Source: an uncultured Bacteroidota bacterium
GTDB taxonomy: Bacteria; Bacteroidota; Bacteroidia; Bacteroidales; UBA12077
Direction: 5' to 3'
DNA length: 64,000 bases
Assembly (NCBI GenBank): GCA_913055635.1
Contig: CAJXLK010000016.1
Coordinates: 1 to 64,000, forward strand
Part shown: one piece after another, positions 1-64,000 of the stretch
Position numbering within the stretch: position 1 is the first letter of the stretch
Layout: every line of letters begins with the position of its first letter
Notes under the pieces: generated by a model
What the model was told of the DNA's origin: nothing
What the model saw: only the letters and a program-made list of their open reading frames with translations
Databases searched by the model: none
Made by a program: the position numbers and the translations under genes

Positions 1-671
1 TCACAGTGGAACAGAAGACGGTCCAACAGTGCACCGGCAAGGGTTTCATCTTCCAGGCTCTCGGCCCACTCTTTGGGCGTTTTATTTGTTGTAATGATAA
101 TTGAGCATTGCTCGTGCAACTGATTAATCAGGTTAAAAAAGGCCACTGACTCTTCTTTTTTGATCGGGAAAAGCATGATATCATCAATGGCGATCATATT
201 GGCCTTTAGGAGGCGCCTGTAAGCGTTCATTGCCGTTGAGGTAACCTCTCGCATTTTAAGGATGTTGATGATCTCACCCATAGAACGGAAGTAGGCTTTG
301 TAACCGGCTTTAACCGCATCATATACCAGTCCGGCAGCAATGTAGGTTTTGCCTATTCCGGATGGACCCATCAGAACCAGATTATATGCCTGTTCTACCC
401 ATACCAGCTCACGGAGTTGTTCCAGTTGAGGACGGGTAATGCCCCCGGCAAAATTATGGTCATAATCGTCTAAGTCATGGTCCTTGGGCAAGCGGGCCAT
501 CTTAAGCCGTCTTTTAAGCTTGCTCTCCTCCCGCTTTTCTACTTCTCTCTTCAATAGATCACGGGTAAATTCGAGGTAAGAAGGTTGGTTGATCTGGGCC
601 CGGTGGAGAAAGTCCTGGGGGTCTGTCCGCAGAACGGAAAGTTTAAGATGCCGGGCATATTGTCTGATCAT
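1..671 (-). CDS. istB: IS21-family helper ATPase IstB (partial, runs off the window start)
   Basis: AAA+ ATPase that assists the IstA transposase of IS21-type elements. Translating the minus strand from ATG at 671 (preceded by GGGGTAAGAG) gives an N-terminus MIRQYARHLKLSVLR, a basic helical region, then a Walker A motif GPSGIGKT, a Walker B-like IAIDDIMLF and the sensor region IIITTNK. The frame stays open to base 1, so the C-terminus lies outside. No istA is seen upstream; the sequence before the start is a fragment of an unrelated integrase. It may be the surviving end of an IS21 copy whose istA was lost or lies elsewhere. Family assignment is firm; whether it is active cannot be judged. 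Confidence 0.85.
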   Translation of the reverse strand, partial: MIRQYARHLKLSVLRTDPQDFLHRAQINQPSYLEFTRDLLKREVEKREESKLKRRLKMARLPKDHDLDDYDHNFAGGITRPQLEQLRELVWVEQAYNLVLMGPSGIGKTYIAAGLVYDAVKAGYKAYFRSMGEIINILKMREVTSTAMNAYRRLLKANMIAIDDIMLFPIKKEESVAFFNLINQLHEQCSIIITTNKTPKEWAESLEDETLAGALLDRLLFHC

Positions 672-744
672 CTCTTACCCCAGAACTTGAAGATTGGCTA
701 AATATCACCCCAATTTTTTTTGCTGCACAAGGGGTACTTGCTCG

Positions 745-1008
745 GATGGATACGTTGTAACAGTCATTTAACCGTCCTCGAATTCGTTCCAGGTAGGTAT
801 TCAATGCAGGGATTTCTTCGCTTTTTCCCTTGGCCATTCCTTTTATGTCGTTCCAGTTTTCAAGAGGGATTTTGCGTTTCAGGGCGATATCAATATGTCT
901 TCCATCAACTGTTATGCGTACGTTGCATATTCCGATGAAAACGGACAGTCGTTCCGGAGGAAGGCGGACACTTTTTTTGAAAATAAAATGAACACTTTTC
1001 TCAAAAAG
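745..1008 (-). pseudogene. Tyrosine recombinase fragment (N-terminal arm-binding domain only)
   Basis: The minus-strand frame from 1008 to about 745 has no start codon of its own and reads FIFKKS...ITVDGRHIDIALKRKIP...KGKSEEIPALNTYL. This is the pattern of the N-terminal arm DNA-binding domain of Bacteroidota phage-type integrases (a strand ending in ITVDG, then KR-I-P-x-x-W, then AKGxSEEAxxLNxYL). The SAM-like and catalytic domains are missing. After about position 745 the reading frame continues into sequence with no resemblance and stops at 643, just inside the IstB gene. It is a relic, probably cut by insertion or deletion linked to the neighbouring IS21 pieces. Confidence 0.6.
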
Positions 1009-1031
1009 TTATGGTCATAAAATTAAAACTT

Positions 1032-1394
1032 TTAATCCTCTTTTTTCAAAAATTTCCTCATTGATTCTCCCTTCAAATTGATGCGATAGGATCCATTTAC
1101 CAACCGGTCCATTATCGCATCGGCAATGGTAGGCTCACCGATAAGTTCATGCCATTTGTTCACCGGCAGTTGAGATACGATGACCGTTGATTTATTAGCG
1201 TGGCGGTCATCTATTATATCCAACAGCATAGCTCTTGATTGGGGCTCAATTGGTTTTAAGCAGAAATCGTCAAGTATAAGAAGATCCATTTTGGCTATTT
1301 TAGCCAGTTCCTTAAGATAACTGCCGTCTGCTTTGGCATAAAGGAGCTTGTCAAAGAGTTTGTTTGCTGTTACATAAAGCGTTTTGTACTCATT
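1032..1394 (-). pseudogene. Second IstB gene fragment, 5' truncated
   Basis: Minus-strand frame encoding the C-terminal half of an IstB-type ATPase: NEYKTLYVTANKLFDKLL, then a Walker B block DLLILDDFCLKP, then IVSQLPVNKWHELIGEP and a C-terminal DRLVNGSYRINLKGESMR. The Walker A half is missing, and the only ATG in the frame (1289) is at the Walker B block, so this is a decayed copy. It differs clearly from the IstB at 1-671, so two different IS21-type elements have left debris here. The 5' boundary at about 1394 is approximate. Confidence 0.75.
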
Positions 1395-1464
1395 TATACA
1401 AGCCTGGAACCCAAGGGCACATTTAGGATGAAATTGTATGGTTTGAATTGATATGAGAAAAATA

Positions 1465-1502
1465 AAAAAGCCTGAAAATCAAAAGATTTGCAGGCTTTTT
1501 TT
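1465..1502 (-). terminator. Rho-independent terminator after tRNA-Pro
   Basis: AAAAAAGCCTG at 1464-1474 pairs with CAGGCTTTTTT at 1491-1501. On the minus strand it lies about 25 nt beyond the tRNA-Pro 3' end and has a T-run. It also carries a T-run on the plus strand. Confidence 0.7.
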
Positions 1503-1525
1503 AATTGTGCTTGAAGTGCATGTTG

Positions 1526-1600
1526 TCGGGATGGCGAGATTTGAACTCGCGACCCCCCGCCCCCCAGACGGGTACTCTAACCGGACTGAGCTACATCCCG
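1526..1600 (-). tRNA. tRNA-Pro (anticodon GGG)
   Basis: On the minus strand the sequence folds as a full cloverleaf: acceptor CGGGATG/CATCCCG, D stem GCTC/GAGT, anticodon stem CCCGT/GCGGG, 7-base loop CTGGGGG giving anticodon GGG, and T stem GCGAG/CTCGC with loop TTCAAAT. The discriminator is A and CCA is not encoded. The debris of mobile elements just downstream (1-1400) fits tRNA 3' ends being common integration sites, but no att repeat is visible. Confidence 0.95.
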
Positions 1601-1652
1601 AACTTTACTGATAATCAATGGCTTGTATATTAGTGCGCCGTCATTTGCAGGG

Positions 1653-1660
1653 CAAATATA
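1653..1660 (-). promoter_or_regulatory. Possible -7 box for tRNA-Pro
   Basis: CAAATATA on the plus strand reads TATATTTG on the minus strand, which fits the Bacteroidota -7 consensus TAnnTTTG. It lies about 50 nt before the tRNA. A -33 element is not convincing. Confidence 0.4.
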
Positions 1661-1871
1661 GAAAAATTCATCAAAAATTCGTCAACGAATTTGACATTTT
1701 TTGGGCATTCTATAGGAACTGTTCACAGCAACAAGCAACCCTTGATTGAAGGGTCCCTGAAAATGAAATCTTTGTATTAAGATGGACCATTCAGAATCGG
1801 GGCCAATGAACAGGTAAACTCTTTCCCAATAAAGATCAGGTTTATGGGCATTTTCTGATTGTTAGCAATTT

Positions 1872-2471
1872 TCAATAGGCAGCATATTTCTTTATTTGTT
1901 TCAGTCCCCGTTTTAAGGCTCCTTCTATCAATCCTTTGGTAGATTTTGTAAAAATCACTTCATCATCTTCTTCATCCAGTGTTACTGTTCCTGTTATTGT
2001 TTGATGATAAATTTTTTCACGATCATCAATATCGTGGACCACTATTTCAACTTTGGATTTGTTTTCGCTCTCTTTATAGGGTGGATCAATCATAATGGAT
2101 GCAAGCTCATCTTTAATCCTCACTGCTTTAACACCGATCATGTAATTGAAGTCAGTTGTCTTGTGCAATAAATCTAATGTCTGTGTTGAAACCAAAAATC
2201 GAAACCGATCAGGGAGAATATAATCAAATCTCACATTGTCAATAAGCTGGATTGAGTCAACCCCGATTTCTTTAAATTCCCGGAATACCTCTTTGGCCAA
2301 CATCTTGCTTTCATCGGTGGTCAAATTACCTTCTACATAACTCACCAGCCATTTACCCGTTCGTAAATCCAAACCTTTGGGAGATTTATATCTGTGATTA
2401 TAATTGGGTATTGCACAGGAAGTAATAAGTATTGTAGACGATATATATACAATTATTTTACCTAAATTCAT
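1872..2471 (-). CDS. Hypothetical lipoprotein
   Basis: 199-residue protein of unknown function. The N-terminus is a lipoprotein signal: a short charged start, a hydrophobic stretch IIVYISSTILI and lipobox ITSC, giving a lipidated Cys at about residue 19. The rest is mixed alpha/beta with alternating polar and hydrophobic strands (VEIVVHD, QTITGTVTL) and a helical C-terminus (TKSTKGLIEGALKRGLKQIKK). I recognise no catalytic motif. It stands alone; its leader contains a hairpin of the dispersed family (2548-2604), 77 nt before the start. An outer-membrane or periplasmic anchor is inferred from the lipobox. Confidence 0.7.
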   Translation of the reverse strand: MNLGKIIVYISSTILITSCAIPNYNHRYKSPKGLDLRTGKWLVSYVEGNLTTDESKMLAKEVFREFKEIGVDSIQLIDNVRFDYILPDRFRFLVSTQTLDLLHKTTDFNYMIGVKAVRIKDELASIMIDPPYKESENKSKVEIVVHDIDDREKIYHQTITGTVTLDEEDDEVIFTKSTKGLIEGALKRGLKQIKKYAAY

Positions 2472-2547
2472 ACGGATATACTTTAATTAAAAGTTTGTAA
2501 ATCAATATGATCTGAATCTTAAAACCGACATTATGGGGTCAATCATT

Positions 2548-2604
2548 ATGGAACCCGCATGTATATCCATGGCCTTGTTGTGTAGGTTACTGGATGCAGG
2601 TTTC
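2548..2604 (-). promoter_or_regulatory. Dispersed leader hairpin, copy D
   Basis: Read on the minus strand this starts GAAACCTGCATCCAGTAACC and ends CATGCGGGTTCCATA, with arms ACCTGCAT/ATGCGGGT (one T:G pair) enclosing a loop of about 36 nt. It is about 90% identical to copies at 31944-32001 and 33694-33752. It lies 77 nt before the lipoprotein start, in the sense orientation. Confidence 0.65.
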
Positions 2605-3039
2605 TGCATATAGGGGTTATGGGTTATAACGTTGTCTTTGTATGAGTTCATAATTGTGGGTATTGTTTTTGAACATCTAAATTAATGAAAGCGCAGGAAA
2701 TCTTTTTGCTTTTCTTGTTGAGAGACATTGTTATTTCAGGGATTTTCCTGAATTTACCATTCGGTCTGAGTTTTTTATTTTCAAATTATAGAGTCTTCAT
2801 GAGAAGTCCTAAGCATTAACCGGATGAACCGGTTTTATTTTAGGGTAGGGGGGATGCATCGGAACCTGACATTTTGACGTATAATTACAACTTGTCCGTA
2901 ATCCATTTATTATCTCGTTTGGATTGCCAGTTTAGGGTGTAGATTGTAAGGATAAAATGTATGTAGTGAAAAGATGATGTGGTAAAAATTAACTCCTTCT
3001 GCAAAATTTTCACCTCATGAAAATTGGTATATTTATTGC
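2605..3039. other. Intergenic, no gene seen
   Basis: AT-rich spacer between the divergent lipoprotein gene and trxB. I see no coding signal. A reading frame across 2885-3193 on the minus strand overlaps trxB and has no protein-like composition. Confidence 0.5.
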
Positions 3040-3047
3040 TAACTTTG
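3040..3047 (+). promoter_or_regulatory. -7 promoter box for trxB
   Basis: TAACTTTG matches the Bacteroidota -7 consensus TAnnTTTG exactly. It predicts a transcript start near 3052, about 60 nt before the gene. No clear TTTG is seen at -33. Confidence 0.5.
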
Positions 3048-3113
3048 CCCCAAAATTCAAATCTACCTATATAGATATCTTGGTAAATCAACTTACATAA
3101 AAACAGCAATATT

Positions 3114-4142
3114 ATGGCATTATTTAAGAAGATGGACAACCTCGAAGAGGAACAAAACACCGAGCAACTCAACGGAGAAACCGAACACGTCAAAGTCTTG
3201 ATTGTTGGGTCAGGACCGGCAGGTTATACGGCGGCCATCTATGCGGCCCGGGCCAACCTGCAACCAGTCCTTTATGAAGGGATGGAGCCCGGGGGCCAGC
3301 TGACCACCACCACCGATGTCGAGAACTACCCGGGTTATCCCCAGGGCATTCAGGGGCCGGATATGATGGAAGATTTTAAAAAGCAGGCCGAGCGTTTTGG
3401 CACCGACATCCGTTTCGGGCTGGCTACCGCGGCCGATCTTTCCCAGCGCCCTTATACCATTACCATCGACGATAAGAAGAAGATCCAGGCCGATGCCCTG
3501 ATCATCGCCACCGGCGCTTCGGCCAAATACCTGGGGCTTGAATCGGAAGATCAATTCAAGGGCATGGGCGTGTCGGCTTGTGCTACCTGTGACGGGTTTT
3601 TCTACAAAAACCAGGATGTAGCTGTAGTGGGTGGTGGCGATTCGGCAGCCGAGGAAGCCCTTTACCTGGCCGGAATATGCAATAAAGTCTATATGATCCA
3701 TCGCCGTGATCAGCTCAGGGCTTCACAGATCATGCAAGAGCGGGTTTTCCAGAGCGAAAACATTGAAATCCTCTGGAACGCTCAAACCAAGGAAGTGCTC
3801 GGCGATGAAAATGGAGTTACCGGTGTCCGCCTCCAAAAGACCACCGGGGAAGAATATGACATATCAGTCACCGGCTTTTTCCTGGCCATTGGCCACAAAC
3901 CCAACTCCGACATTTTCAGGGATTACCTGGAGATGGATGAGACCGGCTACATCAAAACCACCCCGGGCAGTACCCATACCAATTTGGAAGGGGTCTTTGC
4001 CGCCGGCGACGTGCAGGACAGCATTTACCGGCAAGCAGTGACGGCGGCTGGTTCCGGGTGTAAAGCCGCACTGGATGCCGAGCGCTGGCTGGCTGAAAAA
4101 GAATTTGAAGCCAAAAAAGCCGCTCAAAAAGAGGAGGCCTGA
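3114..4142 (+). CDS. trxB: Thioredoxin-disulfide reductase
   Basis: FAD-dependent reductase that passes NADPH electrons to thioredoxin in the cytoplasm. Visible motifs are the FAD site GSGPAG (residues 32-37), the redox pair in CATC (Cys156 and Cys159), the NADPH-binding GGGDSA (173-178), HRRD following it, and the C-terminal FAD motif GVFAAGDV. At 342 residues it is slightly longer than the usual 310-320, because of an acidic 25-residue N-terminal extension and a Lys/Glu-rich tail. The start could instead be the ATG at residue 7; no strong ribosome site decides. It is monocistronic, with its own promoter and a terminator at 4339-4372. Confidence 0.95.
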   Translation: MALFKKMDNLEEEQNTEQLNGETEHVKVLIVGSGPAGYTAAIYAARANLQPVLYEGMEPGGQLTTTTDVENYPGYPQGIQGPDMMEDFKKQAERFGTDIRFGLATAADLSQRPYTITIDDKKKIQADALIIATGASAKYLGLESEDQFKGMGVSACATCDGFFYKNQDVAVVGGGDSAAEEALYLAGICNKVYMIHRRDQLRASQIMQERVFQSENIEILWNAQTKEVLGDENGVTGVRLQKTTGEEYDISVTGFFLAIGHKPNSDIFRDYLEMDETGYIKTTPGSTHTNLEGVFAAGDVQDSIYRQAVTAAGSGCKAALDAERWLAEKEFEAKKAAQKEEA

Positions 4143-4149
4143 AAAGATT

Positions 4150-4335
4150 CGTAAAGGCCTGCCTCTGAAAAAGCCTTTATACGTGACAAGGGCTTTCCTG
4201 AAAACAGCCTTTCTTGAAAAAAATTTTCTTGAAAAGGGTTTCCCTGAACAGGCTTTTAGTGAAAAGGTTTCTTAAACAAGCCTTACTTGTAAGGGAATTT
4301 CCAGAAAAAGCTTTTCCTGTAAAGGCTGCACCAAA
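4150..4335. repeat. Degenerate 15-bp tandem repeat
   Basis: Directly after trxB there are about ten imperfect units of roughly 15 bp around the pattern GGCTTTCCTGAAAA (for example GCCTTTCTTGAAAAA, TTTTCTTGAAAAGG, GTTTCCCTGAACAGG, CTTTTAGTGAAAAGG). The period keeps a plus-strand frame open to 4275 that looks like repeated FLEKGF, but it has no credible start and I do not call it a gene. Confidence 0.6.
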
Positions 4336-4338
4336 TAA

Positions 4339-4372
4339 AAAAAGGGTATGGTTTGGGAGCCATACCCTTTTT
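4339..4372. terminator. Bidirectional terminator, trxB / oxoamine synthase
   Basis: A perfect 13-bp stem, AAAAAGGGTATGG with CCATACCCTTTTT, and an 8-nt loop lies between two convergent genes. It has a T-run in both directions. Confidence 0.9.
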
Positions 4373-4434
4373 AATGGTTTTCTGTAAAACCGAGTTTAAT
4401 TTATTTCCAGTATCTTGGTTTTCTTTGATGCCAG

Positions 4435-5679
4435 TTAGCTCACCTTGGCAATGTTGTCGGATTGGTAATCTCCGTTTTCGAGTTTCTGGTGAACCTCTTT
4501 AAAGGCCCGTATGGTGTAATTGACATCTTCCAGGGTATGCGCTGCTGTAGGGATCAGCCGGATCAGCAGTTCGCCCTTCGGAATCACCGGATAGGCCACC
4601 AGTGAACAGAAGATGTTGTAATTCTCCCGCAGGTCCATGATGATGTTGGTTCCTTCCGGAACACTACCCGAGAGATAAACCGGGGTTACGGGCGATTCGG
4701 TGTTGCCAAGGTTAAAGCCCGCTTCTTTCAATCCTTTCTGCAGGGCATTGACGATGGTCCAGAGCTTTTCCCTCAGCTCAGGCTTATTTTTCAGAAGTTC
4801 CAGCCGCTTGATGGCGCCAATCACCATGGGCATGGGCAGTGACTTGGCAAAGGTCTGGGAGCGCATGTTGTAGCGCAGATAGTTGACGATGTATTGTTTG
4901 GAGGCCACGAAAGAGCCAATCCCGGCCATTGACTTGGCGAAAGTGGCAAAATAAACATCGATATCATCCTGTACCTGGAAATGTTCGCCGGTACCGGCCC
5001 CGGTGTCTCCCATCGTGCCAAAACCGTGGGCATCGTCCACCAGCAGGCGGAAATTGTATTTCTGCTTCAAATCAACAATCTGGTCCAGCTTGCCTAAATC
5101 GCCGGCCATGCCGAAAACCCCTTCGGTAATGACCAGAATGCCGCCGCAGTTCTTTTCGGCCAGCTTGGTGGCTCTTTCCAGCTGCTTTTCAAGTTTTTCT
5201 ATGTCATTGTGGGGAAATACATACCGTTTGCCCATGTGCAAGCGCAAACCGTCGAGTATACATGCATGGGCTTCCGAGTCGTAGACGATCACATCATTTC
5301 GGTTCACCAGGGCATCAATGATCGAGACCATCCCCTGGTAACCATAGTTCAGCAAAAAGGCATCCTCTTTGCCTACAAATTCGGCCAGCTGACCTTCCAA
5401 CTCCTCATGCTTGCTGGTCTGACCCGACATCATGCGCGCTCCCATCGGATAAGCCAGCCCGTAATCCCTGGCAGCCTGGGCATCTACTTCCCTGACTTCA
5501 GGATGATTGGCCAAACCAATGTAATTGTTTAAACTCCAGGTCAACACCTTCTTTCCCTGGAACATCATATGGGGCGCTATCTCACCTTCCAGCTTCGGAA
5601 AGGCAAAATAGCCATGGGCTTGTTCCATATACTGACCCAGCGGCCCTTTGTCCTTTTCTATTTTTTCAAATAAATCCAC
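4435..5679 (-). CDS. Alpha-oxoamine synthase family PLP enzyme (SPT/CFAT/KBL-like)
   Basis: PLP-dependent enzyme that condenses an amino acid with an acyl-CoA and releases CO2. Over 414 residues it shows the family motifs: SLNNYIGLANHP (49-60), a PLP-stacking His in SEAHAC (about 139), the cofactor-binding DDAHGFG (215-221), and the PLP lysine in TFAKS (Lys249). Family members make sphinganine (serine palmitoyltransferase), the sulfonolipid precursor (cysteate acyltransferase), 2-amino-3-ketobutyrate or KAPA. The Bacteroidota context favours a sphingolipid or sulfonolipid role, but the substrate cannot be read from sequence. It has its own promoter (5724-5754) and is divergent from bamD. Confidence 0.85.
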   Translation of the reverse strand: MDLFEKIEKDKGPLGQYMEQAHGYFAFPKLEGEIAPHMMFQGKKVLTWSLNNYIGLANHPEVREVDAQAARDYGLAYPMGARMMSGQTSKHEELEGQLAEFVGKEDAFLLNYGYQGMVSIIDALVNRNDVIVYDSEAHACILDGLRLHMGKRYVFPHNDIEKLEKQLERATKLAEKNCGGILVITEGVFGMAGDLGKLDQIVDLKQKYNFRLLVDDAHGFGTMGDTGAGTGEHFQVQDDIDVYFATFAKSMAGIGSFVASKQYIVNYLRYNMRSQTFAKSLPMPMVIGAIKRLELLKNKPELREKLWTIVNALQKGLKEAGFNLGNTESPVTPVYLSGSVPEGTNIIMDLRENYNIFCSLVAYPVIPKGELLIRLIPTAAHTLEDVNYTIRAFKEVHQKLENGDYQSDNIAKVS

Positions 5680-5723
5680 AGGTTTGCTTTTTTGAGTTCT
5701 ACACTCCAGCCTTATTGATGTAG

Positions 5724-5754
5724 CAAAACTATGTTTTTTTTGTCAATTTTCAAA
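5724..5754 (-). promoter_or_regulatory. Promoter of the oxoamine synthase gene
   Basis: On the minus strand, TTTG (5754-5751), a 19-nt spacer and TAGTTTTG (5731-5724) match the Bacteroidota -33/-7 consensus completely. The predicted start lies about 40 nt before the ATG. Confidence 0.75.
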
Positions 5755-5823
5755 TTGCAGAAAATATTTTATAATATCGCACCGTTTCCTCTCGAATCAT
5801 TTTATTATTTAAGTGGAATAAAT

Positions 5824-5831
5824 TATTTTTG
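5824..5831 (+). promoter_or_regulatory. Possible -7 box at the bamD start
   Basis: TATTTTTG fits TAnnTTTG, with TTTA about 19 nt upstream. It ends only 4 nt before the chosen bamD ATG (5836). If real it would give a leaderless or nearly leaderless mRNA and would support that start. Confidence 0.35.
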
Positions 5832-5835
5832 CGGA

Positions 5836-6633
5836 ATGTTTTACAAAATCTTCAAGATAGCAAGCTTCATCTTCGTGGTGGCCTTAATCGGCACTTCCTG
5901 CCAGTATGACAAATTGCTGAAAAGCACTGATTATCAGCTGAAATACAACAAGGCCAAAGAATATTATAAGAAAAAGGATTATTCAAAGGCGGTAGGTTTA
6001 TTTGAGCAGTTGAATCCCGTGCTGAAGGCCACAGGAAAAGCCGATACGGTGCTGTATTACCTGGCCAACAGTTATTTTGAACAGGAAAACTATATTCTGG
6101 CCGAGCATCACTATCAGCAGTTTTATGAGACCTTTGGTAACCATGGATGGTCGGATGACGCCGAATTTAAAAGCGCTTATTGCAACTATAAGCTTTCTCC
6201 GCGTCCTGCACTGGACCAGAGTTATACCAAGAAGGCGATCAACAAGTTCAACCTTTTCATCACCCGTCATCCCAATCATGAAAAGGTTTCAAGGTGCCAT
6301 GAGCTGATTCAGGAGTTGACCGACAAGTTGGCGATGAAAGCCTACAAATCGGCCCGGCTTTATTATGAGATGGAGGATTACAAAGCGGCGGTCATCGCCC
6401 TGGAGAACGCGCTCAAGCGTTTTCCCAACACCACGCACCGCAAACAAATCAAATTCATGATATTGAAATCGCAGTACCTTCTGGCCTCCAACAGCGTTCA
6501 ATCCAAAAAGCAGGAGCGTTACCAGAATACCCTGGATGCCTATTATACCTTCACCAGTGAGTATCCTGACAGTGAATATTCGGGTGAAGTCAAAGAGATC
6601 TATCAATCAACACAGAAACACCTTACAAACTAA
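5836..6633 (+). CDS. bamD: Outer membrane assembly lipoprotein BamD
   Basis: Essential lipoprotein of the BAM complex, which inserts beta-barrel proteins into the outer membrane. The chosen ATG gives a lipoprotein signal with lipobox IGTSC (lipidated Cys22); an earlier in-frame ATG at 5731 would put about 35 aberrant residues in front of it. The mature part is a string of TPR-like helices (YNKAKEYYKKKDYSKAV, YYLANSYFEQENYILAE, ALENALKRFPNT), and the length of 265 residues is typical. It is the first gene of a cluster bamD-rpoZ-coaBC-porD-recN, with 16 nt to rpoZ; this linkage is, from memory, common in Bacteroidota. Confidence 0.9.
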   Translation: MFYKIFKIASFIFVVALIGTSCQYDKLLKSTDYQLKYNKAKEYYKKKDYSKAVGLFEQLNPVLKATGKADTVLYYLANSYFEQENYILAEHHYQQFYETFGNHGWSDDAEFKSAYCNYKLSPRPALDQSYTKKAINKFNLFITRHPNHEKVSRCHELIQELTDKLAMKAYKSARLYYEMEDYKAAVIALENALKRFPNTTHRKQIKFMILKSQYLLASNSVQSKKQERYQNTLDAYYTFTSEYPDSEYSGEVKEIYQSTQKHLTN

Positions 6634-6649
6634 TTAAAAGCGGACGGCT

Positions 6650-7015
6650 ATGGATTACAAGAAGACCAATGCATCCACCACTACAGAAACCCGCGACATT
6701 AAGAAGCTGGAAGAAGGCGTGGGCAACGTTTATGAAGCCACAGTTATTGTTGCCAAGCGGGCCAATCAGATTGCCTCAGAGATGAAGGAGGAGTTGAATA
6801 CCAAGCTGGAAGAATTTGCCTCTTATACGGACAATTTGGAAGAGATTTTTGAGAACAAGGAACAAATCGAAATATCCAAATTTTACGAACGGCTTCCCAA
6901 GCCCACTTTGATTGCATTGCAGGAATATCTGGAGGGGAAGATATACTTCAGAAACCCCACGACCGGCAGTGAAAATACCAATCCCCAGGGCGATCAGGAA
7001 GCCACCGGGCAATAA
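6650..7015 (+). CDS. rpoZ: RNA polymerase omega subunit (Rpb6-like)
   Basis: Small RNA polymerase subunit that helps beta-prime fold and assemble. The Bacteroidota form is recognised by VYEATVIVAKRANQIASEMK near residues 27-46, which matches the conserved omega/Rpb6 helix with RANQI. A helical region rich in Glu and Lys follows, then a Gly/Asn/Gln-rich tail. At 121 residues it has the usual length for this group. The gene lies 16 nt after bamD and 9 nt before coaBC, so it is probably cotranscribed with both. Confidence 0.85.
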   Translation: MDYKKTNASTTTETRDIKKLEEGVGNVYEATVIVAKRANQIASEMKEELNTKLEEFASYTDNLEEIFENKEQIEISKFYERLPKPTLIALQEYLEGKIYFRNPTTGSENTNPQGDQEATGQ

Positions 7016-7024
7016 ATTCTGAAT

Positions 7025-8236
7025 ATGTCAGAATTCAGGGACAAAAAAATTTTGGTCGGTATTACCGGAGGCATAGCAGCTTATAAGGCTGCTATGCTTG
7101 TTAGGTTGCTGGTAAAAGAGGGGGCTGAGGTGCAGGTTTTGATGACCCCTTTTGCCAAGGCTTTTATCACCCCGCTCACCCTTTCCACCCTTTCGAAGCG
7201 GCCGGTAATGATCGATTTCTATGATCCGGAGACTGGTGCCTGGAACAGCCATGTGGATTTGGGGCAATGGGCTGATTTGTATGTGATTGCACCGGCCACC
7301 GCCAACTCCATGGGGAAGATGGCCCATGGCATTGCCGATAACCTGCTGCTTGCTACTTATTTGTGTGCCAAATGCCAGGTGTTGGTGGCCCCTGCCATGG
7401 ACCTGGATATGTACCAGCATCCGGCCAACCTGAAAAATGTGGAATTGCTTCGTTCCCATGGCAATGCCATTATTGAAGCCGACAGCGGCGAATTGGCCAG
7501 TGGACTCACCGGCAAAGGCAGGATGAAGGAGCCGGAAGACATTTTGGAGGAGCTTCGCCAACACCTGGGTTCAAAAAAAAAACTGACCGGTAAACGCTTC
7601 CTCGTTACCGCCGGGCCAACCTATGAAAATCTGGACCCCGTTAGGTTCCTGGGCAATTATTCCTCCGGGAAGATGGGATATGCCCTGGCCGAAACCCTGG
7701 CCATGCACGGGGCTGAAGTCGACCTGGTCAGCGGCCCTACACACTTGACCCCCGCCCATCCCAATATTCGACTTTGCCGGGTCCAAACGGCCGAAGAGAT
7801 GTACCAACACGCTGTGGCTGCCTTTGAAAATGCCGACGGGGCCGTTCTTGCCGCTGCTGTCAGCGACTTTAAACCCGTGGAACATCACCAGCAGAAGGTT
7901 AAACGCGGCCGCGAGGCCTGGACCCTCAAACTCGAACCAACTCCGGATATCGCCCAAAAACTGGGCCGGATGAAAACCAACCACCAGCTCCTGGTGGGCT
8001 TCGCCCTGGAAACACAAGATGAACTGGCCCATGCCCGGAAAAAAATCCACGCCAAAAACCTCAACTGGATCGTGCTGAATTCGCTCAAGGAAGAAGGGGC
8101 CGGTTTTCAGGTGGATACCAACAAAATTACCATCATTGATGACCAGGGCCAGGCCAGGGAGTTTGAACTCAAGTCAAAACAGGCAGTGGCAGAAGATATT
8201 GTTAATCAAATTCTAACCCATTATGAAGCGGTTTAA
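7025..8236 (+). CDS. coaBC: Bifunctional phosphopantothenoylcysteine decarboxylase / synthetase
   Basis: Makes 4'-phosphopantetheine for coenzyme A in two steps: CoaB joins 4'-phosphopantothenate to cysteine using CTP, and the flavoprotein CoaC decarboxylates the product. The N-terminal CoaC half shows GITGGIAAYKA (residues 12-22), the catalytic His in WNSHVDL and the FMN-binding APAMDLDM. The CoaB half starts at about residue 190 with VTAGPTYENLDPVRFL and contains NYSSGKMGYA. In the loop where E. coli has a catalytic Cys (ACG), this protein reads LASGLTGKGRM, with no Cys. The 3' end overlaps porD by 14 nt. Confidence 0.95.
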   Translation: MSEFRDKKILVGITGGIAAYKAAMLVRLLVKEGAEVQVLMTPFAKAFITPLTLSTLSKRPVMIDFYDPETGAWNSHVDLGQWADLYVIAPATANSMGKMAHGIADNLLLATYLCAKCQVLVAPAMDLDMYQHPANLKNVELLRSHGNAIIEADSGELASGLTGKGRMKEPEDILEELRQHLGSKKKLTGKRFLVTAGPTYENLDPVRFLGNYSSGKMGYALAETLAMHGAEVDLVSGPTHLTPAHPNIRLCRVQTAEEMYQHAVAAFENADGAVLAAAVSDFKPVEHHQQKVKRGREAWTLKLEPTPDIAQKLGRMKTNHQLLVGFALETQDELAHARKKIHAKNLNWIVLNSLKEEGAGFQVDTNKITIIDDQGQAREFELKSKQAVAEDIVNQILTHYEAV

Positions 8237-9143
8237 GTCATTCCTATTGCTCGCCTTTATCCTGACGATTCTCGCCCATAGTTCGGGATTTGCCCAGGAG
8301 CTCAGATGCAATGTGCAAATCCTTTCCAACCAGATCCAGGGCACCAATAAGCAGATATACAAAACCCTGCAACAGGATATTTATGAGTTCATGAACAACC
8401 GCATCTGGACCAACCAAAAATTTGAGAACAATGAGCGGATTGAATGTAAGATCCTGATTAATCTGGATAAACATACCGGCGATGAATTCAGTGGTTCCAT
8501 GACGGTTAGCTCGCGCCGGCCTGTTTATAATTCCTCTTACAACACAACGATGTTTCAATATAAGGACAATGACATCCAGTTTCGTTATCTGGAAAACCAG
8601 CCCCTGGAATTTGACATCAATTCATTCAAGTCCAACCTGACATCGATATTGGCTTATTATGCCTATATCATCATCGGGCTGGATTTTGATTCTTTCTCGC
8701 CCATGGGCGGCACCCCTTATTATAACAAGGCGCAGCAGATCGTGAGCAATGCGCAGAATGCCCGGGGAAAGGGATGGAAAGCTTTTGAGAGCCGGCGCAA
8801 CCGTTACTGGTTGGTTGAAAATATACTGAACAACGAATATGGCCCGGTTCGCGAATTCCTCTACCAGTATCACCGCAAAGGCCTCGACCAGATGCATGAT
8901 GACCAGGCCCAGGCCCGTTCCAATATCGCCCAGAGCCTGGAAAAGCTAAGGGATGTGTTCCGCGAGAAACCCGACCCCTATATGTTTTTTATGAACCTGA
9001 TGATGGAAGCCAAACGCAATGAGTTCATCAATGTTTTTTCTGAGTCCCCTCAGAGCCAGTCAACCCGGGTTTACGAGATATTGGCTGAAATCGATCCTTC
9101 TCAGAGTGAAAAATATAAGAAAATCACCCAGCAAACTCAGTAA
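8223..9143 (+). CDS. porD: Type IX secretion protein PorD (DUF4835)
   Basis: Periplasmic protein needed for T9SS function in gliding or protease-secreting Bacteroidota; its exact role is unsettled. The 306 residues start with a Sec signal peptide cut after FAQ (about residue 24), then QELRCNVQILSNQIQGTNKQIY, which is the typical opening of the DUF4835 family, followed by NERIECKILINL and the conserved aromatic block YYAYIIIGLDFDSF. The start overlaps the coaBC stop by 14 nt, implying translational coupling. The T9SS cargo proteins at 16943 and 40636 carry the matching sorting domains. Confidence 0.88.
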   Translation: MKRFKSFLLLAFILTILAHSSGFAQELRCNVQILSNQIQGTNKQIYKTLQQDIYEFMNNRIWTNQKFENNERIECKILINLDKHTGDEFSGSMTVSSRRPVYNSSYNTTMFQYKDNDIQFRYLENQPLEFDINSFKSNLTSILAYYAYIIIGLDFDSFSPMGGTPYYNKAQQIVSNAQNARGKGWKAFESRRNRYWLVENILNNEYGPVREFLYQYHRKGLDQMHDDQAQARSNIAQSLEKLRDVFREKPDPYMFFMNLMMEAKRNEFINVFSESPQSQSTRVYEILAEIDPSQSEKYKKITQQTQ

Positions 9144-9193
9144 AGAAGCGGTTTTATTGTTAAATTTATCTTACCAAACATTGGCCTTGATAT

Positions 9194-10855
9194 ATGCTTC
9201 ACTCGCTTAAGATTCAGAATTATGCCCTGATTGACCACATTGAGATCGACTGGGCGCCGGGTTTTATCACCATTACGGGCGAGACCGGTGCCGGAAAATC
9301 CATCCTGATCGGGGCATTGTCGCTGATCATTGGCAATCGGGCGGATACCAGCGTATTGAAGGATGAAAGCAGGAAATGTGTGGTAGAGGCCTCTTTTGAT
9401 GTCGAGCAATACGGGCTCCGCGAAATATTTGAGCAGAACGATTTGGATTATGATCCGGAGACGATCATCCGGCGGGAGATAAGCAGCAAAGGCAAGTCGC
9501 GTGCGTTTATCAACGATACCCCGGTCAATATCAGGGTGCTCAAACAGCTTGGCCAGCATCTGGTAGACATTCACAGCCAGCATCAGAATCTTATTTTGAA
9601 GGACAACCGTTTTCAGCTCAATGTGGTGGATGCTTTTGCCGGCAATCACGATTTGCTGGCCGAGTACCGGGAGCTTTACCGCCAATACCGCCATCTGGAG
9701 CAACAATACAATGATTTAAAGGAGAAGTCGCAGCAGGCTGCCTCCGACCTGGATTACTACCAGTTCCAGTATGATCAGCTTGAGCAGATGGGTTTAAAAG
9801 ACGATGAACAGGAAGAACTCGAGAAGGAATATGAAACCCTGAGCCATGCCGAAGAAATAAAATACAATCTGACCGGGGCTTCGCAGCTACTTACCGGCGA
9901 GCACGCCTCTATACTTGGCCAGCTTCGTGAGGCCGGTGATCATTTGAAAAAGATCCTCGATTTTTATCCCAAAGCCTCCGAGATCAGTGAAAGGCTGGAA
10001 AGTACCTACATTGAGCTGCAGGACCTGTCCAATGAGATTGATGTGTTGAATGAACACATCGAACATGACCCGGGTCGCATCGAATACATCCGTCAGCGGC
10101 TTGATGATATCTATTCCCTCCAGCACAAACACCATGTTTCCAGCGTAAGTGAGCTTATAGAGATACGAGATGATCTGTCCCGGAAGCTCGAGGAGATCAA
10201 CAACTACGATTTTCGCCTCGAGGAACTGGAAAAGTCGCTGAAGAAACAGGAGTCGGCATTGAGCAATAAGGCAGAGGATTTGACCGGGGCCCGCCGGGAA
10301 GCCATCCCGCAGATTGAACAACGCATCACCGCCATGCTCAAAGAGTTGGGCATTGCCAATGCCACTTTTCGCATAGAGCTTACCGATCCCGGTGATTATA
10401 ATGAATACGGGCGCGACCAGGTTCAGTTTTTGTTCTCAGCCAACAAGAATGTTGAGGCCGAAGAGATCTCCAAAGTCGCTTCCGGAGGCGAGCTCTCCCG
10501 GCTCATGTTGAGCTTGAAATCCCTGATCGCCGAAACCCGGGCCCTGCCCACCATCATCTTCGATGAGATTGACAGCGGCACCTCCGGAGACATCGCCGAT
10601 AAAATGGGGGCCATTATGCGATCAATGGCCGAAAATATGCAGGTGATCAATATCACCCATCTGCCCCAGATTGCCAGCAAAGGCGATTATCACTATTTGG
10701 TCTATAAATACGATGACCAGGAAAGTACCCGCACCGCCATCAAGGCCCTGGAAGAACAGGAGCGGATTCGGGAAGTGGCCAAAATGCTTAGCGGCGAAGA
10801 ACTCACCGATACAGCCCTCCAGAATGCAAGGGAATTTCTCCAAAAATCCCGGTAA
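9194..10855 (+). CDS. recN: DNA repair ATPase RecN
   Basis: SMC-like ATPase that tethers DNA ends during double-strand break repair. It has the family's split ABC fold: Walker A GETGAGKS near residue 34, long coiled coils in the middle (about 150-360), the ABC signature ASGGELSRLML, and Walker B TIIFDEIDSGTSG followed by the H-loop THLPQIAS. The length of 553 residues is standard. It starts 50 nt after porD and closes the bamD-recN cluster. Confidence 0.95.
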   Translation: MLHSLKIQNYALIDHIEIDWAPGFITITGETGAGKSILIGALSLIIGNRADTSVLKDESRKCVVEASFDVEQYGLREIFEQNDLDYDPETIIRREISSKGKSRAFINDTPVNIRVLKQLGQHLVDIHSQHQNLILKDNRFQLNVVDAFAGNHDLLAEYRELYRQYRHLEQQYNDLKEKSQQAASDLDYYQFQYDQLEQMGLKDDEQEELEKEYETLSHAEEIKYNLTGASQLLTGEHASILGQLREAGDHLKKILDFYPKASEISERLESTYIELQDLSNEIDVLNEHIEHDPGRIEYIRQRLDDIYSLQHKHHVSSVSELIEIRDDLSRKLEEINNYDFRLEELEKSLKKQESALSNKAEDLTGARREAIPQIEQRITAMLKELGIANATFRIELTDPGDYNEYGRDQVQFLFSANKNVEAEEISKVASGGELSRLMLSLKSLIAETRALPTIIFDEIDSGTSGDIADKMGAIMRSMAENMQVINITHLPQIASKGDYHYLVYKYDDQESTRTAIKALEEQERIREVAKMLSGEELTDTALQNAREFLQKSR

Positions 10856-10892
10856 AAAATTGTCTTCCTCCGGGAACAATATTCCTTTGTAT

Positions 10893-11040
10893 TTGTCACA
10901 ACAAAATTTGGATGCAGGAACTTTCACTGCAAAAACATGCAGGTTCCACGGCAGAGGTTACCGGGACAACCGAATTATACACTGTTATTATATTGAAGTA
11001 CAGAATTTTAATTGAATTTTATTCTAATCCATTTACCAAA
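10893..11040 (+). promoter_or_regulatory. Dispersed leader element before fabI, copy A
   Basis: CATGCAGGTTCCACGGCAGA (10936-10955) and the roughly 70 bp after it match 33603-33693 with about 75-80% identity, including GGTTACCGRGAC and TTTTAATT. The 5' arm of the hairpin appears degenerate: 10893-10935 keeps CACAACAA and GGATG but not the pairing arm. It lies in the sense orientation, ending just before the fabI start at 11051. Confidence 0.55.
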
Positions 11041-11050
11041 AACATAAATT

Positions 11051-11929
11051 ATGGCGTATAATTTATTAAAAGGCAAGAAGGGCCTTATTTTCGGGGCCCT
11101 CAATGAACACTCTATCGCCTGGAACATTGCCAGCCGGGCGCATGAAGAGGGAGCAGAAGTGGTATTAACCAATGCCCCCGTGGCCTTTCGCATGGGCAAT
11201 ATCAGGGAGTTGGCCGAACGGCTGAATACCAAAGCCATCCCGGCCGACGCCACCAAACTGGAAGACCTGGAGTCGCTTTTTGACCAAACCATGGAGCATT
11301 TTGGGGGAAAGATCGATTTTGTTCTTCACTCGATCGGCATGTCACCGAACGTGCGAAAGGGCAATACTTATGATGATACCAATTACGATTACTTTCAAAA
11401 AACCCTTGATGTTTCGGCCCTTTCTTTTCATAAGATCCTTCAGACTGCCCGGCATATAGATGCCATCAATGTATGGGGGTCGGTCGTGGCCCTTTCCTAC
11501 GTGGCCGCTCAGCGCACCCTTTATGGTTACAATGATATGGCCGATGCCAAGGCCCTTCTCGAATCGATCGCCCGCAGTTTTGGCTATATATACGGGCGAG
11601 AGAAAAAGATTCGCATCAACACCATTTCCCAGTCTCCAACCCCAACCACAGCCGGATCGGCCGTGATGGGTTTTGAGGGGTTGCTCGATTTTTCCGAACG
11701 TATGTCGCCCCTGGGCAATGCCAGCGCCGATGAGGCCGCCGATTACTGCGTGATGCTCTTTTCAGACCTCTCCCGCAAAGTCACCATGCAAAACCTCTAT
11801 CATGACGGGGGATTCTCCAGCATGGGCATGAGCCACGCCGCCATGGACATCTACAACAAAAACCTCGACGACATCTGCGACTGCAAAGATGAACAGGGCG
11901 TCAAACACCGCACCCGGGGGAGGGAATGA
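11051..11929 (+). CDS. fabI: Enoyl-[acyl-carrier-protein] reductase (NADH) FabI
   Basis: Last step of each fatty acid elongation cycle: reduces trans-2-enoyl-ACP to acyl-ACP in the cytoplasm. It is a divergent SDR protein: the cofactor region GLIFGALNEHSIAWNIA (residues 10-26) replaces the classic Gly-rich motif in the FabI way, HSIGMSPN follows, and the catalytic Tyr-x6-Lys is in YGYNDMADAK. The 292 residues include a C-terminal extension rich in charged residues. It stands alone, and its leader holds a copy of the dispersed element. Confidence 0.92.
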   Translation: MAYNLLKGKKGLIFGALNEHSIAWNIASRAHEEGAEVVLTNAPVAFRMGNIRELAERLNTKAIPADATKLEDLESLFDQTMEHFGGKIDFVLHSIGMSPNVRKGNTYDDTNYDYFQKTLDVSALSFHKILQTARHIDAINVWGSVVALSYVAAQRTLYGYNDMADAKALLESIARSFGYIYGREKKIRINTISQSPTPTTAGSAVMGFEGLLDFSERMSPLGNASADEAADYCVMLFSDLSRKVTMQNLYHDGGFSSMGMSHAAMDIYNKNLDDICDCKDEQGVKHRTRGRE

Positions 11930-12361
11930 AGAAATGATTGAATGCCTGGCAAATAACTTCCGTTATTGGCTTTCATCTTGCTATTTTAGCCCTTGCAGAA
12001 GGAGCCAGGCTACCCCCCCCAGCAGGGCAACCTCTTCTCTCTTTTTACCTGCCTTAGGGTGTTTTGATCCCCATTTCGTGTTGATCAACAAAACCACATA
12101 ACCGATGACCATCAAAGGGATGATTGAAATCTGTCTTATGTAGGGGAAGAAATCTGCCCGGTACTTTCTCTAACAATATGGCAGTATAACAATAGAACCT
12201 TTTTTCGCTTTTCTTCGCCTCAGCCTTTTTCAATACCAGTGCAATAAAACCCTATATCAATAGTTTTTAGCCAAAACATTTCCCTTTTTATACGCGTTTA
12301 TACCCTTGAGGGTGAATGAAAAATTTGCCAAGTTTAGAGAAAATATAAGCTGTAAGCTGCT
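11930..12361. other. Intergenic, no gene seen
   Basis: About 430 bp without a convincing reading frame, terminator or promoter. A C-rich stretch (ACCCCCCCCAGCAGG, near 12010) is the only feature. Confidence 0.5.
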
Positions 12362-12973
12362 ATGAGCAAAGACGAAAAAAACAAGGCCAATGAACCGTTA
12401 TCGGATTATGGTGAACCGGTTTCCTTCAATGAAGTCTGGAAAATGTTCCAGGAGACCGATAAAATGTTCAAAGAAACAGATGAGAGGTTCAAAAAGACCG
12501 ATGAGAAGTTCAAAGAGACCGACCGCAGAATCGACCGTTTAGCCAAATTATACGGCGGGGTATCGGAAAACAGCAAAGATGTTGCAGAGGAATTCTTTAG
12601 AAGAGGACTGGAAGCACGAAGCTCGCTTTTTGGCATTGAATATTTTGAAGTGGATCACCTGGCAAGAACTTCTAAGAAACTGCAGGGAGAATATGATATT
12701 GTTCTTCACAATGGAGCTTATGCCCTCGTGATTGAAGTGAAATACAAGCTGCACCCGGACGATGTGTTGGATTTTATCAACCGCAAACTGGCTAATTTCA
12801 AACCTTTGTTTCGTGAATATGCCCATAAAAAGGTGATAGGAGCAGTGGCTGGCATGAGCGTTCCTCCCGACAGCTATGAACTGGCTGCCAAACATGGCTT
12901 GCTTGTGCTGACGCAATCCGGGGAAAACATGGCTGTGATGAACCCGGAAGGATTCCGGTGGAAGGAATATTAG
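12362..12973 (+). CDS. PD-(D/E)XK nuclease-like protein with heptad coiled coil (DUF3782-like)
   Basis: 203 residues. Residues 28-58 are four nearly exact seven-residue units, (F/M)KETDxR, a short coiled coil that probably drives oligomerisation. The second half looks like a restriction-endonuclease fold: Asp112 in GEYDIVLHNG and Glu125-Val-Lys127 in VIEVKYK fit the D...ExK active site, with a helix before them. Related proteins are annotated DUF3782 or 'nuclease-like' and are common in Bacteroidota and cyanobacteria; their substrate is unknown to me. It is isolated, with no partner methylase or toxin-antitoxin gene. Nuclease activity is inferred from motifs only. Confidence 0.7.
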   Translation: MSKDEKNKANEPLSDYGEPVSFNEVWKMFQETDKMFKETDERFKKTDEKFKETDRRIDRLAKLYGGVSENSKDVAEEFFRRGLEARSSLFGIEYFEVDHLARTSKKLQGEYDIVLHNGAYALVIEVKYKLHPDDVLDFINRKLANFKPLFREYAHKKVIGAVAGMSVPPDSYELAAKHGLLVLTQSGENMAVMNPEGFRWKEY

Positions 12974-13206
12974 CGGACCACCGGCTTCCAGCCGCTATAT
13001 TATAGAAGATAGCCACGAATACCGCTTTCAGACGGGACAGCTCCACCAATGAAAGCCGGATACAGCATCTCCTCATTCAATCCCCGCCTTCGTTTCACTG
13101 CTTCGGGACAGGCATTCAATCATTCAATCATTCTCTCATTTAATCATTGCTTCATGCTCTCATTTCCCAAAAAAATCCCAACTTTGCCGGGGAGAAAAAC
13201 TGGAGG

Positions 13207-14364
13207 ATGGGTGCCAAAGTTTTGCTGATACTTTTCTACGTCTTTTTTCCCATGGCCATTTTGTATTTGTGCCGCAAATTCCCAATGGTCAACAAATTGG
13301 GGTCTGTATTGATCGCCTATGCAGTGGGTTTGATCATAGGCAACATTGGCATCCTCCCCGAGGGATCGGCCGGCGTTCAGGATGCCCTGACGATGATCAC
13401 CATTCCCCTGGCCATTCCTCTTTTGCTTTTCTCGGCCAATGTCAAATCGTGGTTCATGATGGCCGGCAAAACCATGCTGTCGATGCTGGCCGCCCTGATT
13501 GGGGTCATCGTGGTGGTGGCCACCGGTTATTTGATTTTCCGCGGGGCAGGCATGAAGGAGATGTGGAAGGTTTCCGGTATGCTGGTGGGGGTTTACACCG
13601 GAGGAACCCCGAATCTGGCTTCCCTGAAGATGATGCTCAATGTCAACCCCGATACCTACCTCATCACCCACACCTACGACATGATCCTGTCGAGTTTTTA
13701 TCTGTTGTTTTTGATTACCTTGGGAAAAAGGGTTTTTGGGGCCATCCTTCGGCCTTTTCCCACCTCAGCGGCCGGCCGGTCCATCTCTTATACCCAGCTG
13801 AACGGGCGGGATCCCTACCAGGGCATTCTGAGCAGGCGGGTGTTGGTTCCTTTGAGCAAGGCTTTTGGCCTTTCAGCGATCATTTTTGCCATCGGCGGAG
13901 GCTTAGGTTTTCTGGTACCCGAAAGTGCACGGATGGTAGTGGTTATCCTGGTCATTACCACCCTCGGCATCGGTGCCTCGTTGATTCCCTCGGTCAACCG
14001 GATTGAAAAGACTTTTGAGCTGGGCATGTACCTGATCCTGATCTTCAGTTTGGTGGTTGCTTCCATGGCCAATTTCCGCAACTTCACGGGGGCTGCCCCC
14101 GGGTTGTTCCTCTACATCACCTATGTGGTTTTTGGGGGGTTGCTTCTGCATGTTCTGATTTCCCGCTATTTTAGGGTTGACTCCGATACGGTGATGGTCA
14201 CTTCCACCGCATTGATCTGTTCACCGCCTTTTGTCCCGGTTATTGCCGGGGCCATCCGCAACCGGGAAGTCATCGTCTCGGGCCTTACCGTGGGCATCCT
14301 GGGTTATGCCGCCGGCAACTACCTGGGTTATGCCATCGCCCTTTTAATCCAAAGCCTGGGATGA
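13207..14364 (+). CDS. DUF819 family integral membrane protein
   Basis: 385-residue inner-membrane protein with about ten hydrophobic segments, beginning VLLILFYVFFPMAILYL. The family signature is visible: LSANVK-like LLLFSANVKSW, a glycine-rich GVYTGGTPNLASLKM, and THTYDMILSSFY. The family (YjcL-type) is distantly related to sodium-dependent symporters; the substrate is unknown. I chose ATG 13207, because the longer frame begins with TTG at 13147 and adds 20 polar residues before the first membrane segment. The sequence CAACTTTG (13179-13186), close to the -7 consensus, also lies inside that extension. Confidence 0.8.
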   Translation: MGAKVLLILFYVFFPMAILYLCRKFPMVNKLGSVLIAYAVGLIIGNIGILPEGSAGVQDALTMITIPLAIPLLLFSANVKSWFMMAGKTMLSMLAALIGVIVVVATGYLIFRGAGMKEMWKVSGMLVGVYTGGTPNLASLKMMLNVNPDTYLITHTYDMILSSFYLLFLITLGKRVFGAILRPFPTSAAGRSISYTQLNGRDPYQGILSRRVLVPLSKAFGLSAIIFAIGGGLGFLVPESARMVVVILVITTLGIGASLIPSVNRIEKTFELGMYLILIFSLVVASMANFRNFTGAAPGLFLYITYVVFGGLLLHVLISRYFRVDSDTVMVTSTALICSPPFVPVIAGAIRNREVIVSGLTVGILGYAAGNYLGYAIALLIQSLG

Positions 14365-14429
14365 GATAAGGCCAACCCCATAAAACCAGCGGGCCTGGTT
14401 TTCATCGGTCCGTCTGTCCTGGTTCGTTT

Positions 14430-14535
14430 AATGATGCTACCCTTTGTCCTGCTACCTTTTATCCTGCTACCTTTTATCCTGCGACCCTTTGTTCTGCTGC
14501 CCTTTGTTCTGTTACCCTTTGACCTGCTTTCCTCT
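14430..14535. repeat. 15-bp tandem repeat, about 7 units
   Basis: Units of CTGCTACCTTTTATC with variants (CTGCGACCCTTTGTT, CTGCTGCCCTTTGTT, CTGTTACCCTTTGAC) run between the DUF819 gene and lepA. Read on the minus strand they give a false protein of repeated GSRTK. The rest of 14365-14739 holds nothing coding. Confidence 0.75.
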
Positions 14536-14739
14536 ATGGTTTTTTTTCGCCCCGTATTCGTGAACACCTGGTTTATGCCCTCTTGATGAGCTTCCTCTTG
14601 TCATGATTCCTCTCTTTTGAGCTCTGTTGTTCAGCCTCTGCCTGTAATTTATCCGGGCCTGATTTAGTATTCTTTAATTATTGCGTATCTTTATACCCTC
14701 CAAAAATACGTTAGATAAAAAGAAAAGGGAAGGAATACC

Positions 14740-16539
14740 ATGGAGCATAAAATGCAGCACATCAGGAATTTCAGTATTTTGGCCCACATTGATCATGGCA
14801 AGAGTACCCTGGCCGACCGGTTGTTGCAGTATACCAAATCGGTGACCGAGCGGGAATACCATGACCTGATGCTTGATGATATGGAACTTGAGCGGGAGAG
14901 GGGCATTACGATCAAGAGCCACGCCATCCTGATGGATTATCTGCACGAGAATCAAAAATATTACCTCAATTTAATTGATACACCGGGGCATGTGGATTTT
15001 TCCTATGAGGTGTCCCGCTCCATTGCAGCCTGTGAAGGGGCTTTGCTGGTGGTTGATGCGGTTCAGGGAGTCCAGGCCCAGACCATTTCCAATGTCTATC
15101 TGGCCATTGATCATGACCTGGAGATCATACCGGTATTGAACAAAGTGGACCTGGAAGCGGCCAACAAGGAGGTGGTAAAGGATCAGATTGTTGAGCTGAT
15201 CGGCTGCGACCACGACGACATCATTGAGGCCAGCGGCAAAACAGGCCTTGGCGTGCAAAACATCCTGGATGCCATCATTGAAAAGATCCCCCCGCCAGTG
15301 GGCGACGAGCAGGCCCCCCTGCAGGCCATGATCTTTGATTCGGTGTTTAATTCTTACCGGGGCATTGAGGCCTATTTCAGGGTTTTCAACGGCACCATTC
15401 ATAAAGGCGATCACGTTCAATTTGTCAATACCGGGAAAGATTATCACGCCGATGACATTGGCGTGCTGCGGCTCCAGAAAGAATCCCGCAAGGAGCTGAA
15501 TGCCGGTGATGTGGGCTATATTATTTCGGGCATCAAGGCTTCCTATGAAGTGAAGGTGGGCGATACCATTACCCATTTCGACCGGCCCTGCGAAAAGGCG
15601 GTCTCCGGCTTCGAGGACGTCAAGCCCATGGTCTTTGCCGGTATTTACCCGGTGAATTCCGATGATTATGAAGAGTTGCGGGTTTCCCTGGAAAAGCTCC
15701 AGCTCAATGATGCTTCCCTGACTTTTGAACCCGAAAATTCAATGGCCCTGGGCTTTGGATTTCGCTGCGGCTTTTTGGGCCTGCTTCACATGGAAATCAT
15801 CCAGGAACGGCTCGACCGCGAATACGACATGAACGTGATCACCACCGTGCCCAATGTTTCCTATGTGGTTGAAACAACCGACGGGGAGGAGGTTGAAGTA
15901 CACAACCCTTCCGGTTTACCCGAAGAAAAAAGGATAGAGATTATCAAGGAACCTTATATTAACGCCCAGATTATTACCCATGCCGATTTCATCGGATCGA
16001 TCATGACATTGTGCCTGGAAAAACGGGGTACCCTGAAAAATCAGGTCTTTCAGCCCAACAACCGGGTCGAGGTGACCTTTGAAATGCCCCTGGCCGAAAT
16101 TGTGTTTGATTTTTACGATAAGCTCAAAAGCCTTTCCAAGGGCTATGCTTCCTTTGATTATTTTCAGACCGGTTATAAAGAAGCCAAACTGGTTCGCCTG
16201 GATATTTTGATCAACGGTAACATGGTCGATGCCCTTTCTACTTTGATTCACCGCGATCATGCCTATGATTTTGGCAAACGCACCTGTGAAAAGCTTAAGG
16301 ACCTGATTCCCCGTCAGCAGTTCGACATTGCCATTCAGGCGGCCATCGGGGGTAAGATCATTGCCCGGGAAACCGTCAAGGCTTTGCGAAAAGACGTGAC
16401 GGCCAAATGTTACGGAGGCGATGTGACCCGCAAGCGCAAATTGTTGGAAAAGCAAAAGAAGGGCAAGAAAAAGATGCGTCAGGTGGGCAATGTGGAAGTG
16501 CCCCAGTCTGCCTTTATGGCCGTATTCAGGATGGATTGA
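14740..16539 (+). CDS. lepA: Elongation factor 4 (LepA GTPase)
   Basis: Ribosomal GTPase that acts on stalled or mis-translocated ribosomes and in initiation. All G motifs are present: AHIDHGKST (residues 15-23), the RGITI switch, [13 protein letters not shown] and a SGKTGLG. The C-terminal LepA-specific domain ends in [17 protein letters not shown], the family's basic tail. The length of 599 is exact for the family. The start is supported by GGGAAGG a few bases upstream; TATCTTTA at 14686-14693 with TTTA 19 nt before it may be the promoter. Confidence 0.97.
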
Positions 16540-16942
16540 TTTTGTTTTATCACTTGATTGTTTTGAGTTTTTCTCGGCCACTTGCAGCAATCCCACCAAT
16601 TAACCGACAATAAGGTGGCTGCTTTTTAGAGAAAAGCCATGGTCACTGATGTTATCAGGGAGTGATGGCATTTATCGTTTTTTCGTGGCTGTCCGATTTT
16701 TACAATATTTTCAACCCGGAAAGGTTTATATTGATTCATTAATGTATTTGCTTGTGCTCCGGCCTTTTCATTGCTGGTCCCTACATTATGCCGGGGCGTT
16801 ATTTTTTTTGCCATCGGTTTTATTTAAACAACTGTAAGTCAGTGTTCGTGTAAGGGGTAAAGCACCTTGGTATAATCGCCCTGGAAGCAACATGGTTTTT
16901 CCATGTCCCCATCTTTTAACAACCGTTTTAATCCGTTTCAAC
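16540..16942. other. Intergenic, no gene seen
   Basis: About 400 bp between lepA and the protease gene. No convincing terminator, promoter consensus or coding frame was found. Confidence 0.5.
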
Positions 16943-19900
16943 ATGAAAAAGATTTTTACCCTCATGGTTTTTGTGCTGATTTTCCATTCTTTGTATGCAC
17001 AGAAAAAACCTGCCGTAGCTCCCCTGAATCCCGATTTCAAAGACTACATGGAGCACAAGAAGGCCGGGAAAGACTTTCTGAAGGCCTATGATGGCCGTTA
17101 TTTTGGTGGCAGGCCAGCTCCTGCCATGGTTCAATTCAAACCCGGTGCAATGACCAAGGATCTGCCGGTATCTTATGATTTACGCACCGAAGGTGGGGTC
17201 ACTGCCGTGAAGGACCAGGGCCGGTGCGGGGCCTGCTGGGCTTTTGCTACTTTAGGTTCCATGGAGTCGCGTTGGCTTTTGCAGGGATTTGGAACGTTTG
17301 ACCTTTCCGAGGACAACCTGAACAATTGCCACAATTTTGACTGGGCGCCCTGTGAGGGCGGAAATATTTTCATCTCGGCCAGCATGTTGGCCCGGGGTAA
17401 AGGCCCTATGTCGGAGGCAGACGATCCTTATTCAGGCATAAGCGACAATACCTGTCCGCTGGGTTTAACACCGGTTGCCTATGTACCGGATGTATGGATG
17501 CCCGATACCTCTATCAACACCATCAAACAGGCCATTTTGGATTACGGGGCTGTTCACATCGGCACGTATTTCCACACGGCCTCTTACAATCCTGTGGATT
17601 ATACCTATTTTTACAATGAGACGGACCAGGATCCCAGCGAAGGAGGAGGTCATTGTGTCTTGCTGGTGGGATGGGATGATCAAAAGTCTACGGCCGCCGA
17701 CGACCCGGGTGCCTGGATTGTTAAGAACAGTTGGGGAACCAGCTGGGGCGAATCCGGCTATTATTACCTGTCTTTTCACGATTCGATTGGGGTGCAAACC
17801 ACCGGCATATTCCCCAACCGTATGGCATATGACCCGGAGGTAGCTTTTCTTGAGTACGATGAGCTGGGTTGGGTTACCTCCCTGGGCTATGGAGATGGAA
17901 CCGATCATGCCATCGTCCGGTTTGAAGCCGGAACCAATCAGCAACTCCAAAGCATAGGAACCTATGCCACAGCCACCGGTACAATACTGGATATTGAGAT
18001 CTATGATGATTTTGATGGTTCTGCCTTAACGGGGTTGAGGGAAAGTTTAACGGATATCTCCTGCGAATTTGCCGGATATTATACACTGGAACTGCCAACT
18101 CCGATTGATTTAACAGAGGGGGAGGAGATTTTTGTGCATATTGTTTATCAGACCGGAACCTATGGTTTTCCCATCCCTGTTGAGTCAAATGTAGAGGGTT
18201 ATTCGAGCAATGCCGTCATTGCTGATTCAGGCAGCTTTTGGCTAAGCAATGATGGAACGGACTGGACCGGGATGGGAGGTGATGTCAAGGGCCTGGCTTA
18301 TGATCCGTGTGTCAGGGCTTATACCGTACTCCAGGAAGGCGCCCTTCTGGCAGATTTCACAGCCGATGTCACTTCCGGCGAAGCCCCCCTGACGGTTCAG
18401 TTTAGCGACGAATCGAGCGGGAACATTACCTCGTGGGCCTGGGATTTTAACGGGGATGGGGTGAGCGATGCCACCGGGCAGAATCCCGCCTACGAGTATA
18501 CCCAGGCCGGGAGTTATACGGTCAGTTTGACCGTCAGCGATGGGACCAACACCGATACCGAGACCAAGACGGATTACATTACAGTCACCAGTGCTTTGGA
18601 GGCGGATTTCACAGCCGATGTCACCTCCGGTCAAGCCCCCCTGAGCGTTCAGTTCACCGATCAGTCCATTGGTGATATCACTTCCTGGGCCTGGGACTTC
18701 ACCGGCGATGGAACCACCGACGCCACCACCCAGAATCCATCCTATGTCTATACCATGGATGGAACCTATACGGTTGGTTTAACCGTTAGTGACGGGACCA
18801 ACAGTGATACCGAAACCAAGCCCGGGTACATCCAGGTGGGCAGCGAACAAAGATTGGGATTTGCCTGGGACGCTTATGCCGAAAGCCAGAACATGACCGC
18901 GGGGCCTGTCGTGGTCTCTACGGCTGGTTCAATCAGCAACATCGCTGAAAACAACGGTGATTTTATTGCCGGGGCCGACTGGGCCGACGGCAAATGGTAC
19001 GGGTGCCAATACAACACCAACGCCCTGGTTACCATTGATACCCTGAGCGGAAGCCTGACCACCATAGCCACCATGAGTTTGAATTCGCCTACAGGTTTGG
19101 CTTATGATGTATCCACCGATGTGATGTATGTCAGCGATTACGATGGTACCGGCAGCGTGCTCTATGAGGTGGACCGCACCAATGGCAGCCTTACCCAGGT
19201 TGGGGATATCCTCTCCAGTGGTTTGATCATTGGCATAGCCTGCGACAAAGATGGCAATCTCTATGGGGTGAACCTCTCTGCCGATCAATTCTGCAGCATT
19301 GATAAGACCAGCGGCGCAGCCACCTCAATAGGCGATTTGGGCATTCAAATCAATTATGCCCAGGACATCGCCTTTGACCGCAACGCGAATGTACTGTACG
19401 GGACGTTGTATGAAGGGTCACAGAATGCCCTCAGCCAGGCAAGTTCAATTCCGCCAGCATCGGCCTCCAAGGCAGGGGGCGGATTGTATACGATTGACGT
19501 GGCTACCGGCTCGGTTACCCTGGTGGGAAGCTTTGTCGATGAGCTTACCGGCTTTGCCATTCCCCATGACCTGTCTCCAACTCCGGGTTTAGAGGCGGAT
19601 TTTACAGCCAATGTCACCTCCGGTCAAGCCCCCCTGACGGTCCAGTTTACTGACCAGTCAACGGGCAATGTTACCTCCTGGGCCTGGGATTTCAACGGAG
19701 ATGGCATCACCGATGCCACCACCCAGAATCCGTCCCATCAGTATACCCAGGAAGGCAGCTATACGGTAAGCCTGACCGTTGGTGATGGGACCAACAGCGA
19801 TACCGAGACCAAGGCCGGCTACATCCAGGTTGGCGGCGAACAAAGATTGGGCTTTGCCTGGGATGCATACTCGGATAGCGAAACAACTACCCCTGGCCCT

Positions 19901-22363
19901 GTTAAGGTAAGTACAACCGGTGTGATTGCCAACATTGCTGAAAACACCACAGATTTTATTGCCGGAGCCGACTGGGCCGATGGCAAATGGTACGGGTGTC
20001 AGTATAGTACCAATGCCCTGGTAACCATCGATACCGTGAACGGGAACCTCACCCCCATAGCCACCATGAGCCTGAACTCACCAACCGGCCTGGCTTATGA
20101 TGTGACCAGCGATGTGATGTATGTCAGTGATTATACAAGCCAGGCCAATAATGTGTTGTATCAGGTGGATCGCACCACGGGCAGCCTGACCCAGGTTGGA
20201 CAGATCATGGGCACCGGCGGGCTGGTTATTGGTATTGCCTGTGACAAAAATGGAAACCTCTATGGAATTGACCTGGCCAATGATCAACTGTTGAGCATAA
20301 ATAATACCACTGGAGCGGGAACGGTCATTGGCAGCCTGGGAATCAACATCAACTATGCACAGGATATAGCTTATGACCGCCAAAACAATATTTTATACGG
20401 AACCCTTTATGAAGGGACCAAAGAAGCTGGTCGCAGTTTAAGCCTTCCCCCGGCAAGTGCCAAGGCAGGAGGAGGCTTGTATTTGATTGATGTCAATAGT
20501 GGGGTAGCAAGCCTGATCGGGACATTTGTTGATGAACTTACTGCTTTTGCCATTCCCCATGATTTGTCTCCAACACCAGGTATAGAGGCTGATTTCACGG
20601 CCGATGTCACTTCCGGTGCAGCCCCGCTTACGGTCCAGTTCACCGACCAGTCGACGGGCAATGTTACCTCGTGGGCCTGGGATTTTAACGGTGATGGAAT
20701 GACCGATGCCACCACCCAGAATCCGTCCCACCAGTACACCCAGGCAGGCACCTATACGGTGCGCCTGACGGTTAGCGACGGGACCAACAGCGACACCGAA
20801 ACCAAAAGCGGATACATCACCGTTACAGGCGGGTTGGAAGCCGATTTCACGGCCGATGTCACTTCCGGTGCGGCCCCGCTTACGGTTCAGTTCACCGACC
20901 AGTCAACGGGCAATATTACCTCGTGGGCATGGGATTTCAACGGCGATGGTCTGACCGATGCCACCACCCAGAATCCGTCTCACCAGTACACCCAGGCAGG
21001 CACCTATACGGTAAGCCTGACGGTTAGCGATGGGACCAACAGCGATACCGAAACCAAAAGCGGATACATCACCGTTACAGGCGGGTTGGAAGCCGATTTC
21101 ACGGCCGATGTCACTTCCGGTGAAGCCCCGCTGACCGTGCAGTTCACCGACCAGTCGACGGGCAATGTTACCTCGTGGGCCTGGGATTTCAACGGCGATG
21201 GGTTGACCGATGCCGCCACTCAAAATCCCTCCCATCAGTATACCCAGGCAGGCACCTACACGGTAAGCCTTATGGTGAGTGACGGGACCAACAGCGATAC
21301 CGAGACCAAAAGCGGTTACATTACCGTTACCGCCGGGTTGGAAGCCGATTTCTCAGCCGATGTCACTGCCGGTGAAGCCCCACTGACCGTGCAGTTCACC
21401 GACCAGTCGACGGGCAATGTTACCTCGTGGGCCTGGGATTTCAACGGCGATGGAACTACCGATGCCACAACTCAGAATCCACAGCATCAATACAGTCAGG
21501 CCGATACCTTCACCGTTAGCCTGACCGTGAGCGACGGGGTCAACAGCGATACCCAAACCCGGCCAGATTACATTGTGGTGGTAAAACCCCTGGCGGCTGA
21601 ATTTACATCTGATATCACCTTCGGATATGCTCCCTTGACCGTCCAGTTTACGGATCAATCAACAGGTGCTGTGGTTAACTGGTTCTGGGATCTCAATGGC
21701 GATGGTTCGACCGATAAGATGAGTCAAAACCCGAGTTATGTCTACCAGGAACCAGGCACCTATGATGTTTCTTTAAGCGTCTCGGATGGCACCAACAGCT
21801 TGAGTACCACCAAAGAGGATTATATTGAGGTCTATCCCACGGTTGAAGCCGATTTTTCAGCAGATGTGACCAGTGGTACCGCGCCCCTTACGGTAAACTT
21901 TACTGATCAGTCCACAGGCAATATTATCTCCTGGAAATGGGACTTTGATGATGATGGCACCGATGATGCCACCGAGCAGAATCCCAGTTATACCTACCAG
22001 GAAGCAGGGACCTATAGCGTGTCCTTATCCGTATCCGATGGGGTTCAATCCGGTTCCAAAAGCCGGAGTGATTACATAACTGTTGATGCCGATACCGATG
22101 TGGGAGCCTTGCTGCAGGGAAAAAAGGCCGTTGTTTATCCCAATCCTGCCAACCAAACCACGGTGGTTCATCTGTCAGAGGGCATCAAGGTTATACGCAT
22201 CGAGCTGACCAATATGGAAGGGAAAAAGTTGAGGGAGTGGTCTGGCAATGAGCTGGATCAAAGACCATTAAGAATTGAGGTGGCCGATTTCTCCCCCGGC
22301 GTCTATTTGGTCAAAGTTTATCTTCACGAAAGAACGATGCCTTTGAAGTTGATCATTGAGTAA
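16943..22363 (+). CDS. Secreted papain-like (C1A) protease with nine PKD domains and T9SS sorting domain
   Basis: 1806-residue exported cysteine protease. Order: signal peptide (1-20), a short propeptide-like segment, a papain domain with Gln92, catalytic Cys98 (QGRCGACWAF), His237 (GGGHCVLLVGW) and Asn262 (VKNSWGTSWGESG), and a beta-rich domain (300-460). Then come PKD domains 1-2, a 240-residue repeat-blade module (EQRLGFAWDAY ... ELTGFAIPHDLSPTPG), PKD 3, a second copy of that module, PKD domains 4-9, and a T9SS type-A sorting domain (VVYPNPANQT ... LKLIIE). PKD units carry the WxWDFxGDG motif. The product is expected at the cell surface or outside. The start at 16943 is chosen because it begins the signal peptide MKKIFTLMVFVLIF. 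Confidence 0.92.
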   Translation: MKKIFTLMVFVLIFHSLYAQKKPAVAPLNPDFKDYMEHKKAGKDFLKAYDGRYFGGRPAPAMVQFKPGAMTKDLPVSYDLRTEGGVTAVKDQGRCGACWAFATLGSMESRWLLQGFGTFDLSEDNLNNCHNFDWAPCEGGNIFISASMLARGKGPMSEADDPYSGISDNTCPLGLTPVAYVPDVWMPDTSINTIKQAILDYGAVHIGTYFHTASYNPVDYTYFYNETDQDPSEGGGHCVLLVGWDDQKSTAADDPGAWIVKNSWGTSWGESGYYYLSFHDSIGVQTTGIFPNRMAYDPEVAFLEYDELGWVTSLGYGDGTDHAIVRFEAGTNQQLQSIGTYATATGTILDIEIYDDFDGSALTGLRESLTDISCEFAGYYTLELPTPIDLTEGEEIFVHIVYQTGTYGFPIPVESNVEGYSSNAVIADSGSFWLSNDGTDWTGMGGDVKGLAYDPCVRAYTVLQEGALLADFTADVTSGEAPLTVQFSDESSGNITSWAWDFNGDGVSDATGQNPAYEYTQAGSYTVSLTVSDGTNTDTETKTDYITVTSALEADFTADVTSGQAPLSVQFTDQSIGDITSWAWDFTGDGTTDATTQNPSYVYTMDGTYTVGLTVSDGTNSDTETKPGYIQVGSEQRLGFAWDAYAESQNMTAGPVVVSTAGSISNIAENNGDFIAGADWADGKWYGCQYNTNALVTIDTLSGSLTTIATMSLNSPTGLAYDVSTDVMYVSDYDGTGSVLYEVDRTNGSLTQVGDILSSGLIIGIACDKDGNLYGVNLSADQFCSIDKTSGAATSIGDLGIQINYAQDIAFDRNANVLYGTLYEGSQNALSQASSIPPASASKAGGGLYTIDVATGSVTLVGSFVDELTGFAIPHDLSPTPGLEADFTANVTSGQAPLTVQFTDQSTGNVTSWAWDFNGDGITDATTQNPSHQYTQEGSYTVSLTVGDGTNSDTETKAGYIQVGGEQRLGFAWDAYSDSETTTPGPVKVSTTGVIANIAENTTDFIAGADWADGKWYGCQYSTNALVTIDTVNGNLTPIATMSLNSPTGLAYDVTSDVMYVSDYTSQANNVLYQVDRTTGSLTQVGQIMGTGGLVIGIACDKNGNLYGIDLANDQLLSINNTTGAGTVIGSLGININYAQDIAYDRQNNILYGTLYEGTKEAGRSLSLPPASAKAGGGLYLIDVNSGVASLIGTFVDELTAFAIPHDLSPTPGIEADFTADVTSGAAPLTVQFTDQSTGNVTSWAWDFNGDGMTDATTQNPSHQYTQAGTYTVRLTVSDGTNSDTETKSGYITVTGGLEADFTADVTSGAAPLTVQFTDQSTGNITSWAWDFNGDGLTDATTQNPSHQYTQAGTYTVSLTVSDGTNSDTETKSGYITVTGGLEADFTADVTSGEAPLTVQFTDQSTGNVTSWAWDFNGDGLTDAATQNPSHQYTQAGTYTVSLMVSDGTNSDTETKSGYITVTAGLEADFSADVTAGEAPLTVQFTDQSTGNVTSWAWDFNGDGTTDATTQNPQHQYSQADTFTVSLTVSDGVNSDTQTRPDYIVVVKPLAAEFTSDITFGYAPLTVQFTDQSTGAVVNWFWDLNGDGSTDKMSQNPSYVYQEPGTYDVSLSVSDGTNSLSTTKEDYIEVYPTVEADFSADVTSGTAPLTVNFTDQSTGNIISWKWDFDDDGTDDATEQNPSYTYQEAGTYSVSLSVSDGVQSGSKSRSDYITVDADTDVGALLQGKKAVVYPNPANQTTVVHLSEGIKVIRIELTNMEGKKLREWSGNELDQRPLRIEVADFSPGVYLVKVYLHERTMPLKLIIE
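18343..22079 (+). repeat. Internal PKD and propeller-module DNA repeats
   Basis: Nine PKD-coding units of about 240-250 bp. Units starting near 20581, 20836 and 21085 are almost identical at DNA level over their whole length. Two 740-bp modules (18838-19578 and 19834-20570) are duplicated with clear divergence. The pattern suggests growth by unequal recombination, most recently among units 4-7. Confidence 0.85.
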
Positions 22364-22370
22364 AATGATG

Positions 22371-22417
22371 TGTTCCGGTTCGCTTTGCCCCAAGGCTGGC
22401 AGCCGGAACATTTTTTT
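22371..22417 (+). terminator. Terminator after the PKD protease
   Basis: TGTTCCGG (22371-22378) pairs with CCGGAACA (22403-22410), followed by seven T. It begins 8 nt after the stop codon. Confidence 0.8.
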
Positions 22418-22532
22418 CGCTCCCGGCCGGGATGGCCTTTAGACTGCATTATTCACAAACGAACGCAATGAAGTTTGTGCAAGCATTATTCTTGAATCAT
22501 TCGGGTTAGCTCACCTTGGGGGCAAATCTTCA

Positions 22533-23531
22533 TTATGGCTGAGTTCCTTCCAGTTGTTGAATAAAATGGTTCAATTCGGGCTGCAGGTTGATGTGGGGGT
22601 ATTTTTGCATCAGGTGCCGGGTTTTTTCTATCTGTTTTTTCAGGAAATTCTGATGCTCCAGAGATCTTGGTTTCAAAGGGCTATGGTTGCTTGCCTTGAC
22701 GATTTCTTCCATCTTATCCATCGTTTTTCGGGTGGGTTTTTTGATGTATGTATTGGAAAATTGTTCCCAAAGGTAATGAATGGCAGTTTTTCCCGGGTGA
22801 ATCATGTCCTCATCATAGAACCGGTAATCCCGCAGTTCATCCATCATGATCTCATAGGAAGGAAAATAATCCAGCTCGGGGAATGATTCGAGCAATTGCT
22901 GAACAGCCAGGATCAGGGTGGCTTTGCTTTGTTGGTTGGATACCGCTCCGTCTTTCCAATGCCTGACCGGGCTGATGGTGAAAACGATTTGCATATCGGG
23001 ATGTATCGCCCGAAGTTCTTTTATTACTGGCTGCCAGTTTTGGGTGATGTCATCCACCTTAAGCTGGTAGTGATCAAATTCGCTGGAAGGGATCTTATGG
23101 CAGTTGGAGACAATGGTGTGGTCTTTTTTAAGTTCGTATACCCGGGAAGTGCCGAAGGTGATAATAAGCATGCTGGTATTGGCGAGCCACTGTGAAGCCT
23201 GACGAATGCCCTGATTGATTCTTTGGAGCACCTGGGTTTGGTCATCCCCCGAAAAACGTGTACCGTGATAGAAACTTAGCCAGGTTTGGTTGTATTGATG
23301 GAGGTCCTTTGCATCGAAGGTTTTTTTATGCATGAGCATATCCAGCTCATTTTTGACCGATATGGGATTGTACATGACCCCAAAAGGATTGATCATAGTG
23401 GGGAATTTGTAATATTGCAGCATTTCCCCGATATTACCTGTAAAACAGGACCCAATAAGCATGGATTGTTTTTTGTAGGTCAGTTCGAAAGGGGATGGTT
23501 TAATGGGAACGGGTGTTCTGAAGGTGCTCAT
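22533..23531 (-). CDS. GSCFA domain protein
   Basis: 332-residue protein named for its N-terminal motif, here LIGSCFTGNIGEML near residue 25. Related proteins resemble SGNH-type hydrolases; the enzyme activity and substrate are unknown. Other blocks are NPFGVMYNP and IITFGTSRVYE, and a late DMIHPG that would supply the Asp/His pair of an SGNH site. I start at ATG 23531, because the frame upstream of it adds 50 Lys-rich residues that overlap the preceding gene. Its start overlaps the hydrolase gene by 32 nt, so the two are translationally coupled. Confidence 0.8.
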   Translation of the reverse strand: MSTFRTPVPIKPSPFELTYKKQSMLIGSCFTGNIGEMLQYYKFPTMINPFGVMYNPISVKNELDMLMHKKTFDAKDLHQYNQTWLSFYHGTRFSGDDQTQVLQRINQGIRQASQWLANTSMLIITFGTSRVYELKKDHTIVSNCHKIPSSEFDHYQLKVDDITQNWQPVIKELRAIHPDMQIVFTISPVRHWKDGAVSNQQSKATLILAVQQLLESFPELDYFPSYEIMMDELRDYRFYDEDMIHPGKTAIHYLWEQFSNTYIKKPTRKTMDKMEEIVKASNHSPLKPRSLEHQNFLKKQIEKTRHLMQKYPHINLQPELNHFIQQLEGTQP

Positions 23532-24381
23532 GGGTTTGGGAATTTTTGGTTTTTTCTTTGAGCCATTGGAGGATGGTTTGAAAAACCCGGTCCTTTTGTT
23601 TTTCCTGGTGCAATTCATGATAAAGTTCCGGCCAGCGAATGAACCGGACGTCTTTATGGTGTTTTTGGGCTTTTTGCACAAACTGTTCGCTGGCTTTCAG
23701 GGAAGTGATTTTATCGCCGGTGCCGTGCATCAGCAGCAAGGGTTTATTGAGTTTATGGGCATTGTGAAGGGCATATAATCCGGCTTTTCGGGCTCCAAAA
23801 AACAGGTGGGGGGTAATTTGTCGGTGGGTGAGGGGGTCGTGTTCATAGCGTTTGATGACCTCGGGATCATGGGAGAGGTAATTGATGTTGAGTTTTGAAT
23901 TCCTTACGGCACGCGGGGCAATGATTTTCAGGCCTCTGGAGAGAAGCAGGGCAAAGGCTTTGGGTTCGGTCGAGAGCCTGAGCCAGGGGGAAGTGGCAAT
24001 GATCCCCTCGTATCCATCTCTGCGGGTGAGGCCATAGTTGATGACAATGCCTCCGCCCAGGCTTTGCCCGTAAATGAATGTAGGGGTGTTGGCAGGGGCC
24101 GGATGCTCCTCCATCAGCTGGTCCAGGTCAAGCAGCAGTCGCTTGAAACCAGGGGTATGGCCGCGAATACCCTGGGATTGTCCATGCCCCCTGAGATCCA
24201 CCGTCAAAACGCTGATGTTCTCAGCGGCAAACCGCTCAGCCCAAGGCTTATATCTGCCTGAATGCTCGCTGAATCCATGAATCAAAATGATCCGGGCATC
24301 CGCCCTGTTGACGGCATCCCACTTTCTGACAAAAAGCCTGATGCCATCTGTTGTCTCCATAAAATAGTGCCGTTGTTTCAT
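23500..24381 (-). CDS. Alpha/beta hydrolase, monoacylglycerol lipase-like
   Basis: 293-residue serine hydrolase of the Hydrolase_4 (monoglyceride lipase) type. The oxyanion region is ILIHGFSEHSGRY, the nucleophile elbow YGQSLGGG, and the other triad members are Asp in HGTGDKITS and His in LYHELHQE. VDLRGHGQS is the usual strand-4 motif. No signal peptide, so it is probably cytoplasmic. The start at 24381 is chosen because a longer frame to 24615 would run antisense through tRNA-Arg. CAAAATTA at 24399-24406 reads as a -7 box (TAATTTTG) on this strand. Confidence 0.85.
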   Translation of the reverse strand: MKQRHYFMETTDGIRLFVRKWDAVNRADARIILIHGFSEHSGRYKPWAERFAAENISVLTVDLRGHGQSQGIRGHTPGFKRLLLDLDQLMEEHPAPANTPTFIYGQSLGGGIVINYGLTRRDGYEGIIATSPWLRLSTEPKAFALLLSRGLKIIAPRAVRNSKLNINYLSHDPEVIKRYEHDPLTHRQITPHLFFGARKAGLYALHNAHKLNKPLLLMHGTGDKITSLKASEQFVQKAQKHHKDVRFIRWPELYHELHQEKQKDRVFQTILQWLKEKTKNSQTHEHLQNTRSH

Positions 24382-24477
24382 GAAAGACCCATTTTTTTCA
24401 AAATTACAACAAATACTCTTTGAATAGGAAAACCCATGAATAATTTGTTGGTTTTTTACCAGCGGGTAATTTTTATT

Positions 24478-24485
24478 TAAATTTG
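24478..24485 (+). promoter_or_regulatory. -7 box of tRNA-Arg
   Basis: TAAATTTG matches TAnnTTTG exactly and lies 9 nt before the mature 5' end of the tRNA. T-rich sequence occurs at the -33 position. Confidence 0.65.
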
Positions 24486-24494
24486 CCCATCTCC

Positions 24495-24568
24495 GGCCCG
24501 GTAGTTCAATTGGATAGAACACCAGACTTCGGATCTGGCTGTTGGGGGTTCGAGTCCTCCCCGGGTCG
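24495..24568 (+). tRNA. tRNA-Arg (anticodon TCG)
   Basis: Cloverleaf: acceptor GGCCCGG/CCGGGTC, D stem GTTC/GAAC, anticodon stem CCAGA/TCTGG with loop CTTCGGA giving anticodon TCG, T stem GGGGG/CCTCC with loop TTCGAGT, discriminator G. CCA is not encoded. Confidence 0.95.
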
Positions 24569-24698
24569 CAATTTTTATCCTGACGATGAAATGCTTGTCG
24601 GCGGGATGGGTTCATCCGCCAAATATTTCACACATATGCGTTGGAGTCAGCAACAGGCGGCTCCCAAAATTAGCAAATAGACCAATTAGCAGATAAGC

Positions 24699-27600
24699 CT
24701 AAAGGTATTGATCCATCAGGTTAAGCATGTGATCAATCTCGATGGGTTTGGAGAGATAATCGTTGGCACCGGCCTCGAGGCACTTTTGTTCGTCTTTCCC
24801 CATAGCATAGGCGGTTTGAGCGATTATGGGAATGTCAGGATCTTGTTGACGTATGGTTCGGGTTACTTCCAGCCCGCTCATATCGGGCAGGCGGATGTCC
24901 ATCAAAATCAGATCAGGCCAGGCATTGGCGGCCAATTTGCGTAAAGCGTCCTTTCCTGTCTCAGATACCATCATCCGGGCTCCTGTGGGCTCAATCCCTT
25001 CCATAAAGTAAGTTTGACTTGCGGTATCGTCTTCTACCAGGAGAATGGTTTTTTCAGACCAATTAAAGTGCCTTTCTTTTTTTTCTGGTTTGACCTCAGG
25101 AAGTTGGTCTTGTTTAACTTCCGCCGGCAGGGTAAAATAAAAACAGGTGCCTTCCCCGGGGGTGGATTCCATCCAAATTTTTCCGCCCATCAGCTCAATC
25201 AGATTTTGTGAAATGGTAAGCCCCAATCCGGTGCCTTCAAACTGGCGGCTGGTGGATTCATCCACCTGGCGGAACCTTTCGAAGATTTGCTGTTTTTTTT
25301 CCGTGGGAATCCCAATCCCCGAATCTTCAACGAAAAAGGTGAGGGTATGGTCTTCGTTAAGATGGTACCCGAATGAGATTGATCCTTGTTTGGTGAATTT
25401 GACCGCATTGCTCAAGAGATTATCCATGACCTGACGAAACCGGCTGCTGTCGGTATTGATCCGATAAGATTTTTGAGGTACTTCCTTTTTTAGGGAAAGA
25501 TGGATGTGGGATTTTCTTAATTCCTTTAATTCTTTCTCCTGTTCCTGAAATAGGTTATCCATCAGGCTGTTCAGATCGAACACCTCGGGATTGATGTCGA
25601 GCTGGTTGGCTTCAATTTTTGAGATATCGACAATATCGTTGATGATGTGCAATAAATGGCGGGTACGTCCATGGATAATATCCAGAAATTCACTTTGCTT
25701 TTGGGCATTCAGCTTTTTTTGTTTGAGCAATTGAGCGAAGCCCATAATACCGTTCATGGGGGTGCGAATCTCATGGCTCATGTTGGCCAGGAAAGCTGAT
25801 TTGAGCCGGTCGCTTTCTTCGGCCTTTTCTTTGGCAGTTTCCAGCTCCTGTTTTTGCTTCTCGAGTCGCTCATTGATTTCTCTCAACTCTTCATTGGAGG
25901 CCCTGAGCTCTTCTTCTGTTGCCCTGAGCTCTTCATTTTTTCTTTTTAACTCTTTTTCATCTTCCTTGCGGTCGGTGATGTCCTGGATGATGCCAAAGAC
26001 CACATTGCGCTGGTGATGATATTCAGCAATGGAATGGATGTCCCTGATTTGACCGTCATTGGCCCTCTTTATCTTGAATTCCATGTCGTAGGAAGTCCCC
26101 TTGTTAATCAAATCCTCTATGGCCTGATCCAGTTTGGAACGTTCATCCTCCATCGGTATCTTCTGGACTTCATCCATGGTCAGGTCTTCTTTTTCTATAC
26201 CGTAAATTCTCCGGGCGCCTTGAGAAGAATAGACTTTGCGCGAATTCAGGTCAAATTCCCAGGTCCCGATCCGGGCAATTTCTTCGCCTTTCTGTAACTT
26301 CCGTCGGTTCTGGGTCTCTTCGGTGATATCATGGATGGTCGAATAAAGCATCTCTTTGCCTTCAATGGTGATGACCCCGGTATAAACCTCTACATCCCTA
26401 AATTCGCCATTGGCCAGGCGATGGGTGAAGATGAAATAGTTCTTTTTTTGCCTTCGCGCCTGGTTCATTTCCTCAGTTAATGGGGCGGGCTGCAGCGTAT
26501 TGATTTGGCTGATGTTCATCGAACACAACTGGGCCCTTGAGTAGCCATAGAATTTCACCGCTTTGTGGTTGACATCATAGATGTTGCCTGTTTTGGGTTC
26601 GAGTAGCATTAAGACTGAACTGTTCTGGTAAAACAGGGCCTTAAAGTGTTGCTCGCGTTCTTTTAATTTTTCTTCCGCCTTTTTTCTTTGGGTGATATCC
26701 AGAAAGGAGGCCACGCTTTTTTGGGTGCCCGGAATCATATCGACGGTGATGTAAATGTAGTGCTGCCGGGAGGAAGTGTCGATCAGACGGAATTCATAGT
26801 TATTAGGGGCTTTACCGGGGCTTTCCCTGCGCCGCTGATGATAGGCTTTCATCCATTCACGGTCTTCGGGATGGACAAACTCCGCCCATTTCAGCCGGTT
26901 CTCAATTTTCTCCTGGGGCGCCCCGTAAAGCCGGGCAAATTGATTATTGGCCAGAGAGATGGTCATGTCCTTTTCGATGATGATCGTAGCGGTACCGGTA
27001 TTTTCAAAGACCGCCCGGTATTTCTGTTCGCTGGCTTTCAGTGCATCGTTGGTCCTTTTGCGTTCGGTAATATCCACCAGGGCCCCCACAATGGAAACCA
27101 CCTGGCCACCCTTGACGACAGGTGCCTCATGCACTTCTACCCATAGCTTGCGGCCTTTCTTAGTGATTAGCTCCAATTCATAGGGCGGCTGGGTCTTACC
27201 GGTGCGAATGGCTTCGTTGGTCTTTTTGATGCCTTCCTGGTTCACCGGATGGTCTGAGAGAAATTCGGTCCACTTGATCCTGGCTTCCTCCGGTGAGCAA
27301 TCAAAAAAATCATAGCTCCGCGCACTTAAATAGGTGAGCCAGTGATCGGGGGTATGGGAATAGAACAGGTTGGTGCTGTGTTCAACAATGTTGCGCAGCT
27401 TTTCCTCCTTTTCTTTTAAGGCCCGGGTCTTTTCTTCGATGGTCTCCTTTAGCAGTTTTTTTTCATCGCCAATCAGCTTTTTTTGATCAATGTTTTCCAA
27501 CAACATCCCCACTAAACGCGAAGAATCCCGAATACAGGCCTGATCCTCTTCGGTGGCAATCCCTTCTATATCCAGGTATCCAAAGTTTTTTTCCGATGTA

Positions 27601-27773
27601 TCAACAGCAATATCCACCCTGCTTTCACCTTTTCTTTCATGGTCAAACGAAATGGTTAAATGGGGAAAAAAATGGCCCAGCAGTTCAAGATATTTCCGAA
27701 TAATGGTATCCTGCCTTTTGTATTGTGAAAGGGCGGTTGTTTTTTTAAATAGTGAATACCCGGTATCGTTCAT
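24699..27773 (-). CDS. Cytoplasmic hybrid histidine kinase with multiple PAS domains
   Basis: 1024-residue two-component sensor. There is no membrane segment. An N-terminal region of about 115 residues (possibly GAF-like) is followed by four PAS/PAC units (about 120-240, 245-370, 375-490, 490-610; each ends in a (V/I)DIT-R-K type motif), a coiled coil, HisKA with phospho-His667 in SHEIRTPMNG, HATPase_c with N box DNLLSNAVKF, G1 DSGIGIP and G2 GTGLGL, and a receiver domain (908-1024) with phospho-Asp959 in LILMDIRLPD. A separate phosphotransfer protein or regulator is expected but none is adjacent. The signal is unknown. Confidence 0.92.
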   Translation of the reverse strand: MNDTGYSLFKKTTALSQYKRQDTIIRKYLELLGHFFPHLTISFDHERKGESRVDIAVDTSEKNFGYLDIEGIATEEDQACIRDSSRLVGMLLENIDQKKLIGDEKKLLKETIEEKTRALKEKEEKLRNIVEHSTNLFYSHTPDHWLTYLSARSYDFFDCSPEEARIKWTEFLSDHPVNQEGIKKTNEAIRTGKTQPPYELELITKKGRKLWVEVHEAPVVKGGQVVSIVGALVDITERKRTNDALKASEQKYRAVFENTGTATIIIEKDMTISLANNQFARLYGAPQEKIENRLKWAEFVHPEDREWMKAYHQRRRESPGKAPNNYEFRLIDTSSRQHYIYITVDMIPGTQKSVASFLDITQRKKAEEKLKEREQHFKALFYQNSSVLMLLEPKTGNIYDVNHKAVKFYGYSRAQLCSMNISQINTLQPAPLTEEMNQARRQKKNYFIFTHRLANGEFRDVEVYTGVITIEGKEMLYSTIHDITEETQNRRKLQKGEEIARIGTWEFDLNSRKVYSSQGARRIYGIEKEDLTMDEVQKIPMEDERSKLDQAIEDLINKGTSYDMEFKIKRANDGQIRDIHSIAEYHHQRNVVFGIIQDITDRKEDEKELKRKNEELRATEEELRASNEELREINERLEKQKQELETAKEKAEESDRLKSAFLANMSHEIRTPMNGIMGFAQLLKQKKLNAQKQSEFLDIIHGRTRHLLHIINDIVDISKIEANQLDINPEVFDLNSLMDNLFQEQEKELKELRKSHIHLSLKKEVPQKSYRINTDSSRFRQVMDNLLSNAVKFTKQGSISFGYHLNEDHTLTFFVEDSGIGIPTEKKQQIFERFRQVDESTSRQFEGTGLGLTISQNLIELMGGKIWMESTPGEGTCFYFTLPAEVKQDQLPEVKPEKKERHFNWSEKTILLVEDDTASQTYFMEGIEPTGARMMVSETGKDALRKLAANAWPDLILMDIRLPDMSGLEVTRTIRQQDPDIPIIAQTAYAMGKDEQKCLEAGANDYLSKPIEIDHMLNLMDQYL

Positions 27774-28200
27774 CTTGTAATGTTTTGAGATGCGATGAAG
27801 GGTGAAGAATCCTTCTCGGCTAAAGTAGCCAGTACTTTTGAAGGTTTAGATGGAACCCCTTTTCCTTTTATGAATTTTGAAGGAATATATAAAAAATATT
27901 TTTCGATGAAAAGAAGATGTTCAGGTATAAATATTAAACCGGAAGACTTTTCTGCTGGAATGCTTGGTTTATAGGTTTAACAGATGATCCTTGAAAATAT
28001 CATCCCTTACCCTAAAGAAGGTTCGTTGTGTGGATGATTTGCGTTGCAGGTTTGCCCATAGCTCAGAATGAGCGTGCTTCCCGGGATCACCCTTTAATAA
28101 ATGTTTTGTTTGATACACACTTGTTGAAAAGGTTTCGTCCTTCGTTAAAGTTCCCCTGTAATAAATGGTTGTGGCTTGTCACCCATTGGGAAAAAAGGTT
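27774..28200. other. Intergenic, no gene seen
   Basis: AT-rich region between the kinase and the small membrane protein gene, about 430 bp. No promoter consensus, hairpin or convincing short gene was found. Confidence 0.5.
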
Positions 28201-28686
28201 ATGGAAATACAAAGCATTCAAAACAAAGGTATTGGGGTGTCAAAGAGGGATAAGGAATTGGCCCGGGTCTGGCAGGCTTTGAACCAACTGATCGGTGAAT
28301 TGCAAAAAAGGGAGATCTCCGGGGAAGTGGCTGAAGGGGTGAACGGGGAAGTGGAACGGATCAATGCTTTTTCCGGTAGCCGGAAAGAACTGAGAAAAGC
28401 CATACGCAGAAGTGAATCAAATATTTTGAGGTTGATCTACAAAAAGCTGAAATTGGTGCCTAAAAACCAATATCAGCGCAGCTGGCTGGCGATGGGGATG
28501 GGTGTTTTTGGGGTTCCCCTGGGCATAGCTTTTGCATTGCTTTTTGGCGAGATGGTCTATTTGGCGGCCATAGGCCTGCCTTGGGGAATGGTTATTGGAT
28601 GGGTGGTTGGAAATATAAAAGATCGGCAGGCTTACAAGGAGGGCAGGCAGCTGAATGTAGAAACTGAAAATGACGGGTCCATGTAG
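28201..28686 (+). CDS. Small conserved membrane protein, unknown function
   Basis: 161 residues if started at ATG 28201; a frame open from 28165 adds 12 unlikely residues. The N-terminal 85 residues are charged and helical. Two membrane segments follow after VPKNQYQRSW: AMGMGVFGVPLGIAFALLFG and an Ile/Gly-rich segment ending in GMVIGWVVGNI. The tail is short and polar. I recall similar proteins in other Bacteroidota but know no function. It is convergent with the C69 peptidase, with a hairpin between them. Confidence 0.65.
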   Translation: MEIQSIQNKGIGVSKRDKELARVWQALNQLIGELQKREISGEVAEGVNGEVERINAFSGSRKELRKAIRRSESNILRLIYKKLKLVPKNQYQRSWLAMGMGVFGVPLGIAFALLFGEMVYLAAIGLPWGMVIGWVVGNIKDRQAYKEGRQLNVETENDGSM

Positions 28687-28703
28687 ATGGGCTGGCATTG
28701 AAT

Positions 28704-28749
28704 GATCAGTCACGTTCATGACCATGAAAAGAGATGAACGCGACTGATC
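28704..28749. terminator. Hairpin between convergent genes
   Basis: GATCAGTCACGTTCAT (28704-28719) pairs with ATGAACGCGACTGATC (28734-28749) with one mismatch. No T-run follows, so it may stabilise 3' ends rather than terminate on its own. Confidence 0.5.
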
Positions 28750-28817
28750 TGTGGCATATTACCCGGACGATAAAAGTTTTTATCCGTTACTTGCGGAAAG
28801 GCCCAGTGCGGGAGTCT

Positions 28818-30458
28818 TTAGAACATGGTAGGCTCTGTGGCTTCGGTGGTGTCTTTTTCCCATTGGGGTAAATAGCGCGTGGAGTCGTTTTTAACAGCCC
28901 GGCGATACCAATGCTGAGGATATCCGTGTTTTTCTGGGCGCCCTTTTTCATTGTTGATATAGCCATCATTGTATTTGCAGATCAGTTTTTTGCCCAGTTT
29001 TTTCCACCGGTTAAAAGCCTGGTTGCCCCTGCTGACAGAGAACCGGGTGAGCATCTCTTGCATCTTGTCGGGATTGCGGCGATAAAGCTGAAGGGCTTTT
29101 TGGTCAATGCTGTCCACTTCGGCAATGAAGCGGCCTTCCAGCTCCTGCTGCACTTCCCGTATGTCTTTGACCATCCTGTTGTAACGGATGTTGGCAAAAT
29201 TGGCCACAAAGTTAAAGACCCACCAGGCTGACTGGGAGCTGAATTCCTTTATGTTGCCGGTGGCATAGGGTTGAGGCACCGAGTCGATGCCTGCATAAAG
29301 GGGGAAATAGCAGGTGGTGTAGGTATCGTCCATGCCGTACCATAACACCCCGCCGACCGGGTCCGGCATATAGGAGCGGGATTGGGCAATAAAGGAAAAA
29401 CCTGTTTTGGTGGTCGATATGGGGCGCTCCCAGCTGGCTTTTCGTCCGTTGACCTCAAAGACCAGGGGCCGGCAGCGGTTGGGGTTGCCGAAAGGCCCGG
29501 CAGTGATCCCCTGCCTCATGCTAAATGGGGTGCCCTCATAGTGGTCCCGTATCACTTGCGTGAGATCATCCACCGAGAGTTTCTCTTCTGGCTTGATCCA
29601 CAGGGGATAGCGTTCGGCTCCCTGTACACCCCGATGATAGTCGGGCGATAGGTTCAGGTTGGGGTTAACCCGGTTGAACATACTCCATACCCTGGTGGCG
29701 CAATAACGCAGGTTGGACGGGGTCGAGGGATCATATACCTCGTTGAACCGGAACGGTTTGCCGGCGTCGGGATCGTAATACCCCTGTTCTACAGCAAATG
29801 AAACCACATTATCCGAATAAAGACAGTTCTGCGGATCATTGCGCGGAAACGTACCAATCCTGCTCTTGTTGGCATGTCCGGAAACATACCCGTCGGGTAC
29901 TTTTCGCGCTACCCATACCGCCCCGTCGCGACCGGGGCCCGTGCCGATGATTTCTACAATCCAGGCTTCCTGCGGACCTCCAATGGAAAAGGATTCACCG
30001 GTGCTGCCATAGCCATACTTCTCAGCCAGGCCCGTCAATACCTTTACGGCTTCCCTTGCCGTCCTGGCCCGCTGAAGCGTCAGATGCATCATGTCCCAGT
30101 AATGCAGGAATTTGGTGGTGTCGTGCAGCTCCTCTCGCCCTCCGAAAGTGGTTTCTCCTATGGATACCTGGTGCTCGTTCATGTGCGGGCCAACAATCGC
30201 ATAAGTGTGATCCACCTGTGGTATCTTCCCTTTTACCCCCGCCGACCAGTTGTTGAGGGTGATCATCTCCCCCTCCGGATGATCCCCCGCCGGGGTGATG
30301 CCCAGATGCGGGTGAAATTCACCGTCGCAGGTATAAACCACCATCACCGAGCTGTCCTTCGAAGCCCCTTTGGTGACAATAAAATTCGTGCACGCTAGCG
30401 TCACACTGCTGGTAATCAATGCAAAACTAAATAATAGCAGAAGTTTTTTCATCATCAT
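28818..30458 (-). CDS. Exported C69 family dipeptidase
   Basis: Dipeptidase of the N-terminal nucleophile type. After a signal peptide (about residues 1-22, MMMKKLLLLFSFALI) the mature protein begins with the expected nucleophile Cys23 in ACTNFIVTKGAS; the Asp/Gly-rich block YTCDGEFHPH and ESFSIGGPQEAWIVEIIG are typical of the family. At 546 residues it is in the normal range for the Bacteroidota exported group. The ATG at 30458 is preferred over the TTG 33 nt upstream, which would place polar residues before the signal peptide. Periplasmic peptide breakdown is the likely role. Confidence 0.9.
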   Translation of the reverse strand: MMMKKLLLLFSFALITSSVTLACTNFIVTKGASKDSSVMVVYTCDGEFHPHLGITPAGDHPEGEMITLNNWSAGVKGKIPQVDHTYAIVGPHMNEHQVSIGETTFGGREELHDTTKFLHYWDMMHLTLQRARTAREAVKVLTGLAEKYGYGSTGESFSIGGPQEAWIVEIIGTGPGRDGAVWVARKVPDGYVSGHANKSRIGTFPRNDPQNCLYSDNVVSFAVEQGYYDPDAGKPFRFNEVYDPSTPSNLRYCATRVWSMFNRVNPNLNLSPDYHRGVQGAERYPLWIKPEEKLSVDDLTQVIRDHYEGTPFSMRQGITAGPFGNPNRCRPLVFEVNGRKASWERPISTTKTGFSFIAQSRSYMPDPVGGVLWYGMDDTYTTCYFPLYAGIDSVPQPYATGNIKEFSSQSAWWVFNFVANFANIRYNRMVKDIREVQQELEGRFIAEVDSIDQKALQLYRRNPDKMQEMLTRFSVSRGNQAFNRWKKLGKKLICKYNDGYINNEKGRPEKHGYPQHWYRRAVKNDSTRYLPQWEKDTTEATEPTMF

Positions 30459-31057
30459 ATGTTTTTGTTGATCTTTTTGGTCCAGGTTCAATTTACCCCC
30501 GGATTCCGGAGGTTTGGTTTAATAAAGACTTGTGAACGGTTGAAAATGCGTATAATATTGAAATTATGTTTTGCTGTCATGAATTGCTTCCCCGCCAAAC
30601 CCAACATGATTTATACATGGCCTTGATGCGCCGGTTCATAAATGGGGCTTTCATTTTCTCCTCCTTCTTATGACCTCCATTCACCGGAAGCGTTTAATCG
30701 CCTTTTTCCATTTCTGTTTGTTGCATGATGCAAGGGCTTTCTTGTATGATCTGGTGATCCTTTCAAACCCCTGTTGGTTGGTCAGATTCAAATCATATTA
30801 CTCGTTTGCGTTGCGATCAGGTTTTTGGTGTTGACTTTTTTGGGTGCATCTTCTGGTGCATCAATTCCCTTTTAAGTTGTTACGGTATGGATCATTGGGC
30901 AGGTATAAATGGGATGTTTCTTTCTTAGAAAAAATCTTTGTAGATTGATGCCTTCAAACCATGGTTTTTTATTGGGTGGCCCCCAGAGAGGGCATGAAGG
31001 TATTGGTGTTTGCTACCTCCGGTTAAAGCCGCCTAAAACCATTAAAAATCTTTGTAT
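30459..31057. other. Intergenic, no gene seen
   Basis: About 600 bp between divergent genes. Frames present are short and lack protein-like composition. No consensus promoter or structured repeat was recognised. Confidence 0.5.
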
Positions 31058-31486
31058 ATGGAATACCGAGATTATCTTAAACGCCAAATTGAAGAAGCCG
31101 GGCGGGTACTGGCCCGGATCATGGCCGATTTAACCGGGTTCAAAAACCAGGGCAAAGTCAATGAGGGCATTGAAAACGTTCAGTTAACCCTGAAAAGTGA
31201 GCTTGATTTGGACCTGGATCATTTGATGTCGATTTCTTCCGGTGAATTGATTGATGAGTTGGCAGACAACGAGAAATTGCAGGAAGAGAATTTTGATCAG
31301 CTGGCCGACCTTTTAACTGAAATGGCAGATGGACTGATGTGGCAGAATCAAACGGAAAAAGCAAAGGACCTGTATGAAAAGATTCTGATCCTTTATCAGC
31401 ACCTGGATCAAACCGCTACGGCCTTTTCCTTTAATCGCCATGCAAAGATGGAAAAAGTCAGCCAAAAATTGCAGGAAATCGGCTAG
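31058..31486 (+). CDS. Small helical protein (DUF6483/TPR-like), unknown function
   Basis: 142 residues, acidic, fully helical by composition. It starts MEYRDYLKRQIEEAGRVLA, an amphipathic N-terminal helix, and the C-terminal part (ADLLTEMADGLMWQNQTEKA followed by KDLYEKILILY) resembles one TPR hairpin. No signal peptide or membrane segment. The N-terminus resembles proteins annotated DUF6483, but I am not certain. I prefer ATG 31058 over 31052. It is not in an operon. Confidence 0.6.
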   Translation: MEYRDYLKRQIEEAGRVLARIMADLTGFKNQGKVNEGIENVQLTLKSELDLDLDHLMSISSGELIDELADNEKLQEENFDQLADLLTEMADGLMWQNQTEKAKDLYEKILILYQHLDQTATAFSFNRHAKMEKVSQKLQEIG

Positions 31487-31943
31487 GAAGCGCTCCTGCA
31501 GGACAAAATGTGTTTATAAATAAATTACCCGGTTTTAGTTTTTTATGCAGTTTATTTTTGCTTGTTACAACCAACATTTAACCTGTCTCTGGCGCTGTTT
31601 CCTTTAGATAAAGACTTATTATCGTTTAAAATCACCCTACATGCCATTAAAAATGGTTCATCCGTTTAATGCTTAGGTAATATGTAAAAAATAAACTGGA
31701 AGAACCTTAAAAATCAGCCGTTGTTATCGGCTCTCTCCCTGATAGCCGCATGTTTTGTACATCCCTTTGTTGTGAAAGTTAGTGGATGAGGAATTCGGTG
31801 TTAAGCCATATTGTTTTATCACTGGATGTCAATGTTTTATATTGATTGTATTGATGCCGGTGGCAGCTGTTATGAACTTCTGCCGACATTCATTGTTGAA
31901 TAAAAGGTCTTCAACATTGAAACAATTTGCATTTGATACGAAT
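31487..31943. other. Intergenic, upstream of the efflux operon
   Basis: AT-rich, no gene seen. It must hold the promoter of the efflux operon, but no exact TAnnTTTG with a -33 partner stands out. Confidence 0.45.
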
Positions 31944-32001
31944 GAAACCTGCATCCAAGAACTTACACAATAAGGACATGGATATACATGCAGGTTCCAT
32001 A
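31944..32001 (+). promoter_or_regulatory. Dispersed leader hairpin, copy C
   Basis: It starts GAAACCTGCATCC and ends CATGCAGGTTCCATA; arms AACCTGCAT/ATGCAGGTT (9 bp) enclose a loop of about 36 nt containing ACACAATAAGGACATG. It ends 30 nt before the outer-membrane factor start, sense orientation. Confidence 0.75.
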
Positions 32002-32031
32002 AGGCCAAAAGATTAAATAAAAAATAACCTT

Positions 32032-33522
32032 ATGAATCTGAAAATAGTGTCGCTGGTTTTCATTGTGTTGGGTGTGACTTCATGCATTCCGGAGCAGACT
32101 ACTGTTTCGCCTCCTGTTGACACGACACAGTCTTTTTCGCGAGCCGGGACGGAGCAGATGCCTCATAAGTGGTGGAGGGCATTTGAGGATCAAGGTTTGG
32201 ATAAGTTGGTGGATACGGCCCTGGCCAACAATTTTAATTTGCGCACCACCTGGCAGCGGTTGCAGGAGGCAAGGGCAGTTGTTGATCGTGCTTCCTCGGA
32301 TTTCTTTCCCTCGTTGGATGCTTCTATCCAGGGGGAGAGCAGCAGTTTCCTCTCTGATTTTCGTCAGAGTCAAAGTTTTCGTTTAGGGATGAGTGCGGGG
32401 TATGAGGTTGATTTATGGGGGCGTATTGGTAGCCGGGTGGAAGCCGAACGCTACAGGGCACAGGCCAGCCGTTCGGATTATAAGACTGCGGCCCTTTCCT
32501 TATCGGCCGGGGTAGTGCGAACATGGTTTCAGTTGGCCGAAGCGCGAAGTCAGCTTGAATTGATTAGCAATCAGATCGAGACGAACCGGAAAGTATTGGA
32601 ATTGATGGAGGCGCGTTTTGGCAGCGGGCAAATCAGGAGTCCGGATATTCTGCGTCAGCGCAGGCTGCTCGAGTCGACGAGGGAGCAGAAGCTTACCGTC
32701 GAGTCGCAACAGCAGGTTTTGGAGCATCGTCTGGCCGTTTTGCTGGGTCGGCCTCCACAGGGGGATCTTGACACGGGTCTCGATTCACTGCCCTCTCTTC
32801 CGCCTTTGCCGGAGACCGGCATGCCAATGGAGCTGGTACGCCGCCGGCCCGACGTACGCCAGGCCTACAGGCAATTGCAGGCGGCGGACCGGGATTGGGC
32901 ATCGGCCGCCTCCAGACGTTATCCCAGGCTTTCTCTTTCAGCTTCCCTAACCACCGGCGCCGACCAGGCCGGTAACCTTTTTAAAGACTGGGCCCGTTCG
33001 TTGGCCGGCAACCTGATGACCCCCCTTTTCTACGGGGGCCAACTCAATGCTGAAGTCGACCGCACCCGGGCGGTCAAAAAACAACGCCTCTACCACTACG
33101 GACAAACGGTGTTGAATGCCTTCCGCGAAGTCGAAGATGCCCTGATCCAGGAGTGCAAAAAGAAGCAAACCATTGAGAGCCTCCAACGTCAGCTCCAATT
33201 GGCCAACCAAACGTATCAACAGCTTCGCCTGGAGTATTTTAACGGCATGGGCGATTATCTTGATGTGCTTACCGCCCTTGATCAGGCGCAGCGTTTGCGT
33301 CGCGAGTTGCTCTCCGCCAAATTGCAGCTGCTGGAATACCGGGTCGCATTGTACCGGGCCCTGGCCGGGGGATTTCAAACTGCCAGGGAGGCAAACCAAC
33401 CGGCGCCTGATGGGTCCGGGCAGAATAATGGGGATGGGCACCAAACGAAGGCTCCAAATGTTGATTCCCCGAAAAATGCCGGTTCAACCAGTCAGGAAGG
33501 GAATCAGGACCCTCCGGAGTAA
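32032..33522 (+). CDS. TolC/NodT-type outer membrane efflux lipoprotein
   Basis: Outer-membrane channel of a tripartite pump. The lipobox VTSC gives a lipidated Cys at about residue 18, as in NodT/OprM proteins. Two OEP repeats follow, each with the long helices of the alpha-barrel; visible conserved pieces are WWRAFEDQGLDKLVDTAL, YEVDLWGR, RRPDVRQAYRQLQAADRDW and LTALDQAQRL. The 496 residues end in a Gly/Asn/Gln-rich tail not typical of the family. It is first in an operon with the membrane-fusion (33798) and pump (35306) genes. Two leader hairpins separate it from the next gene, so the three genes may be expressed unequally. Confidence 0.92.
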   Translation: MNLKIVSLVFIVLGVTSCIPEQTTVSPPVDTTQSFSRAGTEQMPHKWWRAFEDQGLDKLVDTALANNFNLRTTWQRLQEARAVVDRASSDFFPSLDASIQGESSSFLSDFRQSQSFRLGMSAGYEVDLWGRIGSRVEAERYRAQASRSDYKTAALSLSAGVVRTWFQLAEARSQLELISNQIETNRKVLELMEARFGSGQIRSPDILRQRRLLESTREQKLTVESQQQVLEHRLAVLLGRPPQGDLDTGLDSLPSLPPLPETGMPMELVRRRPDVRQAYRQLQAADRDWASAASRRYPRLSLSASLTTGADQAGNLFKDWARSLAGNLMTPLFYGGQLNAEVDRTRAVKKQRLYHYGQTVLNAFREVEDALIQECKKKQTIESLQRQLQLANQTYQQLRLEYFNGMGDYLDVLTALDQAQRLRRELLSAKLQLLEYRVALYRALAGGFQTAREANQPAPDGSGQNNGDGHQTKAPNVDSPKNAGSTSQEGNQDPPE

Positions 33523-33557
33523 TCCAACCGGAGAAGATGTCATTGATGATTTAATAT

Positions 33558-33614
33558 GAAACCCTCATGCACCGACTAGCACAAAAGGTAATGAATAAAA
33601 CATGAGGGTTCCAT
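33558..33614 (+). promoter_or_regulatory. Dispersed leader hairpin, copy E (covariant arms)
   Basis: It starts GAAACCCTCATGC and ends ACATGAGGGTTCCAT. The arms AACCCTCAT/ATGAGGGTT differ from the other copies at two positions, and both are compensated on the other arm. It lies 36 nt after the outer-membrane factor stop. Confidence 0.7.
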
Positions 33615-33693
33615 GGCAGAGGTTACCGAGACCAACGAATTACATGCTATTATTATGCTGAAATACAGACTGTTAATTACACTTTATACCAAT

Positions 33694-33752
33694 GAAACCT
33701 GCATCCAGTAACCTACACAACAAGGACATGATTATTCCATGCAGGTTCCATA
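33694..33752 (+). promoter_or_regulatory. Dispersed leader hairpin, copy B
   Basis: It starts GAAACCTGCATCCAGTAACC and ends CATGCAGGTTCCATA, with arms AACCTGCAT/ATGCAGGTT. It ends 45 nt before the membrane-fusion protein start. Copies E and B are joined by a 79-bp spacer shared with copy A. Confidence 0.75.
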
Positions 33753-33797
33753 CGGCCAATTAATTCGATAAAAAAATAATCGTAGGAATGCAGTGAT

Positions 33798-34970
33798 ATG
33801 AAAAGAAAGAAAACCCTACTTATCAGCTTGGCCATTTTGCTGTTGGGGGGCGGTGTTGCCCTGATGGCCTTCCTCACCGAACCCACGGCACAGCGGGCCG
33901 GGGCCACCCGGAAAACCGCTATGCTGGTTGAAGTCGTTCAGGCCAGGCGCGATACTTTCCGCCCTGCCATTATGGCCATGGGCACGGTGGAGCCTGCTCA
34001 GGACATCGTTCTAAGTCCAAGGGTAAGCGGGCAGATCATCCGCCGGTCAAAGGCTTTTACCCCCGGTGGCTATGTGATGGAAGGCGAAACCTTACTGAAG
34101 ATTGACCCGGCTGATTACCGCAATGACCTTCAGCAGAGCCGCAGTGATTTGCGACAGGCCGAGGCGGATCTGAATATTGAGATGGGTCGACAAAATGTGG
34201 CCCGGGAGGATTATCGCCTGCTCGATGAAACCCTCTCCCAGGAACAGGAAAAGCTGATCCTGAGAAGACCCCAGCTCAATTCGGCCCGCTCAAGGGTCGA
34301 GGCAGCAAGGGCTGCCGTTGAACAAGCCAGGTTAAACCTGGAAAGAACTTCCATCCGGGCCCCTTTCCATGCCCAGGTGCTTACCCGCAACGTGAACACC
34401 GGCTCTCAGGTATCCCCCGGCGACAACCTGGCGCGACTGGTGGGCCTTGATACATACTGGATCGAGACGAGCGTGCCGGTGTCCAAACTCCGCTGGCTCT
34501 CTTTCCCCGACCGTGACCAGCAGAAAGGTTCACCGGTTAGGATACGCAACCGAACCGCCTGGGAAAAAGGGGGGTATCGGACAGGCCATTTGTATAAAAT
34601 GGTCGGGGCCCTGGAGGATCAAACCCGAATGGCCCGGGTTTTGGTGGAAGTGCCCGACCCATTGCTGTTGAATCAAAAAAACGGCCAGGACCCCCGCCTT
34701 ATCATCGGATCGTTTGTGGAAACCCACATTCAGGGCAAAAAGATCCCCGGGGTTATTCGCCTTAACCGGGATTATATAAGAAAAAACGAAACGGTATGGG
34801 TAATGAAGGATCAAAAGCTCGATATCAGACCTGTTGATATTGTCTTTCGCGATAACACCTATGCCTATATTACTGGGGGCTTGTCGGAAAATGATTCGGT
34901 GGTGACCACCAACATTGCAACGGTAGTGGAGGGTGCCAGCCTCCGGTTGGCCTCTGATTCGACAAATTAA
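33798..34970 (+). CDS. RND efflux membrane-fusion (adaptor) protein
   Basis: Periplasmic adaptor that links the inner-membrane pump to the outer-membrane channel. A single N-terminal hydrophobic segment (LLISLAILLLGGGVALMAFL, about residues 7-26) serves as signal or anchor; no lipobox Cys. Then the barrel/lipoyl halves: VEPAQDIVLSPRVSGQI and FHAQVLTRNVNTGSQVSPGD flank a coiled-coil hairpin (about residues 110-185, YRNDLQQSRSDLRQAEADL and onwards). A beta-barrel and membrane-proximal domain complete 390 residues. It is the second gene of the efflux operon. The palindromic array at 34975-35249 starts 4 nt after its stop. Confidence 0.92.
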   Translation: MKRKKTLLISLAILLLGGGVALMAFLTEPTAQRAGATRKTAMLVEVVQARRDTFRPAIMAMGTVEPAQDIVLSPRVSGQIIRRSKAFTPGGYVMEGETLLKIDPADYRNDLQQSRSDLRQAEADLNIEMGRQNVAREDYRLLDETLSQEQEKLILRRPQLNSARSRVEAARAAVEQARLNLERTSIRAPFHAQVLTRNVNTGSQVSPGDNLARLVGLDTYWIETSVPVSKLRWLSFPDRDQQKGSPVRIRNRTAWEKGGYRTGHLYKMVGALEDQTRMARVLVEVPDPLLLNQKNGQDPRLIIGSFVETHIQGKKIPGVIRLNRDYIRKNETVWVMKDQKLDIRPVDIVFRDNTYAYITGGLSENDSVVTTNIATVVEGASLRLASDSTN

Positions 34971-34974
34971 AAAT

Positions 34975-35249
34975 ACCCCCGCTTAGCGGGGTCAGGTGTC
35001 AAAACACCCCCGCTTAGCGGGGTCAGGTGTCAAAGCACCCCCGCTTAGCGGGGTCAGGTATCAAAACACCCCCGCTTAGCGGGATCAGGTGTCAAAACAC
35101 CCCCGCTTAGCGGGGTCAGGTGTCAAAGCACCCCCCGCTTAGCGGGGTCAGGTGTCAAAACACCCCCGCTTAGCGGGGTCAGGTATCAAAACACCCCCGC
35201 TTAGCGGGGTCAGGTGTCAAAACACCCCCGCTTAGCGGGGTCAGGTATC
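34975..35249. repeat. Nine 31-bp palindromic tandem repeats
   Basis: Nine units of ACCCCCGCTTAGCGGGGTCA followed by GGTGTCAAAAC (the last incomplete). Each holds the palindrome CCCCGCTTAGCGGGG. Variation is limited to a few positions (GTGTC/GTATC, AAAC/AAGC, one GGGG to GGGA, one extra C). The array fills the gap between the adaptor and pump genes. Confidence 0.95.
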
Positions 35250-35305
35250 TCCAGGTAGGCAGGAGGAAAGAAATATGAAATGATGCAAATTGAAGCACTT
35301 AACAC

Positions 35306-38300
35306 ATGGATCAGTCCACATCACATAACGAACAAAAGCCGTTGAAGAAGGGCCCGATAGCTTATATGGCCAGGAACTCCATAGCAGCCAATTTGTTGAT
35401 GATCATATTGATTGGCGGTGGGATATGGACGGCCTATCATATGCAGAAAGAGGTATTTCCGCAATTTCAGCTGGATATTGTTGAGGTCAGTGTGGTTTAC
35501 CCGGGGGCCGCTCCGGCTGAGGTGGAAAAAGGCATTCTTCTTCCGGTAGAGGAAGCCATACGTGGGGTGCAGGGCATCAAAGAAGTAACTTCCACGGCTT
35601 ATGAGGGTGCCGGCAGGGTGAGCATTGAATTGGTGGCCGGTACCAACCGCATGAAAGCCTTTCAGGATATTGATCAGGCCGTCAACCGGATTCGTACTTT
35701 TCCCGACGACATTGAGGAACCGGAAGTGCGCCTTCAATCGCGTCAAAGAACGGTTATGGAGGTCGGGTTATACGGTGAAACCGAGATATGGACCCTTCGT
35801 AAGCTGGCTGAACGCTTGCGCGACCGGTTGCTGAGCAATGATGAGATTACACAGGTGGGAATCGGCAATGTACCGGATTATGTTACTCATGTCGAAATAC
35901 CCCGTCAACAATTGCGCAAATACAACCTTACCCTGGGCCAGGTGGCCGAGCTGATTGCCCGCTCAAGTCAGGATGTACCAGCCGGCGCCATTGAAACCAA
36001 CGCAGGTGAAATCCTCCTGCGCATGAACGAACGCAAACAATGGGCCCGGGAGTTTGGCCAGATTGATGTGGTAACCTCTTCCTCCGGAGCATCAGTTAAA
36101 CTGAGGGATATTGCCGAAATCACAGATGGTTTTGAAGAAACGGGATTCCACGGGCACTTTAACCGCCAGCCTTCAGTAAACTTACAGATTTACCGGATTG
36201 GAGATCAATCTCCCCTGGAAATAGCTGAGGCCGTTGAAAATATATTAAAGGATTTTGACCGGTCGTTGCCACCGGGGGTTCAATACCGCATTGACAACAA
36301 CAGGGCGGAGGATTACCGCCTGCGTCTTTCGCTGTTGACTGAAAACGGAATCCTGGCCATCCTGATTGTTTTATTGATTTTGGCCCTTTTCCTTGAATAC
36401 CGGTTGGCTTTCTGGGTGATGATGGGCATGGTGATCTCTTTTATTGGCGGTTTGGTTTTCCTCCCACCGGCGGGATTAAGCATCAACATGATATCCATGT
36501 TCGGATTCCTTGTGGCATTGGGCATTGTGGTTGATGATGCCATTGTGGTGGGCGAGAACATCTATTCCTATCGCCAACAGGGGGAGGGTTTTTTGGAGGC
36601 AGCCATTAAGGGCGCCCGGGATATTTCCCGGCCGGTGGTATTCAGCATTCTGACCAACATCATTGCCTTCATTCCCCTGCTTTTTATTCCCGGCACCACC
36701 GGCAAATTCTGGTGGCCGCTGCCGGCGGTGGTCATTGTGGTACTGGCGGTTTCTTTATTTGAGGCGCTTTTTATTCTACCGGCCCACTTGGGTCATGTCA
36801 GGCAAAAGCCGGTATCGGGGTTCGGAAAAACGATCAAGCGTTGGCAGGGGGCATTCAGTGAGCGTTTCCATCGTTTTGTGGACCGGCGCTACCGTCCCTT
36901 TCTTGCCTATGCGCTGGGTCACCGTTACATCACCCTGAGCATCGCGGTTTCTACCCTGCTTGTGGTGGGGGCTTATGCCTACAGCGATCATATGGGGATG
37001 ATCATGATGCCGGAAGTGGCCGCCGATGAGATTGAGGCCGGGGTGAGCCTGCCGGTGAGCACAACTCCCCGCCAGGCAGCCCGGGTAGCCAGCGACATCA
37101 CCGAATCAACCTACCGCATGTTTGAACAGCACAACCTCTTTGAAGTGGCCGAGGGCATTAAGACCAATGTGCGCGGACAAAACTTTATCGATGTGGAGAT
37201 TGTCATGAAACCGCCAACCCAGCGGGAGATGACTTCCCAGCAGGTGATCGAACTGTGGCGCGATGAAATTGGCGATCTTAAAGGCATTGATCAGATTACC
37301 TTTGAAGCGGAGAGTGGCCCGGGTGGCTGGCAGCAAGATATAAGTGTTGACCTGAGCCATTCCGACATTGAGGTTTTGGAGCAGGCCAGTGAGGCCTTCT
37401 TCCAACGGGTTGAGTCGTTTGAAGCCACCCGCGATGTCAACGACAACTACAACAAAGGCAAACCCCAGTATGATTTTAAGTTGCTGGAAGAGGGGCGCAA
37501 TTTGGGATTGACTTCCTCGGCTGTGGGCCGTCAGATCCGCAGTGCTTTTTATGGGGCCCTGGCCATGCGCCAGCTGCGGGGAACCAACGAGATTGAAGTG
37601 CGCGTCAAACTTCCTAAACATCAACGCGAGGAGGTTCATCACCTGGAGGATTATGTCATTTATACCCCGCAAGGCACCGAGGTACCCCTGATGGATGTGG
37701 TTCAGGTGGAAGAAGGGGAGGCTTTTACCAGCATCAACCGCCGCGACGGGCGCCGGGTGATCACCGTGGGCATGGACGTGGAGCCTGCCAATGCCGTTAG
37801 CCGGGTGCTTGAGTCGATCAGCCAGGAGGTTTTGCCACAGCTCCGGGCTGACTTCCCCGGTATAACCTGGAGCTTTGAAGGTAGCCAGGCTGAAATGCGC
37901 GAATCAACCCAAGTGCTGTGGGGCGGCTTTGCCCTGGCCCTGATGATCATCTATGCCTTACTGGCCATCGCTTTTGGTAGCTACCTCCAGCCCCTGATCG
38001 TGATGGCCGCCATCCCCTTTGGAATATTCGGTGCCGTGATCGGCCATATCCTTTTGGGATACGACCTGTCGCTGATCAGCCTGATGGGGGTGATCGCCCT
38101 GTCCGGGGTGGTGGTCAACGATTCGCTGATTATGATCGATTATGCCAACAAAAAACGCTCGGGCCTGAGCGTTTTTCAAGCCATTCATGAGGCCGGGATA
38201 CGCAGGTTCCGCCCCATTATCCTGACCACCCTGACTACTTTCGGTGGTTTGACCCCCATTATCCTTGAAACATCGAGGCAGGCCAGCTACCTCATCCCCA

Positions 38301-38434
38301 TGGCCATATCCCTGGGCTTCGGGATTGTCTTTGCCACGGGCATCATCCTGGTGATCGTCCCCAGCCTCTATATGATCCTTGAGGATGTGACGGCCAGAGT
38401 AGCCCCTCGCTCAAGGAACCCCGCTAAAAAATAA
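35306..38434 (+). CDS. RND family efflux pump, inner-membrane transporter
   Basis: Proton-driven pump of the AcrB/MexF superfamily, 1042 residues, 12 expected membrane segments with two large periplasmic loops. Visible are the N-terminal segment after [16 protein letters not shown], the proton-relay Asp pair in TM4 ([15 protein letters not shown]), and the second-half equivalent [19 protein letters not shown] with [13 protein letters not shown]. Substrate cannot be inferred; the short loops and sequence are closer to the efflux than the metal (HME) type. The gene is third in the operon, downstream of the palindromic array. No regulator gene is adjacent. Confidence 0.93.
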
Positions 38435-38460
38435 CCCCGCGGGGGGCAGCTCTGTTAAAA

Positions 38461-38598
38461 GCCCCCGCTTAGCAGGGTTAAGTTTGGAGGTAACGAAAAA
38501 GACCCCGCTAAGCGGGGTTAAGTTTGGAGGTAACGAAAAAGCCCCCGCTAGCAGGGTTAAGTTTGGAGGTAACGAAAAAGACCCCGCTAAGCGGGGTC
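38461..38598. repeat. 40-bp tandem repeat with GC palindromes after the pump gene
   Basis: Three units of about 40 bp (CCCCGCTAAGCGGGG-type core plus TTAAGTTTGGAGGTAACGAA) and a fourth core ending at 38598. Two cores have an A in place of the second arm's first G (AGCAGGG). They lie between the pump gene and the convergent betaine-binding gene and may act as transcription ends. Confidence 0.9.
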
Positions 38599-38694
38599 GT
38601 GTAAGATCTCTGGTCGTTGCTATAACCACCAGCTCGACACAAGGCTGAATTGAGTTCCTGCAGGGTAAATCCCTGTTTTTCACCCAATAAGGAC

Positions 38695-39576
38695 TTAATC
38701 AAGCCATTCTTTAGGCATCCATGACTGAAGCAGCTCTTTGTGTTCGCCATACCACTTTTGGGCCGCCTTGTCTTCATCTTCCATGTTTTCAAAGGTCATC
38801 ATCAGATCGGACAGGTGTTGTTCATTCATGTAAAAATTTCCGAGGAATTCCTTGAAACCGGGCTTTTCTTGGGTGAAGCCCTTCCGGGTGATGATGTAGG
38901 CTTTTTCAGTGGGATAGATCCCCTTGGGATCCTCAAGGTATTTTAGATCGTACATGGCCCATTTGTGATGGGGCTTCCAGCCCGTGATGACCACCCATTG
39001 CTTTTGATTGACAGCCTTTTTGAGGCTGGCCATCATGGCCGGGCCGCTGGAGGTGATTTGCTTGTATTCAAGGCCATAAGCTTCGATGGCACGCTCGGTG
39101 TCTTTATGAATGCCTGCCCCGCTGCCAATGCCAATGATTCTGCCATCAAACTTTTCTTTGTTCGCGTTCAGTTCATTGATGGAATTGATGTTTACATATT
39201 CGGGAACCACCAGGCCTGTGGAAGCATAGTCAAATGAAATGCCGGCTTTGTCCAGCTGATCACCGTATTTTTCCCAATACTCAGCATGCGTTTGGGGCAG
39301 CCACGATTCCAGGAATATATCTCCGTCGCCCTTTGCCAGAGAGGCATAGATGGGTCCCGGCTCAATCAGAATCATACGGGTGGGAATGCCCACATCTTCT
39401 AACGCCAGTTCGGTTACCTTGGTCATGGCAATCGTCTCCGCCCAGTTTCCACTGTAAATCACAACTTCTTCCTGTTGATCCTTTTGATCTTTTTGGGAAG
39501 CATTTTTACAGGAAAAAACAGCCATTGCCAATGAAATCATCAACAAGATGCCAATTGTCGCATGTAATTTTCTCAT
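38695..39576 (-). CDS. Glycine betaine/choline-type ABC substrate-binding lipoprotein (OpuAC-like), orphan
   Basis: 293-residue periplasmic binding protein. The signal ends in FSCKN, a lipobox-like site (Cys at about residue 23). The OpuAC-type sequence starts VVIYSGNWAETIAMTKV and includes ILIEPGPIYASLAKGDGDIF, LESWLPQTHAEYWEKYG, and GWKPHHKWAMYDLKYL, which carries aromatic residues of the kind that form the betaine cage. No permease or ATPase gene lies nearby, so it must work with a distant transporter or have another role. Confidence 0.88.
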   Translation of the reverse strand: MRKLHATIGILLMISLAMAVFSCKNASQKDQKDQQEEVVIYSGNWAETIAMTKVTELALEDVGIPTRMILIEPGPIYASLAKGDGDIFLESWLPQTHAEYWEKYGDQLDKAGISFDYASTGLVVPEYVNINSINELNANKEKFDGRIIGIGSGAGIHKDTERAIEAYGLEYKQITSSGPAMMASLKKAVNQKQWVVITGWKPHHKWAMYDLKYLEDPKGIYPTEKAYIITRKGFTQEKPGFKEFLGNFYMNEQHLSDLMMTFENMEDEDKAAQKWYGEHKELLQSWMPKEWLD

Positions 39577-39604
39577 AAAATCAATTTTTAATGTTTGCTC
39601 TTTA

Positions 39605-39636
39605 CAAAAGTAAAGGGATATTCTTTGAAAAACAAT
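39605..39636 (-). promoter_or_regulatory. Promoter of the betaine-binding gene
   Basis: On the minus strand, ATTG (39636-39633), a 20-nt spacer and TACTTTTG (39612-39605), matching TAnnTTTG. It lies about 30 nt before the start codon. Confidence 0.55.
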
Positions 39637-39980
39637 TTTATGAAGGTTAATTCATGAACCCGGCTTTTTTTGGCCATCATTTCCGATGCCACTCCATTGG
39701 CAGAAAAAGAGTGGCAACTGAGCAACCTGCTGACCTCAAAATGTTTGTATGATGTTGCCATGCATGGTGACCCCAGGTGTTGCAAACGCGATACCTTCCT
39801 CTCGATACGAAGAGCGGTAGCATTTATCAGCCAACATTTGCATGTGGAACTTGGTGATTCGCCGATTGTTTGTCGCCACTACACCAGGAATCAACAATGC
39901 AGGCAACATCAATGCCCATTTTTCCGGCCTCATGAAGTGAGCCTCGCGTGCGACTTTTGGCAGCCTGTTCGATGGCCAAC
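39637..39980. other. Intergenic, possible gene relic
   Basis: About 340 bp. A minus-strand frame at 39736-39933 reads like ordinary protein (MRPEKWALMLPALLIPG) but is short, has no recognisable domain, and starts next to the following gene. It could be a decayed transposon end; I do not call it. Confidence 0.35.
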
Positions 39981-40394
39981 CTATTCTCCCATTATTACCT
40001 TCCAGGTCCCTTCCTTTTTGACCAGCGACATGGATTCGGACCTGTCGGCTTCGCCATTGTTGTAGGTAATCGAATATTGCACAAAGGCGTGGCCCGGGGC
40101 TATTTTTTCATTGTTGTATTGTTCTTCTTCAATGCTTATTTCCTTAATTCCCTCCTTGTCCTGAATTTCCTTGACGACATCGGGAATGATGAGTTCCTTC
40201 CACTGGTCTTCCGAAAAAGAGGGTTGGCCTTCTGGCATAGCAGTAATGGCCATTAATGTGGCCGCGTCTTGGTTTTCTATCGCGTGAATCCATTTCTTTA
40301 CGGTTCCACCCGGTGTGGCCGGCTCTTTACTACAACTTGACACAAGCAAAGCGATAAGTAGTACGCCGGTTAAAATCTGAAGGTGCTGTTTCAT
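39981..40394 (-). CDS. DUF4878-like lipoprotein
   Basis: 137-residue protein with a lipoprotein signal (lipobox VSSC, Cys at about residue 21). The mature part matches the small NTF2-like fold of DUF4878: PGGTVKKWIHAIENQDAATL, an internal helix pair, and a final strand pair ending in KKEGTWKVIMGE. This family often appears as periplasmic proteins of unknown role. It stands alone, with no partner gene. Confidence 0.75.
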   Translation of the reverse strand: MKQHLQILTGVLLIALLVSSCSKEPATPGGTVKKWIHAIENQDAATLMAITAMPEGQPSFSEDQWKELIIPDVVKEIQDKEGIKEISIEEEQYNNEKIAPGHAFVQYSITYNNGEADRSESMSLVKKEGTWKVIMGE

Positions 40395-40589
40395 GGTTGG
40401 GTGTTTTTGATCCTACTCATATGGCTTTTCGGATGACGCCCCGTTTTTTTGAGTGGGTTCTGGTCTCCACGTTCAGTTTTGAATGAACTTAAAGAAGCCC
40501 TTTAAAAGTCCTTTTTGTTTTGAAAAAGTTTTTATCCCGTATCCAAAAAGTTCATAGCTTCCTGGGCAGAATAAGGTAAAGGCAAAAGT

Positions 40590-40630
40590 TCAGCCCCGAA
40601 AAAGCCTTTCAAAGGTTGATTCGGGGCTGA
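40590..40630 (-). terminator. Terminator after the T9SS cargo gene
   Basis: TCAGCCCCGAA (40590-40600) pairs with TTCGGGGCTGA (40620-40630), a perfect 11-bp stem starting 6 nt after the stop codon. On the minus strand a weak T-run (ACTTTTGCC) follows. Confidence 0.7.
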
Positions 40631-40635
40631 GTTAG

Positions 40636-43416
40636 CTATTCAATGATCAGTCGGCGGATATAAGGCTTACCACCGGAGATGATTTGAATGGTGTACATTC
40701 CGGAGGGCCACCCCCCGATGTCCATTTTATGGATTGAACGTTTTTTGCCCGGGGCAAGCTGTTTGTTATATACCACGCGCCCGTCAGCAGCGATGCATTG
40801 GATGAAGGTTGCTTCGCGCTCCAGACCTAAGCATTCAATATTCAACTGATTGCGGGCGGGATTGGGGTAGATCCGTATTTTGGAATTGGTCTCTGACTGC
40901 CCCAATCCGGAGGCATTTTGAATGGTGATCGTCACCACATCGGTAGCCTGACAGGCATGTTCATCAGTAACCTCTACCCAGAACTCATGATCACCGGGAA
41001 GATATTCCGAACCTACAACGGTAAAGGTCCGGCTGGTGGAACGGTCCTGCCAGAGATAGCTTTCAAAACTGCCCGGATCCAGCACCAGGGACTGTTCAGT
41101 GGTGATGGTCTGGTCCGGGCCCAGGTACACCTCGGGTTTTTCATAGACGGTAAGGGTTAGTCGATAGGAGCTGTCGCAGCCGTGAATGGTGACCAAAGAA
41201 TCTCCATAAACTCCGCTGTTCTGGTACTGTTGTCCGTGCCACAGATAGGTTTCGCCTTCACAGATAGCGGCTGTTTCCTGAAAGTAGTAGCTTGGATAAG
41301 CCATTAGGGCCAGCCGGTATATGCTGTCGCAGCCATGATGGGTCAACAACGAATCATAGTACATGCCTGTTTTACTATAGGAGTTGCCGCGCCAAAAATA
41401 GCTTCTGCCCTGGCATATGGTGGCCGTATGGTTAAACTGATACGAGGAGCTGGTCATGCAGGTGAGCCGGTATACACTGTCACAACCTTGTGTGGTGAGG
41501 AGTGAATCGGTATAGTTTCCTGCCTGGGTGATCAGGTTGCCCCGCCATAAGCCAGTGTCACCCTGACACAACCTTAATGTATCTTCCATAAGATAGTTGG
41601 GGTTCACCGACAGGTGAAGCTGAATGATGCTGTCCCTGCCATATCTGTCGATTCGGGTTATAAAGTAGGTTCCGGTTTCGGTGTATCCTGCATAAGATTG
41701 GCCATTGCATATGTTTTTATATACCATCGTGGTATCGGAATAATATCCATATATCCGGATGCTGTCCCGATTGGAGCAGCCAAACCCGTCGGTTACTTCT
41801 ACCCAGTATAACCCAGGCTGGCTAACCGTCAGGGTGGATTCGGTGCTGTTGTCGTTCCAGAGGTAGGTATTAAAGTCACCGGGGTCCAGCACCATGGTTT
41901 GATCACCAGCGATGGAGGTGTCCTTTCCCAGATCCGGTTGCGGCAATTCATTGAGGGTAATTTCGAGTGAATCGGCCGGGAGGCTGGTACATCCGGCCTC
42001 ATTTTGGATGACCAGGCTGTACTGGCCGCCTTCGGTAATACTGATGGTTTGAGTGGTTGCTCCGTTCGACCAGAGGTATGCGGCAGCAGGGGAAGAGGTC
42101 AGGCGCGCCGTATCGCCCCGGCAAACCACCGGACCTTCTAACACTTCAATGACCGGTTTATCGGGCGCCTCGTAGATCGTTACCAGCAGAGAGTCGGAAT
42201 AGGGGCCTGGGGCACAGTTATTGATCCCCCTGACCATGATCCAGGCCTGACCGGTATATAAATTATTCCAGGCTACCCTGGCTGTGGTGTCTTCACCCGT
42301 GATCTCTCCCGCTTCAGGAGGATATAGTTTCCATTCATACCCCTCGGCATGGTGGGTCGACTCGGTTACGTAACCCGTATCGCTGGGATTGGGGCACAAA
42401 CTGGTGGCGCCTAAAGGCAGGGCTGGTTTGAGCGGAGGCTGACAATCTTTAATTTGAAAAGAATCACCCCGGGTCATACTCCATCTTCCCAGTGAATCCT
42501 TTACCCGCATGCCAATGGCATGATCCCCAAAAGACATTTCTCCGAGCGCTGCCTCGACCAACACCTCAATGGTGTCGCCTTTGGTAATGGGATAGCCTGT
42601 GGCACGGCCTGCTCCCGGATCATCATTGAGGAAGTATTCCATTTGGGTGATCGGGATTTTTTCAGCACTCAGGGGTTGTTGTTGGACATAAAATGTGCCG
42701 CCTTCATAAAGCGACCACGCTCCCTGGGCATCCTGGAAGCGCAGAAACAACCGGTGCATGCCGGTGACTAACCCTTCAACCGAAACCCGACCGGCCCAAT
42801 CAAGAGTATCCCTGGGGGTTAACTCCAGTGGTTGGCCGTTGCCGATACCCGGATCATTGTCAAAATAGTATTCGGCCTGGCTGATGCGGATGGCCGAATC
42901 ATTTACATGAATGGGCTGTACATAAAAAGGGTTGCCTTCATACAGGCCGGGTTGGCCATTGGAATCCCGGTAGCGCACGTACAAACGATGCATGCCAGGG
43001 GATAGACTGTTAACCGAAATATTATGCATCAAATCCAAAGTGTCTGAAACCTGGAAAGAAAGCGGCGTCCCCTGACCGATGCCCGGATCCCGGTCAAAAA
43101 AATATTCCGCCCCGGCCAATTCCGAAGCGCTGAATGATTCGGCGGAGGGCTCAATATAAAAAGCCCCGCCCTCCTGAATGCTCCAGGCTGTGTCGCCCAT
43201 CGTGAAACGAACATAGAGGTTGTGCATCCCCGGACTTAACCCGTCTGTTGGGATATCCGAGTTTATTGTTATCGTATCTCCTGAGTTTAAACCGATGGGC
43301 TGGCCCATGCCGATGCCGGGATCCCGGTCGAAGAAATATTCGGCCCCGGTGATCTGCTGGGCCCCAACCAGAATAGGTACCCCAAGAAAAATCAATACAA
43401 ACAAGATCTGCTTCAT
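40636..43416 (-). CDS. Large secreted repeat protein with T9SS sorting domain
   Basis: 926 residues, exported: signal peptide MKQILFVLIFLGVPILVGAQ. Residues 20-310 hold four repeats of about 70 residues built on AEYFFDRDPGIGxG ... LSPGMHxLYVRFxD ... GGxFYVQP. A PKD-like domain follows (CPNPSDTG ... GINNCAPG), then two Ig/SprB-like strands (YLWSNGATTQTISI, YLWNDNSTESTLTV). Next are four repeats with the pattern C-x-G-x-x-Y ... DSLxTxxGCDSxYRL, and a T9SS type-A C-terminus (IRIYPNPARNQ ... YIRRLIIE). No catalytic site is seen; an adhesin or surface-structure role is plausible. The leader carries a degenerate copy of the dispersed hairpin. Confidence 0.85.
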   Translation of the reverse strand: MKQILFVLIFLGVPILVGAQQITGAEYFFDRDPGIGMGQPIGLNSGDTITINSDIPTDGLSPGMHNLYVRFTMGDTAWSIQEGGAFYIEPSAESFSASELAGAEYFFDRDPGIGQGTPLSFQVSDTLDLMHNISVNSLSPGMHRLYVRYRDSNGQPGLYEGNPFYVQPIHVNDSAIRISQAEYYFDNDPGIGNGQPLELTPRDTLDWAGRVSVEGLVTGMHRLFLRFQDAQGAWSLYEGGTFYVQQQPLSAEKIPITQMEYFLNDDPGAGRATGYPITKGDTIEVLVEAALGEMSFGDHAIGMRVKDSLGRWSMTRGDSFQIKDCQPPLKPALPLGATSLCPNPSDTGYVTESTHHAEGYEWKLYPPEAGEITGEDTTARVAWNNLYTGQAWIMVRGINNCAPGPYSDSLLVTIYEAPDKPVIEVLEGPVVCRGDTARLTSSPAAAYLWSNGATTQTISITEGGQYSLVIQNEAGCTSLPADSLEITLNELPQPDLGKDTSIAGDQTMVLDPGDFNTYLWNDNSTESTLTVSQPGLYWVEVTDGFGCSNRDSIRIYGYYSDTTMVYKNICNGQSYAGYTETGTYFITRIDRYGRDSIIQLHLSVNPNYLMEDTLRLCQGDTGLWRGNLITQAGNYTDSLLTTQGCDSVYRLTCMTSSSYQFNHTATICQGRSYFWRGNSYSKTGMYYDSLLTHHGCDSIYRLALMAYPSYYFQETAAICEGETYLWHGQQYQNSGVYGDSLVTIHGCDSSYRLTLTVYEKPEVYLGPDQTITTEQSLVLDPGSFESYLWQDRSTSRTFTVVGSEYLPGDHEFWVEVTDEHACQATDVVTITIQNASGLGQSETNSKIRIYPNPARNQLNIECLGLEREATFIQCIAADGRVVYNKQLAPGKKRSIHKMDIGGWPSGMYTIQIISGGKPYIRRLIIE

Positions 43417-43488
43417 GGGTTGACTTATTAACGTTTGTAAATCAGCATGCTATTGAACCATCATCGTGTTTTTCGCCCCCTATCGCCA

Positions 43489-43545
43489 GGGAACCCGCAT
43501 GCTTTATATATAAAATGTACCCCGTTTAGTGAGGCCAGTGGAATG
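43489..43545 (-). promoter_or_regulatory. Degenerate dispersed leader element, copy F
   Basis: Read on the minus strand it contains CCACTGGCCTCACTAAACGG and, after a TATATA stretch, GCATGCGGGTTCC, resembling the loop and 3' arm of copies B-D. The 5' arm is no longer complementary. It ends about 73 nt before the T9SS cargo start, sense orientation. Confidence 0.4.
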
Positions 43546-43575
43546 TTTTATAAAAAAAATCAATCAGCCGGCAGC

Positions 43576-44604
43576 CTATTCCTGATGGCGGGCTTTGACT
43601 TGTATCTTAAGTTCTCCGCCTGGAGGGAGGATGTTGTTGATCACTTCCATCTCAATGATTTGTGGAATGGAAGGCATACCGGAATAAAGTTCATCGCCCG
43701 ATTGGGGGAAGGGATGGGTGCCACCATATATGCCCACGTTTTTCCCATCGGTGCCGGCTTGATGGCCCGGTGAAGCTTCCGCCAGGTGAAAGTCATTTTC
43801 CCAGTCCCATTCTGTCGATTCAGCTTGTACAAATAAGGGATCCTGGTTGACGATGTTGTTGCTGGCGGTGTTGTCCCCATAATCAAAGGTATAATCGGCG
43901 CTGCCATAAGAAAGGTTGTTTCGGAAAGTGCTGTTGCTGACCCCGTCGGTCCTTTCTAAAAATATATTGTTGGATATCAGTGAGTTATTCACATTGCTGA
44001 ATGCGTTCTTAAAAAACAGATTGTTCTTAATGGTAACCGAGTAGCACGCTCCGTTAATTCGGGCCAGCATGATGTTGTTCAGGATCAGTGTATTGGTTAC
44101 ATCATCATTGATGTTTATGTTCCCCTGATGGATGTTGTTCTTGACAACCCAGGAATGTCCTTTGATATCAATTGATTGCACATGGCATCGTTCCAGGTGG
44201 ATGTTGCCGATGCCATCCTGGCTATTGATGCCATAGGTGAAATCAAAGCCCATGATGTGGCTGTTTGCCGGCGAACTGATGGTATCATCCCCCGCATAAT
44301 TGGACTCTATGATGTATTCCAGTTCGATCCGGTTTACTTGTGTTTTGAGCTGCTCGCTGTTGGGATTGTAACCGGCTCCGATGAGGACCAGCCTTTTGTT
44401 GAGTACAATTACCCCGTAGTTGTTTTGAGAGCCGCTCACGTAAAGGGTGTCTCCATCAGCCACCACGGCACTGTCGATGGCCGCCTGCAAATCCTTGAAA
44501 TGGGCCGGGGATTCGGGTTTGTTGTCTACCGTCCAGATGGTGGCTTTAGCACTTACTACCATCAGAGACATCAATACAAGGATTGGTAATGCTTTGAATT
44601 TCAT
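43576..44604 (-). CDS. Secreted right-handed beta-helix protein
   Basis: 342-residue exported protein. The ATG at 44604 starts a signal peptide (MKFKALPILVLMSLMVVSAK). The body opens with AHFKDLQAAIDSAVVADGDT followed by LYVSG, the classic start of pectate-lyase-like and DUF1565-type beta helices. Coils with Asn ladders follow: NNIHQGNININ, TLILNNIML, IKNNLFFKNAF, LISNNIFLE, STFRNNLSYG. It ends with a short tail without a T9SS motif. No carbohydrate-active residues are evident, so the substrate is unknown. It is alone on this strand. Confidence 0.8.
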   Translation of the reverse strand: MKFKALPILVLMSLMVVSAKATIWTVDNKPESPAHFKDLQAAIDSAVVADGDTLYVSGSQNNYGVIVLNKRLVLIGAGYNPNSEQLKTQVNRIELEYIIESNYAGDDTISSPANSHIMGFDFTYGINSQDGIGNIHLERCHVQSIDIKGHSWVVKNNIHQGNININDDVTNTLILNNIMLARINGACYSVTIKNNLFFKNAFSNVNNSLISNNIFLERTDGVSNSTFRNNLSYGSADYTFDYGDNTASNNIVNQDPLFVQAESTEWDWENDFHLAEASPGHQAGTDGKNVGIYGGTHPFPQSGDELYSGMPSIPQIIEMEVINNILPPGGELKIQVKARHQE

Positions 44605-45027
44605 AGTCTTTGGGTTTAGGGTGAACAATAGGGTTGTTTGATGTTTATGATGAATTATCCGATAGCGACTTGGTGGCTCTTCCCCCCTGGGCTTACATGG
44701 AGATTTGCCCCGGTTTAAAAAATTGTTTATTAGAAGCTCAATCATTCAATCGGTATAATCATTTTTTGTGTTAAATTTTTTAGAAAATTTTACAGTTCTC
44801 CATATATTGGGGTGTTGGCAGGTCATGGCACGGAAGAGGAATTGGGCAAATGATTTTTCGGGGAAGCCTGTCTGGTGGTATAACCATAAGATCCATAAAG
44901 TATAAAGTAGTTTCAGAGTAATGGGGTTGGCATCTTTTTAGAATTAAAATTACTCTATGGAAATCAAGGTTATAGAGAGAAAGGAATAAAAAGATGACGG
45001 GGATCAATCTTTTAAAAACACATTCTT
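44605..45027. other. Intergenic, no gene seen
   Basis: About 420 bp between two divergent genes. No RNA gene, repeat or exact consensus promoter recognised. Confidence 0.5.
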
Positions 45028-46578
45028 ATGCGACAAATCAGGCATTTTGGGTTAGTCACTGTGTTATCGTTGTTGCTGCCTTTTTTCAGCATGGGGCAGA
45101 TACAGCCTTCCAAGGCTTATCCTGAGTTATTTCGAAGGGTACAAACCGAAGCCATTTTTTCGGATCAGAAGACTTTTGTGGATTGTAAGCCTCTTTTTAG
45201 GGCCGATACCATACGAATGCATTATGAGCGGGCTGTCAGTAGGAGACCTTTTAACTTGCGGGATTTTGTGGGAACGCATTTTGACACCACATTGAACGAT
45301 ACGGCCGCTTTATTCAGGCATATTGACCGGCTGTGGGATTATCTGAGCAGAAGGCCTAAACCGCAGGATTCACTGTCTTCATTGATTGCTTTGCCTAAGC
45401 CTTACATCGTACCTGGAGGGCGCTTCCGTGAGATTTATTACTGGGACAGCTATTTCACGATGCTGGGCTTGCAGGTTTCCTCTCATAACGAGATGATTAA
45501 AAATATGGTGGAAAATTTTGCCTGTTTAATTGATCGGTTTGGTCATATTCCCAATGGCAACCGCACGTATTACCTGAGCCGTTCCCAGCCTCCTTTTTTC
45601 TCCCTGATGGTGGATCTGTTGGCGCAAATTCGGGGTGATTCGGTATATGTTAAGTATTTACCACAACTCCGCCAGGAGTACCATTATTGGATGCAAGAAA
45701 AAAACCAGTTGAAAGCTGGCTGCCGGGCCCGGAAGAAAGTGGTGCTGATGAAGGGGGGCGGCGTCCTTAACCGCTATTGGGATCATCAATCCCGCCCGCG
45801 TCCTGAGAGTTACCGGGATGATATCGAGCTTTATAAGCATGCAAACCGCGACAGCAGTCTCTTTCGCGATATACGCTCGGCTGCAGAGTCGGGCTGGGAT
45901 TTTAGTTCCCGCTGGTTCGCCGACGCCACTTCGCTGGATTCTATTCAAACCACCCATATTTTGCCGGTCGATCTGAATGGTTTGCTCTATCATCTGGAAA
46001 AGGTCCTGGAAAAAGCTTACCGTCTTAAAGGGAATGAAGCCGGGGCCGGACGGATGCACGCTGCGGCCAATCGGCGTAAAAATCTTATTGTGCGATATTT
46101 CTGGGATGAGCAGGACGGCTTTTTTTACGATTATCATTTTAAGAAAGGAGAACGCACCCATAGGGGCGCGTTGGCGGGTGTTTATCCCCTGTTTTTTGGA
46201 TTGGCCGATTCAATTAAAGCCGGGCGGGTGGTTGAGCAACTTCGTCGGAAATATTTGTTTGACGGTGGACTGGTCACCACTCCGCGCAGTACCGGTCAAC
46301 AATGGGATTTTCCCAACGGATGGGCCCCGCTTCAATGGATCGCTTATAAAGCTTGTAAACGCTATGGTTACGATGAGCTGGCCCATCAGATTGCGGTTCG
46401 GTGGACCGATCTGAATATGAAAGTCTTTTTCAACACCGGCAAGATGATGGAAAAATACAATGTGGTCAATACGGATTTGCCTGGTGGGGGAGGGGAGTAT
46501 GAATTGCAGGATGGCTTTGGCTGGACCAATGGTGTATTTCTTAAACTCTGGCAGCTGGAACGGGGTGATATTCCATGA
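45028..46578 (+). CDS. treA: Periplasmic trehalase (GH37)
   Basis: Splits trehalose into two glucose molecules. 516 residues, with a signal peptide (VTVLSLLLPFFSMG, about residues 10-23) placing it in the periplasm. Both family signatures are present: PGGRFREIYYWDSYF (residues about 129-143) and QWDFPNGWAP near the C-terminus. The catalytic acid is expected in AESGWDFSSRWF and the base near the Glu of GGGGEYELQDGFGWTNG. The gene is alone and convergent with the amyloid operon; the palindrome cluster 46580-46764 separates them. Confidence 0.95.
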   Translation: MRQIRHFGLVTVLSLLLPFFSMGQIQPSKAYPELFRRVQTEAIFSDQKTFVDCKPLFRADTIRMHYERAVSRRPFNLRDFVGTHFDTTLNDTAALFRHIDRLWDYLSRRPKPQDSLSSLIALPKPYIVPGGRFREIYYWDSYFTMLGLQVSSHNEMIKNMVENFACLIDRFGHIPNGNRTYYLSRSQPPFFSLMVDLLAQIRGDSVYVKYLPQLRQEYHYWMQEKNQLKAGCRARKKVVLMKGGGVLNRYWDHQSRPRPESYRDDIELYKHANRDSSLFRDIRSAAESGWDFSSRWFADATSLDSIQTTHILPVDLNGLLYHLEKVLEKAYRLKGNEAGAGRMHAAANRRKNLIVRYFWDEQDGFFYDYHFKKGERTHRGALAGVYPLFFGLADSIKAGRVVEQLRRKYLFDGGLVTTPRSTGQQWDFPNGWAPLQWIAYKACKRYGYDELAHQIAVRWTDLNMKVFFNTGKMMEKYNVVNTDLPGGGGEYELQDGFGWTNGVFLKLWQLERGDIP

Positions 46579-46579
46579 T

Positions 46580-46770
46580 AAAAAAGACCCCGCTTAGCGG
46601 GGGTGCCAAAAAAACGCTAAATAAACCCCGTAAATAAACCCCGCTTAGCGGGGTCTAGAAATTGAACCCCGCTAAGCGGGGTTTTTTTGAACCCGCTAAG
46701 TTAAACCCCGCTAAGCGGGGTCTAAAAAAGTGGGGTCTGAAATTGACCCCCGCTAAGCGGGGTCTTTTTT
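46580..46770. repeat. Cluster of five GC palindromes between convergent genes
   Basis: Intact CCCCGCTTAGCGGGG or CCCCGCTAAGCGGGG cores at about 46588, 46640, 46667, 46706 and 46748, plus broken half-copies. Those at 46666-46688 and 46745-46770 are followed by T-runs on the plus strand, and that at 46580-46603 has a T-run on the minus strand, so the cluster probably terminates both the trehalase and amyloid transcripts. Confidence 0.85.
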
Positions 46771-47314
46771 ATCGGATGATGATCTGCATATTTTTTCCCC
46801 GTTGTTGAATTTTCATCGGCAGGCTTTGGCCTGCGATGTTGTATATGCCCAATTGATTCCCGGTCTGTTCAACCTGCCGGTCCAGGTTGTTGCCTGAGAC
46901 CCGGTCAAACAGATCATTGTTGCTGCCGGTCTGGGTGTAGTCAGCTTTGTTGCCATTGCCCTTCACACCCAGGTTCATATAATTGCCATCCCCATTATTT
47001 TGTTCTGCGGTGACCTGATTCTGGTCGCCATTGATTTGGAGTTGAATATAGTTCCGGCTTTGCCGTTTAGTGACGGCTTTCTTCTCCTTCCGGGTCTGTT
47101 CAGACCGGGTTCTCTTCTGTGACATTTCAATGGAATTGCCATTGCTGCCATTTAAGCCATATGAATTGTTGCTGTTCAAATTGTTGAGCACCTGTTGCTC
47201 ATAGACTTCCATCTGGCTTTTATCCTGCTGGGCATATATTTTCCCGGGGGAACCTGTCAACCATAACAAGGAAAAAATCATCAAGATGAGGTATCTGCTT
47301 ATTGTTTTTTTCAT
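46769..47314 (-). CDS. Small curlin-repeat protein, possible amyloid nucleator (CsgB-like)
   Basis: 181 residues with a signal peptide (YLILMIFSLLWLTG, cut after YAQ). A basic Lys/Arg-rich stretch lies in the middle (RTRSEQTRKEKKAVTKRQSR), followed by about five curlin half-repeats of the N-x4-Q-x-G-x-x-N type (QLQINGDQNQVTAEQNNGDG), and a C-terminus KIQQRGKNMQIIIR. The basic character and the last repeat resemble the membrane-bound nucleator CsgB rather than the major fibre subunit. It is last in the operon headed by the fecR-type gene. Function is inferred from repeats and position; sequence identity to CsgB itself is low. Confidence 0.65.
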   Translation of the reverse strand: MKKTISRYLILMIFSLLWLTGSPGKIYAQQDKSQMEVYEQQVLNNLNSNNSYGLNGSNGNSIEMSQKRTRSEQTRKEKKAVTKRQSRNYIQLQINGDQNQVTAEQNNGDGNYMNLGVKGNGNKADYTQTGSNNDLFDRVSGNNLDRQVEQTGNQLGIYNIAGQSLPMKIQQRGKNMQIIIR

Positions 47315-47416
47315 TGTTGAAAAGGGTGTTTTGCGGTTTATCGAACGAACATTGATGATTTTTTCGGAAGAAGGAAAGCGAAAGCCGGTTAGGCTCTCCC
47401 TTTCCTTTTCAGATGG

Positions 47417-49129
47417 TTATTGACTCTGAGAAATGGCAGCGGTGTTGCCGCTTCCGTTCTGCAGGACATTGGCGGTGTTCCCCTGGCCGGATTGCATGAT
47501 GGTGGCTTCATTCATGCTGCCGTGTACCCCGGGGGTATAGCGTTGATTCCAAAGGCCCTGGTCAACGGTAGCGGTGTTGGCGGAGCCATCCTGATGGATG
47601 TCAACCCAGTTCTGGTCACCCGACTGGTAGGTTTCGGCCATGTTGTCGCTGCCGCCTTCCTGAAGGATGTTGGAATAGTTGTAGTCGGCTTCGTTGTTAT
47701 CCCACTTGCTTTCATAGCCACCGTAGGTATAGCCGTCCTGAACCTGAACTGCTGTGTTTCCGCTGGTTTTCTGATCGATGTAGGCTTCGTTGTAGCCCCC
47801 GTCCTGATGGGTTTCAGCCGAATTGCCGCTGCCCCGGATGTCCTGGTCGGCAAAGTTGGCGTCGCCTTCCTGATAGATATCAGAGGTGTTGCCGCTGCCC
47901 CATATTTCGCTATAGGCTTCATTGTCCTTGTTTACAATGGTCGGGCCCTCGCTGTCGAGCACCTGATTGTGCACAACGGTGTTGCCATTGCCGTCGATGT
48001 AAACATCCGACAGGTTGTTGGTGCCATTCTGCTTGATGTCAACTTTTTGATCGGCTGCATTTCCGCCCAGGGAAGCATCGATATCGATCTTGGCCTTGTT
48101 GCCGGGGCTGGAGGATTTTTGCCATACATCTACATCCTGGTTGGTGCCTTCGATGTCGGCCCATACAGTGTTGTTGTCATTGATTTGTTCAATGTCGATG
48201 TCTGAATAGTCGCCTTCATACATGAACGGGTTGCTGCCAAAACCAGTGATGGTATTGTAGCTGCCCTCCTGAATGAAATCGATGTAATTGTCATCGCCCT
48301 TGAGTTTGGCATGGAGTTGATTTTCCTGGCCATCCTGTTTGGCGTAGATTTCATTGCCGTAGTTTTCTACGTCATACCATTCACCCTGGTTGATGTGCAT
48401 TTTGTTGTCATCTCCCATTTGTTCACCGGTGAATTGGTTGTCGTAGCCAAATACGGAGTAGGAGGCTTCGTTGCTGTAACCATTCTGGGTTACATCGACC
48501 TGGTTGTTGTCGCCTTCAATCCAGACGCCCTGGTCTGAATACCAGGGTGTCGAACCGACCTTGTTTTCGTTGCCGATTTGATCGATCTCGACCCTATTAC
48601 CCGTTCCCTTGGCATCGACTTCGGCCACGTTCCTATCGCCATCCTGTTCGATTTTGGCTTCACTGGAAGAGGCATGAAGCAGTTTGACAAAGGCGGCGTT
48701 TTCATCGCCCATTTGTTGGGTCTCGCCATAGTTGCCACTGCCGTTGCTGGTCTGGAATTTGGACCAGTTGGAGGAACCTTCCTGCAGCTGATAGGATTCG
48801 TTGGCGCCATTGAACATCACGCTCACTGCCTGGTTTTGGCTGCCGGTTTGTTCCTGAACAGCTTTGTTCCCGGGATTGCCCCAGTCACGCTGTTTGATTA
48901 CCGCGCTGTTCTGACTCCCATCCTGCATTTGTTCTGCAGTAGCACCTTCCGAATCGGTTGCTCCCTGGAACATACCCTGGGTGACTTCAGCGGTGTTGCT
49001 GCTGCCGCTTTGACTCTGACTGGCTGTGTTGTTGCTGCCATTCTGATTGGTGCTGGCCGAATTGCCCTGGGCCATTACCATACCGCTCATGAAAAAGACC
49101 ATGACGGCTAAACTAAGTAGTCGTTTCAT
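47417..49129 (-). CDS. Large curlin-repeat secreted protein (functional amyloid subunit)
   Basis: 570 residues with signal peptide MKRLLSLAVMVFFMSGMVMA. Nearly the whole mature protein consists of about 38 half-repeats of 11 residues with the curlin pattern N-x-A-x-x-x-Q-x-G-x, most regular at both ends (NNTASQSQSGS, GNTANVLQNGS, GNTAAISQSQ) and looser, with inserts, in the middle. It is strongly acidic (many Asp/Glu) with no Cys. Pairs of such repeats stack as strand-loop-strand layers in curli amyloid. It is much longer than E. coli CsgA (about 130 mature residues). I start at ATG 49129; the frame upstream begins with TTG in a leader shared with the next gene. Confidence 0.8.
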   Translation of the reverse strand: MKRLLSLAVMVFFMSGMVMAQGNSASTNQNGSNNTASQSQSGSSNTAEVTQGMFQGATDSEGATAEQMQDGSQNSAVIKQRDWGNPGNKAVQEQTGSQNQAVSVMFNGANESYQLQEGSSNWSKFQTSNGSGNYGETQQMGDENAAFVKLLHASSSEAKIEQDGDRNVAEVDAKGTGNRVEIDQIGNENKVGSTPWYSDQGVWIEGDNNQVDVTQNGYSNEASYSVFGYDNQFTGEQMGDDNKMHINQGEWYDVENYGNEIYAKQDGQENQLHAKLKGDDNYIDFIQEGSYNTITGFGSNPFMYEGDYSDIDIEQINDNNTVWADIEGTNQDVDVWQKSSSPGNKAKIDIDASLGGNAADQKVDIKQNGTNNLSDVYIDGNGNTVVHNQVLDSEGPTIVNKDNEAYSEIWGSGNTSDIYQEGDANFADQDIRGSGNSAETHQDGGYNEAYIDQKTSGNTAVQVQDGYTYGGYESKWDNNEADYNYSNILQEGGSDNMAETYQSGDQNWVDIHQDGSANTATVDQGLWNQRYTPGVHGSMNEATIMQSGQGNTANVLQNGSGNTAAISQSQ

Positions 49130-49157
49130 AGCATTGAATTTTTGGTTAAACAATTGG
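49127..49157 (-). promoter_or_regulatory. Shared leader before the amyloid gene
   Basis: CCAATTGTTTAACCAAAAA, two variable bases, CAATG, one variable base and TATGAAA precede this start and recur at 50074-50104 before the sister gene. It contains the start codon and may hold a translation signal. Confidence 0.6.
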
Positions 49158-49218
49158 AATTTGAAAGGTGACCGGTGGGCTCATTCCTGTAAACCACCGG
49201 TCTGAAAAAATTTTAAAG

Positions 49219-50076
49219 TTATTGCTGGGTGATGTGCGAGATGTTGCCCATCCCCATTTGATCTACATCAGCCATGTTGCCATTGGATTGCTGATTTACC
49301 CAACTGGCGTTCATGGTCCCTTCCTGGGTGATGTATATTTCGTTGTTGAAGCGCAGGTTCTCCATGCCACCGACCCTGATATGGGCCATGTTGCCCAACT
49401 GTTCCTGGTCGATGTCGACCGTGCCATAACTGTTGTGGACTTCACCGGTTACCGCGTTGTAGCTGCCTTCCTGATCAATGTCGATGTTGGATTGATCGCC
49501 TTCATACTTGAAGAAAGCGGTTTGTTCGTCTGCGTTGAGCAACGTCACTTCTCCACCTTCTTCTGGCATTTCGCCTTCGACCATCATCCCGCCAACGTAG
49601 TTGCCGGATCCTTCCTGTTCGACCTTGATCTGGTTTTCATCGCCTTTGAGTTTGAGGTAAGCTTGGTTGCCGGTTCCTTCATAACCTTCTTCCAGCATTT
49701 CTCCGCCACCATAGCTGGATTGTTCGAGGATCACATGGTTGCCGTAATTGTAATCTCCGTCGAACCAGTTGCCCTGCTCGATGATGGCCTGGTTGCCATA
49801 GCCCAGTTGGGAGGATTCAAGCAGATTGCTGTGGCCATGAACACCGTATTCCAGTGAGTTGCCCTGGCCTGTCTGGCTGACAAAAGCTTCATTTTGCTCT
49901 GATATGTCCGAAGCATTGCTGGTTTGGTTAATCATGGCCTCATTGGAACCGGACTGTTCTAAATCGGCCATGTTGTAGTTGTTGTTTTGTTCGACCGTAG
50001 CATCATTTTGTGCCACTGAAAAGCTGGCTGCAAAGAGCGCAGCGGCAAGGAGTGCTGTTGTTTTTTTGATTTTCAT
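49219..50076 (-). CDS. Curlin-repeat secreted protein (functional amyloid subunit)
   Basis: 285 residues with signal peptide (KTTALLAAALFAASFSVAQ). The mature part consists of about 17 curlin half-repeats, for example NNYNMADLEQSGSNEAMINQ, GHSNLLESSQLGYGNQAIIEQ-type pairs and NMADVDQMGMGNISHITQQ, with inserts in the middle. It is very acidic, without Cys, and shares its 31-nt leader and overall layout with the larger protein at 47417-49129, so the two are probably duplicates. It is the second gene of the operon, 84 nt after the FecR-type gene. Confidence 0.78.
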   Translation of the reverse strand: MKIKKTTALLAAALFAASFSVAQNDATVEQNNNYNMADLEQSGSNEAMINQTSNASDISEQNEAFVSQTGQGNSLEYGVHGHSNLLESSQLGYGNQAIIEQGNWFDGDYNYGNHVILEQSSYGGGEMLEEGYEGTGNQAYLKLKGDENQIKVEQEGSGNYVGGMMVEGEMPEEGGEVTLLNADEQTAFFKYEGDQSNIDIDQEGSYNAVTGEVHNSYGTVDIDQEQLGNMAHIRVGGMENLRFNNEIYITQEGTMNASWVNQQSNGNMADVDQMGMGNISHITQQ

Positions 50077-50104
50077 AACATTGGGTTTTTGGTTAAACAA
50101 TTGG
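50074..50104 (-). promoter_or_regulatory. Shared leader before the amyloid gene
   Basis: The same 31-nt leader as at 49127-49157 (CCAATTGTTTAACCAAAAA followed by a CAATG and the start codon), differing at three positions. Confidence 0.6.
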
Positions 50105-50160
50105 TTTTTAGAAAAATAAGATTTTTAATTGTTGCCTCATTGATTTTTTCCTGGCTTATT

Positions 50161-51837
50161 CTAATGTCCGTTTTGCCGGAGCCTTATTGTATTGTGATTC
50201 CCTTTTTGACGGGTGTGCGCCTTATTTCCGACACCCTGCTGAATGATCCGGATCTCATTGAACCGACCCTTCATCCTGTCTTTGGTGAGTCTCCTGGTCC
50301 TACTTGTTTGATAGGCGGCTCCACTTTGGATGATCACCGCCTCATTGGAGCCTCCTTGCTGCAATAGGGTGATTTCATTAGCCTGGCCTGTTTGAAGGAT
50401 TATGCCCCGGTTGTTGCTGCCTTTGCTTCGGGTATGGGACCGATTTCTTTGGCCAAGCTGTAGCGATTGCACATGGGTATTGTATGCTTCCATAATGTTA
50501 ATGATGGAAATGTTGTCCTGACCCTGCTGTATTTGCTGGCTTGTCGAGGGTATTGGTTTATCGTCGGTTTGCCGGTTGTTCCCTTTTAGGATGGCCCGGG
50601 CCTGGTTCCCCTGTCCTTGCTGTAGCTGGAGCGATCTCAGGTTGCTGCCCACCTGGCGAATATGGGCACTGTTGTTTTGGCCTTGCTGGAGGATTCTTCC
50701 AAGCTTGTTTTGTCCCTGTTTATCTCTGGAGGTTTGGGGTGAACCTATGGTCATGCGGTTGTTTTGGCTGAAGACCGGGTGGTTGGCCTTAAAGGCTTCC
50801 AGCCATTGAATGGCCGAATGCGGGGTTGATTTATTGACCTGAAGCTCCCGGGAATTGGGATTATACTTTACCATGTCGCCGGGTTTAAGCTGAAGGGGTT
50901 GTTGGCGTGCCTGAATGTTGAGTTTGATTTTTCCCGATGAAAGGTAAACCCGGGATTGCTCCTGACCTGTGCTCACGTCGAATCGGGTACCCAGGACTTC
51001 AACCCTTAAATCGGGGGTTACCACCGAAAATTTGATCACCTGGCCCTGGCGTTGTTTTTGTTGGACATAGAAAAAGGCTTCTCCCTCCAGCTCCACCCTC
51101 CGGTGCGGTCGCTCTTGCCACCGGGCATGATAGGCGATCTTTGTTTGTTCATTCATATATACCGTGGAGCCATCGGGCAAAACAACTTTTTTGCGTTGAT
51201 TTTTTCCAGTGCGGTAATGAATGGTTTTTTCCCGGTCTGTTTGATGCGGCTTTTCCTCTGGTCTGTAGGATTGAGCCGTATTGACCCCCTGATCCGGTGA
51301 ATGGTTAAATGCCGGGCTGGGATGGCCCGCAGTGTCGATAATCAGGGTTTTACGCTCTGGTTTTCGACTCCGGGCTGCAGGTTTTTGAACTTCTCCGGGA
51401 ATGAAGGGGAAAGTTTCGGATGCGGTGCCCGGTGATTTAACAACAGCCGGCTGTGCTGGAGTTGTTTCCTGTTTTGCATCATAGGTTGTATAACGACCAA
51501 TTCCCAGCATGAACATGACCAACAAACTGGCGGCTGCTTTCATCAAAAAACCATTGGAGAGGTGGACAGGACCACGTTTTTTCCGCCCCATTTGACGGTC
51601 AAAGTATTCAGAAATTTCCATAAACCCTTCATCCATTTCTTCCCGGCTGACCCTCACCTGGTGGGGTTGTAAATCCAGAAGAATTTTGCGGGCCTCTTTC
51701 ATCTTTTCTCGCATATTGGGGCTGTTTCTCCACCAATGGTTCCAGAAATTTTCATCCTCCCGGCTGTTTCCAAAAACCCAATGACGGAATCCCTCGTCAA
51801 GCAACAAATCTTCTATGTGATGGGGGCGTTTACGCAT
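50161..51837 (-). CDS. FecR-family anti-sigma factor fused to curlin-type amyloid repeats
   Basis: 558 residues. Residues 1-95 form the cytoplasmic sigma-binding region typical of Bacteroidota FecR proteins (IEDLLLDEGFRHWVFG...FWNHWWRNSPNMREK). One membrane segment follows (about 97-114, FLMKAAASLLVMFMLGIG), then a Pro/Lys-rich linker and the FecR domain (211-335: KVVLPDGSTVYMNEQTKI, VELEGEAFFYV, VEVLGTRFDVS). In place of the usual C-terminal region, residues 374-558 are about 12 half-repeats of the curlin pattern (LQLQQGQGNQARAILKGNN, LLQQGGSNEAVIIQSG, RIIQQGVGNKAHTRQKGNHN), rich in Arg/Lys. It heads the amyloid operon and faces the ECF sigma gene. I know of no described anti-sigma factor with amyloid repeats. 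Confidence 0.85.
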   Translation of the reverse strand: MRKRPHHIEDLLLDEGFRHWVFGNSREDENFWNHWWRNSPNMREKMKEARKILLDLQPHQVRVSREEMDEGFMEISEYFDRQMGRKKRGPVHLSNGFLMKAAASLLVMFMLGIGRYTTYDAKQETTPAQPAVVKSPGTASETFPFIPGEVQKPAARSRKPERKTLIIDTAGHPSPAFNHSPDQGVNTAQSYRPEEKPHQTDREKTIHYRTGKNQRKKVVLPDGSTVYMNEQTKIAYHARWQERPHRRVELEGEAFFYVQQKQRQGQVIKFSVVTPDLRVEVLGTRFDVSTGQEQSRVYLSSGKIKLNIQARQQPLQLKPGDMVKYNPNSRELQVNKSTPHSAIQWLEAFKANHPVFSQNNRMTIGSPQTSRDKQGQNKLGRILQQGQNNSAHIRQVGSNLRSLQLQQGQGNQARAILKGNNRQTDDKPIPSTSQQIQQGQDNISIINIMEAYNTHVQSLQLGQRNRSHTRSKGSNNRGIILQTGQANEITLLQQGGSNEAVIIQSGAAYQTSRTRRLTKDRMKGRFNEIRIIQQGVGNKAHTRQKGNHNTIRLRQNGH

Positions 51838-52270
51838 CTGGTTATTTTAATTTGGTCTAAATAAAAAATCTTCACCCTGTAAAAGGGAATTTTTTCCTTT
51901 TTATGGACAGGTGAATCCAAAAAAATTTCAGATAATTTTGTCTTTTATTTGTAAATGGTTGAATATTCGCAAAAAAAGCTAATGCGCCGGGGCTTTTTGG
52001 CCGATTGCTCATGCGAAGTGTTCCCATCCAAGAGACCGTTGTTTATAAAAGATGGGCTTTTTTTGTTCTATTCGGCTGATAAACAAATTGATAGCTTGAC
52101 CCCCTAATGTGTTTCAACCATATGCCCTGTTGGATTGTTATACATTGCCTTCCCTGACCATATGAATAACCTGCAGGGTATGAACCTGAGAAAGCGGAAA
52201 GTCAGGGGGTATGCTCTCTGCTTGAGTTCAACCTGATTGCCATCTTTACCATTCTAATAATTCAGTGCTT
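51838..52270. other. Divergent regulatory region, fecR-type gene / ECF sigma
   Basis: About 430 bp of AT-rich DNA between the anti-sigma and sigma genes, with no gene. TAATTTTG (51933-51940) fits the -7 consensus on the plus strand, without a -33 partner. A repeat AAAAGGGAATTTTTTCCTTTT lies near 51880. Promoters for both directions, and any sigma-dependent site, should be here. Confidence 0.5.
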
Positions 52271-52867
52271 ATGGCGCGGGAAGCGGTTAACAAGAATGAC
52301 GATTATTACCTGTGGGAACGTTTCAAAAAGGGGGAACGCTCTGCCCTGAGCCAAATATACTACCAAAATTACCCCGCCCTTTACAATTATGGATTACGGT
52401 TAAGTTCTGATTCTGCCCTTATTAAAGATACCATCCAGGAACTTTTTTTTGACTTGCTATCCAGGCTCACCCGGCTGGGGCCTACTGACAATATAGCGGT
52501 TTATCTGTGGACGGTTTTCCGGCGCAGAATCATTCATAAATTAAAGCAGGCGCGCAACTATTCTTACTGGGACCATGAGGATCCGGTTTTTCATGTAGAA
52601 GTGGCTGAATCGCCGGAGGACACTATCATTGGCAGGGAACAAGAGGATGCCGTTTCCGGCAGGTTGCGGGATATTTTGGACGAACTGCCCCCCCGCGAGC
52701 GAGAGGCCATTTATCTGAAATATTATCAGAATATGGGTTATAAAGAAATCTCTCAGGTAATGGGGGTAAAGTACAGTTCGGTGGGAAAGCTCATCTACCG
52801 GGCCATGACAACGCTACGGGAACACGGTAAAGTGGGGCTAAAGGGAGCGGATGAACAGCTTTATTAG
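52271..52867 (+). CDS. ECF-type RNA polymerase sigma factor
   Basis: 198 residues, sigma-70 family, extracytoplasmic-function group. Region 2 is visible in YLWERFKKGERSALSQIYYQ and LIKDTIQELFFDLLSRL, and region 4 in LPPREREAIYLKYYQNMGYK followed by EISQVMGVKYSSVGKLIYRA, the helix-turn-helix that reads the -35 element. I start at ATG 52271; the frame also allows GTG 52265. It is divergent from the FecR-curlin gene, the normal partner arrangement for Bacteroidota sigma/anti-sigma pairs. The expected role is to drive the amyloid operon, itself, or both. Confidence 0.92.
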   Translation: MAREAVNKNDDYYLWERFKKGERSALSQIYYQNYPALYNYGLRLSSDSALIKDTIQELFFDLLSRLTRLGPTDNIAVYLWTVFRRRIIHKLKQARNYSYWDHEDPVFHVEVAESPEDTIIGREQEDAVSGRLRDILDELPPREREAIYLKYYQNMGYKEISQVMGVKYSSVGKLIYRAMTTLREHGKVGLKGADEQLY

Positions 52868-53057
52868 GGGGTTCAATTATTCTGATGAATGTTCCGGGCA
52901 TCGCCTTGCCCTTTTTCAGGCCGGTGGTTGAGTTTGACGGGGGAGAACAGGCGAAAGTTCCACGCTCAGGTTCTTTGCTGGTATTTTCATCTATTCCATC
53001 CATGGAGATATGTATCAAAATGCCGCCCAGTCCCGTATAAACTCTTAAATCTTTTAT

Positions 53058-54248
53058 ATGCAACGTCAGTACACAAGCCTGCTCTTCTTCGTTATATTGT
53101 TTTTTTCGGGGCTAGGTGCTCATGGGATTGAATTTGCCCGCCTTATTGATCCTTCTTCCTGTCAAATGGCAGATTCTCCGGATAATAGAAGCCACGAGCT
53201 GGCCATCAGCGAGCCCCGGTTGATGGACAAGGGCATAACCCAGGCCCGTTTTTCTGTAGATTTTCAGAATCCCCGGGGGCGGGAGATACAGCATGGTGGG
53301 TTTTGTTGGTCGCGTGAAAGCACCCCTAACCGAAAAGACCATTTCGTGAGGTTGCAGGTGGGAGCAGAAGGGTTCAGCGGGGAGCTCAGCCAGCTGAAGA
53401 AGGCAACGGTGTACTATGTCCGGGCATATGTGATGGCCGATTCAGCAATTTTTTATGGAAAGCAGCACATTTTCACGACCCATGGATTTTTCAACGGCGC
53501 CCGAATCCCCCTGACCTATGTTGAGGGAGGAACCTTCCAAATGGGCTGCACTGCAGAGACCAACAATTGTTACGGCGATGAGACACCGGTACATCGGGTT
53601 CAGGTGAGAGATTTTCGCATCAGCCCCTATGAAGTCACCTGCAATCAGTATTGCGCTTTTCTGAACCAATCGGCCATTTCATCCAGGGGAACCATTGGGG
53701 AGCGCATGTATGTTGACATCATGGACTCAGATGCTTTAATCCGCTATTCAGGTGGCAAGTTCATTCCCAACCCGGGGAAAGGCGATCATCCCATGACCGA
53801 GGTCACCTGGTACGGGGCCCAGGCCTTTTGCGAATGGCTGGGCGGACGCCTGCCCACAGAAGCCGAGTGGGAGTATGCGGCACGTGGAGGCGCACAGCAG
53901 CCCGATTATAAATACAGCGGGTCCGATCAACTCAAAGACGTAGGGTGGTTCAATGGCAATTCCGGTCAACAAACCCACCCGGTCGGCCAAAAAGCCCCCA
54001 ATGAACTGGGCCTCTATGATATGAGCGGAAACGTCTGGGAGTGGTGCTATGATTGGTATGGGTTTGATTATTACGGGAATAGTCCCGTCAGCCAGCCGAT
54101 GGGGCCGAATAAAGGCTCGGCCAAGGTGATCCGCGGCGGCGCCTGGAATATGGACCCCTGGAATTGCCGAATATCCAACCGGTATAACCGTTCACCCAAG
54201 ATCACCTATAAATATTACGGTTTTCGCCTGGTGATCCCGGAGGGTTAA
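53058..54248 (+). CDS. SUMF1/FGE-sulfatase domain exported protein
   Basis: 396 residues with a Sec signal (LLFFVILFFSGLGAHG). Residues 30-150 resemble a fibronectin-III-like domain, with the strand VYYVRAYVMADSAIFYGKQH. Residues about 155-395 form the formylglycine-generating-enzyme fold: TYVEGGTFQMGC, GDETPVHRVQVRDFRISPYE, EWLGGRLPTEAEWEYAARGG, GLYDMSGNVWEWCYDWYG, VIRGGAWNMDPWNCRISNRY, YYGFRLV. The exact catalytic Cys pair of true FGE is not evident, so activity is uncertain; many Bacteroidota homologues act as surface or lipoprotein-associated proteins. It starts 190 nt after the sigma gene and could be part of its regulon. Confidence 0.85.
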   Translation: MQRQYTSLLFFVILFFSGLGAHGIEFARLIDPSSCQMADSPDNRSHELAISEPRLMDKGITQARFSVDFQNPRGREIQHGGFCWSRESTPNRKDHFVRLQVGAEGFSGELSQLKKATVYYVRAYVMADSAIFYGKQHIFTTHGFFNGARIPLTYVEGGTFQMGCTAETNNCYGDETPVHRVQVRDFRISPYEVTCNQYCAFLNQSAISSRGTIGERMYVDIMDSDALIRYSGGKFIPNPGKGDHPMTEVTWYGAQAFCEWLGGRLPTEAEWEYAARGGAQQPDYKYSGSDQLKDVGWFNGNSGQQTHPVGQKAPNELGLYDMSGNVWEWCYDWYGFDYYGNSPVSQPMGPNKGSAKVIRGGAWNMDPWNCRISNRYNRSPKITYKYYGFRLVIPEG

Positions 54249-54368
54249 AAAATAACCCTGCCGGTGAATCTTCTTTTTATGGGGCTTTAAATTATTTTAA
54301 CTTTTGCTTCATTGCGATCCGCCGATTCCTTTATTACTTCGATACAGTCAAACCATAACTAATATTTT

Positions 54369-54845
54369 ATGAGAAGCATGCGAATTGTACAATTGTTGGC
54401 AGTTGTGTTGATGTTTGGAATCGCTACCGGTGCGAGTGCCCAAAATGTTCAGCCCATCAACAGCCAGCAGCAAAAGAACATTGAAGTTTCTGACCAGGAG
54501 TTGCAGACTTTTGCAAAGATTATGCAGGAAGTGCGCAAAGAGCAGAAGGCTACGCAGGGGGTGATGCTGAAAGCCATCAAGGACAACGGACTTGATGTTA
54601 AGCGGTACCAGGAAATTGCCCGCGCCAAGCGAAAAGGCCAGAATGCCCAGATGAGTGATAAGGAGAAAAAAGCTTATCAGGCTGTTCAAAAGGTTATGAA
54701 AAAAGAACAGCAGAAGATGCGCAAAAAGATGAATTCCATCTTGCAGAAGTACTCAATGAAGCGCAGAAGATACGTGCGCATCAGCCGGGCCCTTCAAAGG
54801 GATAAACAGTTGCAGAAGCGCCTTCAGGAACTTCGTAAAAAATGA
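54369..54845 (+). CDS. DUF4168-like exported helical protein
   Basis: 158 residues with a signal peptide (LLAVVLMFGIATGASAQ). The mature part is entirely helical and Lys/Gln-rich: ELQTFAKIMQEVRKEQKATQ, GLDVKRYQEIARAKRKG, MNSILQKYSMKRRRYVRIS. This is the DUF4168 pattern, in which a 'Gly-Leu-x-x-x-Arg/Tyr-x-x-Ile' turn is conserved. Function is unknown; the pI is high. It follows the SUMF1-like gene by 120 nt and may be cotranscribed. The start could also be the ATG 9 nt later. Confidence 0.7.
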   Translation: MRSMRIVQLLAVVLMFGIATGASAQNVQPINSQQQKNIEVSDQELQTFAKIMQEVRKEQKATQGVMLKAIKDNGLDVKRYQEIARAKRKGQNAQMSDKEKKAYQAVQKVMKKEQQKMRKKMNSILQKYSMKRRRYVRISRALQRDKQLQKRLQELRKK

Positions 54846-55164
54846 AAGCCCTAGCGCAATAAGGCCGCAGCATATGTCTCCATTGTTAAGCTTTTATTTG
54901 TGAAAAAACAATTCCGGGAGTTTGAAACCCGGATAAATTTATGTGGGGCATATGATGCGGCTTTATTTTATCTTTCCATTCCCCTCCCTGGACCTGACTG
55001 CCTCATTCAATCCCCGTTGTTTGAGAGAAATTGTATCATTCTTTTTTTGAGCGGAATCATCCCCGTCCGCGGAGGTTGGCTTTTTGTTGAAGACCGCCCC
55101 GGGGCGATATTATTTAGAAGGTTTATATATTAGGGATCACCGGGCACATCGGGCAGCAGAATTT
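54846..55164. other. Intergenic, no gene seen
   Basis: About 320 bp. A frame at 54900-55133 (77 codons) is open but has no recognisable features; I do not call it. Confidence 0.45.
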
Positions 55165-55194
55165 TTTGTTCGTGATGGGCCATCTTTATATTTG
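55165..55194 (+). promoter_or_regulatory. Promoter of the DUF362 gene
   Basis: TTTG (55165-55168), an 18-nt spacer and TATATTTG (55187-55194) fit the Bacteroidota -33/-7 consensus. It lies about 50 nt before the start codon. Confidence 0.7.
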
Positions 55195-55243
55195 CAGGAT
55201 GGATTTGGAATCAATGGAGTTGTAGACAAAAAGTTTGTAAATT

Positions 55244-56308
55244 ATGTCATCTGCCGTTTATTTTTCTTCACTCAGGAATAAAACCCAAAAGAGTCCTTTG
55301 GATAAAATCAATCAATTGTTGGGCCATATAAAGGTTCAGCAGGTCTATGAGCGACATGAGCTGGTGGCCGTAAAGGTTCATTTTGGTGAGTTGGGCAATA
55401 CCGCCTACCTCAGGCCTGTTCTGTTGAGGCCGGTTATAGGGGCGTTAAAGGAACTTGGTGCCAAGCCCTATTTGACCGATACCAATACCCTTTACATTGG
55501 CATGCGCACCAATACGGTAGATCATCTGTATTGCGCCCACTGGAATGGATTTAATTATTCCACCCTTCAGGTGCCGGTGGTTATTGCCGATGGTTTGAGG
55601 GGGGAGAATACCCGTGAAGTAGACCTGACCCTGGAAGGCCAGCCAAAGGTTCATCTGGCCACCGATGTGCTCCATGCCGACGCCATGATGGTGGTCAGCC
55701 ATTTTAAGGGTCATATGCTTACGGGCATTGGCGGGGCCATCAAAAACCTCTCTATGGGATGTGCCAGTCGTCAGGGCAAACTGGATATGCACAGTGAGTC
55801 GCGCCCATCGGTGAACCAGGATTTATGTACCGGTTGCAAGAAATGCCAGGCCCATTGTCAGGAAAAGGCCATTGAAATCGGTCAGAAAGCCTATATAACG
55901 GAGCATTGTGTAGGTTGTTCCCGCTGCATCGCGGTTTGTCCCGAGGGAGCCATTCAGATTAACTGGAATGCCTCTTCCGATAGCGTTCAGAAGAAGATGG
56001 CCTATTACGCCTACGGGGTTCAACAAAATTTTCCCTCCAAAATCCTTTATGTCAATGTGGTTACCAATGTAGCCCCGGGATGCGATTGTGATCCGGCCAA
56101 TGATCAACCCGTGGTCCCTGACATCGGTTACCTGGCCTCAACCGACCCGGTTGCCCTTGACCGGGCCTCCTACGACCTGGTCAAAAAAGCCAATGGAGGG
56201 AGTGATCCCTTTCACGAACATTATCCCCGGGTGAATCCGGTAGCCCAGCTTTCCTATGCCGAAGAAATAGGAAGCGGCACCAATCAGTATGATTTGATCG
56301 AGATATAA
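55244..56308 (+). CDS. DUF362 protein with two 4Fe-4S clusters
   Basis: 354 residues, cytoplasmic. The N-terminal and C-terminal parts are the DUF362 fold (VAVKVHFGELGNTAYLRPVL, LHADAMMVVSHFKGHMLTGI, GGAIKNLSMG, YLASTDPVALDRASYDLV). Inserted at about 197-240 is a ferredoxin pair: CTGCKKCQAHCQEKAI and CVGCSRCIAVCPEGAI. A later PGCDCDP adds two Cys. These proteins are widespread in anaerobes, and their electron partner is unknown. It has its own promoter and is convergent with the next gene at a 2-nt gap. Confidence 0.88.
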   Translation: MSSAVYFSSLRNKTQKSPLDKINQLLGHIKVQQVYERHELVAVKVHFGELGNTAYLRPVLLRPVIGALKELGAKPYLTDTNTLYIGMRTNTVDHLYCAHWNGFNYSTLQVPVVIADGLRGENTREVDLTLEGQPKVHLATDVLHADAMMVVSHFKGHMLTGIGGAIKNLSMGCASRQGKLDMHSESRPSVNQDLCTGCKKCQAHCQEKAIEIGQKAYITEHCVGCSRCIAVCPEGAIQINWNASSDSVQKKMAYYAYGVQQNFPSKILYVNVVTNVAPGCDCDPANDQPVVPDIGYLASTDPVALDRASYDLVKKANGGSDPFHEHYPRVNPVAQLSYAEEIGSGTNQYDLIEI

Positions 56309-56310
56309 CT

Positions 56311-56781
56311 TTAAAGGTAGCCCTTTTCACTCAAACGCCCCTTCTCGTCTTCTTCCTTTAAATACCGGGTGGTGGTTACTTCCACATCACATCCGTAATC
56401 CTTGAGGTGTTCCATTTGCTGCTCCAATAAGCTGTTGTGGAAAAAATTGATGATGAGCTTCTTGTCCCAGTGCCGCGATTTTTCCTTGACCATTTCATAA
56501 TAGTCGTACCGTTCCTTTTCGGTATAAGCATCTAAAAGCGACAAACGCTCAAAGGCTTTGAGTTCAATCTCTTCAAAGATGACCCCGGAGATCATCAGAA
56601 AAATATCGTCCATGATGCTGTCCCTGCCTGGAAACCAAAGCCATTCATTCCTTCTGTGTATTTCTTTGAGGATTAACACCGGCCGGTCGTTTTCAGAGAG
56701 AAAAATCTGATATTCAGGCAATACACCTCCGTTGCACAATTTACAAGTACCGATCAGTACCTGTGCTGTATATTTATCCAT
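56311..56781 (-). CDS. Hypothetical cytoplasmic protein
   Basis: 156 residues, no signal peptide or membrane segment. It has three Cys and a Lys/Glu/Asp-rich tail. Conserved-looking parts are IGTCKLCNGGVLPEYQIFLS, with a CxxC pair near residues 13-16, and FPGRDSIMDDIFLMISGVIF. The CxxC could bind metal. I do not recognise the family. The start at 56781 is the only convincing ATG. Confidence 0.55.
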   Translation of the reverse strand: MDKYTAQVLIGTCKLCNGGVLPEYQIFLSENDRPVLILKEIHRRNEWLWFPGRDSIMDDIFLMISGVIFEEIELKAFERLSLLDAYTEKERYDYYEMVKEKSRHWDKKLIINFFHNSLLEQQMEHLKDYGCDVEVTTTRYLKEEDEKGRLSEKGYL

Positions 56782-57220
56782 AAATCTACATTATTTTCCC
56801 AAAGCTTCTAATTTAATAATAGTTGACTCCTTTACAAAAAACTCCGGTTCATTTTAACCGTTCCTCTGCGCCATTCCTCAGGGAAAACACGATTCCTCCC
56901 ATGGTTTGATCAGGTGATTTTACCTAAAATGCTTCTTCGGATGGGGGGTTTTTACCCAATCAATCGGATGAAGGACAGGAGTTGTTTTAATATTCTGTTT
57001 TTTAGTGCTTTATAAGTTTTGTGTTTCAACATTTCACCATTGATTTTCATTTGGTTGGACGGGATTGTTTGAATCAGCCTTGCACATATCGTTCAATGCT
57101 ATTGGGGGTTGATCGGCGGATTTGAGTACTTTCAGGTCTTTTATTCTTTTAATTGGGAACCGCAAAATAATCAGAGCCTTAGGTATTATTACCCCACTTG
57201 TATTTCAGGTATAAACCCCC
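56782..57220. other. Intergenic, no gene seen
   Basis: About 440 bp of AT-rich DNA between divergent genes. I see nothing coding and no hairpin. Confidence 0.5.
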
Positions 57221-57251
57221 TTTTACTGATATCACCAGGCACGTATATTTG
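57221..57251 (+). promoter_or_regulatory. Promoter of the chemoreceptor gene
   Basis: TATATTTG (57244-57251) fits TAnnTTTG, with TTTA at 57222-57225, 18 nt upstream of it. The 5' leader would be about 125 nt. Confidence 0.5.
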
Positions 57252-57381
57252 AGATACAACAAAATACATAAAATAAAACCGGATCCAGCCCGACCGGAAG
57301 CCGTTGTTTGGGTTCAGTCGCTGGCTGAAAATGTTGATTAACAGCTAACAATAGTCATCTTCTCATCCAAAACCAATTTTT

Positions 57382-59583
57382 ATGAAGTGGAAAGATCTTA
57401 AACTAGGTAGAAAATTTTTACTGGCCTTTGGTTTGGTCATTGCATTGATGGTCCTGGTAGCCTATTGGGCCATCAATGGCATTGGAGGCATTGTGAACAA
57501 TGCCGAAGAGGTCATTCATGGCAATGAGCTACGAACCGAAATGGAAAATAAGTATGTACAGCATTTACAGTGGGCTCAGGAAGTCAATCAACTGATGACC
57601 GATGATGATGTTCAGCAGTTGAATGTTGAGACAGACCACCGTGAATGCGCCTTTGGACAATGGTATTATGGGCAGGGCCGGGAGCATGCCGAAGAGATAG
57701 CCCCGGAATTGAAGCCTTTATTTGACAAGTTAGAACAGCCACACAAGGCTCTGCATGAGTCGGCTATTAAGATCGATGAGGCATTTATTCAAGCCAACCG
57801 CCAATTAAGCAATCAATTGCGCCAGGCAAAGACCGATCACCTGGCCTGGGCTCATACGGTCAAGGATTATGTGGTGCGTGACCAGCAGGTGAATCAGATT
57901 GATGCCGAGAAAGATCCCCACCAGTGCAATTTTGGGAAGTGGTTTTTTTCACAGCAGATGAAAACCTTCAAGGCCAACCATCCTGAGTTTAAGCGTTTGG
58001 CCGGGAAGGTGGTCGAACCCCATCGCCAGTTGCATACCCGGGTTAAGACCCTGGAGCAGTACCTGCGCCAGGGCAATATTGAGCGGGCCAACCGGTATTA
58101 CATGAATCAGATTAAACCCCTGGCTTATGATGTTTTGGAGCGCATCGACAAGATGATTGCCTGGAACGAAGCCAATCTCGAGGGCATGGATCAGGCCAAC
58201 CAGATCTATAATACCCAGACCCGCCAACACCTTGACAAGATGGGCAATTTGTTCACCCAGGTAATTGAAGATTCTAAGGGCTACATCATGACCGACCAGG
58301 CCATGCTGGATGAGGCCTCGACCACCCGCAACGGTGTAATTATATTCAGCATTGTTGCAGCTTTGGCGGCCATTCTTTTGGCAGCTGTCATTGCCCGCGG
58401 GCTGATTGTGCCCATCAACAAGGGGGTTCGTTTTGCCCAGGAGATTGCCGCGGGCAATTTGAAGGCTGATATCGACGTGTACCAGAAAGATGAGATAGGT
58501 ACACTGGCTGATGCCCTTCGCAATATGGCCGGCAAACTGAAGGAAATCGTGGCCAATATCCGCACCGGTGCCGACAACATCGCTTCGGCCAGCCAGCAGA
58601 TGAGCTCGAGTTCACAGGAGATGTCACAGGGTTCCAATGAACAGGCCTCTTCCGCCGAAGAAGTCTCTTCCTCAATGGAGCAGATGGTCTCAAATATCCA
58701 GCAAAATACGGAAAACGCCAAGGAAACCGAAAAGATCTCTTCCAAGGCCGCTCAGAGCATCAAGGAAGGCAACAAGGCCACCCAAAATTCGGTTGAGTCG
58801 ATGAAAGAGATTGCAGAAAAGATTTCTATCATCAATGACATCGCCTATCAGACCAATATATTGGCCTTGAACGCGGCTGTTGAGGCAGCCCGCGCCGGAG
58901 AACACGGCAAAGGTTTTGCAGTGGTAGCCGCTGAAGTCAGAAAGCTGGCTGAGCGGAGTTCGGAAGCGGCCAATGAGATCGATGAAAAATCCAAATCCGG
59001 GGTAGAGATTTCTGAAAAGGCCGGTGAGCAACTGGAAGAGATTGTCCCGGAAATTGAGAAGACCTCTCAACTGGTCCAGGAGATCAATGCCGCCAGCAAC
59101 GAGATGAGCAGTGGCGCCGATCAGGTGAACAATGCCATTCAGCAGTTGAATCAGGTGACCCAGCAAAACGCTGCTTCCTCCGAAGAGCTGGCCACCAGTG
59201 CCGAGGAGCTTTCCAGTCAGGCCGATCAGCTCAAACAACTGATCGCTTTTTTCGATCTCGAGGAACAAAACCAGGGGGATTCAGGCCAAACCGTCAAACA
59301 GTTCGACTGGAGCAGCCAGCAGCATCATCCCGGCCAGCAGCAATCCGGCTCAGCTGCCTCTGCCAAACCCCACTTTTCTCATTTGAATCCCCAAAAAAAT
59401 ACCGGTGGTCAAGACTCTACCCATCAACAGACCGCGAAAGGTCAGGGGCAACCAAATCAGCAAAGCAAACAAGGCCAGCAGCAATCCCCAAACCAGGGGC
59501 AACAGCAAGAAACAGGGGCCCAAGGGGTTAACCTCAACATGCGAGAAAACCACAAAAGCGATCAGGACTTTGAGAATTACTGA
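57382..59583 (+). CDS. Methyl-accepting chemotaxis protein with two extracytoplasmic CZB domains
   Basis: 733 residues. First membrane segment at about 12-33, periplasmic part to about 312, second segment about 313-337, then HAMP, and the signalling domain with the hairpin tip ([38 protein letters not shown]). In the periplasmic part are two chemoreceptor zinc-binding (CZB) units: [11 protein letters not shown] ... [14 protein letters not shown] ... PHKALHE, and [11 protein letters not shown] ... [14 protein letters not shown] ... PHRQLH. Each has the His-x-x-Trp, Cys-x-Phe-Gly and His-x-x-x-His residues that bind zinc. The C-terminal 110 residues are a Gln/Gly/Pro-rich tail without a CheR pentapeptide. 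No che genes are adjacent. Confidence 0.92.
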
Positions 59584-59623
59584 TCCGGGCTGTCTGGTTT
59601 GGTGATGAAAAATACCTTTTGGT

Positions 59624-59664
59624 AAAAAACGGCACGTCAATGCCTCAATGGCGTGCCGTTTTTT
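59624..59664. terminator. Bidirectional terminator, chemoreceptor / Mla operon
   Basis: AAAAAACGGCACG (59624-59636) pairs with CGTGCCGTTTTTT (59652-59664), a 13-bp stem with T-runs in both directions between convergent genes. Confidence 0.9.
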
Positions 59665-59683
59665 ATGGCTTTCGTAGGTTGGT

Positions 59684-60796
59684 TTATTTGGGCCGGTTTT
59701 TTGTTGTGTCGATCTGCTGTTGTTCAGGGGGCTGTTTCTTGGTGGAGAAGGTACGGATGAACCAGTTTTTTCTTACCGTTTCAGCCGCCTGGTCAAGTTC
59801 CCTGGCCGTTTTATTGATGTTTTTCAGGGTCCCATCCAGGCTGTCGGCAAAGGTGCTATCGACCAACAACTTGTTCATCACCCCTTTGCCACTTTCAATG
59901 TGGCGGGTGATGCGGGCCAGATTTTCAGAGATGGCCCGTGCCTGCTTGGTGGTGTAGGTCAGGTTCCTGGCTGTTTCATCCAGGTTCCTGGTGAAAGCCG
60001 TATCGGTGAACATCTTCCCAAACATGCCTTCTCCCCGGTTGATTTTTTGAGTGAACCCTTTCAGATTCCGGGTCGATTCCAGCAGGTTGTTGCCAGCCTG
60101 GTCAAATTCCTTGGCCAGGGTGGTATCCGACAGCAATTTGCCAACAACGCCCTCTTCATGGTTGATCTTAGAGGTGATGGTGCTTACATTCCTGGTCAAA
60201 TTAGCCGTGTTGCGGCTTATCTGATCCAGATTGTTGGTAAAGCTGGTGTCGGTAAAGAGTTTTCCAAAAATGCCTTCCCCCTGGTTGATCTTGGAAGTGA
60301 TTTCTGCCAGATTTTGGGTGACCACCGTGGTATTGACACTCGATTTTTTCAGTTCATCGAGGATTTCATCCATTTTGACCGCTTCGATGGTGCCCAATGT
60401 GGCACCTTCCTCGACCACCGGTTTGGTGGAAGTTCCAGGTGTAATGTTGACCACTTTATTCCCCATCACCCCCTCGGTACCGATCTCCATACGGGAATCT
60501 TCACGGATGAACTGGTGAACCTTGTCTTCCAGTGTGACCTGCACCTTCACCAGGGTATCGTTCAAGAGATGGACATTGGAGACACTTCCCACGTTGATAC
60601 CGGAATAACGCACATTGCTGCCCACTTTCAGTCCGCTCACATCCCTGAATATGCCACTTACGGTGAAGGTATTGCCGAACAGGTTCCTTTGTTTTCCGAT
60701 GATGTATATGGCATAGGCAAATATGGCAATTCCAAGAATGATAAAAACGCCCAGCCGTATGCCTTTTCCAACTGTCATTTTCATAGTGATGGTCAT
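59684..60796 (-). CDS. MlaD family lipid-binding protein (MCE domain) with repeat tail
   Basis: 370 residues. One N-terminal membrane anchor (about 12-33, RLGVFIILGIAIFAYAIYII), then the MCE/MlaD domain (about 40-120: VSGIFRDVSGLKVGSNVRYS, GINVGSVSNVHL, VMGNKVVNITPG). The C-terminal 200 residues consist of about five repeats of roughly 45 residues with the pattern IxxGEGxFGKLFTDTxFxxNLD, longer than in E. coli MlaD (183 residues); they are probably helical rods. It binds phospholipid as part of an ABC complex for trafficking between membranes. It starts directly after the mlaF stop. Confidence 0.9.
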   Translation of the reverse strand: MTITMKMTVGKGIRLGVFIILGIAIFAYAIYIIGKQRNLFGNTFTVSGIFRDVSGLKVGSNVRYSGINVGSVSNVHLLNDTLVKVQVTLEDKVHQFIREDSRMEIGTEGVMGNKVVNITPGTSTKPVVEEGATLGTIEAVKMDEILDELKKSSVNTTVVTQNLAEITSKINQGEGIFGKLFTDTSFTNNLDQISRNTANLTRNVSTITSKINHEEGVVGKLLSDTTLAKEFDQAGNNLLESTRNLKGFTQKINRGEGMFGKMFTDTAFTRNLDETARNLTYTTKQARAISENLARITRHIESGKGVMNKLLVDSTFADSLDGTLKNINKTARELDQAAETVRKNWFIRTFSTKKQPPEQQQIDTTKNRPK

Positions 60797-61552
60797 TTAA
60801 TTAAAGAAGTTATTGATCCAGGCATCTTTGCTCTGCTTTAATTCATTATAAGTGCCTGAAGTATATAGACTTCCGTCTTTTAAGACATGAATGGTATTGG
60901 CTGTAATTTTAACGCAACTGATGTCATGGGTGATGATGATGGAGGTGGTGTGGTAATGCCTTTGAAGATCGATAATCAACTGGCTGATTTCTTTGGAGGT
61001 GATCGGGTCCAGCCCGGTAGTGGGCTCATCATAGAGGATGATCTCGGGTTGAAGGATCAAGGTTCGGGCCAGGCCGATGCGTTTTTTCATGCCCCCGGAG
61101 AGTTCAGAGGGCATCATGTCAATGGTTTGGCGCAGGCCAACATTGTCGAGCGCCTGTATTACTTGTCTTTCCAGTTGTTTTTTAGTACCGGCCATTTTAT
61201 TGCGTACCAGCGGAAATTCAAGATTTTCACGCACACTCATGCTGTCATACAAGGCATTGCCCTGAAAAAGAAAGCCGATCTTTTTGCGCAGTCCGTTCAG
61301 GGCTTCTTCTTCCAGGCTGTTCACCTGGTGGCCAAGTATCTCAATACGCCCGGCATCAGGCTCTATAAGGCGTACCATACATTTGATCAATACCGACTTT
61401 CCGATGCCCGATTGCCCGATGATCACCGCATTTTCTCCTTTGGGAATGGTCAGGTTCACGTCTCTGAGCACCGGGTTGTCCGGGAAGGATTTTTTCAGGT
61501 GTTCAAGCTTGACAACCTGTTCGCCTGTATGTTCGGATAATTTGGCTGACAT
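60797..61552 (-). CDS. mlaF: Mla-type ABC transporter ATPase
   Basis: 251-residue ATPase energising the lipid transport complex. Walker A GQSGIGKS (residues about 47-54), Q-loop FLFQGNALYDSMS, signature LSGGMKKRIGLART, Walker B ILYDEPTTGLD and switch His in ITHDIS. The GMKKR form of the signature is characteristic of the MlaF branch. The gene lies 3 nt after mlaE and abuts mlaD, so the order mlaE-mlaF-mlaD is one transcription unit. Confidence 0.95.
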   Translation of the reverse strand: MSAKLSEHTGEQVVKLEHLKKSFPDNPVLRDVNLTIPKGENAVIIGQSGIGKSVLIKCMVRLIEPDAGRIEILGHQVNSLEEEALNGLRKKIGFLFQGNALYDSMSVRENLEFPLVRNKMAGTKKQLERQVIQALDNVGLRQTIDMMPSELSGGMKKRIGLARTLILQPEIILYDEPTTGLDPITSKEISQLIIDLQRHYHTTSIIITHDISCVKITANTIHVLKDGSLYTSGTYNELKQSKDAWINNFFN

Positions 61553-61555
61553 GGG

Positions 61556-62329
61556 TTAAAAATTTAGCATCTCCATAGAATGTTGCAGTTCAACGACCAA
61601 CATGTCAATGATGAATATGGCCACCGAAGCCACTACCACAGCCGAATTGGCAGCACGCCCCACCGCTTCGGTACCGAAACCTGCGGTGTAACCTTTATAA
61701 GATCCAATCACTCCAATAGCAAAACCAAATATAAAGGTTTTTATTGTGGCCGGAATTAAATCGTAAAAATGGAGCGGGGCAAAGGCATTGGTCAGAAAAA
61801 GCTGGGGGGCAATCTCTCCATGGAGGTTAACCGCCAAATAGGAGCCGACAAATGCAATGGCATCGGCAAAAAATACCAGGATGGGCAGCATCAAAGTGGT
61901 TGCCAGAACCCGTGTGGAAACAAGGTATTTCATGGGGTTGGTCCCTGATACCTCCATGGCATCAATTTGTTCGGTAACCTTCATCGAACCCAGTTCAGCC
62001 CCGATGCCCGAACCGATTTTACCGGCGCAGATCAGGGCCGTTACCACCGGGCCGATCTCACGTACTATGGATACCGATATCATCCCGGGTAATAGCGATT
62101 CTGCCCCAAAATCCACCAACACCGGCCGCGACTGCAGCGTCAGTACCAACCCCAAAATGAAGGCGGTGACTGCAATCAGAGGAAGCGTTTTATACCCGAT
62201 AAAGTAGGATTGCTTCATCATTTCCCGGTTCTCAAAGGGGGGATCCATCATCGAGCGAACCACTCTGACGGTGAACCTGACCAATCCCGTGATATCGGAT
62301 AAAATATTTGCACCCTGATCGTTCTTCAT
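61556..62329 (-). CDS. mlaE: Mla-type ABC transporter permease
   Basis: 257 residues, about five membrane segments. Family blocks are FIGYKTLPLIAVTAFILGL, VREIGPVVTALICAGKIGSG, IGAELGSMKVTEQIDAMEVS and the C-terminal GVIGSYKGYTAGFGTEAVG. It forms the inner-membrane part of the lipid transporter with the ATPase and MlaD-like proteins. First gene of the operon; korA is divergent. Confidence 0.95.
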   Translation of the reverse strand: MKNDQGANILSDITGLVRFTVRVVRSMMDPPFENREMMKQSYFIGYKTLPLIAVTAFILGLVLTLQSRPVLVDFGAESLLPGMISVSIVREIGPVVTALICAGKIGSGIGAELGSMKVTEQIDAMEVSGTNPMKYLVSTRVLATTLMLPILVFFADAIAFVGSYLAVNLHGEIAPQLFLTNAFAPLHFYDLIPATIKTFIFGFAIGVIGSYKGYTAGFGTEAVGRAANSAVVVASVAIFIIDMLVVELQHSMEMLNF

Positions 62330-62572
62330 GGTTGGATAGATTTTTTATACTTTGTTGTACCGGCCGGCAAATCGACCCTGTGGAACCACCCCCTGGCGGT
62401 GGCCCAATAAAGATACAAAAAATAAGCCATCTGTTGATGGACGAAGCCTTCTAAACGGAATCCTAATGCCGCCGCGAAGTTTTTATTTTATCGGGGTTTT
62501 CTCCCATGAGAAAAATCATATGATACAGGTAAATAATCTCTGAAATTTAGATCATAATTAATTAACATTACT
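62330..62572. other. Intergenic, divergent promoter region
   Basis: Non-coding DNA between mlaE and korA. No RNA or repeat recognised. Confidence 0.5.
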
Positions 62573-62580
62573 TAACTTTG
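62573..62580 (+). promoter_or_regulatory. -7 box for korA
   Basis: TAACTTTG matches TAnnTTTG and lies about 150 nt upstream of the start codon. A clear -33 TTTG is not seen at normal spacing. Confidence 0.45.
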
Positions 62581-62727
62581 TGAGGGAATCAATGCGGGCG
62601 TCATAATATAACGTATTGAAAAATAGTTAGATGCATATGGAATAGGTCCCCTATTTTATATGCATTTGAAATTTTTAAAGGATCCTTAATTGATTGGCAT
62701 TTTAACCTTTTGCTAAACCCAGACAAT

Positions 62728-64000
62728 ATGAGTAAAAAAACAGATGTCATTGAACGGGAAGAAGTGGTCGTTCGCTTTGCTGGTGACTCGGGCGATGGCA
62801 TGCAGTTGACCGGGACTTTGTTCTCCGACACTTCAGCTTTTATTGGGAATGATCTGTCCACATTTCCGGATTATCCCTCTGAAATCCGTGCCCCTCAGGG
62901 AACGATTGGGGGTGTCAGCGGCTTTCAGGTCCATTTTGGTCACAAGCAAGTCAATACACCCGGCGACTATGCCGATGTATTGGTAGCCATGAACCCTGCC
63001 GCCCTGAAGGCCAACCTTAAGCTGATTAAATCAGGTGGAACCATTATTGTAGACCAGGATAGTTTCACCGAGAAAAATTTCCGAAAGGCGGGTTACCAAA
63101 CCGATGATCCCATCAAGGAGGATCAACTGGAAGGCTACAACATCATTAAAGCGCCCATTTCGACCCTGACCAAGGAGACCCTCAAGGATGAGGGGCTGGA
63201 TCCCAAGAGCATTTTACGCAGCAAAAATATGTTTGCCCTGGGGATGGTCTATTGGCTTTTTGACCGGCCCCTGAAATATACCGAACAGTTTTTTGAGCGC
63301 AAATTTAAGAAGAAACCCAAGGTCATCGATGCCAACAAGAAGGTGCTGGAGGCCGGATACAACTATGCTGAAACGGTTGAACTGCTCACCCCCACTTACA
63401 GGGTAAGCCCGGCACCGATTGAAAAAGGCATTTATCGAAATATAGACGGCAATAAAGCCACGGCCTGGGGGTTTATTGCCGCATCTGAAAAATCCGGGCT
63501 TCAGCTATTTTGTGGTTCTTATCCCATCACCCCGGCCTCGGAGATACTTCAGGAATTATCTACACGGCGGGATTTTGGCGTGAAGACTTTCCAGGCCGAG
63601 GATGAGATTGCCGGCATTTGCACGGCCATAGGCGCCAGTTTTGCCGGTTCGCTGGGGGTAACCACCACATCGGGACCGGGTTTGGCCCTGAAATCGGAAG
63701 CCCTGGGGCTGGCCGTCATGGCTGAACTGCCCCTGGTGGTGGTAGATGTACAAAGAGGCGGGCCTTCCACCGGTTTGCCGACCAAGCCCGAGCAGTCTGA
63801 CCTGCTGCAAGCCCTTTACGGAAGAAATGGGGAAAGCCCCGTGGTGGTCATCGCCGCCAGTACCCCCTCCAATTGTTTTTATTATGCCTTTACCGCCGCT
63901 AAAATTGCCCTCGAGCATATGGTGCCGGTGGTGTTGATGACCGACGGCTTTTTGGCCAACGGATCGGAACCCTGGAGAATACCTAAGATGGCCGATTACC
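62728..64000 (+). CDS. korA: 2-oxoacid:ferredoxin oxidoreductase, fused gamma-alpha subunit (KorA-like, partial)
   Basis: First 424 residues; the gene continues beyond the window. The N-terminal gamma domain (VVVRFAGDSGDGMQLTGTLF, SEIRAPQGTIGGVSGFQVHF, DVLVAMNPAALKANL) is joined to the alpha (pyrimidine/PP) domain (GSYPITPASEILQEL, FQAEDEIAGICTAIGASFAG, TTSGPGLALKSEALGLAVMA, ELPLVVVDVQRGGPSTGLPT). Enzymes of this type oxidise 2-oxoglutarate, or another 2-oxoacid, with CoA and reduced ferredoxin in anaerobic metabolism; a beta subunit gene is expected next. The substrate is inferred from the fused layout typical of Bacteroidota. Confidence 0.92.
   Translation, partial: MSKKTDVIEREEVVVRFAGDSGDGMQLTGTLFSDTSAFIGNDLSTFPDYPSEIRAPQGTIGGVSGFQVHFGHKQVNTPGDYADVLVAMNPAALKANLKLIKSGGTIIVDQDSFTEKNFRKAGYQTDDPIKEDQLEGYNIIKAPISTLTKETLKDEGLDPKSILRSKNMFALGMVYWLFDRPLKYTEQFFERKFKKKPKVIDANKKVLEAGYNYAETVELLTPTYRVSPAPIEKGIYRNIDGNKATAWGFIAASEKSGLQLFCGSYPITPASEILQELSTRRDFGVKTFQAEDEIAGICTAIGASFAGSLGVTTTSGPGLALKSEALGLAVMAELPLVVVDVQRGGPSTGLPTKPEQSDLLQALYGRNGESPVVVIAASTPSNCFYYAFTAAKIALEHMVPVVLMTDGFLANGSEPWRIPKMADY

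What the first reader, a model, noticed from the sequence alone, without database searches (positions are those of the whole stretch)
50161..52867. An anti-sigma factor whose periplasmic sensor is made of curlin amyloid repeats
The protein at 50161-51837 has the N-terminal sigma-binding part, membrane segment and FecR domain of a normal Bacteroidota FecR protein. Residues 374-558 are then about 12 half-repeats of the curlin type (N-x-A-x-x-x-Q-x-G). FecR proteins are known to pair with ECF sigma factors, and one lies divergently next door. FecR normally ends in a region that meets an outer-membrane receptor; no receptor gene is present here, and the amyloid genes are cotranscribed with it. I infer an amyloid-sensing switch: curlin subunits in the periplasm stack onto the FecR repeats, changing sigma release and so amyloid production. 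I know of no description of such a fusion.
Basis: partly seen in the sequence, partly recalled or inferred. Interest (0 to 1): 0.93.

Follow-up and report, generated by a model that had tools for sequence, protein, structure and literature searches.

The report
Anti-sigma factor with curli-amyloid sensor
Some uncultured bacteria carry a membrane protein that looks like a brake on a gene switch, but its usual sensor is replaced by the building block of curli amyloid fibres, so the cell may be sensing its own amyloid to control how much it makes.

Summary
Window 50161-51837 (minus strand) encodes 558 aa: a FecR-type cytoplasmic part, one predicted membrane helix, a FecR domain (E 3.5e-18) and a C-terminal curlin domain (E 5.9e-11). 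It is not an assembly error: four complete fusions occur in three genomes of one genus, two further loci are cut by contig ends, and the curlin domain is as conserved as the FecR domain. A second fusion in the same genome lies in the csgE/csgG cluster, and a related ECF sigma gene sits beside csgG in three genomes. The nearest unfused relatives are ordinary sigma/FecR/SusC systems whose FecR (2 of 2 scanned) ends in FecR_C; the fusions lack FecR_C and carry curlin repeats instead. I infer a swapped sensor: curlin subunits, or their carrier CsgE, touching the curlin domain would change release of the ECF sigma and so curli production. No experiment shows this, and the sign of the response is unknown. 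The fusion was not found outside this genus, and the papers searched hold no description of it. It is a new variant of cell-surface signalling and a candidate answer to how csgD-less Bacteroidota regulate curli.

The parts
50161..51837 (-). FecR-curlin fusion, 558 aa: cytoplasmic part 1-95, predicted membrane helix about 96-114, FecR domain about 203-350, linker, curlin domain about 379-556
50164..50697 (-). curlin domain of the fusion (residues 381-558), ending in an intact half-repeat three residues before the C-terminus
50983..50988 (-). Gly283-Thr284, counterpart by motif of the FecR/FoxR self-cleavage site; GT kept in 4 of 4 aligned fusions and in the truncated ortholog of G002
   Evidence: site described; cleavage not tested here
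52265..52867 (+). ECF sigma factor, divergent neighbour
51838..52264 (.). divergent intergenic region, presumed to hold both promoters; TGTCCATAAA on the minus strand at 51900-51909
   Evidence: motif suggestive only
49219..50100 (-). curlin subunit gene 1 (TTG start listed; ATG at 50076), acidic
47417..49153 (-). curlin subunit gene 2, largest (TTG start listed; ATG at 49129), acidic
46769..47314 (-). minor curlin-like gene (Pfam match below cut-off)
46732..46750 (-). terminator-like hairpin with T run behind the last curlin-like gene; terminator-like matches are in excess over shuffles throughout the region (27 against 11.2)

Best explanation
A FecR-type sigma regulator whose receptor-reading C-terminal domain has been replaced by a curlin domain. 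Its N-terminus holds the neighbouring ECF sigma at the inner membrane. Its periplasmic FecR domain is probably self-cleaved at Gly283-Thr284. Its curlin domain, with an uncapped C-terminal end, meets curlin subunits on their way through the periplasm to the CsgG pore. Docking, or loss of docking, changes protease access to the FecR stump and so release of the sigma, which sets transcription of the curlin operon and perhaps of the csg secretion genes. Shown: the architecture, its recurrence and conservation, the absence of FecR_C, linkage to curlin and csg genes and to one sigma group. Inferred: sigma binding, self-cleavage, curlin docking, proteolysis and the sign. By analogy with FoxR, where partner contact protects the anti-sigma factor, I lean slightly to 'unsecreted curlin docked = sigma held', a brake on periplasmic amyloid.
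For: FecR and Curlin_rpt in one frame, matched in 4 of 4 complete fusions at E<=1, with no FecR_C in any of the four. Curlin domain 37-52% identical in pairs, as FecR (37-52%) and more than the linker (10-41%). Fusion FecRs form one clade, 5 of 5, 100/99. ECF sigma divergent from the fusion in the window and in G002:C43; related sigma beside csgG in G000:C41, G002:C83 and G003:C34. Two unfused relatives scanned have FecR_C in sigma/FecR/SusC loci. GT pair kept. In FoxR and PupR the C-terminal domain shares the STN fold of its partner's signalling domain; curlins join head to tail by beta-sheet augmentation, so the swap keeps 'like meets like'. Each complete fusion ends in an intact half-repeat three residues before its C-terminus, 4 of 4.
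Against: No binding, cleavage or expression data. G003 keeps the window's curlin pair without sigma, fusion or curlin 1, so curlins can exist without the unit. G001 has a fusion but no sigma of this group was found in its 530-contig assembly. The eight sigmas group only weakly (79/91). Charge pairing of fusion and curlins is seen in the window but not at three other loci. The full-length model is poor (pLDDT 50.8).
Confidence: 0.48

Rival explanations
1. Pseudo-substrate sensor of the secretion machine. The curlin domain is read by CsgE/CsgG and not by curlin: when the channel is ready it captures the domain, pulls on the anti-sigma factor and frees the sigma. This is a check on export readiness, of the kind I recall for FlgM in flagella.
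For: CsgE binds the CsgA repeats and CsgG (passages of PMC6957492). One fusion lies in the csgE/csgG cluster with a sigma beside csgG.
Against: The window locus has its own sigma and curlins but no csg secretion gene among the ORFs scanned near it. E. coli CsgA is first recognised by CsgG through a free N-terminus, which the fusion lacks.
Confidence: 0.22
2. Structural role: an inner-membrane anchor, chaperone or nucleator for curlin that keeps the FecR scaffold but no longer regulates.
For: Intact curlin half-repeats with an open end could template or hold subunits. G001 shows a fusion without a detected partner sigma of the group.
Against: The cytoplasmic part is conserved nearly as well as the periplasmic domains (35-48% in pairs) and aligns with that of unfused FecRs over profile positions 1-265. 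A sigma is the divergent neighbour in both window-type loci.
Confidence: 0.15
3. A neutral accident of gene fusion with no sensing role for the repeats.
For: Narrow distribution, one genus. Curlin repeats are repetitive and several of these loci end at contig ends.
Against: Four complete stop-free fusions at four loci in three genomes, one domain order, curlin part as conserved as FecR and more than the linker.
Confidence: 0.05

Closest known systems
Cell-surface signalling regulators FecR, FoxR, PupR, and Bacteroidota ECF sigma/FecR/SusC/SusD systems
   Same: Cytoplasmic part, membrane helix, FecR domain with GT pair, neighbouring ECF sigma; closest unfused relatives are of this kind.
   Different: No FecR_C (STN-like) domain and no TonB-dependent receptor among the long window ORFs; a curlin domain at the C-terminus instead.
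Curlin subunits CsgA/CsgB (solved: 8c50, 8enq)
   Same: Same repeat, 11-residue half-repeat register, beta-solenoid prediction, profile match to both structures.
   Different: Here the repeats are the C-terminal part of a membrane protein behind a cytoplasmic part; fewer perfect half-repeats than the neighbouring main curlins (7 of 188 aa against 13 of 285 and 22 of 570).
csg (curli) clusters
   Same: csgE, csgG, curlin genes in C41; csgF and csgG in G002:C83.
   Different: E. coli csgBAC is controlled by CsgD (stated in PMC6957492); here an ECF sigma and FecR-curlin stand at the loci, while a curli cluster of another family of the order has LytTR response regulators beside its curlin gene.
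FlgM (flagellar export-coupled anti-sigma factor; recalled, no call)
   Same: Possible likeness in logic only: an anti-sigma factor that could report on traffic of the structure whose genes it controls.
   Different: No sequence relation was sought or claimed; FlgM is a small soluble protein that is itself exported.

Membership tests
FecR-type anti-sigma factor | FecR domain above curated cut-off | tested here: met
   66.3 bits against cut-off 24; Foldseek match to solved FecR-type periplasmic domains
FecR-type anti-sigma factor | cytoplasmic N-terminal part and one membrane helix homologous to those of unfused FecRs | tested here: met
   fusion profile matches unfused FecRs over positions 1-265 (G270 1.4e-49, G067 1.2e-46); helix 96-114 in the model; no topology predictor was run
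FecR-type anti-sigma factor | binds and controls a cognate ECF sigma | not testable with these tools
   only gene neighbourhood seen
Cell-surface signalling system (sigma, FecR, TonB-dependent transducer) | C-terminal FecR_C / STN-like domain | tested here: not met
   no FecR_C in 4 of 4 fusions at E<=1; present in 2 of 2 unfused relatives scanned
Cell-surface signalling system (sigma, FecR, TonB-dependent transducer) | receptor gene beside the pair | tested here: not met
   none among the five window ORFs of 600 aa or more; other loci of the genome not searched for receptors
Cell-surface signalling system (sigma, FecR, TonB-dependent transducer) | Gly-Thr self-cleavage | not testable with these tools
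   motif present, 4 of 4 aligned plus the truncated ortholog; cleavage itself not tested
Curlin (CsgA/CsgB) | curlin repeats above curated cut-off | tested here: met
   42.6 bits against 20.7; of the three other fusions two are above cut-off and C41 is below, 14.7 bits
Curlin (CsgA/CsgB) | beta-solenoid fold of the solved curli subunits | tested here: inconclusive
   solenoid-like model, pLDDT 69, sequence profile finds 8c50, but curli entries are not in the structure-search lists
Curlin (CsgA/CsgB) | a free exported subunit with an N-terminal signal | tested here: not met
   repeats lie behind about 95 cytoplasmic residues and an internal membrane helix; judged from sequence and model, no signal-peptide predictor was run

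The most novel reading that the evidence does not exclude
A transmembrane anti-sigma factor uses templated docking of functional-amyloid subunits onto its own curlin domain as its signal: amyloid growth itself is the ligand that sets transcription of the amyloid genes.
Probability: 0.4. Interest if true: 0.93.

Novelty: new variant of a known kind. Interest (0 to 1): 0.8.

Why it matters
The 2012 survey found csgD in no Bacteroidetes genus but Spirosoma and expected other regulators (PMC3521004). A sigma/FecR pair with a curlin sensor is a concrete candidate for one lineage. If true, a cell would be measuring its own amyloid in the periplasm, where it is dangerous, through a swap of one domain that keeps the 'like meets like' logic of FecR signalling. 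It would make amyloid sensing testable with ordinary reporter genetics and offer a modular amyloid-responsive gene switch.

Tried and rejected
Assembly error or frameshift: rejected; four complete fusions at four loci in three assemblies. Chance repeats: rejected for the window; in the other three fusions the strict half-repeat counts (4, 4, 6) do not exceed the best of 500 shuffles (5, 4, 6), so there the case rests on alignment and profile.

Electrostatic pairing of fusion and curlins: net +17 against -34 and -57 in the window, but +1, -14 and -15 for the other three fusion domains. One row of that call (G003 curlin) was read out of frame and is not used.

Shared promoter motif: exact TGTCCAYAAA occurs six times in the 19 sources scanned: upstream of three fusions, upstream of the G003 curlin that has no fusion, and twice in frames of unrelated genes (L017, L122). 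In seven upstream regions the best 9-mer, overlapping that stretch, is in 6 at one mismatch (best of each of 15 shuffles 3-5); the best 10-mer is in 4 (shuffles 2-4). Shuffles kept base content only. Suggestive, not used as evidence.

Fusions elsewhere: among listed matches outside the genus none lies in a frame over 430 aa (complete fusions: 549-561) in overlapping samples of 98 relatives, 25 family, 393 order, 395 phylum and 395 class genomes. One search's list was cut; searches scored at most 3 candidates per genome and used strict E-values, so an unrelated FecR fused to curlin could have been missed. The A2 search of 393 order genomes (at most 9 candidates each) matched 3; the two besides G000 (G166, G370) show curlins without FecR, one of their frames being cut by a contig start. 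Pattern scans of genome contigs: full protein, 10 stretches, no relative; A2, 86 stretches, 3 relatives: L093, which by length and match is the G002:C221 contig, and two plain curlins.

Curli fibre entries are absent from the Foldseek and VIA-align lists. The first sigma tree held two out-of-frame rows and was redone. For the FecR tree 20 loci were tried for unfused rows and 11 passed a motif and length filter; fusions were cut to 370 aa.

Full report
What is there. The ORF 50161-51837 is on the minus strand and encodes 558 aa. It holds FecR (PF04773, E 3.5e-18) and Curlin_rpt (PF07012, E 5.9e-11, three stretches), both above the curated cut-offs, and no FecR_C. The model gives a helical N-terminal part, a helix at 96-114, strands over the FecR part and 14 regular strands over 379-556. 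The whole model is weak (pLDDT 50.8); ten-residue blocks of the curlin part are mostly 59-83, with lows of 45 and 36 at two inserts. The curlin domain alone reaches pLDDT 69. Foldseek matches the FecR part to solved FecR-type periplasmic domains, Parabacteroides BDI_1681 and PupR. A profile of the four curlin domains matches the solved curli subunit 8c50 at E 2.7e-25 and E. coli 8enq at 0.0033.

More than chance. Strict half-repeats in the curlin parts of the four complete fusions number 7, 4, 4 and 6 against shuffle means of 0.65-1.2; only the window's 7 exceeds the best of its 500 shuffles. The steps between register positions are often exactly 11 residues (6 of 10 in the window), and every one of the four ends with an intact half-repeat three residues before the C-terminus. 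Of 42 invariant columns in the domain 28 are G, Q or N. The domain is as conserved as FecR: residues 381-506 are 37-52% identical in pairs, FecR 37-52%, cytoplasmic part 35-48%, linker 10-41%.

It recurs. The same genome has a second fusion in contig C41 (L016:9532-11076). Its own Curlin_rpt match is below cut-off (14.7 bits), but it aligns with the others through the domain. The first 60 residues of a third stand at the end of C41 (93 bits). Two other genomes of the genus have complete fusions (G002:C221, G001:C454), and G002:C43 has a FecR protein cut by the contig end before any curlin part, divergent from a sigma 55% identical to the window's and with the same sulfatase-like and DUF4168-like neighbours by eye. 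So complete fusions are seen in 3 of 5 genomes of the genus. Of the other two, G003 (94% complete) shows none and G004 is 57% complete. The FecR parts of 5 of 5 fusions, C43 counted as one, form a clade (100/99) among 16 rows. Curlin repeats themselves were found at E<=1e-5 in 3 of 24 genomes of the family, all three of this genus; G001 fell under that threshold although it has a curlin gene.

Neighbours. In the window the order is minor curlin-like gene, curlin 2, curlin 1 and fusion on the minus strand, 0.43 kb, then the ECF sigma on the plus strand; a terminator-like hairpin follows the last curlin-like gene. In C41 the fusion follows a CarboxypepD_reg/PD40 lipoprotein gene and precedes a curlin and a minor curlin-like gene, with csgE, csgG and an ECF sigma on the other strand. 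A sigma of that kind sits beside csgG in G000:C41, G002:C83 and G003:C34. A third kind lies by curlin and lipoprotein genes in G000:C67 and by the lipoprotein gene in G002:C255; in G003:C139 the contig ends beside it, but the permease gene on its other side is, by eye, the one seen in C67. These eight sigmas group with weak support (79/91); the window pair has 92/99, the C67 kind 100/100, and the csgG kind is not resolved as a group.

Where it came from. Four unfused relatives read in context (G284, G270, G067, G012) lie in sigma/FecR/SusC-type loci, with a SusD-type gene seen in three; these names are by eye except FecR, FecR_C and the receptor plug of G284. The FecRs of G284 and G270 end in FecR_C. 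So such a sigma/FecR pair seems to have exchanged FecR_C for a curlin domain. In FoxR and PupR this part is an STN-like domain that meets the STN-type domain of the receptor (passages of PMC11637429 and PMC7186176). The swap keeps 'like meets like': curlins join head to tail by beta-sheet augmentation (passages of PMC10192328).

How it probably works. E. coli FecR and P. aeruginosa FoxR cut themselves at a Gly-Thr pair (passages), and contact with the partner protects FoxR from proteolysis (abstract of PMC11637429). The fusions keep a GT pair at the FecR domain, 4 of 4 aligned and in the truncated G002:C43 protein. I propose that curlin in transit docks on the uncapped end of the curlin domain and changes protease access and so sigma release. 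Whether docking holds or frees the sigma is undecided; the FoxR analogy slightly favours 'docked = held'. CsgE binds the CsgA repeats (passages of PMC6957492), so capture of the domain by CsgE/CsgG is the main rival.

Limits and results against it. G003 has the window's two last curlin genes and the sulfatase-like gene joined directly, without sigma, fusion or curlin 1: the unit was lost or gained together, and curlins can exist without it. The region upstream of that curlin still resembles the window's fusion promoter by eye, which fits a loss. G003's csgG contig ends about 120 bases after the lipoprotein gene, where the other fusion would lie, so its absence there is not shown. G001 has a fusion, but its nearest sigma falls in another group. 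A curli cluster of another family of the order (G166) has two LytTR response regulators beside its curlin gene and no fusion in the 19 kb read. The fusion was not found outside the genus, within the limits told under Tried and rejected.

Novelty. Five held papers contain both FecR and curlin: two on E. coli and three on plants, coatings and platinum, by their listings. Searches combining FecR, curli, curlin, amyloid, sigma and Bacteroidetes terms gave listings without such a fusion (in only 20 of 31, 10 of 18 and 12 of 16 papers were listed). Two curli papers were searched inside for FecR: none in PMC3521004 or PMC10192328. Preprints and most subscription papers were not searchable. I rate this a new variant of cell-surface signalling, of high interest because it is a directly testable amyloid-sensing gene switch.

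Noticed in passing
window 49139-49155 and 50086-50102 (-): The 17-mer AATTGTTTAACCAAAAA stands just before the start codons of both main window curlins. Exact copies: 6 in G000 (all in C16, C41 or C67 at curlin loci), 2 in G001:C454, 1 in G003:C74; none exact in G002, G004, G005, G006 or G007 (G002 has two one-mismatch copies at C221). Possibly a leader or regulatory element of curlin genes.
   Followed up: partly
L016 right end and L017 right end (G000:C41 and C67): C41 ends inside a third FecR-curlin-type gene and C67 ends upstream of a curlin gene; they may be neighbours across an assembly gap, giving one large curli cluster.
   Followed up: no
L017:7530-8030 (-): A CsgH-like protein (PF21112, E 2.1e-5, 24.9 bits, just below the cut-off of 27) beside the C67 curlins; the 2012 survey names csgH in Alphaproteobacteria.
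   Followed up: no
L016:7423-8940, L017:6004-7512, L116:5901-7439, L163:4364-5893: A CarboxypepD_reg/beta-propeller-like lipoprotein gene recurs at curli loci in this genus and in G166 of another family; a possible overlooked curli-associated protein.
   Followed up: no
window 53058-54248 (+): A sulfatase-modifying-factor-like gene (PF03781) next to the sigma, also beside the corresponding loci in G002:C43 and G003:C74 by eye.
   Followed up: no
L163:11646-12365 and 12756-13478 (-): Two LytTR response regulators beside the curlin gene of another family's curli cluster: a different candidate regulator of csgD-less curli.
   Followed up: no
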